A DNA stretch of 64,000 nt, from NCBI GenBank assembly GCA_027491315.1, contig JAIXWL010000012.1, positions 62,001 through 126,000 of the forward strand, given 5' to 3'. Positions within the stretch are counted from its first letter, which is position 1. The number at the start of each line of letters is the position of its first letter. This DNA comes from Cytophagaceae bacterium. Its GTDB lineage: Bacteria > Bacteroidota > Bacteroidia > Cytophagales > Spirosomataceae. The notes under the pieces are model-generated. The model saw only the letters and a list, made by a program, of their open reading frames with translations. It was not told the DNA's origin and ran no database searches. The translations under genes and the position numbers were made by a program. Positions 1-64,000 of the stretch are shown here, piece by piece.

Positions 1-248
1 TCCTCACGTTTGTGACTATTGCATATTCCACACAATCCCCCATCGGAAATCATGTGACACTGCGGACAAAACTGTGTTTCGGTACGTAATTGAACTAAAG
101 CATGAGCTAATTGCAAAGATTGCGTTTCTGGCCTTTTTAATAAGTGCAGTGCCAGACGTAAGGCTGACTTTTTCCCTATACCCGGCAATTTCGATATTTC
201 TTCTACCGCTTGTTCAATGATCCGAGAAGGGTAATTATTCATGGCCAT
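1..248 (-). CDS. recR: Recombination mediator RecR (partial, N-terminal part)
   Basis: The gene runs off the left edge of the window; about 82 N-terminal residues are present, read from the raw sequence because the ORF track omits it. The translation opens MAMNNYPSRIIEQAVEEISK, followed by the helix-hairpin-helix KLPGIGKKSALRLALHLL and a zinc-finger start (FCPQC...CGIC). This layout is typical of RecR, which works with RecO and RecF in loading RecA at gapped DNA. ATG codons at 248 and 242 are both possible starts; the first lies 3 bp after the clpS stop, so the two genes are probably co-transcribed. The Toprim domain lies outside the window. Confidence 0.93.
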   Translation of the reverse strand, partial: MAMNNYPSRIIEQAVEEISKLPGIGKKSALRLALHLLKRPETQSLQLAHALVQLRTETQFCPQCHMISDGGLCGICNSHKRE

Positions 249-251
249 AAG

Positions 252-584
252 CTATTGATAAGACTCAATTTCCGCTGAGATACCTCGTCGGCATATTTCA
301 TTCCGCATGCTAACTAATTCTTCAAAACCACCCGATTTAACGCCACATTTACCTCTAAAATGAATTTGGAGTGTACACTGTTCCGCTTGTTCAGGGCTAT
401 GCTCACATACTTCCATCAAGGTAATGATGACATAATCAAAGGAATTAACCTCATCATTATAGACCACCAATTGATGCGAAGCTATCACTTCTTCATCAAA
501 GGCCACCTCGACATCTTCTTGATGCTTTTCTTGGTTTTGAAAAGAAATACGAAAACGAGAAATGTTATCTTCCGAGAATTCCAT
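252..584 (-). CDS. clpS: ATP-dependent Clp protease adaptor ClpS
   Basis: A 110-residue protein, the usual ClpS size. The core from about residue 38 (HQLVVYNDEVNSFDYVI) matches the ClpS pattern of a beta strand ending in N-D-[DE], then a helix, an H-x-x-G segment (IHFRGKCGV) and a final strand. ClpS binds the N-domain of ClpA/ClpC and delivers N-degron substrates to ClpP in the cytoplasm. The poorly conserved, acidic N-terminal 35 residues are expected to be flexible. It sits directly upstream of recR in the same direction, with a 64-bp divergent spacer to the symporter gene. A CAAATTTA (minus-strand TAAATTTG) at 619-626 could be its -7 element. Confidence 0.9.
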   Translation of the reverse strand: MEFSEDNISRFRISFQNQEKHQEDVEVAFDEEVIASHQLVVYNDEVNSFDYVIITLMEVCEHSPEQAEQCTLQIHFRGKCGVKSGGFEELVSMRNEICRRGISAEIESYQ

Positions 585-648
585 ATTTTTGATACGATTT
601 TAAAAAACGACCTCTTAGCAAATTTAAAAAAAATCCTTTGAAACACCT

Positions 649-2085
649 ATGTCTGTAACTTTAGCCGGAGGAATTCTTGCCATCTATTTTGGCCTACTTT
701 TAATCATATCCTACATTACTTCCAAAGGTGCAGATACACATGCATTTTTTACGGCCAATAGGCAATCTCCTTGGTGGCTAGTCGCCTTTGGAATGATTGG
801 CACTTCCATTTCGGGATTAACTTTTATCTCAGTACCAGGAGCGGTTGGTAAAACATCTTTTACCTATTACCAATTAATCTTAGGGCATTCCTTAGGCTAT
901 TTGACCATAGCCCTGGTTCTCATGCCCTTGTATTACCGACTCAACCTCATTTCCATTTATGGTTATTTAGAAAGTCGATTTGGCTTTTGGTCCTATAAAA
1001 CCGGTTCAGCCTTTTTCCTTTTATCTAGAACCATTGGTTCGGCAGCCCGTTTATATTTAGCCGTCAATGTCTTACAAATTGCCATCTTCGCTCCTATTGG
1101 GGTACCTTTTGGCTTAACGGTATTTATTTCTATCCTATTAATTTGGTTGTACACCCACCGAGGAGGAGTGAAAACCATCATCTGGACGGACACCCTACAA
1201 ACCTTATTTCTACTAATTGCCTTGTTTATTACCATCTTTTTGGTAGGCCAACAAATGAACATGGGATTCATGGATATGGTTCATACCATCTCTGACAGTA
1301 AGTATTCCCACATGTTTGAATGGGATTGGAAAAACACGCATTTCTTTGGAAAGGATTTTCTAGCGGGTGTTTTTATTGCCATCGTGATGACTGGTCTAGA
1401 CCAAGATTTGATGCAAAAAAACCTGACTTGTAAATCCATTGGTGAAGCTCAAAAAAACATGTTTTGGTTTTACTGGGTACTTCTCTTGATCAACCTGTTA
1501 TTCCTTTCCCTTGGCGCATTATTATACATTTATGCCCAAAGCAAAAACATAGCCATTCCTGCGCAAACAGATAATTTATATCCTATGCTGGCCTTAAATG
1601 GGCACTTTGGCACTTTAGCTGCCGTTACTTTTTTATTAGGAATTATTGCCGCCTCCTATGCCAGTTCAGATTCAGCATTAACGGCTTTAACTACTTCTTT
1701 TTGTATTGATTTCTTGCGGATAGAGAAGTTTCAAGAGCAAAAAAGACATAAAATTAAACATTATGTCCACTTAGGTTTTTCAGCTCTCTTCTTTGTGGTG
1801 ATTGGCTTATTCCACATTTTCAATAACCAAGAATTAATCTCCGCCGTATTTAATTTGGCAGGTTACACCTACGGCCCCTTACTAGGTCTGTTTTCTTTTG
1901 GATTATTTACCAAAACCCAGGTAAAAGACAAATGGGTGCCCATCATTTGTGTGGCCTCTCCTATCATCACCTTCTTGTTGGAATGGCAATCTCAAGCTTT
2001 ATTTGGGGGATTTGGATTCGCCAAATTGATATTAAATGGCGCTATCTGTTTTGCCTTATTGTGGGCCATCCGAATTAAAAAATAA
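649..2085 (+). CDS. Sodium:solute symporter (SSS family)
   Basis: A 478-residue, strongly hydrophobic protein with about 13 predicted membrane segments, the fold and length of SSS-family transporters (PutP/SGLT type). Glycine- and serine-rich motifs fit the family: GMIGTSISGLTFISVPG near residue 45 and ASYASSDSALTALTTS near 340, where the family binds sodium. It should couple sodium entry to uptake of a small solute across the inner membrane. The substrate (sugar, amino acid, sialic acid and others occur in this family) cannot be inferred. It is divergent from clpS and ends at a strong bidirectional hairpin shared with the convergent yceI-type gene. Confidence 0.88.
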   Translation: MSVTLAGGILAIYFGLLLIISYITSKGADTHAFFTANRQSPWWLVAFGMIGTSISGLTFISVPGAVGKTSFTYYQLILGHSLGYLTIALVLMPLYYRLNLISIYGYLESRFGFWSYKTGSAFFLLSRTIGSAARLYLAVNVLQIAIFAPIGVPFGLTVFISILLIWLYTHRGGVKTIIWTDTLQTLFLLIALFITIFLVGQQMNMGFMDMVHTISDSKYSHMFEWDWKNTHFFGKDFLAGVFIAIVMTGLDQDLMQKNLTCKSIGEAQKNMFWFYWVLLLINLLFLSLGALLYIYAQSKNIAIPAQTDNLYPMLALNGHFGTLAAVTFLLGIIAASYASSDSALTALTTSFCIDFLRIEKFQEQKRHKIKHYVHLGFSALFFVVIGLFHIFNNQELISAVFNLAGYTYGPLLGLFSFGLFTKTQVKDKWVPIICVASPIITFLLEWQSQALFGGFGFAKLILNGAICFALLWAIRIKK

Positions 2086-2096
2086 GAGATAATAAA

Positions 2097-2119
2097 AAAG
2101 GCGACCTAGGGTCGCCTTT
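2097..2119. terminator. Bidirectional intrinsic terminator
   Basis: A perfect 10-bp inverted repeat (AAAGGCGACC / GGTCGCCTTT) with a 3-nt loop lies between two convergent genes. The outer A and T runs give a U-tract on either strand, so it can end both the symporter and the YceI transcripts. Confidence 0.85.
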
Positions 2120-2141
2120 CTATTAGAACGAGGAATAATAA

Positions 2142-2705
2142 TTACTCTTGAATAAACTCGCCACTAGCGCGTAATTCAATTTCTTCACCCACCATAGCTG
2201 CTGGCATAGTACCAACACCCCATGCTGTACGATTGATGGATCCAGATGCTTTAAATCCAGCTACTTTTTTACCTTGACGGTTAGTAGTAGTTCCGTTTAA
2301 CGTTAAATCCAAAGTTACCGGCTTAGTAACTCCGTGCATAGTTAAATCACCCGTTAATTTATATTTACGATCAGCTACCTTGCTGATGGCCTTACTAGCG
2401 AAAGTTAAAGTTGGGAATTTAACCGCATCGAAAAAATCCGGACTTTTTAAGTGAGTATCACGACGCTCATTGTCCGTGAAAACAGTATTTACATCAGCCG
2501 AAATGGTAAATTTAGCATCCGTAAAATCATCTTTAGCTGAAACCATAGTCGCTTCAGTAATTTTAAATGCTCCCTCAACATCTGAAATTGATAAGTGAAC
2601 AACACTAAATCCTAACTTGGAATGGGATTTATCTACATTCCATTTTTGAGCTTGAGCAGATACTCCACATGACAAAAGAGCAATAGCTAAAAGTAATTTT
2701 TTCAT
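2142..2705 (-). CDS. YceI family periplasmic protein
   Basis: 187 residues from the chosen start. The track's longer start adds 15 residues before an obvious signal peptide (MKKLLLAIALLSCGVSAQAQ), so the ATG at 2705 is preferred. The mature part is a YceI lipocalin-like beta barrel: WNVDKSHSKLGFSV at the start, LTGDLTMHGVTKPV in the middle, and SGSINRTAWGVG near the end. Family members bind isoprenoid or amide lipids in the periplasm; no precise function follows. A second YceI paralog occurs at 55.8 kb. The gene is monocistronic and ends at the shared terminator. Confidence 0.88.
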   Translation of the reverse strand: MKKLLLAIALLSCGVSAQAQKWNVDKSHSKLGFSVVHLSISDVEGAFKITEATMVSAKDDFTDAKFTISADVNTVFTDNERRDTHLKSPDFFDAVKFPTLTFASKAISKVADRKYKLTGDLTMHGVTKPVTLDLTLNGTTTNRQGKKVAGFKASGSINRTAWGVGTMPAAMVGEEIELRASGEFIQE

Positions 2706-2838
2706 AATAATATTTTTTAATGGGTTAATTATAGAAATCGAAACTACCATTTATTAGGACAAAATCAATTAAGAAATCAAAAAATCGTTCAGCTTGTCAA
2801 AAAATTTGCGACAAAAATCCAAAATCCTGCGAAAAAGT

Positions 2839-5550
2839 CTACTTGTCTCCTAGGCTTTTGTAATGGTCTTTACGCATTTCTTCCACATTGTCCATCTCTA
2901 CCCTTTTTTTGATTTTTTTCCAATCAATGTCCTTATGGTATTTTTTCATCGTTACTTCCGGTTGAAAAATTCGACGGTCTGGAAAAACAAAACCCACTGG
3001 ACTAAAATCAGGTTTATCGGTAAAGAAATCATCCAAAAGTGTAGCAGTTTGATCGTAATGGTTCACGCTGGGTACCCCAAAATTGGTATAAATCAAACGC
3101 AATAATGAACCAAAATTGGCATGTTTATGGGAAACATAATTTCGTTTCACATAAGGGCCAGCCATCATTAAAACACTACGATGCGCATCTACGTGGTCCA
3201 CTCCTCCTTGTGGGTCATCTTCTGTTACCACCACCAACATGTTTTTCCAATAAGGCGTGGTCGACAAGAAACTAATCATACGAGCCAAGGCCAAATCATT
3301 ATCAGCCATAAAGGAATGATTACTCACATAACCATCTTCAGGCCTTGGGTCTGAGCCATGGTCATTGGGAAGCTGAATTGTTACGACCGAAGGCATTTTT
3401 TGTTTACCCTTTAACCACATCTTGGTAAACTCCGTTTCAAATTGTTCTGCACGAAACATATCTGGAATATCCATATTAAAGCCTGCATAATTATGGCTCG
3501 TGTTTTTCCAAAGTGCTTTTTGCATGGGTACCATCACCACATGGCCTGCACCTGTTAAGGTATCAAACCATTCTTCTCGAGTATGAGCGGTTTCATTAGC
3601 CTCACCGAAATTATAAAATGAAATTTTCTTTCTTTCTAAAGCTTCCCAAAGCCCACCTACTTCGGCATAATCCTCTGGATCAATGCTTCCTGTAGTTCCT
3701 GGATGTCTTCTTCCAGGCGCTTTGGAGAATATTTTAGCCGTTTTACTAACACTAGAATTTGCTTCCACCCATTCATTGGGAATCACTCCCACCATCCAGT
3801 GGTGACCATGAATGGATGCATCACTGTCGCAATAAAAATTATCACTCATGGCAAATCGCTTGGCCAAAAGCGAGTGATTTGGCATCACATTGACGTTATG
3901 AAATGTTGTTTTAAAAGAATCCGGCAATACCACAGTCTGGTTTAGGCCATATCTTGCAATGGTCGAATCGCCATTTGCCCCTTTAAATTGACCAAAAATC
4001 TCATCGTAGGTACGGTTTTCCTTGGTTATGTAAACGATGTGCTTAATGGGAGAATTGCCTTGTTTCTTGGGATCTAAGGATAGGATTTTATTTCCTCTAC
4101 CTTTTGCTGAAAACTCTTGGTAGGTATTATTCTTAACTTCTTGGGTATAAACAGCCAATTGTGCCTCATTGGGCATGTCGATGGTTTGGAACGTACCTAA
4201 TTGTATATCACCTACATAGGACCCTTGCTCGGGAGCTTTAAAGTCTTTTCCACCGTTAGGGCCGGCACCATAGCCACGACAAGTCGTCACATAAAGCGTT
4301 TTCTCATCGGCAGACAATCGAACACGAGTGGGTCCCCAGCCAGTAGGGATAAAACCTTTAGTTTTTTGACTAGGAACATCAATCACTGCTACCGCATTTA
4401 AACCCAAAAGCGTAACATACAAGGTCTTTTCGTCTTTACTCAGGCATAAACCAAAAGGCAAATAACCTCTTCTCTTATCTAAAACTGGAGTCAATTTGAT
4501 GGGAATATGCGCTCTGATTTGTCGGGTCTCATAATCCAAGACCGCGATATTATCGTTGGTGGCATTGCTCACATAAGCAAATTTTGAGCTAACGGCTAAG
4601 GAATTGGGACTTGCCCCTCCTACTACTTCCATCTCCTCCACCATTTCACCCAGTTGAAAACCTGGTTTATATTTTTTGGTGATTTGATTCGTCGACAAAT
4701 CAATCTGAAAAATACTCATGGCTTCGTCTGATCGAGGATCTCCTACCCCAGGAATCTTTTTACCCATGATTTCCGTTCCTTCTCTAGACTCTTTGGAATC
4801 ATTGGGATAAGGGTGCCATGGGATGTATTGTTTCTGTAAATTCGCCAAATTTGTTCCTTCTACCAGAGGATAAGCATACATACCCACATTGGCCACAAAG
4901 GCAAAATGATGATCTGGGCTTAGAGAAATACCAAAAGGCTGTCGACCCGTAGGCACCACACCCACTATTTCACCTGTATCTGCTTTCATGCGCACCATTC
5001 TGAAATTGGCACGATCTAGGATTAATAATTCATTTTTTTCTGGCAATAAAACCAAATCCGAGGTAAAGCTATCATCGAAATCATAACCTTTGAAAATTCC
5101 ATTGAGATTAAAGGTCTTTAGTACTTTACCTGTAGACAATTCCACCACCAACACATTCCCTGAATCCCCCCCGCTCAAATAGATTAATTCGCTATTGGGA
5201 GAAAAGACAACACCTAAATAGGTACTTTTTCCATAGGGCGACAGCTTGGAAGGCGTGCCATAGGGAGGAAAACGTATACTGATTTGTTTTTCGAGGTCAA
5301 TGCGGGTAAAAGCCCCATTGTGTAGGGTGACGGCCCATTTTCCATCCGGACTAATCACCATTCCGAAAGGATCGCTATTGATTCGAAGTGTTTTTCCAGC
5401 AGGTTTAACAAATCGACCCGATGGTAATACCGAATAGCCATTGACATCAATTTTGGCGGTCATATCACGCCCGGGTACTTCTAAAATCGTCTGAGCCGTG
5501 GATTGAAAAGCACAAATAGCCAGTGTCATCGAAATTATAATAGTTTTCAT
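2839..5550 (-). CDS. Secreted YVTN beta-propeller / phosphoesterase fusion protein
   Basis: 903 residues with a signal peptide (MKTIIISMTLAICAFQSTAQ). Residues about 40-450 form a YncE-like beta-propeller with repeated blades such as SPNSELIYLSGGDSGNVLVV and FAYVSNATNDNIAVLD. Residues about 505-880 form a phosphoesterase domain of the alkaline-phosphatase superfamily (phospholipase C/acid phosphatase type), with KHIVYITKENRTYDEIFGQF, MPNHSLLAKRFAMSDNFYCD and VTEDDPQGGVDHVDAHR carrying likely metal ligands. The fusion is found in other Bacteroidota as a 'bifunctional YncE/alkaline phosphatase' protein. It probably acts in the periplasm or at the surface on phosphate esters or phospholipids; the substrate is unknown. 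It is isolated, with the repeat island upstream. Confidence 0.88.
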   Translation of the reverse strand: MKTIIISMTLAICAFQSTAQTILEVPGRDMTAKIDVNGYSVLPSGRFVKPAGKTLRINSDPFGMVISPDGKWAVTLHNGAFTRIDLEKQISIRFPPYGTPSKLSPYGKSTYLGVVFSPNSELIYLSGGDSGNVLVVELSTGKVLKTFNLNGIFKGYDFDDSFTSDLVLLPEKNELLILDRANFRMVRMKADTGEIVGVVPTGRQPFGISLSPDHHFAFVANVGMYAYPLVEGTNLANLQKQYIPWHPYPNDSKESREGTEIMGKKIPGVGDPRSDEAMSIFQIDLSTNQITKKYKPGFQLGEMVEEMEVVGGASPNSLAVSSKFAYVSNATNDNIAVLDYETRQIRAHIPIKLTPVLDKRRGYLPFGLCLSKDEKTLYVTLLGLNAVAVIDVPSQKTKGFIPTGWGPTRVRLSADEKTLYVTTCRGYGAGPNGGKDFKAPEQGSYVGDIQLGTFQTIDMPNEAQLAVYTQEVKNNTYQEFSAKGRGNKILSLDPKKQGNSPIKHIVYITKENRTYDEIFGQFKGANGDSTIARYGLNQTVVLPDSFKTTFHNVNVMPNHSLLAKRFAMSDNFYCDSDASIHGHHWMVGVIPNEWVEANSSVSKTAKIFSKAPGRRHPGTTGSIDPEDYAEVGGLWEALERKKISFYNFGEANETAHTREEWFDTLTGAGHVVMVPMQKALWKNTSHNYAGFNMDIPDMFRAEQFETEFTKMWLKGKQKMPSVVTIQLPNDHGSDPRPEDGYVSNHSFMADNDLALARMISFLSTTPYWKNMLVVVTEDDPQGGVDHVDAHRSVLMMAGPYVKRNYVSHKHANFGSLLRLIYTNFGVPSVNHYDQTATLLDDFFTDKPDFSPVGFVFPDRRIFQPEVTMKKYHKDIDWKKIKKRVEMDNVEEMRKDHYKSLGDK

Positions 5551-5672
5551 AGGTTTATAAAATTTAGCGAAGTTAAGATTCTTCTGCTAAAGGCTTGTTA
5601 AGAAGGGGTTAAAATATCGTGGAAAAGGTTAATCTGCTGTTCGACATGTTCACTTCCCTTCGGTTTCTGCTG

Positions 5673-5728
5673 GTCGACATGTTCCGCAGGGTCATGTCGA
5701 ACGATAGATAAAAGGGATTTATAATCCC
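5673..5728 (-). repeat. REP-like hairpin pair upstream of the RAYT (inverted copy)
   Basis: Arms GTCGACATG / CATGTCGAAC at 5673-5702 (hairpin 2) are followed by GGGATTTATAATCCC at 5714-5728 (hairpin 1). It is the reverse complement of the pairs downstream of the transposase gene. Read on the minus strand, hairpin 1 starts 26 nt before hairpin 2, the same offset as in every other copy. A lone half-arm (GTTCGACATG) lies just before it near 5639. The rest of the 5551-5867 spacer holds no gene. Confidence 0.85.
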
Positions 5729-5867
5729 AGAGATCCTCTCAAATATCACAAACAATCCAATCAACTGATTTTATCTCACCATTATCAGTTTATAGATCAC
5801 TTATCATTCCTTTGATGATATAGTTTTGAAAATAAAAACATCAAATTTATCCTCTTGACGTATAACC

Positions 5868-6395
5868 ATGGCTCATGCATATTCCATTCAAGATCCCCAA
5901 GGGCAATATTTTATCACTTGCACTGTCCATCAATGGGTTGACATTTTTACGAGGAAAATATATATCGATATCTTATTGGATAGTTTACGTTATTGTCAAC
6001 AAAAGAAAGGTCTAAAAATTCATGCTTGGGTAGTCATGAGCAATCATATCCATCTGATTGTCAGCAGTGAATCCGAATATCTTTCCAACATCATCCGAGA
6101 TTTCAAAAAATTTACTTCAACACAAATTTTTGAAGCTATAAAATCAAACACTAAAGAAAGCAGAAAAAAATGGCTACTATGGTTATTTACAAAAGATAAT
6201 CAAATCTGGTTTTGGCAGGCAGGTTATCATGGTAAACAAATTCTTACTCCATCTTTCTTTGAAAATAAATTAGATTACATCCATTTAAATCCTGTTCGAG
6301 CGGGATTTGTAGAAAAAGAAGAAGAATATGTGTATAGCAGTTGTGGGGATTATTATGGGACTAGAAAAGGTTTATTAAAGCTTGATTTAGAGTAA
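5868..6395 (+). CDS. REP-associated tyrosine transposase (RAYT, Y1 HUH family)
   Basis: 175 residues of the IS200-like Y1 transposase fold. The HUH metal motif is visible as H60-I-H62 in SNHIHLIVSS, and the likely catalytic tyrosine is Y137 in NKLDYIHLNPVRAGFV, a RAYT-type signature. RAYTs are single-copy, domesticated relatives of IS200 transposases that cut and join single-stranded REP palindromes. The gene is bracketed by REP-like hairpin pairs in inverted orientation, as expected for its substrate. A possible -7 box (TAGTTTTG) lies at 5821-5828. The ORF is intact and both motifs are kept, so it is probably active. No terminal inverted repeats of a classical IS were seen. Confidence 0.88.
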   Translation: MAHAYSIQDPQGQYFITCTVHQWVDIFTRKIYIDILLDSLRYCQQKKGLKIHAWVVMSNHIHLIVSSESEYLSNIIRDFKKFTSTQIFEAIKSNTKESRKKWLLWLFTKDNQIWFWQAGYHGKQILTPSFFENKLDYIHLNPVRAGFVEKEEEYVYSSCGDYYGTRKGLLKLDLE

Positions 6396-6406
6396 TTGTT
6401 TTAGGT

Positions 6407-6463
6407 GGGATTACAAATCCCTTTTATCTATCGTTCGACATGACCCTTCGGAACATGTCGAAC
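6407..6463 (+). repeat. REP-like hairpin pair (direct copy 1)
   Basis: Hairpin 1 is GGGATTACAAATCCC at 6407-6421. Hairpin 2 has arms GTTCGACATG / CATGTCGAAC at 6433-6463 around an 11-nt loop (acccttcggaa). Spacing between hairpin starts is 26 nt. It begins 12 bp after the RAYT stop codon. Confidence 0.88.
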
Positions 6464-6479
6464 AGCGTTTGTTTTTTAA

Positions 6480-6504
6480 GTTGGCTGAGGCTCTCGAAGC
6501 CAAC
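6480..6504 (+). repeat. Third hairpin module (H3), copy 1
   Basis: Inverted arms GTTGGCT / AGCCAAC enclose 11 nt. The same module recurs four times between 7386 and 7803. A linker carrying a half-site ACATGTCGAAC follows it before the next hairpin pair. Confidence 0.8.
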
Positions 6505-6555
6505 GTTTATACATGTCGAACAAAGTTTCTCGAGGCCAAATTTGATTTTTAACAC

Positions 6556-6612
6556 GGGATTACAAATCCCTTTTATCTGTCGTTCGACATGACCCTGCGG
6601 AACATGTCGAAC
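6556..6612 (+). repeat. REP-like hairpin pair (direct copy 2)
   Basis: GGGATTACAAATCCC at 6556-6570 and arms GTTCGACATG / CATGTCGAAC at 6582-6612 with loop accctgcggaa. The offset is again 26 nt. A degenerate end of the H3 module (ctcgaagccaa) follows, after which the repeats stop until 7386. The stretch 6396-6758 holds only these repeats and the parDE promoter region. Confidence 0.88.
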
Positions 6613-6719
6613 AGCGTTTCTCGAAGCCAATGTTTATGCTAGAAAGCTGTCCCCATCACTAAACCACTACCCATTAGGCATAATTTTAATAATACGGCAG
6701 AAAAATCAAGATTGTTTAT

Positions 6720-6734
6720 TACCAATTTTTGGTA
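6720..6734. promoter_or_regulatory. Candidate ParD operator upstream of parDE
   Basis: An inverted repeat TACCAA-TTT-TTGGTA lies 25 bp before the antitoxin start and overlaps a promoter-like TACATTTA at 6733-6740. ParD-type antitoxins bind palindromes over their own promoter, so this is the likely autoregulatory site. The assignment is inferred from position and symmetry only. Confidence 0.5.
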
Positions 6735-6758
6735 CATTTACAAAAAAATATCAAGATT

Positions 6759-7010
6759 ATGAGAAGAAATACATCGGTAGCTCTCGGGAGTTATTTTGAA
6801 GACTTTGTTGAAAATAGGATTGCAGAAGGACGATTCAAAAACGCCAGTGAAGTAATCAGAGCTGGATTAAGACTGTTAGAAGAAGATGAAAATAGAATCA
6901 ATGCCCTGAAAACAGCCATCAAAGAAGGACTTGATAGTGGTATTTCGAAAGAATTCAACGCAAAGAAACACTTAGAATCATTGAAAGCCAATAAGCAAAA
7001 AAATGGCTAG
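6759..7010 (+). CDS. Type II antitoxin, ParD family
   Basis: 83 residues from the ATG at 6759; the longer ORF-track start adds ten residues absent from the usual ParD N-terminus. MRRNTSVALGSYFEDFVENR is the beta strand and first helix of the ribbon-helix-helix DNA-binding fold, followed by GRFKNASEVIRAGLRLLEEDE, a hallmark of ParD/CopG-like antitoxins. The C-terminal third is charged and probably disordered until bound to toxin. The stop overlaps the toxin start by 8 bp, giving translational coupling. The pair sits between two blocks of REP-like repeats, which suggests it came as accessory DNA. Confidence 0.9.
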   Translation: MRRNTSVALGSYFEDFVENRIAEGRFKNASEVIRAGLRLLEEDENRINALKTAIKEGLDSGISKEFNAKKHLESLKANKQKNG

Positions 7011-7302
7011 GTTTTTATTATCTAATAAAGCAGTTGACGACTTATCCAAAATTTGGTACTACACTTATGAAGTCTGGTCAGAGACTCAAGCTGACGAGTA
7101 TTTTCAACTATTGATTGATACATGCCAAGAAATCGCTAAGAATACAGCCATTGGAAAAAATTACGATGAAGTAGAAAAAAATATTCTCGGTTTCAGAGTC
7201 GGCAAGCATATAATCTTCTATCAGGACATTCAGCAAAAACAAATTTTGGTCGTAAGAATCTTACACGAACAAATGGACTTGAAAAACAGAATCGGAGAAT
7301 AA
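7003..7302 (+). CDS. Type II toxin, ParE/RelE superfamily
   Basis: 99 residues, typical for ParE. It begins with FLLSNKAVDDLSKIWYYTYEVWS, the alpha-helical hairpin of the fold, and ends with FRVGKHIIFYQDI...ILVVRILHEQMDL, the conserved strand and R-I-L-H-x-x-M-D motif. ParE proteins poison DNA gyrase, whereas RelE relatives cleave mRNA; pairing with a ParD antitoxin favours the ParE type. It is co-transcribed with the antitoxin through an 8-bp overlap. The ORF appears full length with no disrupting change. Confidence 0.9.
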   Translation: MARFLLSNKAVDDLSKIWYYTYEVWSETQADEYFQLLIDTCQEIAKNTAIGKNYDEVEKNILGFRVGKHIIFYQDIQQKQILVVRILHEQMDLKNRIGE

Positions 7303-7385
7303 AAAATGCATAACACATGTCAGCTGGCAATTGGTGGTATTATTCAATAATTAATTTTCAACATGGTATTTTAAAATATAAATAA

Positions 7386-7410
7386 GTTGGCTGAGGCTCC
7401 CGAAGCCAAC
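7386..7410 (+). repeat. Third hairpin module (H3), copy 2
   Basis: Arms GTTGGCT / AGCCAAC. It opens the downstream repeat array, about 80 bp after the toxin stop codon. A 51-nt linker with half-site ACATGTCGAAC leads to the next hairpin pair, as in copy 1. Confidence 0.8.
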
Positions 7411-7461
7411 GATTATACATGTCGAACAGCGTTTCTCGAAACCAAATTTGATTTTTAACAC

Positions 7462-7517
7462 GGGATTATAAATCCCTTTTATCTGTCGTTCGACATGCCC
7501 TGCGGAACATGTCGAAC
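7462..7517 (+). repeat. REP-like hairpin pair (direct copy 3)
   Basis: GGGATTATAAATCCC at 7462-7476 and arms GTTCGACATG / CATGTCGAAC at 7488-7517. The loop (ccctgcggaa) is one base shorter than in the other copies. The start offset is 26 nt. Confidence 0.88.
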
Positions 7518-7524
7518 AGCGTTT

Positions 7525-7549
7525 GTTGGCTGAGGCTCCCGAAGCCAAC
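7525..7549 (+). repeat. Third hairpin module (H3), copy 3
   Basis: Arms GTTGGCT / AGCCAAC around gaggctcccga. The following linker is 35 bp shorter than in the other units, so hairpin 1 comes 41 nt instead of 76 nt after the start of H3. Confidence 0.8.
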
Positions 7550-7565
7550 TTTTTATTCTTATGAT

Positions 7566-7622
7566 GGGATTACAAATCCCTTTCATCTGTCGTTCGACAT
7601 GACCCTTCGGAACATGTCGAAC
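7566..7622 (+). repeat. REP-like hairpin pair (direct copy 4)
   Basis: GGGATTACAAATCCC at 7566-7580 and arms GTTCGACATG / CATGTCGAAC at 7592-7622 with loop acccttcggaa. The offset is 26 nt. Confidence 0.88.
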
Positions 7623-7638
7623 AGCTTTTGTTTTTTAA

Positions 7639-7663
7639 GTTGGCTGAGGCTCTCGAAGCCAAC
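7639..7663 (+). repeat. Third hairpin module (H3), copy 4
   Basis: Arms GTTGGCT / AGCCAAC around gaggctctcga. Hairpin 1 follows 76 nt after its start, the common spacing. Confidence 0.8.
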
Positions 7664-7714
7664 GTTTATACATGTCGAAAAACGTTTCTCGAGGCCAAAT
7701 TTGATTTTTAACAC

Positions 7715-7771
7715 GGGATTACAAATCCCTTTCATCTACCGTTCGACATGACCCTCCGGAACATGTCGAAC
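7715..7771 (+). repeat. REP-like hairpin pair (direct copy 5)
   Basis: GGGATTACAAATCCC at 7715-7729 and arms GTTCGACATG / CATGTCGAAC at 7741-7771 with loop accctccggaa. The offset is 26 nt. Confidence 0.88.
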
Positions 7772-7778
7772 AGCGTTT

Positions 7779-7839
7779 GTTGGCTGAGGCTCTCGAAGCC
7801 AACGATTATACAGGTCGAACAGCGTTTCTCAAAGCCAAC
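7779..7839 (+). repeat. H3 copy 5 and degenerate array end
   Basis: Arms GTTGGCT / AGCCAAC at 7779-7803 are followed by a half-site with one change (acaggtcgaac) and a final AGCCAAC ending at 7839. The array therefore stops about 10 bp from the stop codon of the convergent porin gene. Nothing else occupies 7303-7843. Confidence 0.75.
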
Positions 7840-7843
7840 GGCA

Positions 7844-9217
7844 TTAAAACTTATACGCCGCCCGAGCAGCTAAATATTGAACGTCCTTACCCGGACCACT
7901 CTCCTTTAAGTAAGCACCTGCTGCACAATAACCCAATTCAAATTGAAATGCCAAATGTTTATTGGCAAAATAATTGGTTTCTAAAGCAAAAATATCTGCA
8001 ACTCCACTGGCATTACTATCAAGTTGACGACCCATAACAGGCAATAGAGCCGACATATTCGGTGTAAAAATACCATCCCGTAAACTGGCTCTTTGCACAA
8101 AGGAGGCTCTGAGCGTTGTTAACCACTTATGATTATCACTATACCGGATATATGGGCTTAGATTAAGCGTATTGGTAATATTCAAAGAAACCGTTTGTCC
8201 AAACGGCGGACGAGAATACAAGGTATTAAAAGTATTGAGTTGCTGATCATGATTTGACACATCTCCGGGAACCCAATTGCCACTAAAACCTACATAAAAA
8301 TGACGTCTCAACTCATAATTAAAATCATACACAAACAGAAATGCCCGAATCGTTAAATCGTTAAAATGCCCCCACTGCCCTGCCACCTCTACATCATAAT
8401 TAAATGTCTTCGTTTCACAGTACCAGCGAGTCCCCAAGGTATTTCTAGCTTCCAATCCTTTCTTTAGGTAATATTCTCTCAAAGAGCTTTCCAAAAAGAA
8501 ATAATAGGCATCAAAAAAATCGGTTTTGGAAGAAAATGTGTGATTCCAAACAGTACCTGAAAGCACTTCTGTGGAACGCACATCATCAAAAACTCCCTTA
8601 TTTTGCCTAATTGGATTGGCTATGAAAGCATCAATTTTCTGATTGCCTTGATGCCACTTGAGCGTAGCTCCATAAAAAGGCTGACGCGTATTAGGCCCCT
8701 CTTTTAGCGCCATTAAGCGCTCTAAACCCCAAGTATACTCTTGTCTTCCCAAACGCAAAACAAGTTTAGGACTCATTTTCCAATCCACAAATGCCTGATG
8801 AAGAGATAAAGCATTTTTGTCTAATGTAGAGGTGATTGGATTTTCATTTAAAAACCGTAGGGTATTGTTCAATTGAGCAAAAACTCGGAATCGAGGACTT
8901 ATTTCCCAATTGGCATGAAGCAACACCCGATGCATGATTTGATGCGGATCTTCTGTGATAAAATTATCTGGTACATCCCCAAAATTCACCTGATGGTAAG
9001 ATTGGTATTGCTCCCTCCATTCTCCACCAAAACTAATCGTACTTTTAAGAATAAAGGGAATATATTTCAAGGATTCATCCCAACTTTTAAATCGATTAGT
9101 ATCTAACTTTAAATAGGAAAAGTTATCATCCTGGCGCATCCTGGCAATATTTTGTGCCAAAAGCTGAGGTATATTTAGTCCCAGAAACAAAAGGAAAATG
9201 ACAAGACTTCTTTTCAC
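7844..9217 (-). CDS. Alginate-export-like outer membrane porin
   Basis: About 457 residues from a GTG at 9217, which gives a normal signal peptide (VKRSLVIFLLFLGLNIPQLLAQ). The track's TTG start at 9262 would add a second hydrophobic stretch and is less likely. The mature protein alternates aromatic and polar residues throughout and ends in F (ARAAYKF), as outer membrane beta barrels do. LVLRLGRQEYTWGLERLMALKEGPNTRQPFYGA resembles the AlgE/alginate-export family (GRQE...pNtRq.f.GA). It probably forms a channel for an anionic or sugar-like solute; the name of the family does not prove alginate transport. Its 3' end abuts the repeat array. Confidence 0.78.
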   Translation of the reverse strand: MKRSLVIFLLFLGLNIPQLLAQNIARMRQDDNFSYLKLDTNRFKSWDESLKYIPFILKSTISFGGEWREQYQSYHQVNFGDVPDNFITEDPHQIMHRVLLHANWEISPRFRVFAQLNNTLRFLNENPITSTLDKNALSLHQAFVDWKMSPKLVLRLGRQEYTWGLERLMALKEGPNTRQPFYGATLKWHQGNQKIDAFIANPIRQNKGVFDDVRSTEVLSGTVWNHTFSSKTDFFDAYYFFLESSLREYYLKKGLEARNTLGTRWYCETKTFNYDVEVAGQWGHFNDLTIRAFLFVYDFNYELRRHFYVGFSGNWVPGDVSNHDQQLNTFNTLYSRPPFGQTVSLNITNTLNLSPYIRYSDNHKWLTTLRASFVQRASLRDGIFTPNMSALLPVMGRQLDSNASGVADIFALETNYFANKHLAFQFELGYCAAGAYLKESGPGKDVQYLAARAAYKF

Positions 9218-9452
9218 AAAAACGAAAAATAAAGGAATAAACCCCAATAAAATAAATGCCAAATTAGGGATTTTTAGCCGAGAGACTATCCTGACCCAAG
9301 GCAGTAATTGAAATTGAAATAATAGGCTTGAGTAATTTGCCTAAATAATCCAAAAACAGATAGAAATTATTCTATTTTAACTTATATTGGCTTATGTATT
9401 TAAAGACAAATCATTTTAACCGTTCATCTCCATCCATTAAAATTTATATCCA

Positions 9453-10886
9453 ATGAGCATTTCAAGAAGAAGTTTTTTAGGTAAAAGCGCACTGGCAGCT
9501 GGTAGCTTTTACATCGTTCCACGTCATGTGTTGGGAAAAGGGTATCGAGCTCCGAGTGACAAGCTAAACATTGCGGGAGTTGGTATCAATGGAAAAGGCC
9601 TTTCTGATGTCAATAACGCCTTCAATGAGGGTGTCAATAACATTGGAGCACTTTGTGATGTTGACTTGACCAGAGCCAAGCCTTTATTTGAGAAATATGC
9701 CAAAGCGGGGCAATATCAAGATTGGCGTGTCATGCTAGAAAAAGAAAAAGGCATAGATGCCGTAACCATTTCTACACCCGATCATAACCATGCGGCCATT
9801 GCCATGGCTGCCATGCAATTGGGCAAGCACGTTTACGTTCAAAAACCCATGTCACACAATATTTTTGAGGCACGAACCATGACGGAAGCGGCCAGAAAAT
9901 ACCAAGTTGTTTCGCAAATGGGAAATCAAGGTGCCTCAAGCCCAGGTACCCAACAAATTGTCAAATGGATTGATCAAGGATTGATAGGGAAAGTTCATAC
10001 GGTAAACATCTGGACGAATCGTCCCATTTGGCCTCAAGGAATACCTGTACCAACAGGTCAGCATGCTAAGCCTGCCGACATAGACTGGGATGTATGGTTA
10101 GGGCCTGCTTCATTAATCGACTATAATCCAGCCTACCATCCATTTAAATGGAGAGGTTGGTGGAATTTTGGTACAGGTGCCTTGGGTGATATGGGATGCC
10201 ATTTAATTGATGGGCCATTTAGAGCCTTAGGACTGGGTTACCCTACCGAGGTAGAAGCCAGTATCGGTTCCGTATTTATCAGCGGAAACCAACCTGAATA
10301 CATCCCTGAGGGTTGTCCACCGTCAGCTTCCATCCAATTGAAATTCCCTGCTTCGAAAAAGAATAAGTCGGCCGTAACCATGAACTGGACTGACGGAGGT
10401 TTACGTGGATTCCACCCAGACCTCATTCCAGCAGATGATCCAATAGGTACAGCTGATAATAGCAATGGGGTGATCATGATTGGTAGCAAAGGGGTATTAA
10501 CTCATGCTACCTATGGTTTAGAGCCACGCATTTACTTGAATAATGGCGATAAGATTGAGATGCCTAAGCAAGAACCTAATAACTTAAAAGAATATGGGCA
10601 CCAGGCTATGTGGGCGGAAGCTTGTAAGGCAGGCTTTAACTCCAAGGAACATAAGGAATTGAGTTCATCTTTTGACTATGCAGGTCCTTTGTCTGAAACC
10701 GTATTAATGGGTAACCTAGCCATTCGTAGTTATACGCTTCGCACGCCTATCCAAGGCCAAGCGAATCGATTCACATATCCAGGCCGTAAAAAGTTACTTT
10801 GGGATGGACAAAACATGAAAATCACCAATTTCGAGGATGCTAATCAATTCGTAAAACGCGAATATCGCGCTGGCTGGAAATTATAA
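9453..10886 (+). CDS. Gfo/Idh/MocA family oxidoreductase with Tat signal
   Basis: 477 residues. The N-terminus MSISRRSFLGKSALAAGSFY carries a twin-arginine motif, so the protein is probably exported folded with its nucleotide cofactor. A Rossmann-like region follows (NIAGVGINGKG), then the family signature DAVTISTPDHNHAAIAMAAM and KHVYVQKPMSHN, where the lysine is the usual catalytic residue. The C-terminal half (WNFGTGALGDMGCHLIDGPF) is the substrate domain. Related exported proteins in Bacteroidota act on sugars or inositols by NAD(P)-dependent redox steps. The specific substrate is not deducible. The gene stands alone and ends at a clear terminator. Confidence 0.9.
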   Translation: MSISRRSFLGKSALAAGSFYIVPRHVLGKGYRAPSDKLNIAGVGINGKGLSDVNNAFNEGVNNIGALCDVDLTRAKPLFEKYAKAGQYQDWRVMLEKEKGIDAVTISTPDHNHAAIAMAAMQLGKHVYVQKPMSHNIFEARTMTEAARKYQVVSQMGNQGASSPGTQQIVKWIDQGLIGKVHTVNIWTNRPIWPQGIPVPTGQHAKPADIDWDVWLGPASLIDYNPAYHPFKWRGWWNFGTGALGDMGCHLIDGPFRALGLGYPTEVEASIGSVFISGNQPEYIPEGCPPSASIQLKFPASKKNKSAVTMNWTDGGLRGFHPDLIPADDPIGTADNSNGVIMIGSKGVLTHATYGLEPRIYLNNGDKIEMPKQEPNNLKEYGHQAMWAEACKAGFNSKEHKELSSSFDYAGPLSETVLMGNLAIRSYTLRTPIQGQANRFTYPGRKKLLWDGQNMKITNFEDANQFVKREYRAGWKL

Positions 10887-10905
10887 TCATCAGATTTTCA
10901 ACAAG

Positions 10906-10934
10906 AAAAGCATGGCTCCCAAGGCCATGCTTTT
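10906..10934 (+). terminator. Intrinsic terminator after the oxidoreductase gene
   Basis: Arms AAAAGCATGGC / GCCATGCTTTT with a 7-nt loop and a following T-run. It sits between convergent genes and could work for the PH-domain gene as well. Confidence 0.85.
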
Positions 10935-10946
10935 TTTATATGGTTT

Positions 10947-11327
10947 TTATTTTAGCACATGAAATGCCAAAACTTTTTGAACCTCATACACATCCACGGA
11001 CTTATTGAATTGCTTGATAATACTTGGGTTGGCCTCTCCTGATATCCAAATTTTCAATTCGGCATCTAATTCAAATGTCCCAGCCGTTTCCACACTAAAG
11101 CGAGAAATGGACTTATAGTTAATGGATTTATATTCCGTTTTTGATCCAGTTAAACCCTGCTTATCAATCAGAATTAAGCGTTTACTGGTGAAAATAAAGG
11201 TGTCACGCAATAATTTAAATCCGATTTCAATGACCTCACCATCAATTAAAATTTTGGCAAAATCTTTTTGCAATTGATCCTGCGAAACAGTACCCGCATT
11301 ACCCAAAAAAGCTGAAAATAACCCCAT
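10947..11327 (-). CDS. PH domain-containing protein (bPH_1-like)
   Basis: 126 residues. The middle part (IEIGFKLLRDTFIFTSKRLILIDKQGLTGSKTEYKSINYKSI) fits the bacterial pleckstrin-homology family related to YvbH/DUF1696: a phi-x-x-R-D-x-x-x-F-T-x-x-R-L-I-L-I-D motif, then beta strands and a C-terminal helix. No signal peptide or membrane segment is seen, so it is cytoplasmic. The biochemical role of this family is unknown. It follows the two AraC-type genes in the same orientation, but the gap is 65 bp and no functional link is evident. Confidence 0.8.
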   Translation of the reverse strand: MGLFSAFLGNAGTVSQDQLQKDFAKILIDGEVIEIGFKLLRDTFIFTSKRLILIDKQGLTGSKTEYKSINYKSISRFSVETAGTFELDAELKIWISGEANPSIIKQFNKSVDVYEVQKVLAFHVLK

Positions 11328-11392
11328 ACTGACTTATTTATGTTAAAATGTAGAAACTAGGAGTATGAACACACTCCTTACTAAGGATGAAA

Positions 11393-12577
11393 CTAATACA
11401 AAAATTCAGAAAAATATTGTCCCGGAGATACTCCTTTAATTTTCTTAACCGCCGAATTAAAACTTTGTCGGGTTCCAAAGCCAGATTCCAAGGCCACAAT
11501 TTCCAACTTATAATTTTTCCATTTAGGATTCTCCCGACATTGTTCTTCGGCATATTGAATTCGCCAAGTATTGACATAATCAGTGAATGACAAATTCATA
11601 ACTGTTTGTAAAGCAATACGAATCATACGGGGCTTAACTTTTAACTTCTTAGCCACCTCATTCAAAGTTAAATTAGGGTTTAGAAAAATACGCTCAGTTT
11701 CAAAATATCGATTCAAGCTATCTGAAAGTGCTTTTTCTCGATCATTTTCAGAAATAATTTTAATGCTATGGTCTTTTGGAAGGGTAAATACATCCGAACC
11801 GTCCATCCTAGTATTGGCTTGTTGCCAAATTAAACCTCTCAAGCTTGGCCCATGTAGCAATCTAGGATTAAACAGCATAAACAGCATCATCAGCACATAT
11901 TCCACTAAGTAGAAGAAATCTTTCCAAGGTAAATAAATTCGATTCTCTTCAGGATAAATAAAATTATACACAATTAAACCCACAACCACGAATTTTAAAA
12001 ACATATTGAAAAACAACCAATAGACAATCAAAAGATTATTTTTAATGAAGGTTTTCGAAGCGGATAGATAATATTTTATTAATTCATAAAGGCCCCAACA
12101 GCTATAAAAAATAAACAAAAAGAAACGCACATATAAATGATTTTTCATGGTAATCCAGCCATACTTCGAATGGATAGTATAAAACGTATTTTCTGAAATC
12201 ATTTCCTTTATTTCAAGAATCTTAAGTTCTGCCGGCAAAATATAAAAAGGGATATATTCTATGACATGAAGGGCAAAAGGTAAAAAATGTAAGAAATGAA
12301 TGGGCTTAACTTTTCTCTCTGGATAAAGTAAAAATTGTTGAAATAAAAAATATAAAGGCCCCATGGTGAGTATCAAAGGTGATACCGTCCTGAAAAAATG
12401 GGGATTTTCATATATATATTCTGGTCGTATATAATATCCCGCAAAGGTCTGATAGCCAAGGCCAATAAACAATAAACCTAAAAACTTAGTAGCAACAATG
12501 CCTTTTTTAAAGAAAAAAGAGCCTCCAAAGGCAAAAAAAACAAAGCACAGATAAAACAGGTAATCTATAGGTGCCAT
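11393..12577 (-). CDS. Membrane-anchored AraC family regulator (paralog 1)
   Basis: 394 residues. The first 240 hold about six to seven hydrophobic segments (MAPIDYLFYLCFVFFAFGGSF onward). The C-terminal 110 residues are an AraC/XylS DNA-binding domain with two helix-turn-helices (LTLNEVAKKLKVKPRMIRIAL and LEIVALESGFGTRQSFNSAVKKIKGVSPGQYF). In Bacteroidota such membrane-AraC fusions act as one-component sensors; the ligand is unknown. It lies 57 bp downstream of a paralog of the same size and orientation, with the strongest similarity in the DNA-binding domain, so the pair arose by tandem duplication and may recognise similar sites. Confidence 0.9.
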   Translation of the reverse strand: MAPIDYLFYLCFVFFAFGGSFFFKKGIVATKFLGLLFIGLGYQTFAGYYIRPEYIYENPHFFRTVSPLILTMGPLYFLFQQFLLYPERKVKPIHFLHFLPFALHVIEYIPFYILPAELKILEIKEMISENTFYTIHSKYGWITMKNHLYVRFFLFIFYSCWGLYELIKYYLSASKTFIKNNLLIVYWLFFNMFLKFVVVGLIVYNFIYPEENRIYLPWKDFFYLVEYVLMMLFMLFNPRLLHGPSLRGLIWQQANTRMDGSDVFTLPKDHSIKIISENDREKALSDSLNRYFETERIFLNPNLTLNEVAKKLKVKPRMIRIALQTVMNLSFTDYVNTWRIQYAEEQCRENPKWKNYKLEIVALESGFGTRQSFNSAVKKIKGVSPGQYFSEFLY

Positions 12578-12634
12578 GAATGTATAGGTTTTATAAGTAA
12601 AACGTATTAAATGGAAAGAGGAAAAATAATGAAC

Positions 12635-13831
12635 CTATTTAGTAGAATCTTGGATGATGTTTTCAAAATATTTGCCTGGGGAGACCCCTTTAATTTTTTT
12701 CACGGCCGAATTAAAGCTTTGACGGGTTCCAAAGCCAGATTCCATGGCTATCACTTCTAGTTTATAATTTTTCCATTTCGGATTTTCTCGACACTGCTCC
12801 TCAGCAAACTGAATGCGCCAGGTATTGATGTAATCTGAAAAGGATAAATTCATTTCCATTTGAAGGGCCATGCGTATGATACGAGGCTTAATTTTCAAAG
12901 AGCGACTAACCTCTGCTAAGGTGATATCAGGACGGAGAAATAGCTGTTCCGTTTCAAAATAACGATTTAAGGTAAACATGACGGATTTATCCCTAGATGA
13001 TTTTTGATGAGCCTTTTCTTGCTTGAACAATTCGATGATCTCTTTGCCATTAAATCCCGCGAAATGTTGAAATACTAATCCTTTCAGTGTGGGTCCTTTT
13101 AATAACCTTGGATTAAATAACATAAAGACCATCATCGTGAAATATTCCAAAATGAAAATATAATCCATCCAAGTAAGCTCTAAATGCTTTTTCTGGGCAA
13201 AAATCAAATTGAAACAATGCAAAATGATGACAATAAATTTCATGATCATATCACCCGTTAACCAATAGACTATTAATGAATTTTTCCGAAGGAAGGATTT
13301 AGATGTCGTTTTATAAAATTTATACAATTCATAGAGCGTCCATAGTATGTAAGCCAAATAATAAATGGTTTTTATAAACAAATGGTCCCTCATGGAAATC
13401 CAGCCGTATTGGGACTCGGTATTATAAAAAGTATTTTGACTAAATACATGATTGACTTCCTCCAATTTTACCTCAGCAGGAAGTAAATAAAAGGGAATAT
13501 ATTCAACTATATGAAGAAAAAAAGGCAAAAAATGCAATAGAAAAATTAGCTTAAATTTTCGCTCAGGGTAAAGCAAAAAATGCTGAAAAAGGTAAGCCAA
13601 TGGGCCTAGTAAATAGAAAAACGGAGAAACTGTTCTGAAAAAATGGGGATAGTCATAAATGTGACTAGGTTGAATAAAATATCCCGCAAAAAGCTGATAG
13701 GCTAATCCAAGAAATTGAATACCCAAAAATTTTGTGGCAATGAGCCCCTTCTTGAAAAATAGGGATACACCAAATGCAAAAAATACAAAACTCAGGTAAA
13801 ACAAATAATCTACCGGTGACCAAAAATTCAT
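12635..13831 (-). CDS. Membrane-anchored AraC family regulator (paralog 2)
   Basis: 398 residues from the ATG at 13831; the track uses a TTG three codons earlier. The architecture equals that of the neighbour: a multi-spanning N-terminal region starting FWSPVDYLFYLSFVFFAFG and an AraC domain ending KVIA-like LEVIAMESGFGTRQSFNSAV. Long stretches around FRTVSPF, YPERKFK and HFLPF are shared with paralog 1, so the duplication covers the whole gene. The linker between the membrane and DNA-binding parts (about residues 260-300) is the least similar region. Targets and ligand are unknown. Confidence 0.9.
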   Translation of the reverse strand: MNFWSPVDYLFYLSFVFFAFGVSLFFKKGLIATKFLGIQFLGLAYQLFAGYFIQPSHIYDYPHFFRTVSPFFYLLGPLAYLFQHFLLYPERKFKLIFLLHFLPFFLHIVEYIPFYLLPAEVKLEEVNHVFSQNTFYNTESQYGWISMRDHLFIKTIYYLAYILWTLYELYKFYKTTSKSFLRKNSLIVYWLTGDMIMKFIVIILHCFNLIFAQKKHLELTWMDYIFILEYFTMMVFMLFNPRLLKGPTLKGLVFQHFAGFNGKEIIELFKQEKAHQKSSRDKSVMFTLNRYFETEQLFLRPDITLAEVSRSLKIKPRIIRMALQMEMNLSFSDYINTWRIQFAEEQCRENPKWKNYKLEVIAMESGFGTRQSFNSAVKKIKGVSPGKYFENIIQDSTK

Positions 13832-14191
13832 GCTGACCAATAATATTTACAATCGTATAAATAGTATGATGGGTGACACGGAGATACACAAACATATAAA
13901 TTTATCCGCAAATACTAGATGAAAAGTTGGAGAGACTTTTTATAAATTTATTTAACGTGACAATTTGGGAAGCTCTTAGAAAAAAATTAGCCTCAAAATA
14001 CCTAAAAGAAAACATAAAAAAGCTCAACCTAAATCAAGGCTGAGCTTTTCACAATCTCTGTGTTCTATTCCTTTAATATGTTCTATCATTAAAGATGTTA
14101 CAAAGAAATAGTTTCCATTTTGGTCATACAAAAAAAGGACTGTCACAAGATTGTCTCATAAAAAAATTATTAAAAATAGCGATACAATCAC
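13832..14191. other. Gene-free spacer
   Basis: About 360 bases with no credible ORF. It holds the upstream region of the AraC gene, the terminator at 14017-14049 and, at 14143-14162, one copy of a 20-nt motif that is nearly repeated on the other side of the next gene. A short ORF (14095-14307) is considered spurious. Confidence 0.6.
14017..14049. terminator. Hairpin terminator-like structure
   Basis: Arms AAAAGCTCA / TGAGCTTTT flank a 14-nt loop, with A- and T-rich outer ends. It lies between the divergent-side AraC gene and the 3' end of the TPR regulator gene; on the minus strand it would end transcription from the latter. Confidence 0.6.
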
Positions 14192-15844
14192 CTAAAAATC
14201 AGATAGATACTGAAAAATACTCAAATCGGAATTTGTTAAATTTAGCTTTTTACGCAATCGAATTCTCGCTAATTCCACTGCCCGCAAAGATTGACCTGTT
14301 AAATTAACAATCTCTTTGGTACTCATATCCAATTTTAAAAATGCACATAATCGACGTTCATTATTACTAAGATTGGGGTGCACTTCCATCAGTCGATGAA
14401 AAAAATCGGAATGAATTTCTATGAATCTAACTTCAAATTCCTCCCAATTTTTAGTAGAATTTACCTTTTCTATATCCTTAGAAATACTTTTTAATAGGTT
14501 AGTCGAATCAGGAGCGGATGGCTTAGATGATTTAATTCGATGAACAATCTGATTGAGTGATTCTTCTTTTTGAATGGCTTGTAATGCATTAGATGCCATT
14601 TTTTTATTAACAAACTCAAGATTTTCTTGAAGTATCGAATTTTCTTGTTTACTTTTTTCTAATTGTTCTTGGCTTCTTTTGCGCAATAATTTGACTTCAC
14701 GTTTAGATTTGATGAATTTTCGGAAATAAAACGTGAAAATCAAAAACAAAAACAAGATTAAAAACCCTACCAAGATTTTGGTATTTCTATCTTTTCTTTT
14801 TTCATCTTCTTCATTTTTCAGAATAGATCTAGCGAAAGATTTCTTAAACAAGGCTTCTTTAGCCTGTTCTTTTTTCATGATTTCTTTGGCCTTAATACTT
14901 TGATTTAAATATTGAAGTGCCAATTTGAATTTCTGTTCTTTTACATAAATATGATAAAGCCGCTCAGAAATATTGGTCACGTTTTCTACATTTTCTGATA
15001 TTTCTGCAAGGTATAAGGCCTTTTGATAATACATCAAAGCTTGATTTTTTTGCTTACTTTTTTCACTAAACTCTCCTAAAGACATCAAGCAACTTGATAT
15101 CATAGGTTGATTTTTTAGTTTTTTTTGTAATTCCAATGCCAAATCCAAATAATTTTTGGAAAGAGCTAATTGATTTGTATTTAAATATAAGATTCCAAGG
15201 GATTGTGCAATTTGAGCATAAACCAACTGATAATCTTGATGTTTTTTTGCTAAAGCAAATCCTTTTAAATAAAATTGCTCTGCTTTCGCATATTGTTTTC
15301 TTTCTGAGTAAATATGTCCTAAATCAAGAAAAATATTCAACTGATCTTCCACAGAAACCTGTTCTTGATGTTCCTTGGCATAACGATTGAGTTTTATCAA
15401 GCCCTCTGAAAATAAACTATCAGCTAAATTTATATCTCCCAAAAACATGTGTAAAACCCCGAGATTTGCGTAAGCTTGACCAATCTTTTTATCATTCTTT
15501 TCCTGTTCAGCTAAGTCCAAATATTTATTCATATACAAGGCACCAACCTCAAAAAGTCCTGAAAACATGGATGCTCTAATGACTGCCAGGTAAGATTCAA
15601 ATAGCAGATTGGTGCTATGGTATTTCTCTGCCAGTTGAGAAGCTTTGATCCCTTCTTGAATACTTATTTTATAATTAGTCATTAGATTCGTTTTAGAAAT
15701 CTCCAATTTCTTTTTTATTTCTAAAGAATCTTGAACAGCACTTGAATTAGATAACAAATTAACATTCATTGATTTACGATGTTCGCATGATTCAAGATTT
15801 GTCAAAAAGAAAAGGCCTAAAAAGCCCCAAATAAAAACTTTCAT
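14192..15844 (-). CDS. TPR-containing regulator with LuxR-like C-terminal HTH
   Basis: 550 residues. The N-terminus is a signal sequence with a possible lipobox (FFLTNLESC), so it may be a lipoprotein. Residues about 60-320 contain tetratricopeptide repeats (GQAYANLGVLHMFLGDINLA, AQSLGILYLNTNQLALSKNY). A membrane segment (ILVGFLILFLFLIFTFYF) near residue 360 is followed by a coiled coil and a C-terminal helix-turn-helix (LSNNERRLCAFLKLDMSTKEIVNLTGQSLRAVELARIRLRKKL). This architecture, an outer TPR sensor joined to an inner DNA-binding end, is common in Bacteroidota in place of a histidine kinase. Target genes are unknown; the gene stands alone. Confidence 0.82.
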   Translation of the reverse strand: MKVFIWGFLGLFFLTNLESCEHRKSMNVNLLSNSSAVQDSLEIKKKLEISKTNLMTNYKISIQEGIKASQLAEKYHSTNLLFESYLAVIRASMFSGLFEVGALYMNKYLDLAEQEKNDKKIGQAYANLGVLHMFLGDINLADSLFSEGLIKLNRYAKEHQEQVSVEDQLNIFLDLGHIYSERKQYAKAEQFYLKGFALAKKHQDYQLVYAQIAQSLGILYLNTNQLALSKNYLDLALELQKKLKNQPMISSCLMSLGEFSEKSKQKNQALMYYQKALYLAEISENVENVTNISERLYHIYVKEQKFKLALQYLNQSIKAKEIMKKEQAKEALFKKSFARSILKNEEDEKRKDRNTKILVGFLILFLFLIFTFYFRKFIKSKREVKLLRKRSQEQLEKSKQENSILQENLEFVNKKMASNALQAIQKEESLNQIVHRIKSSKPSAPDSTNLLKSISKDIEKVNSTKNWEEFEVRFIEIHSDFFHRLMEVHPNLSNNERRLCAFLKLDMSTKEIVNLTGQSLRAVELARIRLRKKLNLTNSDLSIFQYLSDF

Positions 15845-16428
15845 AGATTTAATTTTAATAGGTCATAAATAATTTAGAACAACATGAATAAATAATTCAT
15901 GAATAGTCATTTTGATCGGACACTGGTATAATCAAAAAATTTAAAAGTAAAAATTGAACTTAGCGTTGACAAATAAATCACTGTCACAACAATGTCTCAA
16001 TTCTACATTATACCTTCTCAAAGTTCAAGCAATAAAATGGAACCATTTATCTGATTCTTGAACCATTTGACAATTTAAAAATAAAAATTCTAGAATATAA
16101 AACATGTAAAAAGCTCTTAGTTAATCATGATAATAGTCAGATGTTTTAAGAAATAGAATTTCAAGTGTGATGATTAATTCAATCATAACATGATAGTCGG
16201 ATTAGAATATTTTCTGCTAAACAAGGGAAAATACAAAAATCATCGAATTATTCTGGGCCAAGTTAGGGGCCAGTAGGTAATCAATCAGGCCGATTGCAAT
16301 AGCATTAAAAGCTCGAAAAGCATTGAATCATCTAATCAGAAAACAAGAAATAAGAATAGGTGGAATTTGGCCTAGAAACAAAAAACCCTGTAAATTATAC
16401 ATTCACAGGGTCAATTTGTCTACCGAAG
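15845..16428. other. 584-base gene-free region
   Basis: Very AT-rich, with no ORF above 60 codons worth calling and no match to a known RNA that I can recognise. It contains the second copy of the 20-nt motif (15979-15998), a short direct repeat GAACCATTT twice around 16040-16070, and the terminator of the tRNA at its right end. It is the upstream region of the TPR regulator. Confidence 0.5.
16385..16411 (-). terminator. Terminator of tRNA-Glu
   Basis: On the minus strand arms ACCCTGT / ACAGGGT enclose 13 nt and run into TTTTT. It begins 18 nt after the tRNA 3' end. Confidence 0.8.
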
Positions 16429-16500
16429 TAGTCCGTACGGGAATCGAACCCGTGTTTCATCCGTGAAAGGGACGTGTCCTAACCCCTAGACGAACGGACC
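16429..16500 (-). tRNA. tRNA-Glu (anticodon UUC)
   Basis: 72 nt that fold as a tRNA: acceptor GGTCCGT / ACGGACT (the first pair is G-U), D-arm GTCTAGGGGTTAGGAC, anticodon loop CCTTTCACG with TTC, and T-arm ACGGGTTCGATTCCCGT. No CCA is encoded; ACTTC follows the discriminator A. It lies divergent from glgB and is followed by its own terminator. Confidence 0.95.
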
Positions 16501-16628
16501 AATTATCATTTTGGTGGCACAAAGGTAGGAGTTTCCTTTAAAAATTCAAATACTGTGCGCAAAAAAAAACTGAGTTTTAATCAATTTAATTTTATTATTT
16601 TAGCCTTTACATTGAAACACACGCTCTT

Positions 16629-18527
16629 ATGGCCATAGTTAAACCACATTCTTTTTTTAGCGATTTTGATATTGCCCTATTTTTGAATGGGAAACACACC
16701 CGTTTATATGAGAAATTAGGTGCATTTGAAATTGAGCTAGATGGTGAAATTGGTACCTATTTTTCCGTATGGGCACCTAATGCCGAATCCGTATTCGTAG
16801 TAGGTAATTTCAATTTCTGGGATTCTAGCGCCCACGGGCTCTATCCTCGCTGGGATTCCTCAGGAATCTGGGAAGGATTTATCCCCAATGTCAAAACCGG
16901 TGAAACCTATAAATACTGGATTAAAAGCAAAACAGGAGAGATTTTAGAAAAATTAGACCCCATGGGCCTATTCTGCGAAACTCCTCCCAAAACAGCCAGT
17001 ATCGTTTGGAATACCTATAAAGAATGGAAAGATCAGACCTGGATGCAAGAAAGAAGTCATAAAAACTCCTTAAATGCCCCCATGTCCATTTACGAGGTAC
17101 ACCTAGGTTCTTGGCAAAAAACCTTAGAAAATGATTACTTGAGCTATGCTGACTTGAGTGATAAATTAGTCCAATATGTCAAAGACATGGGCTTCACGCA
17201 TGTAGAGTTCATGCCTATAATGGAGCACCCATATGCCCCGTCTTGGGGATATCAGATTACGGGCTACTTCGCTCCTTCCTCCCGATTCGGCGATCCTCAA
17301 GGTTTCATGACCTTGGTAGAAAGGTTCCACCAAGAAGGTATTGGTGTCATCTTAGATTGGGTACCTTCCCATTTCCCTGGAGATGCCCACGGACTTCGAA
17401 ATTTTGATGGTGGCTGCCTCTATGAACATCCTGATCCTAAACGTGGATTCCACCCTGATTGGCAATCCTATATATTTGATTACGGCAAAAATGAAGTCCG
17501 AAGCTTCTTGATGTCCAATGCCGCATTTTGGCTTGATCGTTATCACATCGATGGCCTACGCGTAGATGCTGTTGCTTCTATGCTCTATTTGGATTATTCC
17601 AGAAATGATGGAGAATGGGAAGCTAATATTTATGGAGGAAATCATAACCTTGAGGCCATTTCATTCCTACAAGAACTAAATGTTCACATGTATGGTGAAT
17701 TCCCTGATATTCAGATGATTGCAGAAGAGTCAACCAGCTTCCCCGGTGTAACTAAACCCGTATTTCAGGGTGGTTTAGGCTTTGGGCAAAAATGGATGAT
17801 GGGTTGGATGAATGACACCTTAAACTTCTTTCACAAGGACCCCATTCACCGTAAATACCACTTAAATGATTTAACATTTTCACTCATTTATGCCTTCACC
17901 GAGAACTTTTGCCTACCCCTATCTCATGATGAGGTAGTGTATGGCAAAAATTCCTTACTGAATAAAATGCCTGGAGATGAATGGCAAAAATTTGCCAACC
18001 TACGGGTTTTACTAAGTGAGCAATTCACTCACCCAGGAAGTAAATTATTATTTATGGGTGGCGAATTTGGCCAAAAAGAGGAATGGAATCACAATCAATC
18101 CCTCGATTGGCATGAATTAGATAATTTTTACCACAAAGGAATACAGTCGACCGTCAAAGCCCTCAACCATTTATACCAGGAAGAAGCTGCATTATTTAGC
18201 AAACAATTCTCCCACGAAGGATTTGAATGGATTGAATCCAATGATCAAGGAAACTCGGTCATTAGTTACCTACGTAAAGGCGAAATAGCTAAACAACAGG
18301 TCATTGTCATTTTAAATCTAACCCCAGCTCCTAGAGAAAATTACCGAATTGGTGTTCCATTACCTGGTATTTGGAAAGTCATATTTAATTCCGACAAAAA
18401 AGAATTTGGAGGAAGTGATTATCCAATTTCTGGAGCCGTGATGACCGAAGAGATAAATTGGCAAGGAAAGGCATTCTCTATTTCCTTGAACCTCCCTCCT
18501 ATGGCTGCATTGATACTAAAGGCCTAA
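16629..18527 (+). CDS. glgB: 1,4-alpha-glucan branching enzyme
   Basis: 632 residues. A CBM48 domain at about 30-125 (GTYFSVWAPNAESVFVVGNFNFW) precedes a GH13 catalytic barrel. Catalytic regions are visible: DWVPSHFPGD, GLRVDAVASMLY with the nucleophile aspartate, AEESTSFP with the acid glutamate, and LPLSHDEVVYGKNSLLNKMPG. A C-terminal beta domain closes the protein. It forms alpha-1,6 branches in glycogen. The QKWMMGWMND segment before the last motif fits GlgB rather than debranching enzymes. No other glycogen genes are adjacent; upstream lies tRNA-Glu on the other strand. Confidence 0.95.
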   Translation: MAIVKPHSFFSDFDIALFLNGKHTRLYEKLGAFEIELDGEIGTYFSVWAPNAESVFVVGNFNFWDSSAHGLYPRWDSSGIWEGFIPNVKTGETYKYWIKSKTGEILEKLDPMGLFCETPPKTASIVWNTYKEWKDQTWMQERSHKNSLNAPMSIYEVHLGSWQKTLENDYLSYADLSDKLVQYVKDMGFTHVEFMPIMEHPYAPSWGYQITGYFAPSSRFGDPQGFMTLVERFHQEGIGVILDWVPSHFPGDAHGLRNFDGGCLYEHPDPKRGFHPDWQSYIFDYGKNEVRSFLMSNAAFWLDRYHIDGLRVDAVASMLYLDYSRNDGEWEANIYGGNHNLEAISFLQELNVHMYGEFPDIQMIAEESTSFPGVTKPVFQGGLGFGQKWMMGWMNDTLNFFHKDPIHRKYHLNDLTFSLIYAFTENFCLPLSHDEVVYGKNSLLNKMPGDEWQKFANLRVLLSEQFTHPGSKLLFMGGEFGQKEEWNHNQSLDWHELDNFYHKGIQSTVKALNHLYQEEAALFSKQFSHEGFEWIESNDQGNSVISYLRKGEIAKQQVIVILNLTPAPRENYRIGVPLPGIWKVIFNSDKKEFGGSDYPISGAVMTEEINWQGKAFSISLNLPPMAALILKA

Positions 18528-18608
18528 AAACAATAAAGACTCAGAAAAATTCCGAGCCTTTATTCAATCCGCCTAAGTAGTATTTTTAATAGTTGATTCT
18601 GTTTCAAT

Positions 18609-18639
18609 ACAATTTCATCTAGTTTTACATTGAAATTGT
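18609..18639. repeat. Inverted repeat in the glgB / DUF2721 spacer
   Basis: Perfect 9-bp arms ACAATTTCA / TGAAATTGT with a 13-nt loop in AT-rich DNA between two convergent genes. There is no clear T-run, so a terminator role is uncertain. A weaker hairpin (AAAGaCTC / GAGcCTTT) lies closer to glgB at about 18535-18563. Confidence 0.45.
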
Positions 18640-18727
18640 ACACAAAAATAGTATTAATATTCAATACTTAAAATAGCTCCAAAAAATATTTTTAACTATT
18701 CAAATAAAAAATAAAAATAAACTTGGA

Positions 18728-19135
18728 TTACTTTCGTTTGGCGATGATATCCTCCATATCAGACAATTCCACTTCCAATGCTTTGGTCGAAATAGTGATC
18801 TCCCAAGCACTTAAACTCAAGGCTAAACTCATTCCAATAAGTCCAATCCCGAAAAACCACCGAGCGATGATTTCTTCATTCATGAAAAGAAGAAACATAC
18901 AAATGACGCTTAATAACAAACTGAAAATGGCAATGATTTGCATGGATTGAATCAATTTCATGCGTAGCCTTAAGTTCTCAATTTGTTTGAAAATGGCATC
19001 TTCCGGATTCTTTTGAAATTTCACGTGTAAATCACGGATCAAAGAAGCCATCGACATGAAACGATTCGTAAAGGCGATCATCAATAAGGAAACAGTCGAA
19101 AACAATAAGGCGGGAGTAGATATACTTAGTTCCAT
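18728..19135 (-). CDS. DUF2721 domain membrane protein
   Basis: 135 residues with three hydrophobic segments: STPALLFSTVSLLMIAFTNRF, MQIIAIFSLLLSVICMFLLFM and WFFGIGLIGMSLALSLSAW. The loop FMSMASLIRDLH and the C-terminal ITISTKALEVELSDME match DUF2721, a family of small inner-membrane proteins of unknown function. No operon partner; it is convergent with glgB. Confidence 0.8.
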   Translation of the reverse strand: MELSISTPALLFSTVSLLMIAFTNRFMSMASLIRDLHVKFQKNPEDAIFKQIENLRLRMKLIQSMQIIAIFSLLLSVICMFLLFMNEEIIARWFFGIGLIGMSLALSLSAWEITISTKALEVELSDMEDIIAKRK

Positions 19136-19220
19136 GTTTTAATGCGATTATGTAAATGTTGAATGATGCATTATCACCCAAAAAGAATCCAAAATTTATA
19201 AGTAATAAAAATACTTTATC

Positions 19221-19262
19221 ACTAAACTCTAATCACTAATAACTAATAACTAATCACTAATA
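19221..19262. repeat. Low-complexity CTAATAA/CTAATCA tract
   Basis: Short imperfect tandem copies of ACTAATAA and ACTAATCA immediately follow the pyrF stop codon. This type of tract can vary in length by slippage. Confidence 0.6.
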
Positions 19263-19264
19263 TT

Positions 19265-20089
19265 TTACCTCCGATATTCATCCAAATACCGATCCATTTC
19301 TTCTTGAATCTTCTTGGCCTCACGCGCTGCAGATACCGCTGTATCTTCACCTGCGTAAATAATGCCACGAGATGAGTTCACTAATAAGCCCACTTGAGAA
19401 TTCATGGCATACTTTGCCACATCCTCTAAACTTCCACCTTGTGCTCCCACACCTGGTACCAAAAAGAAATTATCGGGAGCAATTTCGCGGGCCTTTTGTA
19501 AAAAATCTGAACGAGTAGCACCAATCACAAACATCAAGTGCTCAGGAGAACCCCATGTCATGGCGGTACGCATGACTCTTTCAAACAAAGGCATATAATC
19601 TTCCGATTTAGTCATTTGAAAATCATGACTTCCCAAATTGGAAGTTAGCGCCAAAAGAATCACCCATTTATCTCGGTAAGTCAAAAAAGGCTCCACCGAA
19701 TCTCTACCCATGTAAGGAGCCACCGTGATGGAGTCAAATTCCAAACCACTGCTTGCCGGATCAAAAAAAGTTTGAGCGTATTTCAAGGCTGTATTTCCAA
19801 TATCACCCCTTTTCGCATCCGCTATGGTAAAAATATCCTTGGGAATATATTCCATCGTTTTTTGCAAACTCTCCCAACCTCGTGGTCCCATAGCCTCATA
19901 AAAAGCGATATTGGGCTTATAGGCTACGGCATAGGCATGCGTCGCATCTATGACGGCTTGATTAAATGCAAAAATCGGATCTTTCTCCTGCCTAAATTTA
20001 CTTGGAATCAGACTAAGGTCAGAATCCAAGCCAACACATAAAAATGACCGTTTTTGTTCTATTTGTTTGACTAATGCAGATGAATTCAT
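19265..20089 (-). CDS. pyrF: Orotidine 5'-phosphate decarboxylase (type 2)
   Basis: 274 residues from the ATG at 20089 (MNSSALVKQIEQKRSFLCVGLDSD). The track's longer start adds 27 residues without family support. FTIADAKRGDIGNTA carries the catalytic D-x-K-x-x-D motif, and VPGVGAQGG is the phosphate-binding loop. The length and N-terminus place it in the type 2 (bacterial long) group. It decarboxylates OMP to UMP, the last step of pyrimidine synthesis. It is divergent from rfbC-pyrR-pyrB, so three pyrimidine-related genes lie within 3 kb. Confidence 0.93.
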   Translation of the reverse strand: MNSSALVKQIEQKRSFLCVGLDSDLSLIPSKFRQEKDPIFAFNQAVIDATHAYAVAYKPNIAFYEAMGPRGWESLQKTMEYIPKDIFTIADAKRGDIGNTALKYAQTFFDPASSGLEFDSITVAPYMGRDSVEPFLTYRDKWVILLALTSNLGSHDFQMTKSEDYMPLFERVMRTAMTWGSPEHLMFVIGATRSDFLQKAREIAPDNFFLVPGVGAQGGSLEDVAKYAMNSQVGLLVNSSRGIIYAGEDTAVSAAREAKKIQEEMDRYLDEYRR

Positions 20090-20107
20090 AGAGATTGGGA
20101 AAGGACA

Positions 20108-20138
20108 TTGTTTAAATGCCGAAATATGAATAATTTTG
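20108..20138 (+). promoter_or_regulatory. Bacteroidota-type promoter for rfbC
   Basis: TTG at 20108-20110, a 20-nt spacer and TAATTTTG at 20131-20138 fit the -33/-7 consensus of the phylum. The expected start of transcription leaves a leader of about 55 nt before rfbC. It lies in the pyrF-rfbC divergent spacer. Confidence 0.6.
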
Positions 20139-20202
20139 GCGCAAATTAAGTTCTTTCCAAGCAATATCAAAAAAAGAGGAAAGCAATCACGATCTCGAAT
20201 TT

Positions 20203-20742
20203 ATGCAATTTATTAAACACCAGCTCCTAGGAGTAATTGAATGTATCCCAACTAAGTTTTTTGATGCTAGAGGCCACTTTTACGAGTCTTACAACCAAAA
20301 ATTATTTGCTGCCAATGGCATTTCAGAAAATTTCGTTCAAGATAATTACTCCTTTTCTACTCCGGGAGTACTGAGAGGTTTACATTTTCAAAAGAATCCG
20401 CATGGACAAGGGAAATTGGTTCGCTGTATGACCGGTAAGGTCATGGATGTCATTGTCGATTTGAGGCATGATTCTCCTACCTTTGGTCAACACGAGAAGT
20501 TTATTTTAGAGGCAGACAAGGGGAATATGCTTTATGTGCCTGTTGGGTTTGCTCATGGATTTGTAGCACTAGAAGAAACCATTTTTGTTTATAAATGCAC
20601 TGATTTTTGGAATAAAGAAGCGGAATCTGGGATACGTTGGAATGACCCTACCCTCAGCATTGACTGGGGTGTTGATCAACCCATTGTTTCAGATAAAGAT
20701 CAAATTTTACCAGATTTTAATGCTGCTGAGCGAATCTTCTAA
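20203..20742 (+). CDS. rfbC: dTDP-4-dehydrorhamnose 3,5-epimerase
   Basis: 179 residues, the family's usual length. FDARGHFYESYN, VLRGLHFQKNPHGQGKLVRC with the catalytic histidine, and MLYVPVGFAHGFVAL are RmlC cupin signatures. It epimerises C3 and C5 of the dTDP-4-keto-6-deoxyglucose intermediate in dTDP-rhamnose synthesis for surface polysaccharide. The other rml genes are not in the window. It is followed 33 bp later by pyrR in the same direction, so the two may be co-transcribed although the pathways differ. Confidence 0.93.
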   Translation: MQFIKHQLLGVIECIPTKFFDARGHFYESYNQKLFAANGISENFVQDNYSFSTPGVLRGLHFQKNPHGQGKLVRCMTGKVMDVIVDLRHDSPTFGQHEKFILEADKGNMLYVPVGFAHGFVALEETIFVYKCTDFWNKEAESGIRWNDPTLSIDWGVDQPIVSDKDQILPDFNAAERIF

Positions 20743-20775
20743 AATAGATTAGCTAAAAATATTACCTTTGTACCA

Positions 20776-21315
20776 ATGACTCACAAGCTGATTTTATCAA
20801 GCCCCTTATTGGAAATAACCATATCTAGGTTATGCCAAGAGCTCATTGAAAATCAAATAGAAGGTATAGAAACCGTCATTTTAGGCCTTCAGCCTAGAGG
20901 AATTTATTTTGCAGAAAGAATTGCAAAAGAATTAAGTAAACACCTTGCCGAAGCTCCTCAAATTGGTCAGCTGGATGCCACTTTCTATCGAGATGACTTT
21001 AGAAGAAGAGATCCTGTTTCTCCCAATAGCACCCATATTCCCTTTATCATTGAAAATAAGCGGGTTATTTTAGTGGATGACGTGCTAGCTACTGGACGTA
21101 TGGTTCGGGCAGCCTTGGATGCCATGACAGCATTTGGCAGACCAGCTAAAGTAGAATTATGTGTATTAATAGATCGGATTTATAACCGAGATTTGCCTAT
21201 TAATGCTGACTATATTGGTAAAAGTGTCAATACACTTTCCACCGAAAAGGTACTCGTAGAATGGACTGAACAAGGCCATGATGCAGACAAAATTTGGTTA
21301 ATCACTCATCCATGA
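20776..21315 (+). CDS. pyrR: PyrR-type phosphoribosyltransferase
   Basis: 179 residues. The PRPP-binding motif is clear (RVILVDDVLATGRMVRAALDAM), and VILGLQPRGIYFAERIA plus FYRDDFRRRDP match the PyrR group rather than other phosphoribosyltransferases. PyrR proteins have uracil phosphoribosyltransferase activity; in Firmicutes they also control pyr attenuation through RNA. No attenuator-like structure is seen before pyrB here, so the regulatory role is open. pyrB follows 10 bp downstream, supporting a pyrimidine operon. Confidence 0.9.
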   Translation: MTHKLILSSPLLEITISRLCQELIENQIEGIETVILGLQPRGIYFAERIAKELSKHLAEAPQIGQLDATFYRDDFRRRDPVSPNSTHIPFIIENKRVILVDDVLATGRMVRAALDAMTAFGRPAKVELCVLIDRIYNRDLPINADYIGKSVNTLSTEKVLVEWTEQGHDADKIWLITHP

Positions 21316-21325
21316 TGAAATAAAT

Positions 21326-22243
21326 ATGTTGAAATCGCCACATTTATTAGGAATAAAAGACCTGGATGCTGAATCCATTGACCTGATAGTAAAAACGGCC
21401 AAAGAATTTAAAGAGGTTCTCAACAGACCTATTAAAAAGGTGCCTTCTTTACGTGATGTGACCATTGCCAATGTATTTTTCGAGAATTCAACGCGTACTC
21501 GTTTATCCTTTGAATTAGCAGAGAAAAGACTTTCTGCCGACACCATTAACTTTTCTGCCTCAGGAAGTTCGGTCAAAAAAGGGGAAACCTTGCTAGATAC
21601 AGTGAACAACATTCTAGCTATGAAGGTAGATATGATCGTTATGCGCCATGCCAGCCCTGGTGCTCCCCACTATTTATCTAAGCACATTAAAGCAAATATC
21701 ATCAATGCAGGGGATGGAACCCACGAACACCCTACGCAAGCCTTATTAGACACTTTTTCTCTCCGAGAAAAACTGGGTGATTTAGCAGGCAAAAAAATAG
21801 CCATCGTTGGAGATATTTTACATTCCCGTGTTGCGCTTTCCAATATATATGCCTTGAAAAAACAAGGTGCTCAGGTTCGACTTTGTGGCCCTAGTACCTT
21901 AATTCCTAAGCATATTCAAAGCCTTGGTGTAGAAGTTTCTCATGATGTCAAAGACACTTTACAATGGTGCGATGCTGCCAATGTCTTGAGAATTCAACTA
22001 GAGCGCCAACAAATCAAATATTTCCCTTCTCTGCGAGAATACGCCCAATTCTTTGGAATTACTCGAAAAATACTGGATGAACTACCCAAGGAAATAGTCT
22101 TGATGCACCCGGGCCCTATCAATCGAGGCGTGGAATTAAGTTCAGATGCAGCTGATTCTCCTCATTCCATCATATTAGATCAAGTAGAAAACGGTGTAGC
22201 AGTACGGATGGCTGTTTTATACTTACTTGCTTCCCGCGCTTAA
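21326..22243 (+). CDS. pyrB: Aspartate carbamoyltransferase catalytic subunit
   Basis: 305 residues. The carbamoyl-phosphate loop is FFENSTRTRLSFE, followed by KKGETLLDT, HPTQALLDTF and MHPGPINRGVEL, all diagnostic of PyrB. It forms carbamoyl-aspartate in the first committed step of pyrimidine synthesis. No pyrI regulatory subunit is adjacent. The 3' end overlaps the convergent glycosyltransferase gene by 21 bp. Confidence 0.95.
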   Translation: MLKSPHLLGIKDLDAESIDLIVKTAKEFKEVLNRPIKKVPSLRDVTIANVFFENSTRTRLSFELAEKRLSADTINFSASGSSVKKGETLLDTVNNILAMKVDMIVMRHASPGAPHYLSKHIKANIINAGDGTHEHPTQALLDTFSLREKLGDLAGKKIAIVGDILHSRVALSNIYALKKQGAQVRLCGPSTLIPKHIQSLGVEVSHDVKDTLQWCDAANVLRIQLERQQIKYFPSLREYAQFFGITRKILDELPKEIVLMHPGPINRGVELSSDAADSPHSIILDQVENGVAVRMAVLYLLASRA

Positions 22244-23245
22244 AAAATCCTGATAAGCCTGATAAATGGATTCGGCTTGAATGCTTTCCCCGCAGGCATA
22301 ATGGCCTAATGGACAATGCTTTTTACCATGATCTCCACATGGACGGCAATTTAAAACTTGTGGCGTTTCAATAATACGATTCCAGTCTGCCAAAGGCCCA
22401 AAACCAAAAGACGGAATTGTAGAACAATACACCGCCACGGTTGGGACATTTTCAGCTGAACAAATATGCATGGGGCCTGAATCATTCACAAAGCTCATTT
22501 TACTTTGTTGAAAAATATAGGCAGAAGCCAACAAAGGATGGAGGCCCGTTTCATTTAAAACCAGTCGATTCGTGGCTTTAAACGCTTCTGCAATTTGATT
22601 GGACAAGTCTATTTCATTGGGAGAACCCATTAATACAACTACCTGATTTTCAGGCAAAAGCTGAATAAACTCAATCCAAATGCGAATAGGTAAACGTTTC
22701 GTTTCCCAAACGCTGCCCGGAGAAATACAGATATATTCTTTTTCCTTCAATTCGGGACCTAAAGCAAATCCAGGTGCCTTTAAGCAGGGCTTGTATACCT
22801 TTTCTCCTAACCAAGATTTTACTAAAGCCGTATTTCTTTCCACTTCATGAACGCCCGAACCCCATTCATGTACAACTTTTTCAGTAAATAAAAAGGATAA
22901 GGGGTTTTTATCAAATCCAACCACACGCTTAGCCCCAATACTGAGACTAAGTAATCCCATGCCAAAAAATCGCTGAATGACATAAACGGCATCAAAATGC
23001 TCAGCCTTTAAATCATGCCTTAGCTCCAACCAAGAGGACCATTTTTTGGATTTATCATAGGTCCAAACCCGACTGAGATTGGTATAAGGATAGGCTTTGA
23101 ATAAACTTTCATTCCCCTTTCTTACCAGCAAATGAATTTCCGTTTTCGGTGATTCTAAACGAATCTTTTCTAACAAGGCTGTCGCTAGTACCGCATCTCC
23201 TAAAAAAGCTGTTTGAATCAATAGAATTTTGGAATGCTCCAACAT
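22223..23245 (-). CDS. Glycosyltransferase family 9 (heptosyltransferase-like)
   Basis: 340 residues of GT-B fold. The N-terminus KILLIQTAFLGDAVLATALLEKI is the classic GT9 start, ISPGSVWETKRLP lies at the nucleotide-sugar site, and FVNDSGPMHICSAENVP is the family's acidic motif. GT9 enzymes add heptose or related sugars to the lipopolysaccharide core on the cytoplasmic face. A cysteine/histidine-rich tail (NCRPCGDHGKKHCPLGHYAC) may bind metal. It is convergent with pyrB. Confidence 0.88.
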   Translation of the reverse strand: MLEHSKILLIQTAFLGDAVLATALLEKIRLESPKTEIHLLVRKGNESLFKAYPYTNLSRVWTYDKSKKWSSWLELRHDLKAEHFDAVYVIQRFFGMGLLSLSIGAKRVVGFDKNPLSFLFTEKVVHEWGSGVHEVERNTALVKSWLGEKVYKPCLKAPGFALGPELKEKEYICISPGSVWETKRLPIRIWIEFIQLLPENQVVVLMGSPNEIDLSNQIAEAFKATNRLVLNETGLHPLLASAYIFQQSKMSFVNDSGPMHICSAENVPTVAVYCSTIPSFGFGPLADWNRIIETPQVLNCRPCGDHGKKHCPLGHYACGESIQAESIYQAYQDFLSAGSK

Positions 23246-23311
23246 AGAAAAAAATGAATGAAATGGCCATAAAATTAGTTAAATTTGGGACATTTTTATC
23301 CAATTACCTAC

Positions 23312-24541
23312 ATGAATTCGATTCAAACCCGAACGCTTTCCAATGGCATTATCCTTGTTCATAGACAAGTAGTACATACAGAAATTTCGCATGTAGGCAT
23401 CATGTTGGACATAGGCAGTCGGGATGAAAATGATTCCGAGCAAGGTATAGCCCACTTTTGGGAACACATGGCTTTCAAAGGCACTCAAAAGAAGAATAAT
23501 ATTCAGATTATCAATCGTTTGGAGATTATCGGAGGTGAATTAAATGCCTACACAACAAAAGAGAAAATTTGTTTTCATGCTTCTGTGCTAAGCCCATACT
23601 ACGAAAGAGCATTGGAATTATTAGCTGACATTACCTTCCATTCTACCTTCCCTCAAAAGGAGTTAGAAAAAGAAAGAAGTGTGATTTTGGAGGAGATGTC
23701 CATGTATTATGACTCTCCAGAAGATGCCATTCAAGACGATTTCGATGAATTATTATTCCCAAATCATTCTCTAGGAATGAATATTTTGGGAACCAATCAA
23801 ACCGTCCAAGGATTTCAACAAGCTGATTTAATTCAGTTCATTGAAAGAAATATGGACACTTCGCGGATTGTTTTTTCTTCCATAGGAAAATTACCTCATG
23901 AGAAAGTATTTCAATGGGCAGAAAAACACTTGGGAGGTATTCAGGCAAAAAAACAACAGTTAAAACGTATTCAGCCTAGCCTAATGGTTCCTGAAAGAAA
24001 GGTCGTCAAACGCGGCGTTACACAGTCGCACGTGGCTTTAGGTAGACAATCCTACGCCTTAGCTAACCCTAACCGAATGGCCTTTTTTACACTCATCAAT
24101 TTATTAGGTGGGCCAGGAATGAATTCATTGTTAAATGTTTCAGTTCGTGAAAGACATGGATTGGTTTACTCCATTGAGGCTAGCTTTACCTCCTACATTG
24201 ATTCTGGTTTTTGGGCCATTTATTTTGGAACGGAACCCAACCAAGTCAATAAATCCATCAAACTAATCATGCGGGAGTTTGATAAGTTGCAACAAAAAGC
24301 TTTATCTGGGCCAGCCTTGCAAAAGATCAAATCGCAGCTTAAAGGACAATTGGCCATGGCTGAGGAAGGAAATTTAAACTTCATGCTCATGATGGCAAAA
24401 AACCTGTTAGATCGTGAAAAAATCGAAAGTTTAGATGAATTATTCTTACAAATTGATGCCATCACTTCGGATAAACTTCAAACTTTAGCCCAAGAAATGT
24501 TTGTACCAGATCAATTGAGCTATTTAATCTTTGAACCCTAA
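23312..24541 (+). CDS. M16 family zinc peptidase (processing-protease type)
   Basis: 409 residues from the ATG at 23312; the track's TTG start is nine codons earlier. The inverted zinc motif H-x-x-E-H is seen in AHFWEHMAFKGTQKKN, with the distal glutamate in EKERSVILEEM. The size and single motif fit the bacterial homologues of mitochondrial processing peptidase. No signal peptide is present, so it is predicted cytoplasmic, unlike the secreted M16 protein at 46.6 kb. hemW begins 8 bp after its stop. Confidence 0.9.
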   Translation: MNSIQTRTLSNGIILVHRQVVHTEISHVGIMLDIGSRDENDSEQGIAHFWEHMAFKGTQKKNNIQIINRLEIIGGELNAYTTKEKICFHASVLSPYYERALELLADITFHSTFPQKELEKERSVILEEMSMYYDSPEDAIQDDFDELLFPNHSLGMNILGTNQTVQGFQQADLIQFIERNMDTSRIVFSSIGKLPHEKVFQWAEKHLGGIQAKKQQLKRIQPSLMVPERKVVKRGVTQSHVALGRQSYALANPNRMAFFTLINLLGGPGMNSLLNVSVRERHGLVYSIEASFTSYIDSGFWAIYFGTEPNQVNKSIKLIMREFDKLQQKALSGPALQKIKSQLKGQLAMAEEGNLNFMLMMAKNLLDREKIESLDELFLQIDAITSDKLQTLAQEMFVPDQLSYLIFEP

Positions 24542-24549
24542 GAAAACGC

Positions 24550-25674
24550 TTGCACCTTTACCTACATATTCCATTTTGTCGACAAGCTTGTCATTATTGT
24601 GACTTCCATTTTTCTACGGTCTTATCTCAAAGGGACTCGATGGTGGAGGCAATGCTTCAAGAGATAGATTTGCAAAAAGAGTATTTAAGAAAAAGGGAAA
24701 TTGATACCATCTATTTAGGTGGGGGAACTCCTTCCCTCCTATCTGAAAATCAACTGAATCGACTTTTTGAAAAGATAAATGAAATTTATCAAGTCAATAA
24801 GCAAGCAGAAATAACACTAGAAGCCAATCCTGAAGATTTAAGCAAGGATTATATCGAGGTGCTTCAACGAATAGGCATCAATCGACTGAGTGTGGGAATA
24901 CAAACATTTAAGGATGAAAGTCTACGCCATTTACATCGAAACCATAGCAGCCTAGATTCCAAAAATGCCATTAAAAGAGCCCAAGATTTAGGTTTGAATA
25001 ATATCAGCATCGATATTATTTATGGAATTAGCGGCCATAGTCTGCAAGAAACAGCCCATGATATTCAGCAAGCCATCTCCTTAGATGTTGATCATATTTC
25101 AGCTTATAGTTTAACGATAGAGCCTAGAACCGTCTTTGGTAAACAAAAACAAAAAGGTCTTTTACTGGAAACTCCCGATAACCTCATGGCAGCGCATTTT
25201 GAATTAAGCCATAAAATGCTGAAGTTAGCCGGATATGAAGCATACGAAGTGTCTAATTTTGCCAAAAACAAACACTATTCAAAACACAATTCAAGTTATT
25301 GGAATCAGGAGGAATATTTGGGGATAGGTCCATCCGCCCATAGCTATAGTGGCCATAGTCGTCAATGGAACATAGCCAATAACAAAACCTATATCAGCCG
25401 TATAGAACAAGGAGAAAAGTACTTTGAATTAGAGCAATTAAGCCCGGAAAACAAGATAAACGAATACATCATGACCCGCTTAAGAACCATGTGGGGCATC
25501 GATTTATACTATGTAAAAAAGGCATTTCAAGACCTTCATCAACATTTTCCACAAAAAGAAATCGATGAATGGAAAGAAAAGAACTGGGCTCAGGAAGAAA
25601 ATGGTTTTTTAATACTGACTGATTCCGGAAAATTAATTGCAGATAAATTGAGTAGCGATATTTTTCTAATTTAA
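24550..25674 (+). CDS. hemW: Radical SAM heme chaperone HemW
   Basis: 374 residues starting at a TTG 8 bp after the protease stop; the first codons MHLYLHIPFC fit the conserved HemW N-terminus and no nearby ATG does. CRQACHYCDF holds the C-x3-C-x2-C cluster motif, followed by IYLGGGTPSLL and SVGIQTF. KHNSSYWNQEEYLGIGPSAHSY separates HemW from HemN. HemW is thought to insert heme into respiratory proteins and is not a coproporphyrinogen oxidase. Translational coupling with the upstream gene may offset the weak start codon. Confidence 0.9.
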   Translation: MHLYLHIPFCRQACHYCDFHFSTVLSQRDSMVEAMLQEIDLQKEYLRKREIDTIYLGGGTPSLLSENQLNRLFEKINEIYQVNKQAEITLEANPEDLSKDYIEVLQRIGINRLSVGIQTFKDESLRHLHRNHSSLDSKNAIKRAQDLGLNNISIDIIYGISGHSLQETAHDIQQAISLDVDHISAYSLTIEPRTVFGKQKQKGLLLETPDNLMAAHFELSHKMLKLAGYEAYEVSNFAKNKHYSKHNSSYWNQEEYLGIGPSAHSYSGHSRQWNIANNKTYISRIEQGEKYFELEQLSPENKINEYIMTRLRTMWGIDLYYVKKAFQDLHQHFPQKEIDEWKEKNWAQEENGFLILTDSGKLIADKLSSDIFLI

Positions 25675-25731
25675 TCCTGCTTTTCAATTAAGATTGTATT
25701 TTTGCAAAATATTATAATTTCAGACATCTCA

Positions 25732-26526
25732 ATGGCAAAAAGAATTGACTTTACGAAAGAAACGCGCCTAGCTACCAAATCGTCTAAATTCGGAAAAGTA
25801 AATTCTAGCCCAAAGGTTTCGTCGACCAATATTTTCAAAAAATATTTCATTAAGCTCTCCTGGTTTGTTTTTTATGCCTGGATTGCCTCTTTGGTGATGA
25901 TTATTTTATTGAAATTCCTTCCCATATACTTCACGCCTACCATGGCAAGTCGAAAAATAGACGCCATTTTTGAAGGACATCCAAGCAAAATATATTCAAA
26001 TTGGACTTCATATTCAGAAATTGATAAAAACTGTGCCCTGGCTGTTATTGCTTCTGAAGATCAACTTTTCCCTGAGCATAAAGGATTTGATTTTGATGCC
26101 ATGTGGGGTGCAATGCGTCATAATATGAAGGGAAAACGCATCAAAGGAGCAAGTACAATTTCCCAACAAGTAGCTAAAAACGTTTTTTTATGGCAAGGTC
26201 GAAGTTACCTCAGAAAAGGTCTAGAGGCATATTTTACCTTTATGATTGAGATAATTTGGGGCAAAAAAAGAATACTAGAAGTGTACCTCAATGTGGCAGA
26301 AACGGGAAAAATGACATTTGGAGTAGAAGCTGCTTGCCGTAAATATTACGGACATTCTTCTTCTGAAGTAAGTCGTGCCGAGGCCGCAAGAATAGCAGCA
26401 GTATTACCGAATCCGATCCGTTTTTCTATCCAAAATCCTTCCAATTATGTACAAAGAAGGACCAACACTATACAGCGACAAATGCGCATGTTAGGGGGCA
26501 AGAAATTTTTAAGTCAAATTGATTAA
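25732..26526 (+). CDS. mtgA: Monofunctional peptidoglycan glycosyltransferase
   Basis: 264 residues from the ATG at 25732. A single N-terminal membrane anchor (FVFYAWIASLVMIILLKFL) is followed by a GT51 domain with ASEDQLFPEHKGFDFDAM (catalytic glutamate), GASTISQQVAKN, KKRILEVYLNVAE and AARIAAVLPNP. There is no transpeptidase domain, so it is the MtgA type that polymerises lipid II into glycan strands at the inner membrane. The N-terminal 35 residues are basic and cytoplasmic. Confidence 0.92.
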   Translation: MAKRIDFTKETRLATKSSKFGKVNSSPKVSSTNIFKKYFIKLSWFVFYAWIASLVMIILLKFLPIYFTPTMASRKIDAIFEGHPSKIYSNWTSYSEIDKNCALAVIASEDQLFPEHKGFDFDAMWGAMRHNMKGKRIKGASTISQQVAKNVFLWQGRSYLRKGLEAYFTFMIEIIWGKKRILEVYLNVAETGKMTFGVEAACRKYYGHSSSEVSRAEAARIAAVLPNPIRFSIQNPSNYVQRRTNTIQRQMRMLGGKKFLSQID

Positions 26527-26547
26527 TTTTTAATCTAGAAATTTGCT

Positions 26548-26901
26548 TTATAATTCGACCCCTGGATCCCAAAAATGCTGGGCAAATTCAACTATTTTAT
26601 CATCATTGACCTGAATTCCTTCAGCTTCAAGAAGCTCCTGCATTCGATTCCCTCCAAAGAAATTTTTACCCGTCAATAATCCATTTCGATTCACCACTCG
26701 ATGGGCTGGAACATCCTCCAATGTATGAGAGGCATTCATCGCCCAACCCACCATGCGTGCTCCCCCTTTCATGCCTAAATAGGCTGCAATAGCTCCATAG
26801 GAAGTTACTTTACCTCTTGGTATCAGCTGTACTACTTGATAAATAGCCTCAAAAGAATTCAGATTGGCACCCATGGATAACACTGATTGATGCGCTAGCA
26901 T
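26548..26901 (-). CDS. Alkyltransferase-like (ATL) / MGMT-family protein
   Basis: 117 residues comprising only the DNA-binding MGMT domain (IPRGKVTSYGAIAAYLGMKGGARMVGWAMN). The active-site segment reads PAHRVVNRNG: the alkyl-accepting cysteine of PCHRV is replaced by alanine. This is the ATL arrangement; such proteins bind O6-alkylguanine and flag it for nucleotide excision repair rather than removing the alkyl group. The next gene in the same direction is unrelated. No second repair gene is adjacent, although alkB lies 5 kb away. Confidence 0.87.
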   Translation of the reverse strand: MLAHQSVLSMGANLNSFEAIYQVVQLIPRGKVTSYGAIAAYLGMKGGARMVGWAMNASHTLEDVPAHRVVNRNGLLTGKNFFGGNRMQELLEAEGIQVNDDKIVEFAQHFWDPGVEL

Positions 26902-26934
26902 GTAGCGCGCTAAAACAACGAATAGAAAACCTAC

Positions 26935-27507
26935 TTATAGTTCTTTTCTTTCTTCAATTTCTTTTTCTAGCTCATTGTACCATTTCTCGCCAAACTTCCG
27001 AATCAAAGGTTCTTTTAGAAATTTATAGATAGGTACTCCTAATTGCTTCCCATGGGAGCAAGCATCGGAACAAATCGACCAACGGTCATAATTTAAAGCT
27101 TGATATTCCGCTAATTTAGCAATACGAATCGGGTATAAATGACAAGAAATAGGCTTTCTGAAATCAATTTTGCCGTCAAAATAAGCTTGCTCAATACCAC
27201 ACTTTAGGTATTTTTTATCATCATAAATGGCATAAACACATTCTCTTCCTTCAATTACCGGAGTAGAAAAATCACCATCCTCATCTTTTACCCAGGTTCC
27301 TACTTGTTGAATTACCGCCTTACCCTCTTCCGATAAATAAGGAGCAATTTGCTCTTGTATATTTTCAATAATGGCCAATTCTTCTTCCTCCAAAGGTGCA
27401 CCCAAATCTCCTTCAACACAACAAGCCCCTTTACATTTACTCAAATCACATACAAAAAACTCATCCGCTACATCCTCACTAATTACAGTATCATCAATCA
27501 ATATCAT
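26935..27507 (-). CDS. DUF3109 family cysteine-rich protein
   Basis: 190 residues with cysteine motifs typical of DUF3109 (CDLSKCKGACCVEGDLGAP, GRECVYAIYDDKKYLKCGIE, PISCHLYPIRI, SICSDACSHG). The arrangement resembles metal or Fe-S binding domains of the YkgJ/CxxCxxCC superfamily. It is widely conserved in Bacteroidota, with no established function. A minus-strand -7 box (TACCTTTG, 27524-27531) precedes it. Confidence 0.85.
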   Translation of the reverse strand: MILIDDTVISEDVADEFFVCDLSKCKGACCVEGDLGAPLEEEELAIIENIQEQIAPYLSEEGKAVIQQVGTWVKDEDGDFSTPVIEGRECVYAIYDDKKYLKCGIEQAYFDGKIDFRKPISCHLYPIRIAKLAEYQALNYDRWSICSDACSHGKQLGVPIYKFLKEPLIRKFGEKWYNELEKEIEERKEL

Positions 27508-27666
27508 TATTTCCTATTTTTTACAAAGGTAAAGATATTCCCAAGCTCTTGAAACAATTGGATAATTAGCAATAATCCTATTTTAAAACCGTTAAATGAG
27601 AATATTTGGTAATTTTACAATAATATAGACTTCAAAAGCCTTCATAGCTTTATTAACATATCTTTT

Positions 27667-29244
27667 ATGAATCAAAAAAAGCTAGTATTTCTTTTTTTGT
27701 TGTTTGTAAGCAGCTACCATTTTTCCCTTCAAGCAAGCCTTCGTCCAGATACCTTGAGTCTTGGTAATTTGCGCGTAGCTATTCATCCTTCCGCTAAACC
27801 TATTTTAGAAAAAGAATGGGCTATGTTGGGGGCCAACAAAAAATATGTAGGTATGATGAAAGAAAAGATGAGGCTATTTTTTCCCATCATTGAACCTATC
27901 TTAAAAGATGGTAATATCCCAGACGAATTTAAATACTTATGTGTACAAGAGAGTGCCTTGAATCCCAATGCAGTTTCAAGCTCCAATGCCGTGGGCTATT
28001 GGCAATTTAAATTAGAAACAGCCAAAGACGTAGGTTTAAAAGTAAATAAAGAAGTGGATGAAAGACGCCACATCATGGAAGCCACCAGAGGAGCTGTCAA
28101 TTATTTAACTAGAAATAATACCGTTTTAGATAACTGGCTAAGCACCTTACTTTCTTATCGTTTGGGCTTGGGAACTTTAAAAAAAATGCCCCTGGCGACA
28201 GACTGGTTAGGAAAATCATTGATTGAAGTCGATTCAAGTACAGATTGGTATGTATTGCGATTTCTAGCCTACAAACATTTTTGGGAAACCGAATTACAAT
28301 TAAACTCACAAGACACCACAGCCACCTCTACTCCCAGCATGGTTACCTACAAACAAGTAAAAGGTAAAAACCTGATGGAGTTATCAGATGAATGGAAAGT
28401 CAGTTATGATGATTTAAAAAAATATAATTCTTGGGTATTAAAGGATTGGGTTCCAGATGATAAAGAATATACCTTATATCACCCCTCCAATGTATCCATA
28501 TTTGAATCAAAGAGTATTGTTAGTCTTGCTGCACAAAGTTCAGCGCTCATCGCTTCCAGTGACACCAACAAACTTTACGTGGAAGCTGAGGTGCCTCAAG
28601 AGGCACTGTACCCTAAAAAGAAACATAAGCCTATTTTGAGTGATAAAGTAGAAACGAGATGGCACAGCGTAGAATCAGGGGAAAGTTTAAGCTCCATTGC
28701 TCGAAAATATGACATGAAATTGCCTGACTTATTAAAACTAAATGGCTTAGAAATGAGCGCAATGATAAGCTTAGGCCAAAAAATCAAAGTATTAAGGAAA
28801 ATACCCATGCTGGAATTAATTGCCGAGCAATTGGATGAAAAAGCAAAAAAATCGCCGGCTCAGGTTAAAGAAGTCAAAGAAAAAATAGAAGAGACCGTAG
28901 CAGAAGAGCCTAAAGTAAATATAAAAAGCACAAGTAATTCAGTTTATATAGACCCAGCTGTCAGCAGAGAAATTACCATACGTTCAGATGCTCCAGATAA
29001 AGAAATAAAAGAGGACATAAAGGTGCAAGAAGAAGCACCTAAAAAAAGAGCTGAGAAGGTAAATGCTTCCGTTGAAGCCCCAGCACTTTCTAAAAGCCCA
29101 AGTATCCACCAAGTGAAGGCAGGAGAAACCTTGTTTAGAATAGCTTCACAATATGGAATAAGTGTACAAAAACTTATTGAATGGAATAAATTAGGCAAAA
29201 ACCCTAACATTCAAGTTGGGCAAAAATTGAAAGTCCAGCCTTAG
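27667..29244 (+). CDS. Secreted lytic transglycosylase with LysM domains (MltD-like)
   Basis: 525 residues with a signal peptide (MNQKKLVFLFLLFVSSYHFSLQA). An SLT domain at about 60-190 shows the catalytic glutamate in YLCVQESALNPNAVSSSNAVGYWQF. LysM repeats follow: one near 230 (VKGKNLMELSDEW), one near 345 (HSVESGESLSSIARKYDM) and one at the C-terminus (HQVKAGETLFRIASQYGI). A lysine/glutamate-rich linker separates the last two. It should cleave peptidoglycan glycan strands in the periplasm. Its stop overlaps the convergent methyltransferase by 4 bp. Confidence 0.9.
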   Translation: MNQKKLVFLFLLFVSSYHFSLQASLRPDTLSLGNLRVAIHPSAKPILEKEWAMLGANKKYVGMMKEKMRLFFPIIEPILKDGNIPDEFKYLCVQESALNPNAVSSSNAVGYWQFKLETAKDVGLKVNKEVDERRHIMEATRGAVNYLTRNNTVLDNWLSTLLSYRLGLGTLKKMPLATDWLGKSLIEVDSSTDWYVLRFLAYKHFWETELQLNSQDTTATSTPSMVTYKQVKGKNLMELSDEWKVSYDDLKKYNSWVLKDWVPDDKEYTLYHPSNVSIFESKSIVSLAAQSSALIASSDTNKLYVEAEVPQEALYPKKKHKPILSDKVETRWHSVESGESLSSIARKYDMKLPDLLKLNGLEMSAMISLGQKIKVLRKIPMLELIAEQLDEKAKKSPAQVKEVKEKIEETVAEEPKVNIKSTSNSVYIDPAVSREITIRSDAPDKEIKEDIKVQEEAPKKRAEKVNASVEAPALSKSPSIHQVKAGETLFRIASQYGISVQKLIEWNKLGKNPNIQVGQKLKVQP

Positions 29245-29882
29245 TCCTTCTTCTTTAAAATCAACAATCCATCGCGTAAAGGCAAAAGTAGATTCTCTAC
29301 TCTAGGATCCTCTAAACACTTTTGATTAAAATCCCGCAAGGCTTGGGTTGATTTATCTTTTGCTGATTCATCCACTACTTTTCCACTCCAAAGCACATTA
29401 TCGACGATAATAAGCCCACCTTTTCGTACTTTATTTATTACTAGGTCAAAATAAAGTGCATAATTTCGCTTGTCGGCATCTATAAACACTAAATCAATTT
29501 CATCCACTATCTTAGGAATTTCATCTTTAGCATCAACAATTCGGTAATCAATTTGAGAGCCAAGCGGTGATTGTTCGAAAAAAGAGCGAGTAAATCGTTC
29601 CAGCTCTTCATTGATATCCAAGGTGATTAATTTTCCAGATGGCACCAATCCTTCAGCTAAGCATAGTGCTGAATAACCCGTATAAGTACCAATTTCAAGT
29701 ATTAATTTAGGTTGTATTAAGGAGGAAATGAGCGCCAAAAAACGACCTTGCAAATGACCAGATAACATGCGAGGCTGTAATACTTGAGCATGGGTTTCTC
29801 GATCCAAACGCTTCAATAAATCACTTTCAGGCTCAGTAAAAGACCTAGAATAGGCATCTATGGCGGGATCAATGAATTCCAT
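29241..29882 (-). CDS. Class I SAM-dependent O-methyltransferase
   Basis: 213 residues. LILEIGTYTGYSALCLAEGL is the SAM-binding loop and LVFIDADKRNYALYFDLVINKV plus GGLIIVDNVLWSGKV match the caffeoyl-CoA/catechol O-methyltransferase family with its metal-binding aspartates. Bacterial members methylate varied catechol-like or tRNA substrates, so the acceptor is unknown. It lies 4 bp downstream of another methyltransferase gene and both are probably co-transcribed. Confidence 0.88.
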   Translation of the reverse strand: MEFIDPAIDAYSRSFTEPESDLLKRLDRETHAQVLQPRMLSGHLQGRFLALISSLIQPKLILEIGTYTGYSALCLAEGLVPSGKLITLDINEELERFTRSFFEQSPLGSQIDYRIVDAKDEIPKIVDEIDLVFIDADKRNYALYFDLVINKVRKGGLIIVDNVLWSGKVVDESAKDKSTQALRDFNQKCLEDPRVENLLLPLRDGLLILKKKD

Positions 29883-29886
29883 GGTA

Positions 29887-30657
29887 TTATTTTATGCCCG
29901 TGTAGAAGAAATCAAAAGAGGTATCAGGAGTTTGATTTAAGGAATAATCATCAACCTGAATGGAATCCACCAATTGATTATTCGCTTTAGAAACAATCAA
30001 ACGACTCATACGATTAGCAATATCATATGGAACTTGTAACCAAGTTCTTGGTAATTTGTATTGAAGGTTCAATATATCAAATCGCGTAATTTTTTGTACC
30101 GATTTCTTATTCTCCTCATAATAATCCATCACTTTAGAATTTCCGTGTATACCTTCTGTTACAACCGTTGAAAAATGTTTTTCCATCAACTTTTGAAGGC
30201 CGACAGCATCATATTCCCTCACATGCCATGGATTACGGGTTAATGAAAATTTCTTATTCACCGTGGTTAAATATAATTTCCCTCCTGGTTTTAACACACG
30301 AGCAGCTTCTTGAAGAAAGAAATCATCATTTTCGATATGCTCAATTACTTGAAAAGTCACCACAAAATCATAATGATTTGAAGGTAAATCTTTCAATGGG
30401 GGCAAAAACATGTCAATAAACGTAAATGAAGGATATTTTTGACTTAACTCTTGCATTAACTCCGTATTCTTATCTACCCCTGTATAATTACTTACTTGTG
30501 GAGCAAGTACTCCAACGCCCCTACCAGTACCACACCCAATTTCCAGAACATCACCAGAAACTAATTGGCTTACATGCAAATAAGGAAATAAAAGACGTTG
30601 GTGAATCGGATTATCCGAAGCAATTTCAGAAGAGGCAATTTCAGTAGTTTTATACAT
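29887..30657 (-). CDS. Class I SAM-dependent methyltransferase
   Basis: 256 residues from the ATG at 30657 (MYKTTEIASSEIASDNPIHQRLLFPY); ATG 30663 is two codons upstream and equally possible. The SAM motif is VLEIGCGTGRGVGVLAPQ, followed by YDFVVTFQVIEHIENDDFFLQEAARVLKPGGKL, a Methyltransf_11/25 pattern. The C-terminal 80 residues are not recognised. The substrate is unknown. It starts the two-gene methyltransferase operon and is divergent from the membrane-protein/regulator pair, with a -7 box TACCTTTG on the minus strand at 30675-30682. Confidence 0.87.
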   Translation of the reverse strand: MYKTTEIASSEIASDNPIHQRLLFPYLHVSQLVSGDVLEIGCGTGRGVGVLAPQVSNYTGVDKNTELMQELSQKYPSFTFIDMFLPPLKDLPSNHYDFVVTFQVIEHIENDDFFLQEAARVLKPGGKLYLTTVNKKFSLTRNPWHVREYDAVGLQKLMEKHFSTVVTEGIHGNSKVMDYYEENKKSVQKITRFDILNLQYKLPRTWLQVPYDIANRMSRLIVSKANNQLVDSIQVDDYSLNQTPDTSFDFFYTGIK

Positions 30658-30715
30658 AATCATGAATTTGATTACAAAGGTAGGAATATTCAAATAAATA
30701 TTTTTTTCTAAATAA

Positions 30716-30747
30716 TTTGGTTTGTATTACAAACTACATTAATATTG
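30716..30747 (+). promoter_or_regulatory. Promoter with embedded palindrome before the membrane-protein/regulator operon
   Basis: TTTG at 30716-30719, a 20-nt spacer and TAATATTG at 30740-30747 form a near-consensus promoter. Within the spacer lies GTTTGTATTACAAAC (30720-30734), a 7-bp inverted repeat with one central base. A dimeric winged-helix repressor encoded downstream could bind it. Confidence 0.55.
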
Positions 30748-30768
30748 CAAACAATAAACCGCTAAAAC

Positions 30769-31329
30769 ATGTCAAAAAACATACTAGCCCCACATGAAAG
30801 TCTGGCCATTATACAAAAGGTAGTATCATCTACGCGCCACGATTACCACATTCAACGAAAATTCTATGTGCTTTGGGGTATCTTGATTGCCGTTGCGAGC
30901 TTCACCCAATACGCCATCTTACAAGACATTTTGACTATTCCATGGTATTACCCATGGGTTTTATTTCCGAGCATTGGTCTTGTTTTAAGTGTTATTTGGG
31001 GCTATGCTGGTAAAAAAAATACCCTAAGCTATTATAACCATTTTGTATTAACGATGTGGTTTACCCTATACATTGCCATTGGCATTTCCCTTTATATCTC
31101 TCTTTTTAATCAAACAAGTCCATTTCCTAATATCCTAGTTTGCGTGGGTATTGGAACTAGCATTTCTGGGTTTTTAATGAAAAACCGCTTATTCATCTTT
31201 TGTGGTTTAATTTTTGGACTAGGTGCTATTTATTGTTTGTATCTCCCTTTTCATGAACAATTACTTCTAAATGGTGCTTGCATGGTGATAGGGAATGTTG
31301 TGCCGAACCTATTTTCTCCTCATGTTTAA
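30769..31329 (+). CDS. Integral membrane protein of unknown function
   Basis: 186 residues with about five hydrophobic segments (FYVLWGILIAVASFTQYAI, YPWVLFPSIGLVLSVIWGYA, FVLTMWFTLYIAIGISLYIS, FIFCGLIFGLGAIYCLY and a C-terminal one). I do not recognise a family. The N-terminal 25 residues are soluble and could be cytoplasmic. The stop codon overlaps the start of a winged-helix regulator by 8 bp. In such pairs the regulator often controls the membrane protein. Confidence 0.75.
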   Translation: MSKNILAPHESLAIIQKVVSSTRHDYHIQRKFYVLWGILIAVASFTQYAILQDILTIPWYYPWVLFPSIGLVLSVIWGYAGKKNTLSYYNHFVLTMWFTLYIAIGISLYISLFNQTSPFPNILVCVGIGTSISGFLMKNRLFIFCGLIFGLGAIYCLYLPFHEQLLLNGACMVIGNVVPNLFSPHV

Positions 31330-31621
31330 AGATTTAGACCCCATATTAAGCTCTCCCGTCCGCCTAGCGGTGATGTCAATATTACTAACAGTGAAACATG
31401 CTCATTTCAATGATTTATTAAAAGAAACTAAAACAACCCAAGGAAATTTAAGTCATCAATTAAAGAAACTACATGAAGCAGGATATATTCAAATTGAAAA
31501 AACATTTAAAAATAACTATCCATTAACCATTGTGAGTATAACAGAAATAGGTACGAATGCTTTTAAGGTCTATGTTGAAAACATCAAAAAGTACCTCCAT
31601 TTAAATGAAAACAATACCTAA
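31322..31621 (+). CDS. Winged-helix transcriptional regulator (HTH_34/ArsR-like)
   Basis: 99 residues from ATG 31322, where MFKDLDPILSSPVRLAVMSIL gives the usual start; the track's upstream ATG would add nine unrelated residues. DNA recognition helices lie in FNDLLKETKTTQGNLSHQLKKLHEAGYIQIEK, and the wing follows (NNYPLTIVSITEIGTNAF). No cysteine metal site is present, so it is not a metal-sensing ArsR. It is translationally coupled to the membrane protein gene and probably autoregulates through the palindrome at 30720-30734. Confidence 0.88.
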   Translation: MFKDLDPILSSPVRLAVMSILLTVKHAHFNDLLKETKTTQGNLSHQLKKLHEAGYIQIEKTFKNNYPLTIVSITEIGTNAFKVYVENIKKYLHLNENNT

Positions 31622-31666
31622 CCATACAATATGCCAATCATCTGATCTATTCTCGGGCAAATGTTT

Positions 31667-31698
31667 AAATCCTGGCTCCCTATTGGGAGTCAGGATTT
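31667..31698 (+). terminator. Intrinsic terminator after the regulator gene
   Basis: Arms AAATCCTGGCTCCC / GGGAGTCAGGATTT (one G-U pair) with a TATT loop run into a T-tract. It separates the regulator operon from alkB. Confidence 0.88.
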
Positions 31699-31719
31699 TT
31701 TTATTAGTTTAGTTGCTTG

Positions 31720-32313
31720 ATGCCATTATTAAAAACTAGCCAAAATTTACTTCCTTATGATGGGGAACTTTATTCCTACGGAATCATCTTTCCAGAGGAA
31801 CGAGCGAACTTAATTTTAGAAGAACTACTGCATACTATAGCTTGGGAGCATGATCAAGTGCATATTTTTGGAAAAACTCACATTACTTCCCGCAAGGTAG
31901 CCTGGTATGGAGATGAGGGGAAATCCTATGCTTATTCAGGCAGTCAAAAGCAAGCCCAAACCTGGACTCCCCTCCTTTCGGAAATTAAGAATCAAGTGGA
32001 AGCAATTTGCCTTTCAAGCTACAATGCCTGTTTATTAAATTTATACCATGATGGTAATGAAGGCATGGGTTGGCATTCTGATAATGAAAAATCCATTGTT
32101 CCTCATTCTAGTATTGCCTCCTTAAGTTTAGGAAGTCAAAGACGGTTTGACTTAAAACATCAGAAAAGTGGAGAAAAAATTAGTGTAGATTTAAAAAATG
32201 GCCAATTAATCAATATGCAAGGGGTCATTCAAGAGCATTGGAAACATGCTTTAGCAAAATCAAAAAAAGTAAAAGACCTAAGAATCAACCTAACCTTTCG
32301 GCGCATGATTTAG
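31720..32313 (+). CDS. alkB: Alpha-ketoglutarate-dependent dioxygenase AlkB
   Basis: 197 residues from ATG 31720 (a TTG one codon earlier is in the track). The Fe(II) ligands are visible in GMGWHSDNEKS (H-x-D) and HWKHAL, and the 2-oxoglutarate-binding end is RINLTFR. RKVAWYGDEGKSYAYSG is the nucleotide-recognition lid. It reverses 1-methyladenine and 3-methylcytosine lesions by oxidative demethylation. The length is typical for the ALKBH2-like bacterial form. Confidence 0.92.
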   Translation: MPLLKTSQNLLPYDGELYSYGIIFPEERANLILEELLHTIAWEHDQVHIFGKTHITSRKVAWYGDEGKSYAYSGSQKQAQTWTPLLSEIKNQVEAICLSSYNACLLNLYHDGNEGMGWHSDNEKSIVPHSSIASLSLGSQRRFDLKHQKSGEKISVDLKNGQLINMQGVIQEHWKHALAKSKKVKDLRINLTFRRMI

Positions 32314-32383
32314 GCCTGAAGAAGGATTTTAAAGAAAAATGAAAAAAAATCCCGACCTTTGAGGAACATTATAGCTATTCAAC

Positions 32384-33175
32384 GTGTCATTCGATCAAGA
32401 TCCCAAGCCTTTTAAAAAGCCATTTAGGCATTTTACCACCCCAAAAACAGATAACAAAGAATTTGTATTTGGAATACAATCAGTATTAGAGACCCTGCGT
32501 GCGGGAAAAGAAATTGATCGTTTATTGGTTCAAAGGGAATTAGGAAATATCGAAATCCTTGAATTAGCCAAAGAGAGAGGCATACAGGTCCAAAAAGTAC
32601 CCATTGAAAAATTGAATCGCATTACGCGCAAGAACCATCAAGGTGCTATTGCTTTCGTTTCTGCCATTCATTATGCTAAAATTGATAATATCATTGCAGA
32701 TACTTTTGAAAAAGGTCAAACTCCTTTAATTCTAATTTTAGATCGAATTACTGACGTAAGAAATTTTGGAGCTATTGCACGTACCGCCGAATGTGCAGGT
32801 GTACATGCCATTGTGATTCCTTCTCGTGGAGCTGCTCAGATTAATGCAGATGCCATGAAAACCTCATCCGGCGCATTAAACTTTCTTCCTGTTTGTCGGG
32901 AAGAAAACCTTATCAGTACCATCGAATACTTGCAAAATGCAGGACTTAAAGTGGTAGCATGTACTGAGAAAACCAAAGATTCGGTTTATTCCAAAGACTT
33001 CAAAGAACCCACTGCCATAGTTCTTGGGTCAGAAGAAGATGGAATATCGGATGAGATTATACGTAAGTCAGATGAATTAGCCGCCATTCCTCAAACTGGG
33101 CAAGTTGGTTCCCTGAATGTATCAGTAGCCGCAGGCGTTATCATTTACGAAGCGCTACGCCAAAGGCTCGACTAA
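32384..33175 (+). CDS. rlmB: 23S rRNA (guanosine-2'-O)-methyltransferase RlmB
   Basis: 263 residues from a GTG. The N-terminal substrate domain (FVFGIQSVLETLRAGKEIDRLLVQ) is followed by the SpoU knot: ILDRITDVRNFGAIARTAECAG, SSGALNFLPVCRE, IVLGSEEDGIS and QVGSLNVSVAAGVIIYEALRQR. RlmB methylates G2251 in the peptidyl transferase centre. A basic extension of about 25 residues precedes the domain. The stop is 1 bp from the convergent SDR gene's stop. Confidence 0.9.
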   Translation: MSFDQDPKPFKKPFRHFTTPKTDNKEFVFGIQSVLETLRAGKEIDRLLVQRELGNIEILELAKERGIQVQKVPIEKLNRITRKNHQGAIAFVSAIHYAKIDNIIADTFEKGQTPLILILDRITDVRNFGAIARTAECAGVHAIVIPSRGAAQINADAMKTSSGALNFLPVCREENLISTIEYLQNAGLKVVACTEKTKDSVYSKDFKEPTAIVLGSEEDGISDEIIRKSDELAAIPQTGQVGSLNVSVAAGVIIYEALRQRLD

Positions 33176-33176
33176 T

Positions 33177-33926
33177 TTATAAATCCTTCTTAATTTGAGT
33201 AGCCGAGGCCTGTGCTGAAGGTAAAATCGTGACGTCCGCCAAATTCACATGAGCTGGGCATGAAACCATATAAGCAATTAAATCAGCTATATCCTCAGCT
33301 ACCAAAGGAGTAAAACCTTGATAAACTGAATCAGCACGTAGAATATCTCCTTTAAATCGAACAGCTGAAAACTCCGTATTAACGGCTCCAGGAGCTATAT
33401 TAGACACTTTAATGCGAAAAGGATTTAAATCAATGCGCATACCTTGCGACAAAGCTTCCACTGCCGCTTTTGAGGCGCAATAAACATTACCATTGGCATA
33501 GGTTTGTTTCCCAGCAATGGAGGAGATATTGATGATATGCCCTTGTTCCCTTCGAATCATTTCAGGAATAACCATTTTAGAAACGTAAAGCAAGCCATTA
33601 ACATTTCCATGCATCATGGCATCCCAGTCCTCTAAAGCTCCATCTTGTATAGGAGCAAGACCATGCGCATTGCCAGCATTATTTATCAAGACATCGATAT
33701 TTTTCCATGCTGCAGGTAAATGAGTAAAGGCTTGTTCTACCTCCTCCCAATGACGTACATCAAAAGTCAAAATAATACTAGGTACTTGTATCAATTCCTG
33801 TAATTCTTCTAATCGATCCCTACGTCTACCACATAGAATTAAATGAAATCCCAAGGCAGCTAATGCTTTTGATGTTGCAAAACCTATTCCTGAGCTGGCT
33901 CCTGTTAGACAAGCAATTTTATTCAT
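33177..33926 (-). CDS. SDR family NAD(P)-dependent oxidoreductase
   Basis: 249 residues of Rossmann fold. The cofactor motif is TGASSGIGFATSKAL, followed by NNAGNAHGL and the catalytic S-Y-K set in NISSIAGKQTYANGNVYCASKAA. CGRRRDRLEEL after strand 2 suggests NADP. It resembles the YdfG-type 3-hydroxy acid dehydrogenases. The true substrate cannot be fixed from sequence. Confidence 0.9.
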   Translation of the reverse strand: MNKIACLTGASSGIGFATSKALAALGFHLILCGRRRDRLEELQELIQVPSIILTFDVRHWEEVEQAFTHLPAAWKNIDVLINNAGNAHGLAPIQDGALEDWDAMMHGNVNGLLYVSKMVIPEMIRREQGHIINISSIAGKQTYANGNVYCASKAAVEALSQGMRIDLNPFRIKVSNIAPGAVNTEFSAVRFKGDILRADSVYQGFTPLVAEDIADLIAYMVSCPAHVNLADVTILPSAQASATQIKKDL

Positions 33927-34002
33927 ATCAATTTTTTATACTAAGTTAAGTCCAAAGCTGTCTTCTAAAAAATTTGCATGTACTTTTGTCAAAAATTGAT
34001 GT

Positions 34003-34563
34003 ATGAATTATCTAATTGTAGGATTAGGCAATATAGGCCCCGAATATTTATTTACACGCCACAATATCGGATTTATGGCTTTGGATTTTTTAGCCAAACA
34101 AAAGGATTTAAAATTTAATCCAGATAGATACGCTAGCCAATGTTCTTATAAACTTAAGGGGCATCAAATTCACCTCATTAAGCCAACGACTTATATGAAT
34201 CTGAGTGGTAAGGCTGTAAACTATTGGATGCAGCATCTGAAAGTTCCCAAAGAAAATGTCCTTATACTAGTAGATGACTTGGCATTACCCTTTGAAACGC
34301 TGCGTTTAAAACCAAAAGGCTCCAGCGGAGGACATAATGGATTAAAAAGTATACAAGCAACACTACAAAGTAGCGAATACCCCAGATTAAGAATGGGAAT
34401 TGGCGACAATTTTCCTAAAGGTCGCCAAGCTGAATATGTACTAAGTAACTTTTCCGAAGAAGAATTAGGACTAATTCCAGAGGTCCTTGAGAGGTCTATC
34501 CCCTTCATCGAAACATTTTGCCTGGAAGGCATCCAACAAACAATGAATAAATACAATCAGTAA
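34003..34563 (+). CDS. pth: Peptidyl-tRNA hydrolase
   Basis: 186 residues. Family motifs are complete: VGLGNIGPEYLFTRHNIGFMALD with the catalytic histidine, KPTTYMNLSG, and DDLALPFETLRLKPKGSSGGHNGLKS. It hydrolyses peptidyl-tRNAs released from stalled ribosomes. A TACTTTTG box about 20 nt upstream could be its -7 element. The SDR gene is divergent. Confidence 0.95.
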   Translation: MNYLIVGLGNIGPEYLFTRHNIGFMALDFLAKQKDLKFNPDRYASQCSYKLKGHQIHLIKPTTYMNLSGKAVNYWMQHLKVPKENVLILVDDLALPFETLRLKPKGSSGGHNGLKSIQATLQSSEYPRLRMGIGDNFPKGRQAEYVLSNFSEEELGLIPEVLERSIPFIETFCLEGIQQTMNKYNQ

Positions 34564-34812
34564 TTGTATTTTTTAAAGAATTTTTGAATTATTCCTAAAT
34601 TTTTAAATTAGAATTATCAAAAAGTATACATAAGTATTGCCAAATATTATTTTGTTTTAAATCTAAAAATATCAAATAAATTCTGTTTTTGATTCGTTTT
34701 AACAAATATTTAGAATTTTTGTAATACAAATTGTCTAAATTCAAGTTTTGCTATATCGAAAAAATACAATAATTTTGTATTGTTGATTTAGGAAATAAAT
34801 ATAACAAAACTT

Positions 34813-35289
34813 ATGAAAAAGAATTTATTAGTGATTAGCTGTTTAGTTGGACTAAGCATAATCGGAGCGGAAACAAAAGCAAGCGGTACAAATCGTAACA
34901 ACGAAACGTCGACAAGTAATTTGTCTATCAAAAAAGAAACTTTATCTGAAGTAATTCAGAATTTTATAAAGAAAGATAACAACGCAACTAAGCCATCTGC
35001 GGCTAGCTTAACTATCTCTATATTAGAAGATTACCAAAGCGGTAAGGCAGAGTACTTAAATGCGAGCAAGCAAGATAAAATCACGTTTAACCAAACAATT
35101 CAAACGATTTCGCGCCAAGCGCAAAATTTCTCGGATGAAAAATCGTTAAACTGGATGAAAGAGATTAACAAATCGGCGAAAGCCATCAATACTATCTGGG
35201 CTATTTTAGGCCAAGAACCTGTGATTGATTCTAAATTAGATTTAGAATTCGAACAAAACCCAGAGTTGATTGTTGTATTTAAAAATTAG
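34813..35289 (+). CDS. Secreted protein of unknown function
   Basis: 158 residues with a signal peptide (MKKNLLVISCLVGLSIIGAETKA). The mature part is highly charged, starts with a Ser/Thr/Asn-rich stretch and is predicted mostly helical; no cysteines follow the signal and no known domain is recognised. The 249-bp upstream region is very AT-rich. Downstream lie two terminators, each preceded by the same 27-bp sequence. The function is unknown. Confidence 0.75.
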   Translation: MKKNLLVISCLVGLSIIGAETKASGTNRNNETSTSNLSIKKETLSEVIQNFIKKDNNATKPSAASLTISILEDYQSGKAEYLNASKQDKITFNQTIQTISRQAQNFSDEKSLNWMKEINKSAKAINTIWAILGQEPVIDSKLDLEFEQNPELIVVFKN

Positions 35290-35300
35290 ATTGTAAGTAG

Positions 35301-35327
35301 TTTTCATAGTTAAATAGGTTTAGAGGT
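35301..35327 (+). repeat. 27-bp direct repeat, copy 1
   Basis: Starts TTTTCATAGTTAAATAGGTT and ends TTAGAGGT. It matches copy 2 at 35442-35468 at every base. It lies 12 bp after the secreted-protein stop and just before a terminator hairpin. Confidence 0.9.
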
Positions 35328-35331
35328 AATA

Positions 35332-35364
35332 AAAAAAGGTGTTGTTCATAACGACACCTTTTTT
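35332..35364. terminator. Bidirectional terminator 1
   Basis: Arms AAAAAAGGTGTTGTT / AACGACACCTTTTTT with a 3-nt loop and one G-U pair. It ends the secreted-protein transcript. Confidence 0.88.
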
Positions 35365-35441
35365 ATTTAATCTAAATGATACAATAATTTTTTTTGCATT
35401 AATCTTATATTATTCTAAGAAATCCTATATATTTGTATAAA

Positions 35442-35468
35442 TTTTCATAGTTAAATAGGTTTAGAGGT
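35442..35468 (+). repeat. 27-bp direct repeat, copy 2
   Basis: Identical to copy 1, 141 bp downstream, and again followed within 10 bp by a terminator hairpin. Confidence 0.9.
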
Positions 35469-35474
35469 TAAATA

Positions 35475-35506
35475 AATAAGGCCAGAAGCATCTTCTGACC
35501 TTATTT
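35475..35506. terminator. Bidirectional terminator 2 (metG side)
   Basis: Arms AATAAGGCCAGAAG / CTTCTGACCTTATT with one mismatch and loop CAT. It lies 22 bp from the metG stop codon and serves the minus strand at least. Confidence 0.85.
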
Positions 35507-35527
35507 TTATGCCCAAAATGGCCATTT

Positions 35528-37558
35528 TTAACTCACTGAAGCACCATTCCAAATGCTGGAATCCGGTTCAATAAATGATAATTTTCCATCCTGCCCCTCT
35601 GCCATTAGAATCATCCCCTCACTTTCCAAGCCCATCATTTTTCGAGGAGCCAAGTTGGCCAAGAAGGTAACCTTTCTTCCAACTACTTGATCAACATCAA
35701 AATGCTCCGCAATTCCACTTAAAATAGTTCTTTGACGTAAACCATCATCAACCGTCAATTTGAGCAACTTCTTACTTTTCTCCATTTTTTCTGCCGCAAT
35801 CACCTGACCAATTCGAATATCCATTTTGGCAAAACTCTCAAAATCGACGGTATCCTTAATCGGATTTGGCTGTTTTGATTGAAGTAACATCTGCTGTTTG
35901 CTTTGTTGCAACTTTTCTACTTGCTTTTGGATGACATCATCCTCTAATTTTTCGAACAATAAGCCCGGATTTTTCAAGCTAGTACCTACCGGAATACTCT
36001 CAAAATCACCCAAAAGTGCCCAATCAGCCTTCGCTATCCCTAAAGAATTGCGTAATTTTTGAGTTGTAAATGGTAAAAATGGCTCTAAGGCTATGCTGAC
36101 ATGAGAGACTAACTGTATGGCATAGTTTAAAACATGACCAGCCTTTTCAGGATTTTCTTTCATCAGCTTCCATGGTTCAGCCTCAGCTAAGTATTTATTA
36201 CCTAACCTGGCAACTTCCATAGCGTATACCAAAGCATCTCTAAATTTATATCCTTCTAATGCTGCAGCTAATTTATCTGGAATTTCACTTAAGGATTTCT
36301 TGAGTTCAATTTCCAAAGGGCTATCCTCCAATTTAGTTGGGACCTTGGATTCGAAGTTTTTATCTAAAAGCACAAATGCTCGATTGACAAAATTGCCTAG
36401 AATAGCTACCAACTCAGAATTATTCTTGGTCTGAAAATCAGCCCAAGTGAAATCAGCATCTTTAGTTTCTGGGCTTGAGGCTGTTAAGGCATAACGCAAA
36501 ACATCTTGCTTACCTGGAAATTCTTTTAAGTACTCATGCAACCAAACTGCCCAATTCCTAGAAGTCGAAATCTTATCACCCTCTAAATTCATGAATTCAT
36601 TGGCAGGAACTTGATCAGCAAGTTGATAATCTCCATGTGCCATGCACATCGCAGGGAAAATCAAGCAATGAAATACAATATTATCCTTACCAATAAAATG
36701 AACAATCCTACTGTCCTTATCCTTCCAATATTTCTCCCAATCTGGCCTTAATTGGCTGGTCATGGAAATATAGCCGATCGGAGCGTCAAACCAGACATAT
36801 AAAACCTTACCCTCGTTGCCCTCAATCGGCACGGGTACCCCCCAAGTTAAATCTCGAGTCATGGCACGCGGCTTTAATCCATCATTTAACCAAGATTTCA
36901 CTTGGCCCGATACATTGGATTTCCACTCAGGATGCGAAGCCACATATTTTTCTAATTCAGGTTGCCATTGATCTAAAGGCAAAAACCAGTTTTTGGTCGG
37001 ACGTAAAGAAGGAGCAGAACCACTTAAGGTAGATTTTGGGTTGATTAATTCATTGGGAGATAATGTGGTACCACATTTTTCACATTGATCCCCATAGGCC
37101 CCCGGCTGGTGACAGCTAGGGCACTCCCCTACGATGTAGCGATCAGCAAGAAACTGACCCGCTTCTTCATCGTAAAATTGCTCTGTTACTTCTTCAATAA
37201 ATTTACCCTCTTGGTATAATTTCAAAAAGAATTCTTGAGACAGTTTATGGTGCACAGGATCAGAAGTTCTTCCGTAGATATCAAAAGAAATCCCAAATTC
37301 CTCAAATGATTGTTTAATTTCTTTGTAGTAATAATCAACTACTTCTTGTGGAGTTTTTCCTTCTTTCTGAGCCTTGATGGTGATTGGTACCCCATGTTCA
37401 TCCGTACCTGAAACAAAAATGACATCCTTATTTTGAAGTCGTAAAAAACGAACATAAATATCTGCAGGTAAGTAACATCCTGCCAAATGACCAATATGAA
37501 TGGGCCCATTGGCATAAATTAACGCGGCAGTGACTGTAGTTCGTTTAAATTCTGACAT
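35528..37558 (-). CDS. metG: Methionyl-tRNA synthetase with C-terminal tRNA-binding domain
   Basis: 676 residues from the ATG at 37558; the track adds eight N-terminal residues. TAALIYANGPIHIGHLAG holds the HIGH motif, CPSCHQPGAYGDQCEKC the zinc knuckle, and GDKISTSRNWAVW the KMSKS equivalent. The C-terminus (FAKMDIRIGQVIAAEKMEKSKKLLKL) is an OB-fold tRNA-binding domain that also mediates dimerisation. It charges initiator and elongator tRNA-Met. The gene is divergent from rpsU. Confidence 0.95.
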   Translation of the reverse strand: MSEFKRTTVTAALIYANGPIHIGHLAGCYLPADIYVRFLRLQNKDVIFVSGTDEHGVPITIKAQKEGKTPQEVVDYYYKEIKQSFEEFGISFDIYGRTSDPVHHKLSQEFFLKLYQEGKFIEEVTEQFYDEEAGQFLADRYIVGECPSCHQPGAYGDQCEKCGTTLSPNELINPKSTLSGSAPSLRPTKNWFLPLDQWQPELEKYVASHPEWKSNVSGQVKSWLNDGLKPRAMTRDLTWGVPVPIEGNEGKVLYVWFDAPIGYISMTSQLRPDWEKYWKDKDSRIVHFIGKDNIVFHCLIFPAMCMAHGDYQLADQVPANEFMNLEGDKISTSRNWAVWLHEYLKEFPGKQDVLRYALTASSPETKDADFTWADFQTKNNSELVAILGNFVNRAFVLLDKNFESKVPTKLEDSPLEIELKKSLSEIPDKLAAALEGYKFRDALVYAMEVARLGNKYLAEAEPWKLMKENPEKAGHVLNYAIQLVSHVSIALEPFLPFTTQKLRNSLGIAKADWALLGDFESIPVGTSLKNPGLLFEKLEDDVIQKQVEKLQQSKQQMLLQSKQPNPIKDTVDFESFAKMDIRIGQVIAAEKMEKSKKLLKLTVDDGLRQRTILSGIAEHFDVDQVVGRKVTFLANLAPRKMMGLESEGMILMAEGQDGKLSFIEPDSSIWNGASVS

Positions 37559-37641
37559 ATCTATAATTAAAATGAAATACAAATTTAGCTAAAAAACAGC
37601 ATTTTGAACCCGAATAAATGTGTTAAAATCTTGAGCTAAGG

Positions 37642-37673
37642 TTTGCAAGTAAAAAAACAAAGAGTTATATTTG
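37642..37673 (+). promoter_or_regulatory. Bacteroidota-type promoter for rpsU
   Basis: TTTG at 37642-37645, a 20-nt spacer and TATATTTG at 37666-37673 match the phylum consensus at every defined position. The rpsU start lies 26 bp downstream. Confidence 0.75.
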
Positions 37674-37699
37674 CGGACATTTTAAAAATCATTACGTAC

Positions 37700-37894
37700 A
37701 TGTTAATAATTTCAATCAAAGAAAACGAGTCAATAGACAAAGCATTAAAGCGATTCAAAAAGAAATTCGAGAAGACGGGTGTAGTTAAAGAATTGCGTAG
37801 AAGATCTGCTTTCGAAAAACCATCTATCGCTCGCCGTACTGAATTGATTCGTGCGTCTTACAAGCAAAAAACTTACGGGAATATCAATAACTAA
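37700..37894 (+). CDS. rpsU: 30S ribosomal protein S21
   Basis: 64 residues from the ATG at 37700; the ORF-track version extends into the promoter. MLIISIKENESIDKALKRFKKKFEKTGVVKELRRRSAFEKPS is a standard bacterial S21, a small basic protein of the 30S head. XerC follows 36 bp later, an order seen in many Bacteroidota. Confidence 0.97.
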   Translation: MLIISIKENESIDKALKRFKKKFEKTGVVKELRRRSAFEKPSIARRTELIRASYKQKTYGNINN

Positions 37895-37930
37895 TTCCCC
37901 TAATTTCTAATAATTGACTACTTTCGAGTG

Positions 37931-38809
37931 ATGAATTCGGACGTAGTCAATTTTTTTTTGGAACATTTATCGGTGGAGCGACGCTGCAGTGCGCACACCA
38001 TCAAGTCCTATTCGACTGATTTAAAACAGTTTAGCCTCTTTCTTGAGGAACAAACTAATTCCCTTTCCTACACACAAGTAAATCCTGGAATTATTCGCCT
38101 TTGGCTGGTTGAATTGTCCGAAAAATCCATTGAAAATCGGAGTATTAATCGAAAATTAGCCAGCCTGAGAACCTTTTATAAATTTTTATTACAAAAAGGA
38201 CTAATCCAAGAAAATCCACTTTTACCCATTAGAACCATTAAAACCAGAAAAAAGCTTCCTCAATTCTTGCGAGAGAGCGAGATGGCTGAGATTAAGCTAG
38301 TGGATGAAGGAGATCAAAATTTTGAATCACTCCGAGACCAGCTGATACTATTTTTATTATACGGAACCGGTATGCGCTTAGCTGAACTCATTTCATTACA
38401 AAAAAGTCATATCAACCTACTTCAGGCAACATTACGCGTATTAGGAAAAAGAAATAAAGAAAGAATTATTCCGATACCAGCCTTCCTATTACAACTCATA
38501 AAAAAATACTTACAAGTTTGTCCCTTTGAAAGTCCTTATTTGATTGTCGATAATAAAGGAAAAGAGGTTTATCCTATGTTTGTACAAAGGTTGGTTAAAA
38601 AGCAATTAGGGGAAATAAGTACCCTAGAGAAGCTATCTCCTCACGTACTAAGGCATACCTATGCGACACATTTATTGAACAATGGTGCTGATTTAAATGC
38701 CATTAAGGAGTTGTTAGGACATGCTAACCTAGCAGCTACCCAGGTGTACACGCACAATTCCATGGAAAAAATCAAAGAGATATATGCTCAAGCTCACCCC
38801 AAAGCCTAA
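37931..38809 (+). CDS. xerC: Tyrosine recombinase XerC/XerD type
   Basis: 292 residues. An N-terminal SAM-like core-binding domain (FFLEHLSVERRCSAHTIKSYSTDLKQF) precedes the catalytic domain with Arg in GTGMRLAELISL, Lys near LGKRNKERIIPIP, H-x-x-R in SPHVLRHTYATHLLNNGADL, the second His in LLGHANLAATQVYTH, and the nucleophile tyrosine in that last motif. Length and the absence of att sites or phage genes fit the housekeeping dimer-resolution enzyme beside rpsU. XerC versus XerD cannot be decided here. It overlaps thrB by 4 bp, convergently. Confidence 0.9.
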   Translation: MNSDVVNFFLEHLSVERRCSAHTIKSYSTDLKQFSLFLEEQTNSLSYTQVNPGIIRLWLVELSEKSIENRSINRKLASLRTFYKFLLQKGLIQENPLLPIRTIKTRKKLPQFLRESEMAEIKLVDEGDQNFESLRDQLILFLLYGTGMRLAELISLQKSHINLLQATLRVLGKRNKERIIPIPAFLLQLIKKYLQVCPFESPYLIVDNKGKEVYPMFVQRLVKKQLGEISTLEKLSPHVLRHTYATHLLNNGADLNAIKELLGHANLAATQVYTHNSMEKIKEIYAQAHPKA

Positions 38810-39741
38810 TTAGACAAAACCATAGGGCCTTGTTGATTGATGGGTGAAACAAAAATATCAGAACCAATTCCCACTTCTGCAAACTGCCTTCTCATGGCCT
38901 CAGCTACTTGCTGTGCCACTTCCTCCCCTCTGGATAAGGCAAATAATGAGGGACCAGAACCGGAAATGGAACAACCTAATGCTCCAGATTGTAAGGCTGC
39001 TGATTTTACTTCGGCAAATTGTGGAATTAAAATAGCGCGAGATGGCTCAATGATAACATCCACTAAAGATCTACCAATCAAGGCATAATCGGGTAACATT
39101 AATCCTGCTACCAAACCTGCCACATTCCCCATTTGGGTTATGGTAGTAGCTAATGAAATTTCTTTATCTAAAATACCGCGAGCATCTTTGGTATTCACTT
39201 CAATATGTGGATGAACGATACTGGCATAAAGCTCTGAAGGCGTGGCTATCTGGATGATATCCAATGGATCATAACTTCGAATGATGATAAATCCACCCAA
39301 TAAGCTAGGACCCACATTATCTGCATGAGCAGAACCACAGGCCACACGCTCCCCTTCCATAGCAAAAGGAAGTAATTCTTTCTGAGTCAATGGTTTACCC
39401 ATCAATTTATTAGCTGCAAATACACCGGCAACAGCCGAAGCTGCCGAAGAACCAAGCCCCGAACCCAAAGGCATGTCTTTGTGCAAGGATAAATTAAACC
39501 CTTGGTCTTCTCGACCGATATGAGCCAAATATTTCTGAATGGCTATTCCAGCCGTATTTTTAGCAACGTCCAGCGGTAAGCGGCCGTCATCTCCGGTAAT
39601 TTCAATGATACTAATCCCAGGTTCTGCTCTTTTTTCCAGGACAATTTCATCACCTGGACGATTAACCGCAAATCCGAAAATATCAAATCCACAAGCTACA
39701 TTGGCAACAGTGGCAGGGGCATATACACGTATTTTTTCCAT
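38806..39741 (-). CDS. thrB: Homoserine kinase
   Basis: 311 residues of the GHMP kinase family. VYAPATVANVACGFDIFGFAVN is the homoserine kinase N-terminus and MPLGSGLGSSAASAVAGVFAANKL the ATP loop; GCSISGSGPSLFAL is the C-terminal motif. It phosphorylates homoserine for threonine synthesis. thrA lies 9 bp upstream, so thrA-thrB form an operon. thrC does not follow; the strand changes to xerC. Confidence 0.95.
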   Translation of the reverse strand: MEKIRVYAPATVANVACGFDIFGFAVNRPGDEIVLEKRAEPGISIIEITGDDGRLPLDVAKNTAGIAIQKYLAHIGREDQGFNLSLHKDMPLGSGLGSSAASAVAGVFAANKLMGKPLTQKELLPFAMEGERVACGSAHADNVGPSLLGGFIIIRSYDPLDIIQIATPSELYASIVHPHIEVNTKDARGILDKEISLATTITQMGNVAGLVAGLMLPDYALIGRSLVDVIIEPSRAILIPQFAEVKSAALQSGALGCSISGSGPSLFALSRGEEVAQQVAEAMRRQFAEVGIGSDIFVSPINQQGPMVLSN

Positions 39742-39750
39742 CTTTTGTGA

Positions 39751-42204
39751 TTAGCTACCCATTGAAACGATATCGGCAAATACACCTGAGGCAGTTACCT
39801 CAGCACCTGCACCAGGCCCTTTGATTACCAAAGGTCTGTCATGGTACCTCTTAGTAGTAAAGGCAATCACATTATCCGCTCCATCCATTTGATAAAAAGG
39901 ATGCTGAGCATCAATTTCCCGCAAACCTATGGTAATTTTTTGATTTTCAAGTGCGGCAATATAGCGTAATACATGACCTCTTTCCGAGGCCGAAGCTACC
40001 ATTTGTTCAAAATAATCATTTGCTTTTTCAAGTTCTGCAAAGAACTCATCCACCGTGGCAGCTTGTTCGCAAGCCGGTGGAATAATTTTATCAATGGTGA
40101 TATCCGAAAATTCTAATTTCAAACCGATTTCACGACTTAAAATCAAAATTTTACGAGCCACGTCCATCCCACTCAAATCTTCTCTAGGATCAGGTTCTGT
40201 GTAACCTTTGGCCTTGGCCTCTCTTAAAACCTCTGCAAAGGAACGTCCAGGTTTAAATTGATTGAATATAAAAGATAAGGTACCTGATAAAATTCCCTCT
40301 ATTTTTTCGAAACGATCACCTGAAGCAATTAAACCCTGAAGTGTATTAATAACTGGCAAACCAGCCCCCACATTGGTCTCGTATAAGAATTTTACACCTT
40401 TCTCAAGGGCTGTTTGATGTAATTCCGCATATAATGGATAAGGTCCAGAATTGGCTACTTTATTAGGAGTAACTACCGAAATATTGGACTTAAACAAGCC
40501 TAAATAATGGTTATAAATCTGCTTATCTGCTGTACAATCAGCAAAAATGGAATTGGGAAGATTAAGATTCTTAATTTGATCTATGAAACTTGTTAGATCT
40601 TGAGATTTTCCATGTTTAGCCAATTGATCTAAGGCTGTTTTAACGTCAATTCCCTTTTCCTGAATCAATTGCTGTCTAGAATTAGCAATACCGACTAATT
40701 TGACCTTAAGTCCGCGGTATTTAGCCAAATAACGTTCTTGACCGGCCAATTGATCCAATAAAGTCTTTCCAATTAATCCAGTACCAACTAAAAACAAATG
40801 CAATGTTTTTAATTGGGAGAAGAAAAATGTTTCATGAATAACATTCAGCGCTTTGGATAAATCTTTCTGCTCTATGACCACAGAAATATTTAATTCCGAT
40901 GATCCTTGGGCGGTTGCCACAATATTAATTCCATTTTTTCCTAAAACGGAAAATAATTTACCACTAACACCCGTATGCTTACGCATACCCTCCCCCACAA
41001 CGGCAATGACAGAAAGATTGGATTGAATATCGATTCCTTCAATATCTCCCATCGCCATTTCTTGGGCAAACTCTACCTCCAAAATCTCTCTTACGCGATC
41101 AGCATTTTGAGGCTCAATGGCGAAACAAATGGAATGTTCTGAGGAAGCTTGAGAAATTAAAATAACCGATATTTTCTCTCTGGCTAAAACAGTAAATAAT
41201 TTGGCAGATACCCCTGCTACCCCTATCATTCCTGAACCTTGTAAGTTGACTAAGGCAAGGGAATCAATGGAGCTAATACCTGTGATGATATATGGATTTG
41301 GCTTTTGTTCCTTACTTACAACCGTACCTTTGAAACCAAGATTAAAGGTATTTAATACACGAATGGGTATATTTTTAGCAAATGCAGGCTGCAATGAAGG
41401 CGGATAAATGACTTTTGCTCCAAAATGGGTCAGCTCCATAGCCTCAGCATAGCTGATGGAAGGAATGGTGAAAGCATTACTTACTTTTCTTGGATCAGCC
41501 GTCATCATGCCATCCACATCGGTCCAAATTTCTATTTCTTGAACAGCCAAGGCTGCACCGAGCACGGAAGCCGTATAATCAGATCCACCTCGCCCTAATG
41601 TAGTGGTTTCACCTTGAGAATTAGAGCCAATAAAACCGGTAATTAAACAGATTTCTTCGGCATGCTGTGAAAAATACGATTGAATTAATTGATTTGTTTG
41701 AATAAAATCAACCTCAGATTTCCCAAAGCTATCATTGGTTTTGATGAACAATCGGGCATCCACAAAAAGTACAGGCAGGCCTTTTTCTTTTAGTATGGCT
41801 GTGATTAAGGAGGTGGAAAGTCGCTCTCCAAAACTAACTAACAAATCAGAGGTCTTGGGGGAAATTTCTTTTACAAGGGCTATTCCTTTTAATACATCCC
41901 TTAATTCATTGACTAAGGTTCGAATATGAGCAATCACTTGTGACTGACCTTTCAAAGGAATGAAGTGTTTGATTACTTCAAAATGCCTAGTTTCAATGGT
42001 TTCAATTAATTGCAAATAAGGTTCTTTACCTTGAGATGCCAATTTACCTGCCTCCAACAACGAGTTGGTAACTCCGCTCATTGCGGAAAATACCACGGCA
42101 AACTGTTTAGATGATTTCCAATTGGATTCTATGACGGTTAAGACGGACTGGATACTCTCTACGCTCCCACAACTGGTCCCTCCGAATTTTAAAATTTTTT
42201 CCAT
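39751..42204 (-). CDS. thrA: Bifunctional aspartokinase / homoserine dehydrogenase
   Basis: 817 residues. The kinase domain opens with MEKILKFGGTSCGS and has GRGGSDYTASVLGAALA and EIWTDVDGMMTADPR. Two ACT-type segments at about 310-460 (VAGVSAKLFTVLAREKISVILISQ, GVSGKLFSVLGKNGINIVATAQG) are the likely site of threonine feedback. The dehydrogenase half begins with FLVGTGLIGKTLLDQL and has ETNVGAGLPVINTLQGLIASGD and GILSGTLSFIFN. It performs two steps from aspartate to homoserine. A TATATTTG box (minus strand, 42257-42264) sits about 50 bp upstream. Confidence 0.95.
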   Translation of the reverse strand: MEKILKFGGTSCGSVESIQSVLTVIESNWKSSKQFAVVFSAMSGVTNSLLEAGKLASQGKEPYLQLIETIETRHFEVIKHFIPLKGQSQVIAHIRTLVNELRDVLKGIALVKEISPKTSDLLVSFGERLSTSLITAILKEKGLPVLFVDARLFIKTNDSFGKSEVDFIQTNQLIQSYFSQHAEEICLITGFIGSNSQGETTTLGRGGSDYTASVLGAALAVQEIEIWTDVDGMMTADPRKVSNAFTIPSISYAEAMELTHFGAKVIYPPSLQPAFAKNIPIRVLNTFNLGFKGTVVSKEQKPNPYIITGISSIDSLALVNLQGSGMIGVAGVSAKLFTVLAREKISVILISQASSEHSICFAIEPQNADRVREILEVEFAQEMAMGDIEGIDIQSNLSVIAVVGEGMRKHTGVSGKLFSVLGKNGINIVATAQGSSELNISVVIEQKDLSKALNVIHETFFFSQLKTLHLFLVGTGLIGKTLLDQLAGQERYLAKYRGLKVKLVGIANSRQQLIQEKGIDVKTALDQLAKHGKSQDLTSFIDQIKNLNLPNSIFADCTADKQIYNHYLGLFKSNISVVTPNKVANSGPYPLYAELHQTALEKGVKFLYETNVGAGLPVINTLQGLIASGDRFEKIEGILSGTLSFIFNQFKPGRSFAEVLREAKAKGYTEPDPREDLSGMDVARKILILSREIGLKLEFSDITIDKIIPPACEQAATVDEFFAELEKANDYFEQMVASASERGHVLRYIAALENQKITIGLREIDAQHPFYQMDGADNVIAFTTKRYHDRPLVIKGPGAGAEVTASGVFADIVSMGS

Positions 42205-42269
42205 TAAGTATGAAGAGAAAAATGATACTTACCTCTACAAACAGGCAAGAATTCAACAAATATACGAGA

Positions 42270-42783
42270 TTAGGCTGTATTATTCCCTATAATCCGGTGC
42301 CCACCTCGTCTCCTTTTGGATATTTTTCGATAGTTTTCAGAAAGAACTGAAATATTTCCATCTACTTCAAAAACGGCTAAATCTACATCAGCTAATTTTT
42401 CAACACCATGCTCACGGATGGCGGCTTCTAATTCTTCTAGGGTCAGGCTGGCTTCTTTGAGGCCAGCAGGCTTTAAAACCCCTTGATAAATTAATAAGAT
42501 AGGTTCTCCATCGATGGCTTTCGACCAAAATTTATTGGAAGTTATTATCTTTTTTAAATAAAAAATTCATTAAAAATAGTGCCAAAGCGGCAACTAAACC
42601 GCCCACCAAACTAGCGTCTTCACCTACCATGGCGGTTTGTACAGAATTTGAAATAAGGAGAATAAATACTACGTCTACGACAGATAATTGGGCAAATTCA
42701 CGTTTCCCAAAAAGACGAATAGCCGCCACGATGAATACGTAGACGGCTATTGATTTAAGGGCGATAAGTACATAGCCCTCCAT
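42270..42783 (-). pseudogene. DUF421/YetF membrane protein gene, frameshifted
   Basis: The ORF track shows only the N-terminal 83 codons (42532-42783): three membrane segments with the DUF421 motif RLFGKREFAQLSVVDVVFILLISNSV. The reading frame ends at FKKDNNFQ. In the +1 frame the sequence continues KFWSKAIDGEPILLIYQG and later SLTLEELEAAIREHGVEKLADVDLAVFEVDGNISVL up to a stop at 42270, which is exactly the missing soluble YetF domain. One extra base in the T6 or A6 run near 42550-42566 explains it. The gene lies 1 bp after exbD. It is either a young pseudogene, a sequencing error, or a slippage-controlled gene. Confidence 0.85.
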
Positions 42784-42784
42784 A

Positions 42785-43186
42785 TTATTTTTTCTTTTCT
42801 GCTGCCATCACCATCGATAGGTTTAATTTGGCGGCTAAATCATAGACATTAGTTAATTCTTGAACCGTTTGGTTGCGGTCCATGCGTACGATTAAAGTGG
42901 CTGCTTTTTTTGCAGATACTGCTTCGGTTAAAGCTAGTTCTAAATTGGCAAAATCCACTGGATTATCATCAATAAAGTAATTTCGATTTTCATCTACAGT
43001 CAAGCGAACCACTTCATTTGCTGGTGTAGGTGCTGGCTTCGCTGTTTCTGGCAGCAATAACTTGATAGCATCTGGAGAGGCTAAGGTGGAAATCATTAGA
43101 AAGAACATCAACAAAAAGAATAGAATATCTGCTAATGCGCCTGTTTCTACTTCCGAGGCTTCCCTATTTCGTTTTCTAAAATTCAT
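42785..43186 (-). CDS. ExbD/TolR family biopolymer transport protein
   Basis: 133 residues. A short basic N-terminus is followed by a single membrane helix (GALADILFFLLMFFLMISTLA) holding the aspartate essential for proton use (residue about 20), then a periplasmic domain (VVRLTVDENRNYFIDDNPVDF). With the ExbB-like partner 5 bp upstream it forms an inner-membrane proton-driven motor for TonB-like energy transfer. No tonB gene is adjacent. Confidence 0.9.
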   Translation of the reverse strand: MNFRKRNREASEVETGALADILFFLLMFFLMISTLASPDAIKLLLPETAKPAPTPANEVVRLTVDENRNYFIDDNPVDFANLELALTEAVSAKKAATLIVRMDRNQTVQELTNVYDLAAKLNLSMVMAAEKKK

Positions 43187-43191
43187 ACCTC

Positions 43192-43938
43192 TTAAACTTT
43201 ATTAGCTGGCTTATGAAGGATATCCAAGAAATCAATGGCCGTAATTTCCATTTTATTAATGGTGCGATCAATCATCGTCATTAATAAAGTGTATAACACG
43301 TAGGCAATAATACCTACAATCAAACCAGAGGCCGATGTAACCATTTTTTCATAAATACCCCCAGCAATGGTGGAGATATCAATTTTATTAGAAATGGAGA
43401 TATTATGAAAGGTACGAATCATACCCGTTACTGTACCTAAGAAACCAAACATGGGGGCAATTCGAGCAATCGCACTCAAAATACCTAAATTCTTTTCCAT
43501 ATTGTAAATTTCCACTTTCGCCTTATTTTCAATGGCTGTTTCAATATCACGAATGGGAGAACCTAAACGACTTAAACCTTTCTCTAACAATTTAGCGATA
43601 GGATATTGCGATGTTTTGCAATAGGTAATCGCGCCTTGAACATTACCATTCACCAACATATCATTGATGGTATGCAGGAAATTCTCATCCAATTTGGCGG
43701 TTTTGCGAATGTATAAATAGCGCTCAATGAATAAAAATACTGCTCCAGCAAATAAGAAACCGATGGGATACATCACATACCCTCCTTTTCCTAATAAATC
43801 TAGCACAGAAAACTCTTCCACTACTTTGGTAGCTTGTTGTACGGGCTGAGCATTAACAATGGAATCGGAAACTGCAGCAGACACTGAATCGAGAGTCGAA
43901 CCTGCTTGAAGTAGAATGGAAGCTAGCGATAAAGCCAT
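43192..43938 (-). CDS. MotA/TolQ/ExbB proton channel protein
   Basis: 248 residues with membrane segments near 55 (YVMYPIGFLFAGAVFLFIERYLY), 155 and 195. The conserved family region is APMFGFLGTVTGMIRTFHNISISNKIDISTIAGGIYEKMVTSASGLIVGIIAY. It pairs with ExbD next door. The first 35 residues (ASILLQAGSTLDSVSAAVSDS) are hydrophobic-polar and may lie in the periplasm. It starts the exbB-exbD-DUF421 operon. Confidence 0.9.
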   Translation of the reverse strand: MALSLASILLQAGSTLDSVSAAVSDSIVNAQPVQQATKVVEEFSVLDLLGKGGYVMYPIGFLFAGAVFLFIERYLYIRKTAKLDENFLHTINDMLVNGNVQGAITYCKTSQYPIAKLLEKGLSRLGSPIRDIETAIENKAKVEIYNMEKNLGILSAIARIAPMFGFLGTVTGMIRTFHNISISNKIDISTIAGGIYEKMVTSASGLIVGIIAYVLYTLLMTMIDRTINKMEITAIDFLDILHKPANKV

Positions 43939-44002
43939 AAAAGATTAGTCTTAAATAAGGTTTACAATTGTTTACAAGTTTACGATTTTTTTTTCAAAAT
44001 CT

Positions 44003-44959
44003 CTATTCCTTTTTATCGGCTTGAGATTGCAGAAAAAACCAATATCCTTCTTTGAGGCTAAACGTCGAAATCCACATTTCAGGTATATGGTATCGATGTA
44101 AAACTTGATAAATTAAGGCATTGGCATAAGGAAAGATGCTGGCACGAAACATTTTCATGCCGGGTAAATTTACCCTTTCACCATAAGGTATTCTATCTAT
44201 CAAGGCCTTATTTTTAAGAAAATATGGGATCGATAAAGGATAAGCATAGGGAGTTAATTTCTGGAATTCCAAGTTGGTAACCCTCTCTAAATCACCAATG
44301 GTCTCAAATGCTCCAGCTGCTCCAATCAAAACTTCCGGCTGATGAGCTTGACAAAGTTGATCGAGTGGTACCAAAGCCTTTTGAATGTAATCGACCAATG
44401 ATTCATTAAAACTTTGATCATATTCACCATTCAAATGAAATAAGGATTGTAGTTGCAATCCACCTATTTCCAAACTCAATTTTCCGAGTACCTGATTCGC
44501 TTTAAATAAAATAAATTCGACACTTCCTCCACCGATATCCATTACGAGACTTGTGGCGTTCCAAGGCTGCGGTAAGGATGACTGAATACCCTGGTAGATT
44601 AATTCCGCCTCACGTATTCCTGAAATAATTTCTACTTGAATACCTAATTCTTGTTGAATTTTTTTAACTAATTCAGGTGTATTTTCCGCCCTTCTTAAAA
44701 TACTTGTACCCAATGCAACAATTTGATGGTCAGTATATTGAAATGAATTAGCTATTTGCTTAAACTCGATTAAAGTTTGAATAGCCCTATCCATTGCCTC
44801 ATCTTGCAACACATTGGATTTCATAGCACCTTTGCCCAAGGAAACAGGTCTTTGTTCATGAGCTAAGATGTGCATGGAGCCATCAGATTCTCGCTTTTGT
44901 GCAATCAATAATTGGAAGGTATTTGTACCTAAGTCGACAATCGCACGAGGCTTCATCAT
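44003..44959 (-). CDS. Ppx/GppA family phosphatase
   Basis: 318 residues of the ASKHA fold. AIVDLGTNTFQLLIAQ is the first phosphate loop and SLVMDIGGGSVEFILF the second, as in exopolyphosphatase and guanosine pentaphosphate phosphatase. The protein has only the catalytic N-terminal module, without the HD part of longer Ppx. It could hydrolyse polyphosphate or pppGpp; sequence cannot choose. It ends 64 bp before the exbB start in the same direction. Confidence 0.88.
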   Translation of the reverse strand: MMKPRAIVDLGTNTFQLLIAQKRESDGSMHILAHEQRPVSLGKGAMKSNVLQDEAMDRAIQTLIEFKQIANSFQYTDHQIVALGTSILRRAENTPELVKKIQQELGIQVEIISGIREAELIYQGIQSSLPQPWNATSLVMDIGGGSVEFILFKANQVLGKLSLEIGGLQLQSLFHLNGEYDQSFNESLVDYIQKALVPLDQLCQAHQPEVLIGAAGAFETIGDLERVTNLEFQKLTPYAYPLSIPYFLKNKALIDRIPYGERVNLPGMKMFRASIFPYANALIYQVLHRYHIPEMWISTFSLKEGYWFFLQSQADKKE

Positions 44960-45063
44960 TATTTCTATTTTGGAACAAAATTAATCCCAAATGAGGTTAA
45001 AGTCCTGAATTATTTTCTTTATTTTAGAGGAAACGTTCGCTTCCTCCATCTCAACAAATATTT

Positions 45064-46467
45064 ATGCTGGATCCAAACTATGATGAAAACAAAGAAGATT
45101 TGCAATCTTCTGTTCAGCGTTTCGAAAAAATGATTTATCAGCATGAAAATTCATTTTTTGATGTAGAGACTTTAGAACAAATTGCCGAGCACTATTTTCT
45201 TCAAGCTAAATTTGAAGAGGCTTTAAAAGCTTGTGATTTAGGATTGACGCATTTCCCATATACCCTCGAATTAATTTCCTTGAAAGCGCAGATTTTAGGC
45301 GACATGCAAAAGCCGGAAGAAGGCATGGAATTGATTGAGAATGCTATTTTACTTTTCCCTACTGATTTAGAAATCATGTTGGTTAAAGGCTCTTTGTTGA
45401 GCCAAATGCAGCAACATGAGGCAGCTGTAGAAGTATTTTTAGTGGCCTTAGAATTAGCTGAAGAAAAAGACGAAGTCTATTTCCGCTTAGGATTAACCTA
45501 TCATGCTTGGTCCAAACCTCGAGAGGCGGTAGATATGTTCAAAAAGGCATTGGAGGTAAATCCTGAGAATGAAAATGCCTTGGTTGAACTAGCTAATTCT
45601 TTAGACGATATTGGAAAAATCGAAGAAAGTATCCCCTATTACAAACAATTCATTGATGAGGATCCATTTTCGTATACGGCCTGGTACAATTTAGGAATTG
45701 CTTATTCTAAGCTCAAGCAATATGAAAAAGCGATTGATTCATATGAGTATTCACTAGCCATTGAGCCTACGTTTGGATCATCTTTGTTCAACTTGGGAAA
45801 TACCCATATGAACCTTCAAGATTATGTATTGGCGGAGGAAAATTACCGTCAGTGTCTCAAATACGATGAACCCAATCCCGAATTATATTGCTGTTTAGGA
45901 GCAAGTCTAGAAAGGCAAAAGAAATTTAATGAGGCTATTGAATATTATAAAGAGGCTGTTAAAATAGACCCTTTGTGGGATGAAGGATATTATGGCTTGG
46001 CAGTATGTTTAACAGAATTAGACAAATGGTTCGAGGCCCTTCATTTTCTAAAAAAATCCCTCAAACTAAATGAAACGAATCCACTTTATTGGACTGGATT
46101 AGCCGATGTAGAAGCCTATTTAGGCAATACTCTTTCTGCGGATGAGGCCTATCAAAAATCCATAGAACTCGATTCATTTTTTGCTCCTACGTGGATTAAA
46201 TGGGCTCAATTGCATTTTGAATTAGAAGATTATGAAAAATCGGCGGATATCATGTTATCTGCCATTGATGAATTACCCGAAGAAGCAGAATTATATTACA
46301 GATCTGCCGTTTATCTTATTAAAGCAGGCCAATTTAAAGATGCCTTTCACTTTTTAGAATCTGGATTACTTTTGGATTATGACAAGCATGAAGTCATTTT
46401 TGAGTTTTTCCCCAATTTAGAAACACAAAAGGCCATATTTAAGTTAATTCAACAATATAAGAAATAA
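45064..46467 (+). CDS. Cytoplasmic tetratricopeptide-repeat protein
   Basis: 467 residues made almost wholly of TPR units, for example DEVYFRLGLTYHAWSKPREAVDMFKKALEVNPEN and SYTAWYNLGIAYSKLKQYEKAIDSYEYSLAIEP. No signal peptide or enzymatic domain is present, so it probably acts as a protein-binding scaffold in the cytoplasm. The gene is divergent from the Ppx/GppA gene; this pairing is not informative about function. Confidence 0.85.
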   Translation: MLDPNYDENKEDLQSSVQRFEKMIYQHENSFFDVETLEQIAEHYFLQAKFEEALKACDLGLTHFPYTLELISLKAQILGDMQKPEEGMELIENAILLFPTDLEIMLVKGSLLSQMQQHEAAVEVFLVALELAEEKDEVYFRLGLTYHAWSKPREAVDMFKKALEVNPENENALVELANSLDDIGKIEESIPYYKQFIDEDPFSYTAWYNLGIAYSKLKQYEKAIDSYEYSLAIEPTFGSSLFNLGNTHMNLQDYVLAEENYRQCLKYDEPNPELYCCLGASLERQKKFNEAIEYYKEAVKIDPLWDEGYYGLAVCLTELDKWFEALHFLKKSLKLNETNPLYWTGLADVEAYLGNTLSADEAYQKSIELDSFFAPTWIKWAQLHFELEDYEKSADIMLSAIDELPEEAELYYRSAVYLIKAGQFKDAFHFLESGLLLDYDKHEVIFEFFPNLETQKAIFKLIQQYKK

Positions 46468-46566
46468 CCTTACATGTAGTTTAAAAACCATTGGTAACTA
46501 ATTGCTAGAAATTTCCTTTGATTTTCAGCATTTTCAAGTCGAATTATTCCCCAACCCTAATTTTTT

Positions 46567-49422
46567 ATGAAAAAAACAATCCTCATTGCACTATTGTTTG
46601 TTACTGGAATCAGTGGCATTCAAGCTCAACAAAAATCAAAAACAAGTGGAGTTAGCCCAAAAACAAGTAACTCTGCGACAAAAACAAGTACATTAAGTAT
46701 TCCGGAAAAAATCACTTCTGCGGAGGGAATTACGGAGTATCGTTTAGGAAATGGTTTAAAAGTTTTATTATTTCCTGACCCATCCAAGCAAACCATTACG
46801 GTAAACATCACGTATTTAGTTGGTTCTCGCCATGAAGGCTATGGTGAAACAGGAATGTCTCACCTATTGGAACATATGGTGTTTAAAGGAACTAAAGAGA
46901 AACATAAAGATGTAGCCAAAGAGATTACTGATCATGGTGCTCAGTTTAATGGAACTACCTGGTTAGATCGTACAAATTACTTCGAGACATTTGCGGCTAC
47001 AGATGAAAACCTGGACTGGGCCTTGGATATGGAGGCAGACCGTATGATTAACTCAAGAATTGCTAAAAGTGAGTTAGAAACCGAAATGACTGTGGTTCGT
47101 AATGAGTTTGAAATGGGAGAAAATGACCCAAGCTCAGTATTAAGTGATCGAATTGTATCAACGGCTTTTTTATGGCATAATTATGGTAATTCAACCATTG
47201 GAGCACGATCAGATATTGAAAAAGTGCCAATTGAGAATTTACAAGCCTATTATAAGAAATATTACCAACCAGATAATGCGGTATTATTAGTGGCTGGTAA
47301 ATTTGATCCTGTTAAAACTTTGAATTTAATAAATCAAAAATTTGGTGTCATCCCTAAACCAGAAAGAGTTTTAACCAAAACATTCACGGCAGAACCAACT
47401 CAAGATGGAGAGCGTCATGTTACCCTTCGTCGAGTAGGAGATGTACAAGCTGTGGGTGTTGCTTACCATATTCCCTCTGGCTTACATCCTGATTACATTG
47501 CTTGCGATGTCTTTGCCGACTTATTAACTGATGCGCCATCAGGCCGATTGTACAAGGCATTGATCGATACGAAAAAGGCTGCTTCTCAATATGGTTATAG
47601 CTTCCAATTAAAAGAACCTGGTTTGGTGTATTTTGGGGCTGAAGTACCGAAGGAAAAATCAGCTGATTCTGTTCGTAATATCATTTTAGAGACTATTGAG
47701 CAATTTGCCAAAACTCCTCCTACCCAAGCAGATGTGGATCGAATCAAGATGAAAAACATCAAAAACGTAGAGTTATTATTAAATAATGCGCAGCGTGTCG
47801 GTGTAGGTTTATCGGAATACATCGCCCAAGGTGATTGGCGTTTATTATTTCACACGAGAAACTTAATTGAAAAAGTTACTGCAGAAGATGTTCAGCGAGT
47901 AGCACAAAAATACTTTAAGGCATCTAATCGTACTTCAGGAATCTTCTATCCAACAGAAAAGCCCGATCGTGCTGAAATCCCTGAGGCAAAAGAAGCTGAG
48001 GAAATACTTAAAGATTTCAAAGGAAGAGCAGCCGTTGCTGAAGGTGAGGCATTTGATCCATCTCCAAGCAATATTGATTCAAGAACTAAAAAAGAGACGA
48101 TTGGATCTGTTAAGGTGGCATTATTGGCTAAGAAAACGAGAGGTAGCTCCGTTTATGCTCGTATGACTTTGAGATTTGGTGATGAGAAATCACTTTTAGG
48201 AACTTCAACTGCTGCTGATTTAGCGGCTGATATGTTGACCAAGGGAACTGCGAAACATACTCGTCAACAATTTCAAGATGAATTGGACAAATTAAAGGCA
48301 AGGGTTTCTATTAGTGGAAGTGCTACTCAAGCTAACGTATCCATTGAAACTACTCGTGAAAATTTAGTTCCTGCACTTAAATTAGTAGCTGAAGCATTAA
48401 AAACCCCAGTCTTCCCAGCAGAAGAATTTGAGAAATTAAAACAAGAAAATTTAACTCAAATAGATGCTCAAAAAAGTGATCCACAAGCCAAAGCTATTGA
48501 GGCTTTAAATCAAGTTAGAACAGGACATTACGCGAAAAATGATGTTCGTTACAGCCCAACCTTAGCTGAACAAACGGCTCTTTATAGCGCTGCCAAATTA
48601 GAAGATGCCGTATCGTTCTATAAAAACTTTTACGGAGCTAGTTCAGCTACATTTTCAGCAGTAGGAGATTTTGATGAAAACGAAGTAAAAGAACTCATTA
48701 AAACAGAATTTTCTAATTGGAAATCACCTAAACCTTACACTAGAATTCCTGAAATTGTAGCAGATGTAAAACCGGTGATTAAATCCATTGAAACTCCAGA
48801 TAAAGCGAATGCCTTTTTCGTGGCTTATCAACCTTTAAAAATTTCAGATACAGACCCAGATTATGCGGCAATGGAAATCAGTAATTACATTTTGGGAGGA
48901 AGTCCAGGATTAGCCAATCGTTTAATGGGAAGAATTCGTCAAAAGGAAGGATTATCCTATGGTGTGGGTTCTCAGTTTAGTGCCCATCCGATAGACAAAG
49001 CTGGTAGTTTCCTGACTTATGCCATTTATGCTCCTGAGAATTTAGCCAAATTAGAAGCTGCATTTAAAGAGGAGATTGAAAAAGTATTAAAAGACGGATA
49101 CACAGAAAAGGAAATTGAGGAAGCAAAAAAATCTTGGCTACAGGCTAGACAAGTGGCTCGTTCTCAAGACAATTCTCTAAGTGGTACATTGAACAGCAAT
49201 TTATATTTAAATCGTAGTTTGAAATTCTCGGAGGAGTTGGATAAAAAAGTCAATGCTTTAACCTCTGACCAAATTTTACAAGCCACTCGTAAGACTTTGG
49301 ATTTGCTTAAAATGTCTTTAATCAAAGCGGGAGATTACGAAGGGGCAGCCAAGAAAAAAGCTGCCAAAGCTGAAAATGCACCTAACAACACTGGTGCAGT
49401 AGGCGGCGCTCCTAAGCCCTAG
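46567..49422 (+). CDS. Secreted M16 family metallopeptidase (two-domain)
   Basis: 951 residues with a signal peptide (MKKTILIALLFVTGISGIQAQ). The N-terminal half has the zinc motif H-x-x-E-H in MSHLLEHMVFKGTKEKH and the downstream glutamate in ETEMTVVRNEFEMGEND. The C-terminal half (about 500-930) repeats the M16 fold without the motif, and QKEGLSYGVGSQFSAHP is the conserved R/Y segment of the C domain. Such pitrilysin-like periplasmic enzymes degrade peptides in a closed chamber. The 3' end runs into the hairpin cluster at 49.44 kb. Confidence 0.92.
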   Translation: MKKTILIALLFVTGISGIQAQQKSKTSGVSPKTSNSATKTSTLSIPEKITSAEGITEYRLGNGLKVLLFPDPSKQTITVNITYLVGSRHEGYGETGMSHLLEHMVFKGTKEKHKDVAKEITDHGAQFNGTTWLDRTNYFETFAATDENLDWALDMEADRMINSRIAKSELETEMTVVRNEFEMGENDPSSVLSDRIVSTAFLWHNYGNSTIGARSDIEKVPIENLQAYYKKYYQPDNAVLLVAGKFDPVKTLNLINQKFGVIPKPERVLTKTFTAEPTQDGERHVTLRRVGDVQAVGVAYHIPSGLHPDYIACDVFADLLTDAPSGRLYKALIDTKKAASQYGYSFQLKEPGLVYFGAEVPKEKSADSVRNIILETIEQFAKTPPTQADVDRIKMKNIKNVELLLNNAQRVGVGLSEYIAQGDWRLLFHTRNLIEKVTAEDVQRVAQKYFKASNRTSGIFYPTEKPDRAEIPEAKEAEEILKDFKGRAAVAEGEAFDPSPSNIDSRTKKETIGSVKVALLAKKTRGSSVYARMTLRFGDEKSLLGTSTAADLAADMLTKGTAKHTRQQFQDELDKLKARVSISGSATQANVSIETTRENLVPALKLVAEALKTPVFPAEEFEKLKQENLTQIDAQKSDPQAKAIEALNQVRTGHYAKNDVRYSPTLAEQTALYSAAKLEDAVSFYKNFYGASSATFSAVGDFDENEVKELIKTEFSNWKSPKPYTRIPEIVADVKPVIKSIETPDKANAFFVAYQPLKISDTDPDYAAMEISNYILGGSPGLANRLMGRIRQKEGLSYGVGSQFSAHPIDKAGSFLTYAIYAPENLAKLEAAFKEEIEKVLKDGYTEKEIEEAKKSWLQARQVARSQDNSLSGTLNSNLYLNRSLKFSEELDKKVNALTSDQILQATRKTLDLLKMSLIKAGDYEGAAKKKAAKAENAPNNTGAVGGAPKP

Positions 49423-49436
49423 CAGGCCCAGTCCCA

Positions 49437-49549
49437 TAGCCCTAGCACTGCTAGGGCTATAAAAAAGCTCAAGCAGTGCTTGAGCTCTAAAAAAAAAGCC
49501 CTAGCACTGCTAGGGCTATAAAAAGAAAGCTCAAGCAATGCTTGAGCTC
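49437..49549. terminator. Cluster of four alternating bidirectional terminator hairpins
   Basis: Hairpins at 49438-49458 and 49497-49517 share arms AGCCCTAGCA / TGCTAGGGCT; those at 49466-49486 and 49528-49548 share arms AGCTCAAGCA / TGCTTGAGCT. They alternate, with A-runs (AAAAAA to AAAAAAAAA) between. The unit is about 60 bp long and is present twice. It lies between the convergent M16 gene and suf operon and can terminate both. Confidence 0.85.
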
Positions 49550-49562
49550 TAAAAAAAAAGTC

Positions 49563-49976
49563 CTAGCAGAACTCCTCAAAAACACCTTCTAAGTGCGCTG
49601 AAATCAATTCAGCAGAACGACCTTCAATGTGATGACGCTCCACAAAGTGAACCAATTCACCATCTTTGAATAAGGCGATTGAAGGAGAAGATGGAGGATA
49701 TGGCAAAGTATATTCTCTTGCTTTCTGTGTAGCTTCTTGATCTACCCCAGCAAAAACAGTTACTAATGTATCTGGTTTTTTACTAGATGCTGCTACTGCC
49801 TCTTTTACACCTGGACGAGCGGTACGAGCAGAACAACCGCAAACCGAATTAATAAACAATAAGGTTGTACCTGGTTTAGCCAATACTTCTTCTACTTCAG
49901 AGGCTTGCTTCAACTCTTGAAATCCACCTTCTACGATATCCATCCTCATAGGATGTACTAAATGTTCTGGATACAT
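49563..49976 (-). CDS. BrxA/BrxB family bacilliredoxin
   Basis: 137 residues. NSVCGCSARTARPGV carries the C-G-C active site of the YphP/YqiW family, in a thioredoxin-like fold (TLLFINSVCG... TLVTVFAGVDQEATQKAREY). Members remove bacillithiol from mixed disulfides. It is last in the suf operon, 34 bp after the DUF59 gene, which suggests a thiol-redox role during Fe-S assembly. The stop codon overlaps the edge of the terminator cluster. Confidence 0.9.
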   Translation of the reverse strand: MYPEHLVHPMRMDIVEGGFQELKQASEVEEVLAKPGTTLLFINSVCGCSARTARPGVKEAVAASSKKPDTLVTVFAGVDQEATQKAREYTLPYPPSSPSIALFKDGELVHFVERHHIEGRSAELISAHLEGVFEEFC

Positions 49977-50010
49977 ATTAATTCTATTTAAATTTAAATG
50001 GGTTAATCAA

Positions 50011-50349
50011 TTACATAAAGCCAAGTTCTAATTTGGCTACTTCTGACATCATATCTTGAGAATATGGAGGATCAAAAGTTAATTCTACGGATACTTCGGC
50101 TACTCCTTCAATTTCCCGAATGGCTTTTTCAATATCAACGGGAATACTTTCAGCTGATGGACAAGATGGAGAGGTTAAAGTCATCAGTACATAGACATTA
50201 TTTACTGGGAATATTTTGATTTCATATATTAATCCCAATTCATATACATCCACGGGAATTTCTGGATCGTATACTGTTTTAATGGCCTTAACAACCTTTT
50301 CCTTTAAATCTGCCTCAGTTAGCACTGAACTTGGTGTCGTGTTTTCCAT
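50011..50349 (-). CDS. SUF-associated DUF59 (MIP18-like) Fe-S assembly protein
   Basis: 112 residues with VVKAIKTVYDPEIPVDVYELGLIYEIKI and MTLTSPSCPSAESIPVDIEKAIREI, the DUF59 core with its reactive cysteine. Homologues (SufT, PaaD, MIP18) help deliver Fe-S clusters to targets. It lies 3 bp after sufE, so translation is tightly linked to the suf operon. Confidence 0.9.
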   Translation of the reverse strand: MENTTPSSVLTEADLKEKVVKAIKTVYDPEIPVDVYELGLIYEIKIFPVNNVYVLMTLTSPSCPSAESIPVDIEKAIREIEGVAEVSVELTFDPPYSQDMMSEVAKLELGFM

Positions 50350-50352
50350 ATC

Positions 50353-50778
50353 TTAAGCTTTTGAAGAATAGGCAAGTGCATAATTTTTCATTTGTTTCAC
50401 CATAGATAATAATCCATTGGATCTTGTCTGAGCTAAATGCTGACTCATTCCTATACGGTCAATGAAGTACAAGTCGGCCTGCATAATTTCAGAGGGAGAA
50501 TGTCCAGAGAGAACTCGTATGAGCATACTAATTAATCCCTTAACAATAACCGCCTCAGAATCTGCTTGAAAAATCAATTTTCCATCTTCCATGAAAGCAT
50601 GAAGCCATACTCTGCTTTGACATCCTTTGATGACATTTTCCTCCGTCTTATACTCATCTGACATACCTGGTAATTTCTTACCTAAATCAATCAAATATTC
50701 ATATTTGTCAGCCCAGTCTTCAAAAAGGCCAAATTCTTCAATCAATTCGTCTTGTGTATCGTTTATACTAGATGCCAT
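50353..50778 (-). CDS. sufE: SufE sulfur acceptor protein
   Basis: 141 residues. MSDEYKTEENVIKGCQSRVWLHA contains the sulfur-accepting cysteine, and DSEAVIVKGLISMLIRVLSGHSP is the second conserved block. SufE takes persulfide sulfur from SufS and passes it to the SufBCD scaffold. It follows sufS with a 1-bp gap. Confidence 0.94.
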   Translation of the reverse strand: MASSINDTQDELIEEFGLFEDWADKYEYLIDLGKKLPGMSDEYKTEENVIKGCQSRVWLHAFMEDGKLIFQADSEAVIVKGLISMLIRVLSGHSPSEIMQADLYFIDRIGMSQHLAQTRSNGLLSMVKQMKNYALAYSSKA

Positions 50779-50779
50779 A

Positions 50780-52000
50780 TTATAATAACATTGTTATGAC
50801 TCGTTTCAAACATGTAACAAATCGATCAATTTCCTCCTTGGTATTGTAGAACGAGAATGAGGCTCTACAAGTTCCCGGTATATTAAATCGCTGCATCAAG
50901 GGTTGCGCACAATGATGACCTGTTCGAATGGCAATACCAAATTTGTCTAATAAAACCCCAATATCTTGAGGATGAGTACCTTCAATAAGGAAACTAATTA
51001 CTGCAATTTTATTGGGCGCTGTTCCAATGATTTTTAAACCATCAATTTGACTTAATTGTTCTGTGGCATAGCGTAATAATTCATTTTCTTGTGCTTCTAC
51101 CCAACCTTTTTCAAGTGAATTTAAATAATCAAAAGAGGCTGCGAAGGCTATAACATCTGCAATATTAGGTGTTCCAGCTTCAAATTTATAAGGCAATTCA
51201 TTGTAGGTGGTTCCAGAGAAACTAACTTCCTTGATCATTTCTCCTCCACCTTGATAAGGAGGCATGGCCTCTAAAAGCTCACGTTTACCATAAAGTACCC
51301 CAACCCCAGTAGGTCCAAATAATTTATGTGCAGAAAAAACGAAAAAGTCCATACCAAAACGCTGGACATCCATTTCCATGTGAGCCACTGATTGAGCTCC
51401 ATCAATTAATATTTTAGCACCATGAGCATGTGCTAAATCAATCATTTCTTGAATTGGATTAATGGTGCCAATGGCATTTGAAACATGATTGACAGCCACT
51501 AATTTAACTGAGTGATCCTTCAAAAGCTGGCGATAAGCTTCTAAATCTAACACGCCCGAGTCTAGGACAGGAATTACCAGTACTTCTGCTCCTTTTTCTT
51601 GGGCAATCATTTGCCAAGGAACGATATTCGAATGATGCTCTAAATTGGAAACTAAAATTTTGTCCCCCTCCTGAAAATTTGCCCTCCCAAAAGTTTGGGC
51701 AACTAAATTAATCCCGGCTGTAGTTCCCGAAGTAAAAATAATTTGATCTGAAGAAGCTGCATTCAAAAAGGATTGAATCTTCTTACGTGTCAATTCATAA
51801 GCAGCAGTCGCCCTTTCAGCTAAGGCATGAATACCACGATGAATATTGGCATTATCCTGGGTATAGTAGTGATTCAGAGCCTCCAGCACAGCTTTTGGTT
51901 TTTGAGTCGTAGCCGCGTTATCGAAATAGATCAATGGAGAACCATTGACTTGTTGGTCTAAAACAGGGAAATCTAAACGAATTTGCTCCAAGTTGGTCAT
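50780..52000 (-). CDS. sufS: Cysteine desulfurase SufS
   Basis: 406 residues, a group II desulfurase. The PLP lysine is in FVFSAHKLFGPTGVGVLYG and the catalytic cysteine in IAIRTGHHCAQPLMQRF. YFDNAATTQKPKAVLEALNHYY is the conserved start. It releases sulfur from cysteine as a persulfide handed to SufE. It lies 4 bp after sufD. Confidence 0.96.
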   Translation of the reverse strand: MTNLEQIRLDFPVLDQQVNGSPLIYFDNAATTQKPKAVLEALNHYYTQDNANIHRGIHALAERATAAYELTRKKIQSFLNAASSDQIIFTSGTTAGINLVAQTFGRANFQEGDKILVSNLEHHSNIVPWQMIAQEKGAEVLVIPVLDSGVLDLEAYRQLLKDHSVKLVAVNHVSNAIGTINPIQEMIDLAHAHGAKILIDGAQSVAHMEMDVQRFGMDFFVFSAHKLFGPTGVGVLYGKRELLEAMPPYQGGGEMIKEVSFSGTTYNELPYKFEAGTPNIADVIAFAASFDYLNSLEKGWVEAQENELLRYATEQLSQIDGLKIIGTAPNKIAVISFLIEGTHPQDIGVLLDKFGIAIRTGHHCAQPLMQRFNIPGTCRASFSFYNTKEEIDRFVTCLKRVITMLL

Positions 52001-52004
52001 GATT

Positions 52005-53279
52005 CTAATTTGACAAATCGACAGACTGTTGAATTTTGGACACTATCTTTTCAGTTAGTAGTTCTCTCATTTCTGTATGTTCTACTTTATTGATTACCTC
52101 TTGGACAAAAGCCAATAACAATAAAGTTCTGGCGGCAGGTAATGAAATACCACGGGAACGCATGTAAAACAACGCTTCCTCATTTAGCTGGCCAGTGGTA
52201 GTTCCATGAGAACATTTCACATCATCTGCCCAAATTTCTAATTGGGGCTTAGTGTTCATGGTTGCCCTTGTAGAGGCAAGCACATTACGACAAGACTGAA
52301 AAGCATTGGTTTTTTGTGCATCTTGGCGAACAAAAATCTTACCATTAAAAACGCCTGTGGCATTTCCCATCAAAACCCCTTTGTATAACTCATTGGATTC
52401 TGAATGCGGCATACGGTGATCTACGACGGTATGAGAATCCATTAATTGGTTCTCCCCCGGAACATATAAACCGTTCAAATTCGAGACCACTTGTGGTCCC
52501 TCTATATAAAAGTGTAAATTATTACGAATCAAAGAAGCATTTAATGAAAAAGTAAATGTATCGACCTGACTACCCTCTGCTTGATAAATAAAAGTATGAT
52601 CTACATGGCTTACACCAGTTTGAAAATCTTGCTCTTTTAAATAGGTAAATTGGGCCCCTTTTTCAACAAAAATTTCTTGTACAAAATTGGATAAAATATC
52701 ACCTGAACCCGTAGAAGATTGTTGCTCTATGAAAGTAGCCTTTGCCCCTTCTTCCAAATAAATTAACCACCTAGCTTGTACGGCGGATGCGTTTTCTGAA
52801 GCAGCAACTTGATATTGGTGAAGAATTGCCTTAGTAACTTCTGTATCCTTCTTAATCCATAACACCATGTGTTGGGGATTAAGGGCCACATTTAAATCAA
52901 ACAATGAATTTTGCTCCAATAATGGGTTTTTCTTGGACCAAGTTGATTCGAATTGAGGGCATTTTTGAAGGAATTCTTCAAAACTTAATAGGGCAAAACC
53001 TTCCTGAATTCTTGATTTATCCCAAGATACATAGCCATTGGATGTTTGTACAACAAAATCAGCCCAATCTAGCGAAGAAGATAAGGTAAAATTAGCCTTT
53101 GGAGACCAATTTCGAGCTATACCATTAAAGTCCTTCAAGGATGTGTATTTCCACTCCTCCCATTTGGAAGTAGGAAATCCTTTCGAAATGAACTCTTGTA
53201 AAGCTTTACCTTGTACCGATTCAAGACCTAGATTTTGAGCAATCTCTTGTAATGAATTATTTAACTCAGCTGTTAACAT
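52005..53279 (-). CDS. sufD: SufD scaffold subunit
   Basis: 424 residues. The C-terminal beta-helix core shows the SufB/D family motifs NLNGLYVPGENQLMDSHTVVDH and HGTTTGQLNEEALFYMRSRGI. The shorter length, the N-terminal helical part (FPTSKWEEWKYTSLKDF) and position after sufC indicate SufD rather than SufB. It forms the SufBC2D scaffold, but no sufB is seen in the window. Confidence 0.92.
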   Translation of the reverse strand: MLTAELNNSLQEIAQNLGLESVQGKALQEFISKGFPTSKWEEWKYTSLKDFNGIARNWSPKANFTLSSSLDWADFVVQTSNGYVSWDKSRIQEGFALLSFEEFLQKCPQFESTWSKKNPLLEQNSLFDLNVALNPQHMVLWIKKDTEVTKAILHQYQVAASENASAVQARWLIYLEEGAKATFIEQQSSTGSGDILSNFVQEIFVEKGAQFTYLKEQDFQTGVSHVDHTFIYQAEGSQVDTFTFSLNASLIRNNLHFYIEGPQVVSNLNGLYVPGENQLMDSHTVVDHRMPHSESNELYKGVLMGNATGVFNGKIFVRQDAQKTNAFQSCRNVLASTRATMNTKPQLEIWADDVKCSHGTTTGQLNEEALFYMRSRGISLPAARTLLLLAFVQEVINKVEHTEMRELLTEKIVSKIQQSVDLSN

Positions 53280-53282
53280 ATC

Positions 53283-54035
53283 TTATTGATCTACTTCCGA
53301 TTTAATCCAATCGTAACCTCTTTCTTCTAATTCTAAAGCCAATTCTTTCGTTCCTGACTTCACGATTCTACCTTTATATAAAACATGCACATAGTCTGGA
53401 ACAATATAATCCAATAAACGTTGGTAGTGAGTAACCACAATTGTAGCGTTATCCGGGCCTTTCAATTTATTTACACCCTCTGCCACAATACGTAAGGCGT
53501 CAATATCCAATCCAGAATCTGTCTCATCCAAAATTGCTAATTTAGGATCTAGGACTGCCATTTGGAATATTTCATTACGTTTCTTCTCTCCTCCTGAGAA
53601 ACCTTCATTTAACGCTCGGCTCAAAAGTGATTGATCGATATTCACATAGGCCATTTTCTCTTTGAACATTTTTAAAAACTGCACAGCGTCCATCGGATCC
53701 TCGCCACGGTACTTACGAATTTCGTTTACGGCCGACTTAAGAAAATTGGTAGTTGAAACCCCTGGAATCTCTACAGGATATTGAAAAGCCAAGAAAATTC
53801 CTTCGGCAGCTCTTTCTTCTGGAGCCAATTCCAATAAATCTTTACCTAGAAACTGCACTGATCCGGCAGTGACTTCATAATCTTCTCTACCCGCCAAAAC
53901 GGAGGCCAAAGTAGATTTCCCCGAACCATTCGGACCCATGATGGCATGTACCTCACCAGCTTTTACTTCTAAATCTATTCCTCTTAAAATTTCTTTTTCT
54001 CCAATAGAAGCATGTAAATTTTTAATTGACAGCAT
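53283..54035 (-). CDS. sufC: SufC ATPase
   Basis: 250 residues of ABC-ATPase fold: Walker A GPNGSGKSTLAS, signature EGFSGGEKKRNEI, Walker B LAILDETDSGLD. These are typical of SufC, including the KKRNE after the signature. It powers the SufBC2D scaffold. It is the first gene of the operon; a minus-strand -7 box (TAATTTTG) at 54067-54074 lies 32 bp upstream, so no gene precedes it. Confidence 0.95.
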   Translation of the reverse strand: MLSIKNLHASIGEKEILRGIDLEVKAGEVHAIMGPNGSGKSTLASVLAGREDYEVTAGSVQFLGKDLLELAPEERAAEGIFLAFQYPVEIPGVSTTNFLKSAVNEIRKYRGEDPMDAVQFLKMFKEKMAYVNIDQSLLSRALNEGFSGGEKKRNEIFQMAVLDPKLAILDETDSGLDIDALRIVAEGVNKLKGPDNATIVVTHYQRLLDYIVPDYVHVLYKGRIVKSGTKELALELEERGYDWIKSEVDQ

Positions 54036-54180
54036 AATGTTTGTATTTGATTCTTGCTTTGAATCACAAAATTATAACCTATACCTTGGAAAAACCATAG
54101 CTTATTTAGATTCACTCTAAACAATAGCAATAATTCTCCATTTTTTTTATAATTTTGTATCAAATTCAAAATTCATCACC

Positions 54181-54507
54181 ATGATAACTATTTCAGATTT
54201 AGCAGCCGATCGTATTAAAGAGTTAAGATCTAAAGAAGGTTTAACAGAAGAATACAATATTCGCGTGGCCGTAGAGGGCGGAGGATGTTCTGGTTTAATG
54301 TATCAATTGGATTTTGCAGCTGAGCCACAAAGTACCGACATGATTTTTGAAGATAAAGGCGTGAAGGTCATGGTCGACAAGAAATCGATCCTTTACTTAG
54401 CTGGAACAGAATTGGATTTCTCGGATGGTTTAAATGGAAAAGGTTTTCAATTTAAAAATCCAAACGCATCTCGTACCTGCGGTTGCGGAGAAAGTTTTTC
54501 TATTTAA
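54181..54507 (+). CDS. A-type Fe-S cluster carrier (HesB/IscA)
   Basis: 108 residues. The three cysteines of A-type carriers are in EGGGCSGLMYQLDF and RTCGCGESFSI. It carries assembled clusters to client proteins. It is transcribed divergently from the suf operon across a 145-bp spacer that holds a TAATTTTG box at 54150-54157 for this gene and another for sufC. Confidence 0.92.
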   Translation: MITISDLAADRIKELRSKEGLTEEYNIRVAVEGGGCSGLMYQLDFAAEPQSTDMIFEDKGVKVMVDKKSILYLAGTELDFSDGLNGKGFQFKNPNASRTCGCGESFSI

Positions 54508-54513
54508 ATACCA

Positions 54514-55125
54514 TCAAAAGCTTAGCATCGACTGGCGGCCTTCTAAAATATATGGCTGCATCAATTGATATACCCTATGAATGGGCAAACCCATCACGGT
54601 GTAGAAAGAGCCTTCTAGACGACTAATTCCCACCATTCCAATGAAATCTTGTACTCCATAAGCACCAGCTTTGTCGAGGGAAGATCCACCTTTGACATAC
54701 CAGTCAATCTCCCAATCCAATAATTCTCTAAAAGTAACTACGGCTCGATCTACTTGGGTAAAAACACCCTGTGGGCCAACCAATGAAATTCCAGTAAATA
54801 CTTCATGGTCTTTACCCGAGAGTTGCATTAACATTTCCCTAGCTTCTTGTTTATTGGCAGGTTTATTCAATATCTGATTATCGACCACCACAATGGTATC
54901 TGCTGCCAGAATTAACTGATTCGGGCACGACTCTGCTAATACCATGGCTTTCTTTTCAGCTAAAATTCCAGGCACCTCTCCTATGAGCCAGCTGGTATCA
55001 ATGGATTCATCGATATCAGCAGGTAACACGGTAAAATCAAAACCAGCCTGGGTTAAAATCTCCTTTCTTCTGGGTGAGTTCGACGCTAAAATAAGAGGAT
55101 ATTGAAGAGATAGTGTGCTTGACAT
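54514..55125 (-). CDS. maf: Maf family nucleotide pyrophosphatase
   Basis: 203 residues. PLILASNSPRRKEIL is the Maf signature, ILAADTIVVVDNQILNKP the central one and YGVQDFIGMVGISRLEGSFYTVMGLPIHRVYQL the C-terminus. Maf enzymes hydrolyse non-canonical dTTP/UTP-type nucleotides. It is convergent with iscA. Confidence 0.93.
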   Translation of the reverse strand: MSSTLSLQYPLILASNSPRRKEILTQAGFDFTVLPADIDESIDTSWLIGEVPGILAEKKAMVLAESCPNQLILAADTIVVVDNQILNKPANKQEAREMLMQLSGKDHEVFTGISLVGPQGVFTQVDRAVVTFRELLDWEIDWYVKGGSSLDKAGAYGVQDFIGMVGISRLEGSFYTVMGLPIHRVYQLMQPYILEGRQSMLSF

Positions 55126-55187
55126 GTTTCAAAAATACATGATTTTGATTCATTCAGGCCTATTTTGAAAAAAAATATTTAAAAACA

Positions 55188-55218
55188 TTTGTATTTAATG
55201 TAATTACATTTAATTTTG
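55188..55218 (+). promoter_or_regulatory. marR promoter with overlapping palindromic operator
   Basis: TTTG at 55188-55191, a 19-nt spacer and TAATTTTG at 55211-55218 match the phylum consensus. The spacer contains the perfect palindrome ATGTAATTACAT (within TTTAATGTAATTACATTTAA), a typical MarR binding form. Binding there would block transcription, so self-repression is likely. Confidence 0.7.
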
Positions 55219-55238
55219 CAACATCAATTTATACTGAT

Positions 55239-55688
55239 ATGGGAATTTCACACGAATTACAACAAAGTACTTTTGCCTCAGAGGAGGCCAAAGCCATTGT
55301 CAATGTGATTTTTACAGGAAACTGGGTGGCCTACCAACAACAAGAATTATTGAAACCCTATGATCTCACCATGCAGCAGTACAATGTACTTCGGATTTTG
55401 AGAGGTCAAAACGGGAAACCCATGACTGTTCTGGCCATCATAGAGCGAATGATGGATCGTACTTCCAATGCTTCTCGCTTAGTTGATAAATTGGTAGAAA
55501 AAAAATGGGTATTAAGAAGAGAATGTCCCATTGACCGCAGAGCAGTGGATGTGCTCATTCTACCTGAAGGTTTAGCTCTACTTCAACAACTAGATGAGGT
55601 TCAAAATCAATGGGTTAAGCGATTTAACCACATGAGTCAAGAAGATTTAATCAAACTGAATGAACTTTTGGACCATTTTAGAAATTAA
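55239..55688 (+). CDS. MarR family transcriptional regulator
   Basis: 149 residues. The winged helix-turn-helix is in LTMQQYNVLRILRGQNGKPMTVLAIIERMMDRTSNASRLVDKLVEKKWVLR, followed by ECPIDRRAVDVLILPEGLALL, the D-x-R wing of MarR proteins. The flanking helices form the dimer interface. A ligand is unknown. The next genes, a YceI protein and a nitroreductase-type oxidoreductase, run in the same direction; this trio is a recurrent Bacteroidota arrangement and they may be its targets. Confidence 0.92.
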   Translation: MGISHELQQSTFASEEAKAIVNVIFTGNWVAYQQQELLKPYDLTMQQYNVLRILRGQNGKPMTVLAIIERMMDRTSNASRLVDKLVEKKWVLRRECPIDRRAVDVLILPEGLALLQQLDEVQNQWVKRFNHMSQEDLIKLNELLDHFRN

Positions 55689-55758
55689 TAGCACCATACA
55701 TTTCATCAACAAATTATATTTTTTAATTCAATTACAACCCTTTTAAAATTAAACAAAA

Positions 55759-56334
55759 ATGAAAAAAGTAAGCTTTATTCTTTCCGCCTTAGCCTTCATG
55801 GCTTTTACTCAAACAAGTAATGCTGCGCCAAGCACAAGTCCAGTATCAACTAAAGCTAGTAGCATTGTTTGGAATGCAAAAAAAGTAACTGGTGAGCACA
55901 CAGGTACTATTGGCATTTCTGCTGGTAAATTAGTAGTTAACAAAAACCAAATTACGGGTGGTAATTTTACCATCGACATGAAATCGATTGTATGTAAGGA
56001 TATCACTGATCCAGAATACAACAAGAAATTCGTAAGTCACATTACTTCTGGTGACTTCTTTGAAATCGAAAAATTTCCAACAGCTCAGTTTGTAATCACT
56101 AAGGTTGCAGGAAACCAAGTAAGTGGAAATTTAACCATCAAAGGAATCACAAAAGCTATCAGCTTTCCGGCACAAATTAGCCAGAACAATGGCAAAATGA
56201 TTGCCAAAGCGAACATCACAATTGACCGTACGGATTACAACATCAAATATGGTTCAAAGAAATTTTTCGAATCTATCGGAGACAAAGCCATCTTTGATGA
56301 TTTCACCTTAGCCGTGACATTAGTATCTGAATAA
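55759..56334 (+). CDS. YceI family periplasmic protein (paralog 2)
   Basis: 191 residues with a signal peptide (MKKVSFILSALAFMAFTQTSNAAPS). The YceI barrel is seen in IVWNAKKVTGEHTGTIGISAGKL, GDFFEIEKFPTAQFVITKVAG and NLTIKGITKAISFPAQI. It is more distant from the 2.1-kb paralog than expected for a recent duplication. Lipid or isoprenoid binding is the family guess. A terminator follows, so it may be transcribed with marR but not with the next gene. Confidence 0.88.
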   Translation: MKKVSFILSALAFMAFTQTSNAAPSTSPVSTKASSIVWNAKKVTGEHTGTIGISAGKLVVNKNQITGGNFTIDMKSIVCKDITDPEYNKKFVSHITSGDFFEIEKFPTAQFVITKVAGNQVSGNLTIKGITKAISFPAQISQNNGKMIAKANITIDRTDYNIKYGSKKFFESIGDKAIFDDFTLAVTLVSE

Positions 56335-56341
56335 AACAATT

Positions 56342-56374
56342 AATAAGCTAAGCCTGTTACGGATTTAGCTTATT
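56342..56374 (+). terminator. Hairpin terminator after the YceI gene
   Basis: Arms AATAAGCTAA / TTAGCTTATT with a 13-nt loop. The T-run is weak, so termination may be partial. Confidence 0.6.
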
Positions 56375-56407
56375 TCATATTTTAAACCCTAATAAAAACT
56401 AAAAATT

Positions 56408-57040
56408 ATGTCCTTAATAGATGCTTTAGAGTGGCGATATGCTGCGAAAAGAATGAATGGTAAAAAGGTGGATGCATCTAAAATAGATTCCCTTTTAACT
56501 TCCATTCAATTATCTGCTTCTGGATTTGGTTTACAACCTTATCAAGTTTTGGTAATTGAGAATGAAGAATTAAAAGCCAAAATTCAACCTGCAGCTTTTA
56601 ATCAGCCACAGGTAGTGGAATCATCACACCTATTAATCTTTGCTGCTTGGAATGAGATTACCGAGGAAAAAATCAATGCTTTCATCCAATTAGTTTCCGA
56701 AACAAGAAATGTTCCATTGGAGGATTTAAAGGCATACAAAGACGCTATTGCAGGATCTTTGTTGAGTCGCCCTGTGGAAGATCAAGTAAAATGGATGGAT
56801 AAGCAGGTGTATTTGGCCATGGGTACTGCCCTAGCTGCAGCTGCCAAATTAGAAATTGATAGCACCCCGATGGAAGGATTTATTCCAGCACAGGTTGATG
56901 CTATTTTAAACCTAAAAGAAAAAGGTTTACATGCTGTTTTAATGATGGCAGTTGGTGAGCGAGATGAATCCTCAGACTTTATGGTAAATGCGAAAAAAGT
57001 TCGCTGGCCTAAAGAAGAGTTATTTATTCACGTGATATAA
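56408..57040 (+). CDS. NAD(P)H-dependent oxidoreductase, nitroreductase family
   Basis: 210 residues. LEWRYAAKRMNGKKVD at the start and SASGFGLQPYQVLVIENEELKAKI match the NfsB-like FMN nitroreductase group, with VYLAMGTALAAAAKLEIDSTPMEGF and KKVRWPKEELFIHV at the C-terminus. It should reduce quinones or nitro compounds with NAD(P)H. It follows marR and yceI genes and could be part of a MarR-controlled stress response. Confidence 0.88.
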   Translation: MSLIDALEWRYAAKRMNGKKVDASKIDSLLTSIQLSASGFGLQPYQVLVIENEELKAKIQPAAFNQPQVVESSHLLIFAAWNEITEEKINAFIQLVSETRNVPLEDLKAYKDAIAGSLLSRPVEDQVKWMDKQVYLAMGTALAAAAKLEIDSTPMEGFIPAQVDAILNLKEKGLHAVLMMAVGERDESSDFMVNAKKVRWPKEELFIHVI

Positions 57041-57043
57041 TCT

Positions 57044-57071
57044 AAAAAAGGTCTCTAACGAGACCTTTTTT
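57044..57071. terminator. Bidirectional terminator between nitroreductase and CCA genes
   Basis: Perfect arms AAAAAAGGTCTC / GAGACCTTTTTT with loop TAAC. It touches the stop codon of the convergent gene. Confidence 0.9.
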
Positions 57072-58516
57072 TATGCCAAATCAGCTAGATTTATGTGAGG
57101 ACTCAATCCGAGTTTCTTCCCCTCTTCAAGCATAAATTCCCAGGCAGAAGACAAATCATTTTTCACTTGACCCTCCAAAATTGCTTCTCGAATAGCGACT
57201 TTTATCAAGCCAATTTCTTTACCAGGTCCAATATCAAATACCTGCATGATAATTTCTCCAGAAATCACAGGTTGAAAATTTCTCAATGAATCCTTCTCCT
57301 CTACTTCCTTCAGTTTTTCCTCTACTTTATCAAAGTTCTTCAAATACCTTTTTACTTTATCGCCATTTTTGGAGGTGATATCAGCCCGACAAAGGGTCAT
57401 TAATGCTTCCAATTCTTCCCCTGCTTCAAATAATAAGCGCCTTAAAGCGGCATCGGTAATTTCTTCCTTTGATAAAGCTATAGGCCTTAAATGCAAACGA
57501 ACTAGCTTTTGAACTAATTTCATCTTCTCATTCAAAGGCAATTTTAATCGTTTAAATATTGCGGGCACCTGCCTCGCTCCCATCTCTTCATGACCGTGAA
57601 ATGTCCATCCTTTTTTTGGATCAAATCGTTTGGTAGCTGGTTTGGCGATATCGTGTAATATTGCTGCCCAACGCCACCATAAATCATCAGTATGCTGGGA
57701 AATATTGTCTAAGACTTGAAGTGTATGGTAAAAATTATCTTTATGCCCCTTTCCTTCTTCCGTATCTACCCCTTTAAGTTTCACAAATTCAGGAAATATA
57801 ATGGGCAAAATACCGCAAGCATCTAAAAGTAGAAATCCATAGGATGGTTTTTTACATAGGATAATTTTATTCAACTCTTCCGAGATTCTTTCCATAGAGA
57901 TAATTTCTAGGCGAACATTCTCAACTTGAAGAGCCTCAAAAGTACTTGGGTATATATCAAAGCCTAATTGTGCCGCAAAACGAATCGCGCGCATCATCCG
58001 AAGAGGATCGTCGGAAAAGGTGATTCTTGGTTCTAGCGGAGTTCGTAAAATTCGAGCTTCTAAGTCTTTTAGTCCGTCAAATGGATCCAGGAGTTTGCCC
58101 CTATGAGCTGAATTAAGCTGGACAGCCATGGCATTGATGGTGAAATCTCGCCGATTTTGGTCATCCTCCAAGCTTCCTTCCTCCACTACTGGTTTTCTTG
58201 AATCTCGTTGATAGGATTCCTTTCTAGCTCCAACAAACTCTAAGTCCCAGTCATCTACCTTAAGCATAGCGGTACCAAAGTTTTTGAAAACAGAAACTTG
58301 ATGCTCTGGTAAATTAAATTCGCGAGCAACTTCCTCCGCTAATGCGATACCAGAACCAATACAAACTACATCGATATCCTTCTGGCTATCTCGACCTAAA
58401 ATGGCATCACGTACAAATCCTCCAATGACATAGGCGTCCAATCCCAAACGGTCAGCTGCAGCTCCAATTTTGACAAAAATTGGATTCTCAATAATTTCCT
58501 TTCCCGTTTGTATCAT
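57071..58516 (-). CDS. CCA tRNA nucleotidyltransferase / HD domain protein
   Basis: 481 residues. The polymerase motif is AYVIGGFVRDAILGRDSQKDIDVVCIG with the catalytic D-x-D; RRDFTINAMAVQL and DPLRMMRAIRFAAQLGFDI are RNA-binding core motifs. An HD domain (WWRWAAILHDIAKPATK, FHGHEEMGARQV) follows. It adds or repairs the tRNA 3' CCA; the tRNA-Glu in this window indeed lacks an encoded CCA. The start overlaps the TsaC-like gene's end by 4 bp, so both are translated together. Confidence 0.9.
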   Translation of the reverse strand: MIQTGKEIIENPIFVKIGAAADRLGLDAYVIGGFVRDAILGRDSQKDIDVVCIGSGIALAEEVAREFNLPEHQVSVFKNFGTAMLKVDDWDLEFVGARKESYQRDSRKPVVEEGSLEDDQNRRDFTINAMAVQLNSAHRGKLLDPFDGLKDLEARILRTPLEPRITFSDDPLRMMRAIRFAAQLGFDIYPSTFEALQVENVRLEIISMERISEELNKIILCKKPSYGFLLLDACGILPIIFPEFVKLKGVDTEEGKGHKDNFYHTLQVLDNISQHTDDLWWRWAAILHDIAKPATKRFDPKKGWTFHGHEEMGARQVPAIFKRLKLPLNEKMKLVQKLVRLHLRPIALSKEEITDAALRRLLFEAGEELEALMTLCRADITSKNGDKVKRYLKNFDKVEEKLKEVEEKDSLRNFQPVISGEIIMQVFDIGPGKEIGLIKVAIREAILEGQVKNDLSSAWEFMLEEGKKLGLSPHINLADLA

Positions 58517-59079
58517 TTACGAATCATAGTATAATCACCATTAAGGCCTAATTTGACAATTTTAGATGCCTTAGCTTTTCCTTTGGTAGGCTGGGGATTT
58601 TGTAAAATATAGTCTACTCCTTGTTTTATTACAGGAGATATGCTTTCAAAATTTTCAGGAGATAATTCACCAGAAACATTGGCAGAAGAAGAAACAATAG
58701 CTCTTTGATATCGATAAACTAGGCCCTTACAAAAATCATCTTTCACTAAACGAATGGCAATACTTCCTTCTGGCCCCAATACAAGTTTACTTACATTTTT
58801 ACCTTTGGGATAAATGACCGTTAAGGGGTCTTCGGCAAAATCTACCAAATCCCAGGCAATGTCAGGAACTTGTTCCACGTATTCATTTAATTGCTCAATC
58901 TTTGAAATCAACAAGATTAATCCCTTATTTTCTGGCCTTTGCTTGATATCCAACATTTTTTCAATTGACGCATCCATTCGTGCATCGCATCCTAAACCCC
59001 ATATCGTATCACTGGGATATAAGAGTACACCACCCGTTTTTAAGGATTTAATGGCTTCGTCGTAAACAGATTGTATCAT
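58513..59079 (-). CDS. L-threonylcarbamoyladenylate synthase (TsaC/Sua5/YrdC)
   Basis: 188 residues. GGVLLYPSDTIWGLGCDARM and MLDIKQRPENKGLILLIS carry the YrdC-fold KRP-type nucleotide site, and IAIRLVKDDFCKGLVYRYQRAIVSSSANVSGELSP the ATP/threonine pocket. It lacks the C-terminal Sua5 domain, so it is the short form. It makes the intermediate for t6A at tRNA position 37. It lies next to the CCA enzyme, another tRNA-maturation gene. Confidence 0.9.
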   Translation of the reverse strand: MIQSVYDEAIKSLKTGGVLLYPSDTIWGLGCDARMDASIEKMLDIKQRPENKGLILLISKIEQLNEYVEQVPDIAWDLVDFAEDPLTVIYPKGKNVSKLVLGPEGSIAIRLVKDDFCKGLVYRYQRAIVSSSANVSGELSPENFESISPVIKQGVDYILQNPQPTKGKAKASKIVKLGLNGDYTMIRK

Positions 59080-59186
59080 GCCACAAAGGTAAAGATTAAT
59101 TCCTCTTTTATTAAGTCAAGAATCAATGTTTAGCATGAATTGGCTACCTTTGCAAACATTTTAATCACATTTTCTTCGTCTTTGGT

Positions 59187-60974
59187 ATGTCGAGTATTCA
59201 AGTACAACTCATTGAAAGTATTCAAGCAGGTTTAAGTTCATTATTTCAAATAGATGAAAAAGACCTTAGCCTTCAAGAAACAAAAAAGGAATTTGAAGGG
59301 GCTTATACTTTTGTCGTATTTCCATATACCAAAAAAGCTGGTAAAGCCCCTGCCCAAATTGCACAGACATTAGGTGACTATTTAATTGAAAACAAGCCTC
59401 AATTGGTAAAGGCCTATCAAGTAGTTCAAGGTTTTTTGAATATTTCACTTCATGACTCCGTATGGTATGGCTTATTGCAAGATTTATCAAATGATTCATC
59501 TGCTTTTCAATTGGCGCCTAAGAATGAAAAAATTGTCATTGAATATTCTTCTCCCAATACCAACAAACCGCTTCACCTAGGCCATTTGAGAAATAATTTC
59601 TTAGGTTATTCCGTCGCCCAAATCTTGAAAGCTGGTGGATATGAAGTCATCAAGACCAATTTGGTCAATGATCGTGGTATTCATATTTGCAAGTCGATGT
59701 TGGCCTACCAATTATTTGGAAATGGTGAAACTCCAGCTTCCAGCGGCATGAAAGGGGATCACTTGGTGGGTAAATATTATGTAGCCTTTGATAAAGCCTA
59801 TAAAGCAGAAATTGAACAATTGGTAGCCACAGGCTCAGATGCAGAAAAAGCCAAGGCAGAAGCACCAATCATGTTGCAGGCTCAGGCCATGCTTTTAGCT
59901 TGGGAACAAGGTGAACCTGCCGTAATTCAATTATGGGAAACCATGAATTCATGGGTATTAGAAGGTTTTGCTGCAAGTTACAAGCAAATGGGAGTTGATT
60001 TTGATAAAATATACCGTGAATCAAATACCTATTTATTGGGTAAAAAATTAGTTGATGAAGGATTAGCCCAGGGGGTATTTTACCAGAAACCAGATGGCTC
60101 TATTTGGATAAATTTAGAGGAGGAAGGCTTGGATGAGAAATTAGTTCTCCGAAAGGATGGAACTTCGGTATATATTACCCAAGACATGGGAACGGCCCAA
60201 TTGAAATATGAAGATTTTGGAGCTAAGCAATCCATTTATGTCGTGGGAAATGAACAAGACTACCATTTTGAGGTCTTGTTTCATATCTTAAAGAAACTCA
60301 ATAAAGCCTTTTCTCAAGGTAATTACCATCTTTCATATGGCATGGTAGACTTACCTAGTGGTAAAATGAAATCTAGAGAGGGGACAGTTGTGGATGCGGA
60401 TGATTTGATGCAGGAAATGGTCGATACTGCCAGAGAAAGAACCCTAGAATTAGGGAAAATTGAAGGTTTTTCGGAGGAGGAATCAAATCAATTATTCCAA
60501 CAGTTAGGCATGGGAGCTTTGAAATACTTTTTACTTAAAGTAGATCCCAAAAAACGGATGTTATTCAACCCAGAGGAATCCATTGATTTCCAAGGAAATA
60601 CAGGACCATTCATTCAATATACGCATACCAGGATTTGTTCGATCAGAAGAAAAGCGCTAGAAAAAGGCTTTCCAATGAGTGGAAAATCGGATCCTAACAT
60701 TACGCTAGCTGAGTCTGAAAGAGAATTAATCTATTTATTGGGTACCTATAAAACTAAGTTAGCCGAGGCTTGTGAAAACTTTTCTCCATCAATTATTGCT
60801 CAATACTCGTTTGATTTGGCAAAACAATTCAATAAATTTTACAATGAATTGACGATATTAAACGAGGAAAATGAGGACATTAGAACAATTCGACTTACCT
60901 TGGCAGACCTAACAGGTAAAACAATTCAACACGCAACTTCGTTATTGGGTATAGTTTCACCTGAACGGATGTAA
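59187..60974 (+). CDS. argS: Arginyl-tRNA synthetase
   Basis: 595 residues. YSSPNTNKPLHLGHLRNNFLG holds the HIGH motif and LPSGKMKSREGTVVDADDL the KMSKS equivalent. The N-terminal Arg-N domain recognises the tRNA D-loop, and the C-terminal anticodon domain ends at the last residue. TACCTTTG at 59145-59152 is a good -7 box. A glutathione peroxidase gene starts 1 bp after the stop, so the two form an unusual operon. Confidence 0.95.
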   Translation: MSSIQVQLIESIQAGLSSLFQIDEKDLSLQETKKEFEGAYTFVVFPYTKKAGKAPAQIAQTLGDYLIENKPQLVKAYQVVQGFLNISLHDSVWYGLLQDLSNDSSAFQLAPKNEKIVIEYSSPNTNKPLHLGHLRNNFLGYSVAQILKAGGYEVIKTNLVNDRGIHICKSMLAYQLFGNGETPASSGMKGDHLVGKYYVAFDKAYKAEIEQLVATGSDAEKAKAEAPIMLQAQAMLLAWEQGEPAVIQLWETMNSWVLEGFAASYKQMGVDFDKIYRESNTYLLGKKLVDEGLAQGVFYQKPDGSIWINLEEEGLDEKLVLRKDGTSVYITQDMGTAQLKYEDFGAKQSIYVVGNEQDYHFEVLFHILKKLNKAFSQGNYHLSYGMVDLPSGKMKSREGTVVDADDLMQEMVDTARERTLELGKIEGFSEEESNQLFQQLGMGALKYFLLKVDPKKRMLFNPEESIDFQGNTGPFIQYTHTRICSIRRKALEKGFPMSGKSDPNITLAESERELIYLLGTYKTKLAEACENFSPSIIAQYSFDLAKQFNKFYNELTILNEENEDIRTIRLTLADLTGKTIQHATSLLGIVSPERM

Positions 60975-60975
60975 C

Positions 60976-61602
60976 ATGAAACGAATTTTAACTATCTCAC
61001 TTATATTAATCACTGTCGTTATGTTAGTAAATATTGTAAAAATTGGATCCTTATTAACGGCTCTTACTTTGCCGTTTACACAAAACACCATTTTAAACCG
61101 CCCAGAAAACGTGGAAACTGTTGTTGCAGCACCGAACTTTCATACTTTTAAAATGAAAGGAATTGATGGCAAGGTTATTGACTTTAGCCAGTTCAAAGGA
61201 AAGAAAGTAGTTGTATTAAATACAGCTTCTAAATGTGGATATACTCCGCAGTATGCTGATTGGGAGAAATTCCACCAAGCAAATAAAGACATCGTTATTT
61301 TAGGATTTCCCGCCAATGAATTTGGTGGTCAGGAGCCTGGCACTAACGAAGAAATTGCAAGCTTTTGCCAAAAAAACTACGGTGTTAGTTTCCAAATGAT
61401 GGAGAAAGTCGTAGTGAAAGGTGAAGCTAAATGTGATTTATACAAATGGTTGACAGATAAAAAAAGTAATGGTTGGAATGAAAAAGAACCAAGCTGGAAT
61501 TTCTGTAAGTATGTTATCAACGAAAAAGGTGAATTAGTTAACTTTTTCGCTTCGGGCATCAAACCTACAAGTCCTGAGTTTCTTCAAGCATTAGCGAAAT
61601 AA
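60976..61602 (+). CDS. Membrane-anchored glutathione peroxidase (cysteine type)
   Basis: 208 residues. An N-terminal hydrophobic segment (ILTISLILITVVMLVNIVKIGSLLTAL) is a signal anchor. The peroxidase active site is NTASKCGYTPQYADWEKF with cysteine in place of selenocysteine, followed by LGFPANEFGGQEPG with the catalytic glutamine and NFCKYVIN with a tryptophan just before. Cys-type enzymes often use thioredoxin. It should reduce peroxides on the periplasmic side. It is coupled to argS by a 1-bp gap. Confidence 0.88.
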   Translation: MKRILTISLILITVVMLVNIVKIGSLLTALTLPFTQNTILNRPENVETVVAAPNFHTFKMKGIDGKVIDFSQFKGKKVVVLNTASKCGYTPQYADWEKFHQANKDIVILGFPANEFGGQEPGTNEEIASFCQKNYGVSFQMMEKVVVKGEAKCDLYKWLTDKKSNGWNEKEPSWNFCKYVINEKGELVNFFASGIKPTSPEFLQALAK

Positions 61603-61613
61603 TCTATTTCTTT

Positions 61614-61646
61614 ACATCCCTGAATTAAGACCTAATTCAGGGATGT
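61614..61646 (+). terminator. Intrinsic terminator after the peroxidase gene
   Basis: Perfect 14-bp arms ACATCCCTGAATTA / TAATTCAGGGATGT with a 5-nt loop, then TTGTTTC. It closes the argS-peroxidase operon. Confidence 0.9.
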
Positions 61647-61671
61647 TTGTTTCTAATTAAAAGCAAAGTTT

Positions 61672-62586
61672 ATGAATCGTTGGGTAGAAGCCGCTAGGCC
61701 CCGCACATTACCATTGGCAGCAGCTAGCACCATTTTAGGCAATATATTGGCCTATGTAGATGGGCGCTTTCAATGGACAATTGGTGCATTAGCCATTCTC
61801 ACTACCCTCCTACTACAAATTCTATCCAATTTTGCCAATGATTTAGGAGATACGCAAAATGGAATTGACAATGCCGACAGAAAAGTTGCTTTAAGGGCTG
61901 TTCAGACTGGTGCTATAAGCCCGGTTGAAATGAAAAAAGCGGTGTACTTGTTTGCCTTATTAGCATTTATTTCAGGCATCAGCCTATTATATGTCAGCTT
62001 ACAAACTGCGTCCATCGAAATCATTCTTAGCTTTTTAGTTTTAGGTATTTTGGCCATAGGTGCCGCCATCGCGTATACAGTAGGTAAAAGACCTTATGGT
62101 TATATGGGCTTGGGAGACCTTTCTGTCTTCTTGTTTTTTGGACTAGTTGGTACGGTGGGCGTCTATTTCTTACAAACCTTGGCATTTAAACCTGCCGTAT
62201 TTTTACCCGCGGCTGGTTGTGGATTTATGTCAGTAGCTGTACTTAATCTCAATAACCTGCGCGATTTAGAAAATGATAAAAAACAAGGTAAGTTATCCAT
62301 TCCCGTACGAATTGGGAAGACCACAGGCTTCCTCTATCAAAAGTTTTTATACATACTTAGTATCCTCAGCTTTGGAATATTTCCCATGATGAATCAGGGA
62401 GTACCTCCTACCTTCCTACAAAATGCCACCATGTTGGCAGCCTATATACCCATTGCCTTATTAGCCAACAAATTACAGCCTAATTTAACACCGGCCCAAA
62501 TAGATCCCTATTTGAAAAAAACAGCTTTGCTTACCTTATGGCTTATTTTAGTATTTGGGTTTACTCAAATTTTTCTTAGCGAGTGA
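61672..62586 (+). CDS. menA: 1,4-dihydroxy-2-naphthoate polyprenyltransferase
   Basis: 304 residues with about nine membrane segments. The first prenyl-diphosphate motif is ANDLGDTQNGIDNADR and the second is NLNNLRDLENDKKQGK, as in MenA of the UbiA superfamily. It attaches the isoprenoid tail in menaquinone synthesis. The start ARPRTLPLAAASTILGN fits MenA. It ends just before a TPR gene in the same direction (38 bp). Confidence 0.93.
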   Translation: MNRWVEAARPRTLPLAAASTILGNILAYVDGRFQWTIGALAILTTLLLQILSNFANDLGDTQNGIDNADRKVALRAVQTGAISPVEMKKAVYLFALLAFISGISLLYVSLQTASIEIILSFLVLGILAIGAAIAYTVGKRPYGYMGLGDLSVFLFFGLVGTVGVYFLQTLAFKPAVFLPAAGCGFMSVAVLNLNNLRDLENDKKQGKLSIPVRIGKTTGFLYQKFLYILSILSFGIFPMMNQGVPPTFLQNATMLAAYIPIALLANKLQPNLTPAQIDPYLKKTALLTLWLILVFGFTQIFLSE

Positions 62587-62624
62587 TTTCCCTTATTTTT
62601 ACAGTCTAAATTTAATATTTGACC

Positions 62625-63971
62625 ATGAAGTGGACTTCTCTGGCTTTTGCCTGCATGCTTATTATTTCTAATTCAGTTTTGGCACAAGATACTGTCAATT
62701 ACATGGAGCTAGGTTTAACTCAAAATAAAACGGGGAATTACGCCGAGGCCCTTAGAAACTTCAGTATTGAAATTGAGAGAAATACAGCTAATCCTAATCC
62801 AATTGCATTTTATAATCGAGGATTTGCTAAGTATAATTTAAAAGATTTCAGAGGAGCCATACTAGATTTTGAAAAAGCCATTGAATTAAAATCCACATAT
62901 TACGAAGCATTTATTGCCCGTGGCCAAAGTTATAGTAAGCAAGACAATCACAAAATTGCCATTCAAGATTATAATGAAGCGATTCGATTAAACCCATTAG
63001 AGGCAACTGCCTATTATTCCAGGGGACTGTCAAAAAGTAAATTGGAAAACTACCGTGGTGGTTTATCTGACTTCAATAAATCCTTGGAGTTAAATCCTGA
63101 ATATGCCCCTTGCCTAGCCGCCAGAGGAGATTGCAAGGTCAAATTAGGGGAATATTCAAGCAGTATTGAGGACTACAGTAAAGCCATCGAAATAAGCCCA
63201 AAAAGATCAACTTATTATTCGGGTAGAGGCTTTGCCAAAATGAAATTAAATGATTTTGCGAATGCATTAAAGGATTTCAATGAAGCCCTTAAAATCAGTC
63301 CAGACGAAGCTAATGACTGGTATTTTTCTGGATTTTGTAAAACTCAATTAGAAAATTTTCGGGGTGAAAATGGCGAAAAAGGAGCCTTAGAAGATTTCAA
63401 CAAAGCTTTGGAAATAGAACCTGCCAAGGTGGAAGCTTTATATGGAAGGGGATTTGTGAAGTCTAAATTAGGCGATCAACGTGGGGCCATTGAAGATTAT
63501 TCGAAGGCGGTAGATATGGGAAATTTAGAAAATGCTAAAATTCTATACACGGCCAAAATGAATAAAGCCGTATTGGACGAATTAAGGAATGCTGTCCAAG
63601 ATAAAATCAAAATGGCTGAATTTAGTCCAGAAAGAGCAGAAATCTATTTCAATAGAGGTTTAGCCAAATCAAAATCTGGAGACCCTAAGCAGGCCATGGA
63701 TGATTATAACCGGGCAATTTCCTTAAATCCCATCTATGCAGATGCTTATTTTATGAGAGCAATGGCTAAATCCAATTTAGGAGACCAGCGAAATGCCATT
63801 CAAGATTGCAGCAATGCCATCAAATTGAATGCCAAATACGCTGAAGCCTATTTTGTAAGAGGAATCATCAAACTAGCCTTAGCGGATACTACAGGGTGTT
63901 TGGATTTAAGTAAAGCAGGAGAATTGGGTTACAATCCATCCTTTCAGGTTATTCGTGATTTCTGCAATTAA
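62625..63971 (+). CDS. Secreted tetratricopeptide-repeat protein
   Basis: 448 residues from the ATG at 62625; the track's TTG start is two codons earlier. A signal peptide (MKWTSLAFACMLIISNSVLAQ) is followed by about ten TPR units with a strong Y-x-A-x-Y-F/Y-x-R-G pattern, for example EAFIARGQSYSKQDNHKIAIQDYNEAIRLNPLEATAYYSRGLSKSKLENYRGG. A spacer (about residues 310-345) breaks the array. It is periplasmic, probably a binding scaffold; the partner is unknown. Confidence 0.86.
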   Translation: MKWTSLAFACMLIISNSVLAQDTVNYMELGLTQNKTGNYAEALRNFSIEIERNTANPNPIAFYNRGFAKYNLKDFRGAILDFEKAIELKSTYYEAFIARGQSYSKQDNHKIAIQDYNEAIRLNPLEATAYYSRGLSKSKLENYRGGLSDFNKSLELNPEYAPCLAARGDCKVKLGEYSSSIEDYSKAIEISPKRSTYYSGRGFAKMKLNDFANALKDFNEALKISPDEANDWYFSGFCKTQLENFRGENGEKGALEDFNKALEIEPAKVEALYGRGFVKSKLGDQRGAIEDYSKAVDMGNLENAKILYTAKMNKAVLDELRNAVQDKIKMAEFSPERAEIYFNRGLAKSKSGDPKQAMDDYNRAISLNPIYADAYFMRAMAKSNLGDQRNAIQDCSNAIKLNAKYAEAYFVRGIIKLALADTTGCLDLSKAGELGYNPSFQVIRDFCN

Positions 63972-64000
63972 AATTATTCAAAACGTAAGTGCTTAACAGA

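Follow-up and report, generated by a model that had tools for sequence, protein, structure and literature searches.

What does a row of closely similar hairpins do between two converging genes, and how can both arms of a stem change together? The spacer between an M16 peptidase gene and a bacilliredoxin-type gene raises both questions. The locus lies in a window of 64,000 nucleotides, the whole stretch of DNA analyzed here, from a freshwater bacterium placed by its relatives in the genus Aquirufa (genome of 2.92 Mb, 99.9% complete). The spacer between the converging genes is taken up by a hairpin array that lies directly after the stop codon of the bacilliredoxin-type gene (Table 1). The array probably consists of tandemly duplicated intrinsic (Rho-independent) terminators for the minus-strand bacilliredoxin/suf run, in which template-switch-like copying and selection would have maintained the pairing.

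Table 1. Features of the hairpin array and its neighboring genes (window coordinates).
Feature	Position	Strand	Remarks
M16 peptidase gene	46567..49422	+	PF00675, PF05193; convergent partner of bacilliredoxin-type gene
AGCCCTAGCA at M16 peptidase end	49415..49424	+	same sequence as hairpin arm
Partial third unit copy	49447-49425	-	after copy 2
Hairpin B1, AGCCCTAGCA/TGCTAGGGCT	49438..49458	-	11 bp when extended (49436-49460); U-tract on neither strand
Tandem unit copy 2, 59 bp	49448..49506	-	opens with TGCTAG of hairpin arm
Hairpin A1, AGCTCAAGCA/TGCTTGAGCT	49466..49486	-	U-tract 49461-49465 on minus; terminator score d=21
Hairpin B2	49497..49517	-	U-tract 49489-49496 on minus; terminator score d=52, highest in array
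Tandem unit copy 1, 62 bp	49507..49568	-	opening TGCTAG is bacilliredoxin Cys-stop
Hairpin A2	49528..49548	-	U-tract 49520-49527 on minus, one C within; terminator score d=15
Hybrid junction TGCTAGGACTTTTTTTTT	49551..49568	-	bacilliredoxin Cys-stop fused to hairpin 3' arm and T-tract
Bacilliredoxin-type gene	49563..49976	-	PF06491; last gene of suf-type run
suf-type run	continues to 53279	-	PF01883 protein, SufE, SufS-like aminotransferase, SufBD core

Structure of the Hairpin Array

Inspection of the sequence and a repeat finder place four hairpins within 111 bp (49438-49548), each a perfect 9-bp stem around a 3-nt loop; read along the plus strand, their order is B, A, B, A. The B arms (AGCCCTAGCA/TGCTAGGGCT) differ from the A arms (AGCTCAAGCA/TGCTTGAGCT) by two changes per side, located at partner positions so that pairing is kept. 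An earlier note on this DNA had described four alternating hairpins with compensatory changes, and that description is confirmed. Single stems have stabilities of -12.6 to -15.1 kcal/mol on both strands, and the folding z score is about -8.3 on the plus strand and -8.6 on the minus strand, with none of 200 shuffles folding equally well. When the array is folded as a whole, the units are nested in a single long stem at minimum energy, and single terminators that do not fold first could be weakened by this.

Neither exact nor near copies of the array hairpins are found elsewhere in the genome, ruling out a genome-wide repeat. Across 464 kb, comprising the window and a 400-kb sample of the remaining genome, three or more perfect hairpins (stems of at least 8 bp) cluster nowhere but in this array; genome-wide counts combine these stretches with whole-genome pattern or model searches. 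A known RNA family is also ruled out, as Rfam yields sub-threshold chance matches only and the array does not reach a gathering score.

Repeats of other kinds occur in this genome. Window positions 5868-7838 hold a Y1_Tnp (RAYT-like) ORF followed by the repeated palindromes GTTGGCTGAGGCTCTCGAAGCCAAC and TTCGACATGACCCTTCGGAACATGTCGAA, a REP/RAYT-like cluster in which two small ORFs between repeats resemble, by eye, a toxin-antitoxin pair. A second Y1_Tnp gene adjoins an array of palindromes AGCCATGGATTTTAATCCATGGCT at L174:1871-2409 (G000 contig 5). A dispersed family of 33-39-bp perfect hairpins, AACGCTGTCAAGGTTTCAAACCTTGACAGCGTT and its variants, is present at L149:1014, L151:5754, L153:18788 and 18948, L154:4409, L157:17005, and L174:3390. 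Two pairs of 199-234-bp direct repeats at window 11411-13818, ∼1250 bp apart and 71-78% identical, are possibly duplicated genes.

Strand of Predicted Termination

The hairpins have the G+C-rich stem of at least 5 bp, the short loop, and the gene-end position of intrinsic terminators, and in three of the four a T-tract follows on the minus strand. Terminator scores follow a d'Aubenton-Carafa-type formula in our own implementation and serve for comparing strands and species only. On the plus strand, no U-tract follows the stems, and the spacer and the 4 kb beyond it (through 53400) contain no score above 0. The proposal that the cluster insulates two convergent operons is thus supported by sequence for the bacilliredoxin/suf strand, where U-tracts and scores are present, and is not supported for the M16 strand, where nothing scores above 0 over the same range. 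Because U-tracts and scores are confined to the bacilliredoxin/suf strand, insulation is predicted to be one-way: suf transcripts would be kept out of the M16 gene, and M16 transcripts would have to be ended by other means.

Tandem Units and Gene Ends

Hairpins of like type are spaced 59 and 62 bp apart, and TRF reports a period of 62 bp with 2.2 copies and 93% matches, in agreement with the duplicated 60-bp unit of the earlier note. Cutting the minus strand at TGCTAG yields a 62-bp unit, a near-identical 59-bp unit, a partial unit, and then the M16 end. The M16 gene finishes with the codons AAG CCC TAG (stop at 49420-49422); the complement of this end (CTAGCA, in AAG CCC TAG CA) gives the last TGCTAG. 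The earlier note was right that a hairpin arm is copied at the M16 stop but placed it at 49414-49423, one nucleotide off; its location of CCTAGCA at the bacilliredoxin stop (49562-49568) was correct. At the opposite end of the array, the junction TGCTAGGACTTTTTTTTT differs by one change from a hairpin 3' arm with its T-tract, TGCTAGGGCTTTTTTTTT. The window's genome lacks at this junction the bidirectional terminator that three relatives (G020, G033, and G017) have there.

Relatives also connect the array to the M16 end. The M16 stop codon lies inside an arm of the last hairpin in G033 and G024, and G024 carries a CCG version in both its stems and its M16 end (CCG TAG), indicating that gene end and array changed together. 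In G018, the M16 gene ends AAG CCC TAA and the spacer holds a single ordinary terminator, so the M16 end probably predates the array. The idea that the array grew out of a gene end is therefore supported, both by units phased on the TGCTAG of the bacilliredoxin Cys-stop and of the M16 end complement and by the M16 stops within hairpin arms.

The Same Spacer in Related Species

The window's genome belongs to a six-species clade (support 100/100 in a gene-end tree) in which five species form a group (89/85) with G005 outside. The A. nivalisilvae branch is one of two branches of the genus (PMC9163014); G020 corresponds to A. nivalisilvae and G033 to A. ecclesiirivi, with spacers that are identical. 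The usual state in the genus is one A-tract/T-tract hairpin beside the bacilliredoxin stop. None of the 36 parsed spacers is without a terminator on the bacilliredoxin strand, and 34 score on both strands; an M16-strand terminator is missing in the window's genome and G024 only.

The window's genome and four sister species have species-specific arrays in place of, or beside, the bidirectional terminator. The extra hairpins are of one design, with one perfect and one imperfect copy each in G033 and G020, six units in G017, five in G024, and four in the window's genome, and several units have decayed in G017 and G020. Comparison of unit number among relatives thus reveals that sister species hold arrays of their own, differing in sequence and length. 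In G020, an A-type hairpin (GCCCAAGC) and then a decayed B type follow the bidirectional terminator. As this order matches that in the window's genome, the A-B pair appears to be ancestral, and its duplication as a whole would have followed in the window's genome.

Alignment of 19 units across species displays 90% of cells paired, changes on both sides in five of nine stem pairs, and a covariation score of 0.288 versus 0.137 in shuffles. Flips between T-A and A-T and between C-G and G-C appear in two stem pairs. Non-Watson-Crick cells read on the minus-strand RNA comprise 10 G.U and 2 A.C, the latter being G.U on the plus-strand RNA. Since the units have a common history, the covariation and G.U counts are not independent, and the G.U excess, which points to minus-strand RNA, is suggestive only. 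Because the stems stay paired although their letters vary from species to species, a protein-binding operator is ruled out.

Related Palindromes at Other Gene Ends

Searches with a degenerate pattern and with a covariance model built from the units detect palindromes with a GCANTGC apex in every one of the six clade species, at gene ends other than those of the array. The 21-mer pattern of this class is absent from the 32 other genus members, and among 292 genomes from the order, matches outside the clade are scattered, one or two per genome, and mostly imperfect palindromes. The window's genome has ∼3 loci of the type; the array stems themselves occur at one. Some relatives carry tandem arrays: 6 × 49 bp after a porin gene and ∼4 × 49 bp between FtsY and GlnRS in G017, the latter with the GlnRS gene end inside the repeated unit, and 3 × 69 bp in G005.

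The FtsY/GlnRS locus provides the state before insertion. In all 23 parsed outgroup species the two stops abut (TAATTA, TAGTTA) and no hairpin is present. In the window's genome (L181, contig 8 near 19555), a 45-bp palindrome lies exactly between the stops, with 27-bp perfect arms that include both of them; G020 has 22-bp arms of different sequence. Long perfect arms that are unlike between sister species fit template switching. At the DUF3127/Pirin spacer, for which few loci were parsed, the sequence that follows differs in the two informative loci outside the clade. Palindromes of the same type lack a U-tract at L161, L162, and the FtsY/GlnRS locus of the window's genome, so termination cannot be the sole reason for the existence of the type.

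Loss of SbcD is ruled out as the cause of the clade restriction. The SbcD model TIGR00619 has no match in 38 genus genomes and matches 13 of 14 control genomes, although a diverged SbcD could be missed; absence throughout the genus may permit palindromes but cannot explain their restriction to one clade. A broader reading, offered tentatively and with some doubt, is that in the A. nivalisilvae branch, apparently SbcD-less like the whole genus, low-copy palindromes with a largely fixed GCANTGC apex arise at touching or close gene ends, extend their arms perfectly into the flanks, amplify in tandem, and renew their stems by one-step arm copying.

The main rival to duplicated terminators is that gene ends in the ancestor of the A. 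nivalisilvae branch acquired a small mobile palindrome, REP-like or MITE-like with a GCANTGC apex, which then formed tandem copies, with termination as a by-product. The clade-limited distribution of the 21-mer class and the precise FtsY/GlnRS insertion are what such an element would leave behind, Y1_Tnp (RAYT-type) transposase genes are present in five of the six clade species, and REP clusters are known next to the 3' ends of convergent genes (PMC3733652). However, copy number is very low, stem letters vary between loci, the array hairpins lack a GTAG or CGTC tag, and the palindromes beside the Y1_Tnp genes of the window's genome have different sequences. G005, moreover, has hairpins but no Y1_Tnp match. 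A REP/RAYT origin is rejected on the last two observations, and a mobile palindrome of any kind is, so weakened, rather unlikely.

Proposed Mechanism

The favored reading, duplicated terminators, suggests the following course. An A+B hairpin pair beside the M16 end would have been duplicated as a single unit. Deletion or unequal exchange at TGCTAG, which is common to the hairpin arms and both gene ends, may then have joined the duplicated pair directly to the bacilliredoxin stop and removed the older bidirectional terminator. Each hairpin is predicted to fold during transcription and, with its U-tract, to halt part of the polymerases that passed the preceding hairpin, so that three terminators in series would limit antisense transcription into the M16 gene. 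For paired changes that lack a G-U intermediate, the likeliest source is copying of one arm from the other by template switching; selection for termination would retain the paired copies. Sequence evidence has led to the proposal that template switching gives rise to hairpins and compensatory changes (PMC8794818). B1 has no U-tract and several units of G017 and G020 are decayed, so some copies cannot be working terminators.

Selection may instead have played no part. A functionless, neutral tandem duplication whose pairing is maintained solely by DNA-level palindrome correction would accommodate the wide range of copy number between sister species, the decay of some units, and the tolerated loss of the M16-strand terminator in two species. 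It does not account for the retention of a bacilliredoxin-strand terminator in every parsed spacer and is judged improbable. Still less credible is that the array acts mainly at the RNA 3' end, as protection from 3' exonucleases, or as DNA in the form of cruciforms. Stems that are stable on both strands and the position of B1, the U-tract-free hairpin nearest M16 and <20 bp from its stop, would suit such roles, whereas U-tracts and a G.U bias that are specific to one strand are not predicted by a role at the DNA level. An assembly artefact, which the earlier note had set beside a single ordinary hairpin in other strains, can be dismissed almost entirely: no point in its support was found, the assemblies of sister species show other arrays at this position, and the ∼130-bp array lies mid-contig in a nearly complete genome.

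Comparison with Known Systems

How both sides of an RNA stem come to change is a long-standing question. Here, several spacers in close relatives, some of them cultured, vary by species in hairpin number and letters with pairing near perfect, and outgroups display the state before the hairpin existed. The replacement of a bidirectional terminator by stacked one-way terminators is a testable case. If the reading of the GCANTGC palindromes is true, they would constitute a natural and repeatable case of compensatory evolution that skips intermediates.

The array resembles REP elements and RAYT-associated clusters in having 20-40-bp palindromes (21-25 bp in the array) clustered in tandem near the 3' ends of convergent genes. 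Unlike REP elements, it is not dispersed at high copy (one locus for the stems and about three for the type), its stem sequence is not conserved, TAG or TAT rather than GTAG or CGTC precedes the hairpins on the minus strand, and it does not lie beside Y1_Tnp genes, where the palindromes differ at both loci. Like the array, template-switch hairpins (Monttinen and Loytynoja 2022, PMC8794818) have perfect stems, and in both, compensatory changes at several bases seem to come jointly; those data concern rRNA genes and novel stems such as microRNAs, whereas the array combines bacterial intergenic spacers with tandem duplication.

The closest likeness is to intrinsic and tandem terminators, which share the G+C-rich stem, short loop, U-tract on the transcribed strand, and position just past a stop codon. 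The array differs from them in having four hairpins in series that go back to duplication of an A-B pair and keep phase with the stop codons of the two converging genes, in the turnover of sequence between sister species with pairing kept, and in the loss of an older bidirectional terminator. What would be new here is the building of a stack of probable intrinsic terminators by tandem duplication, with compensatory turnover of their stems.
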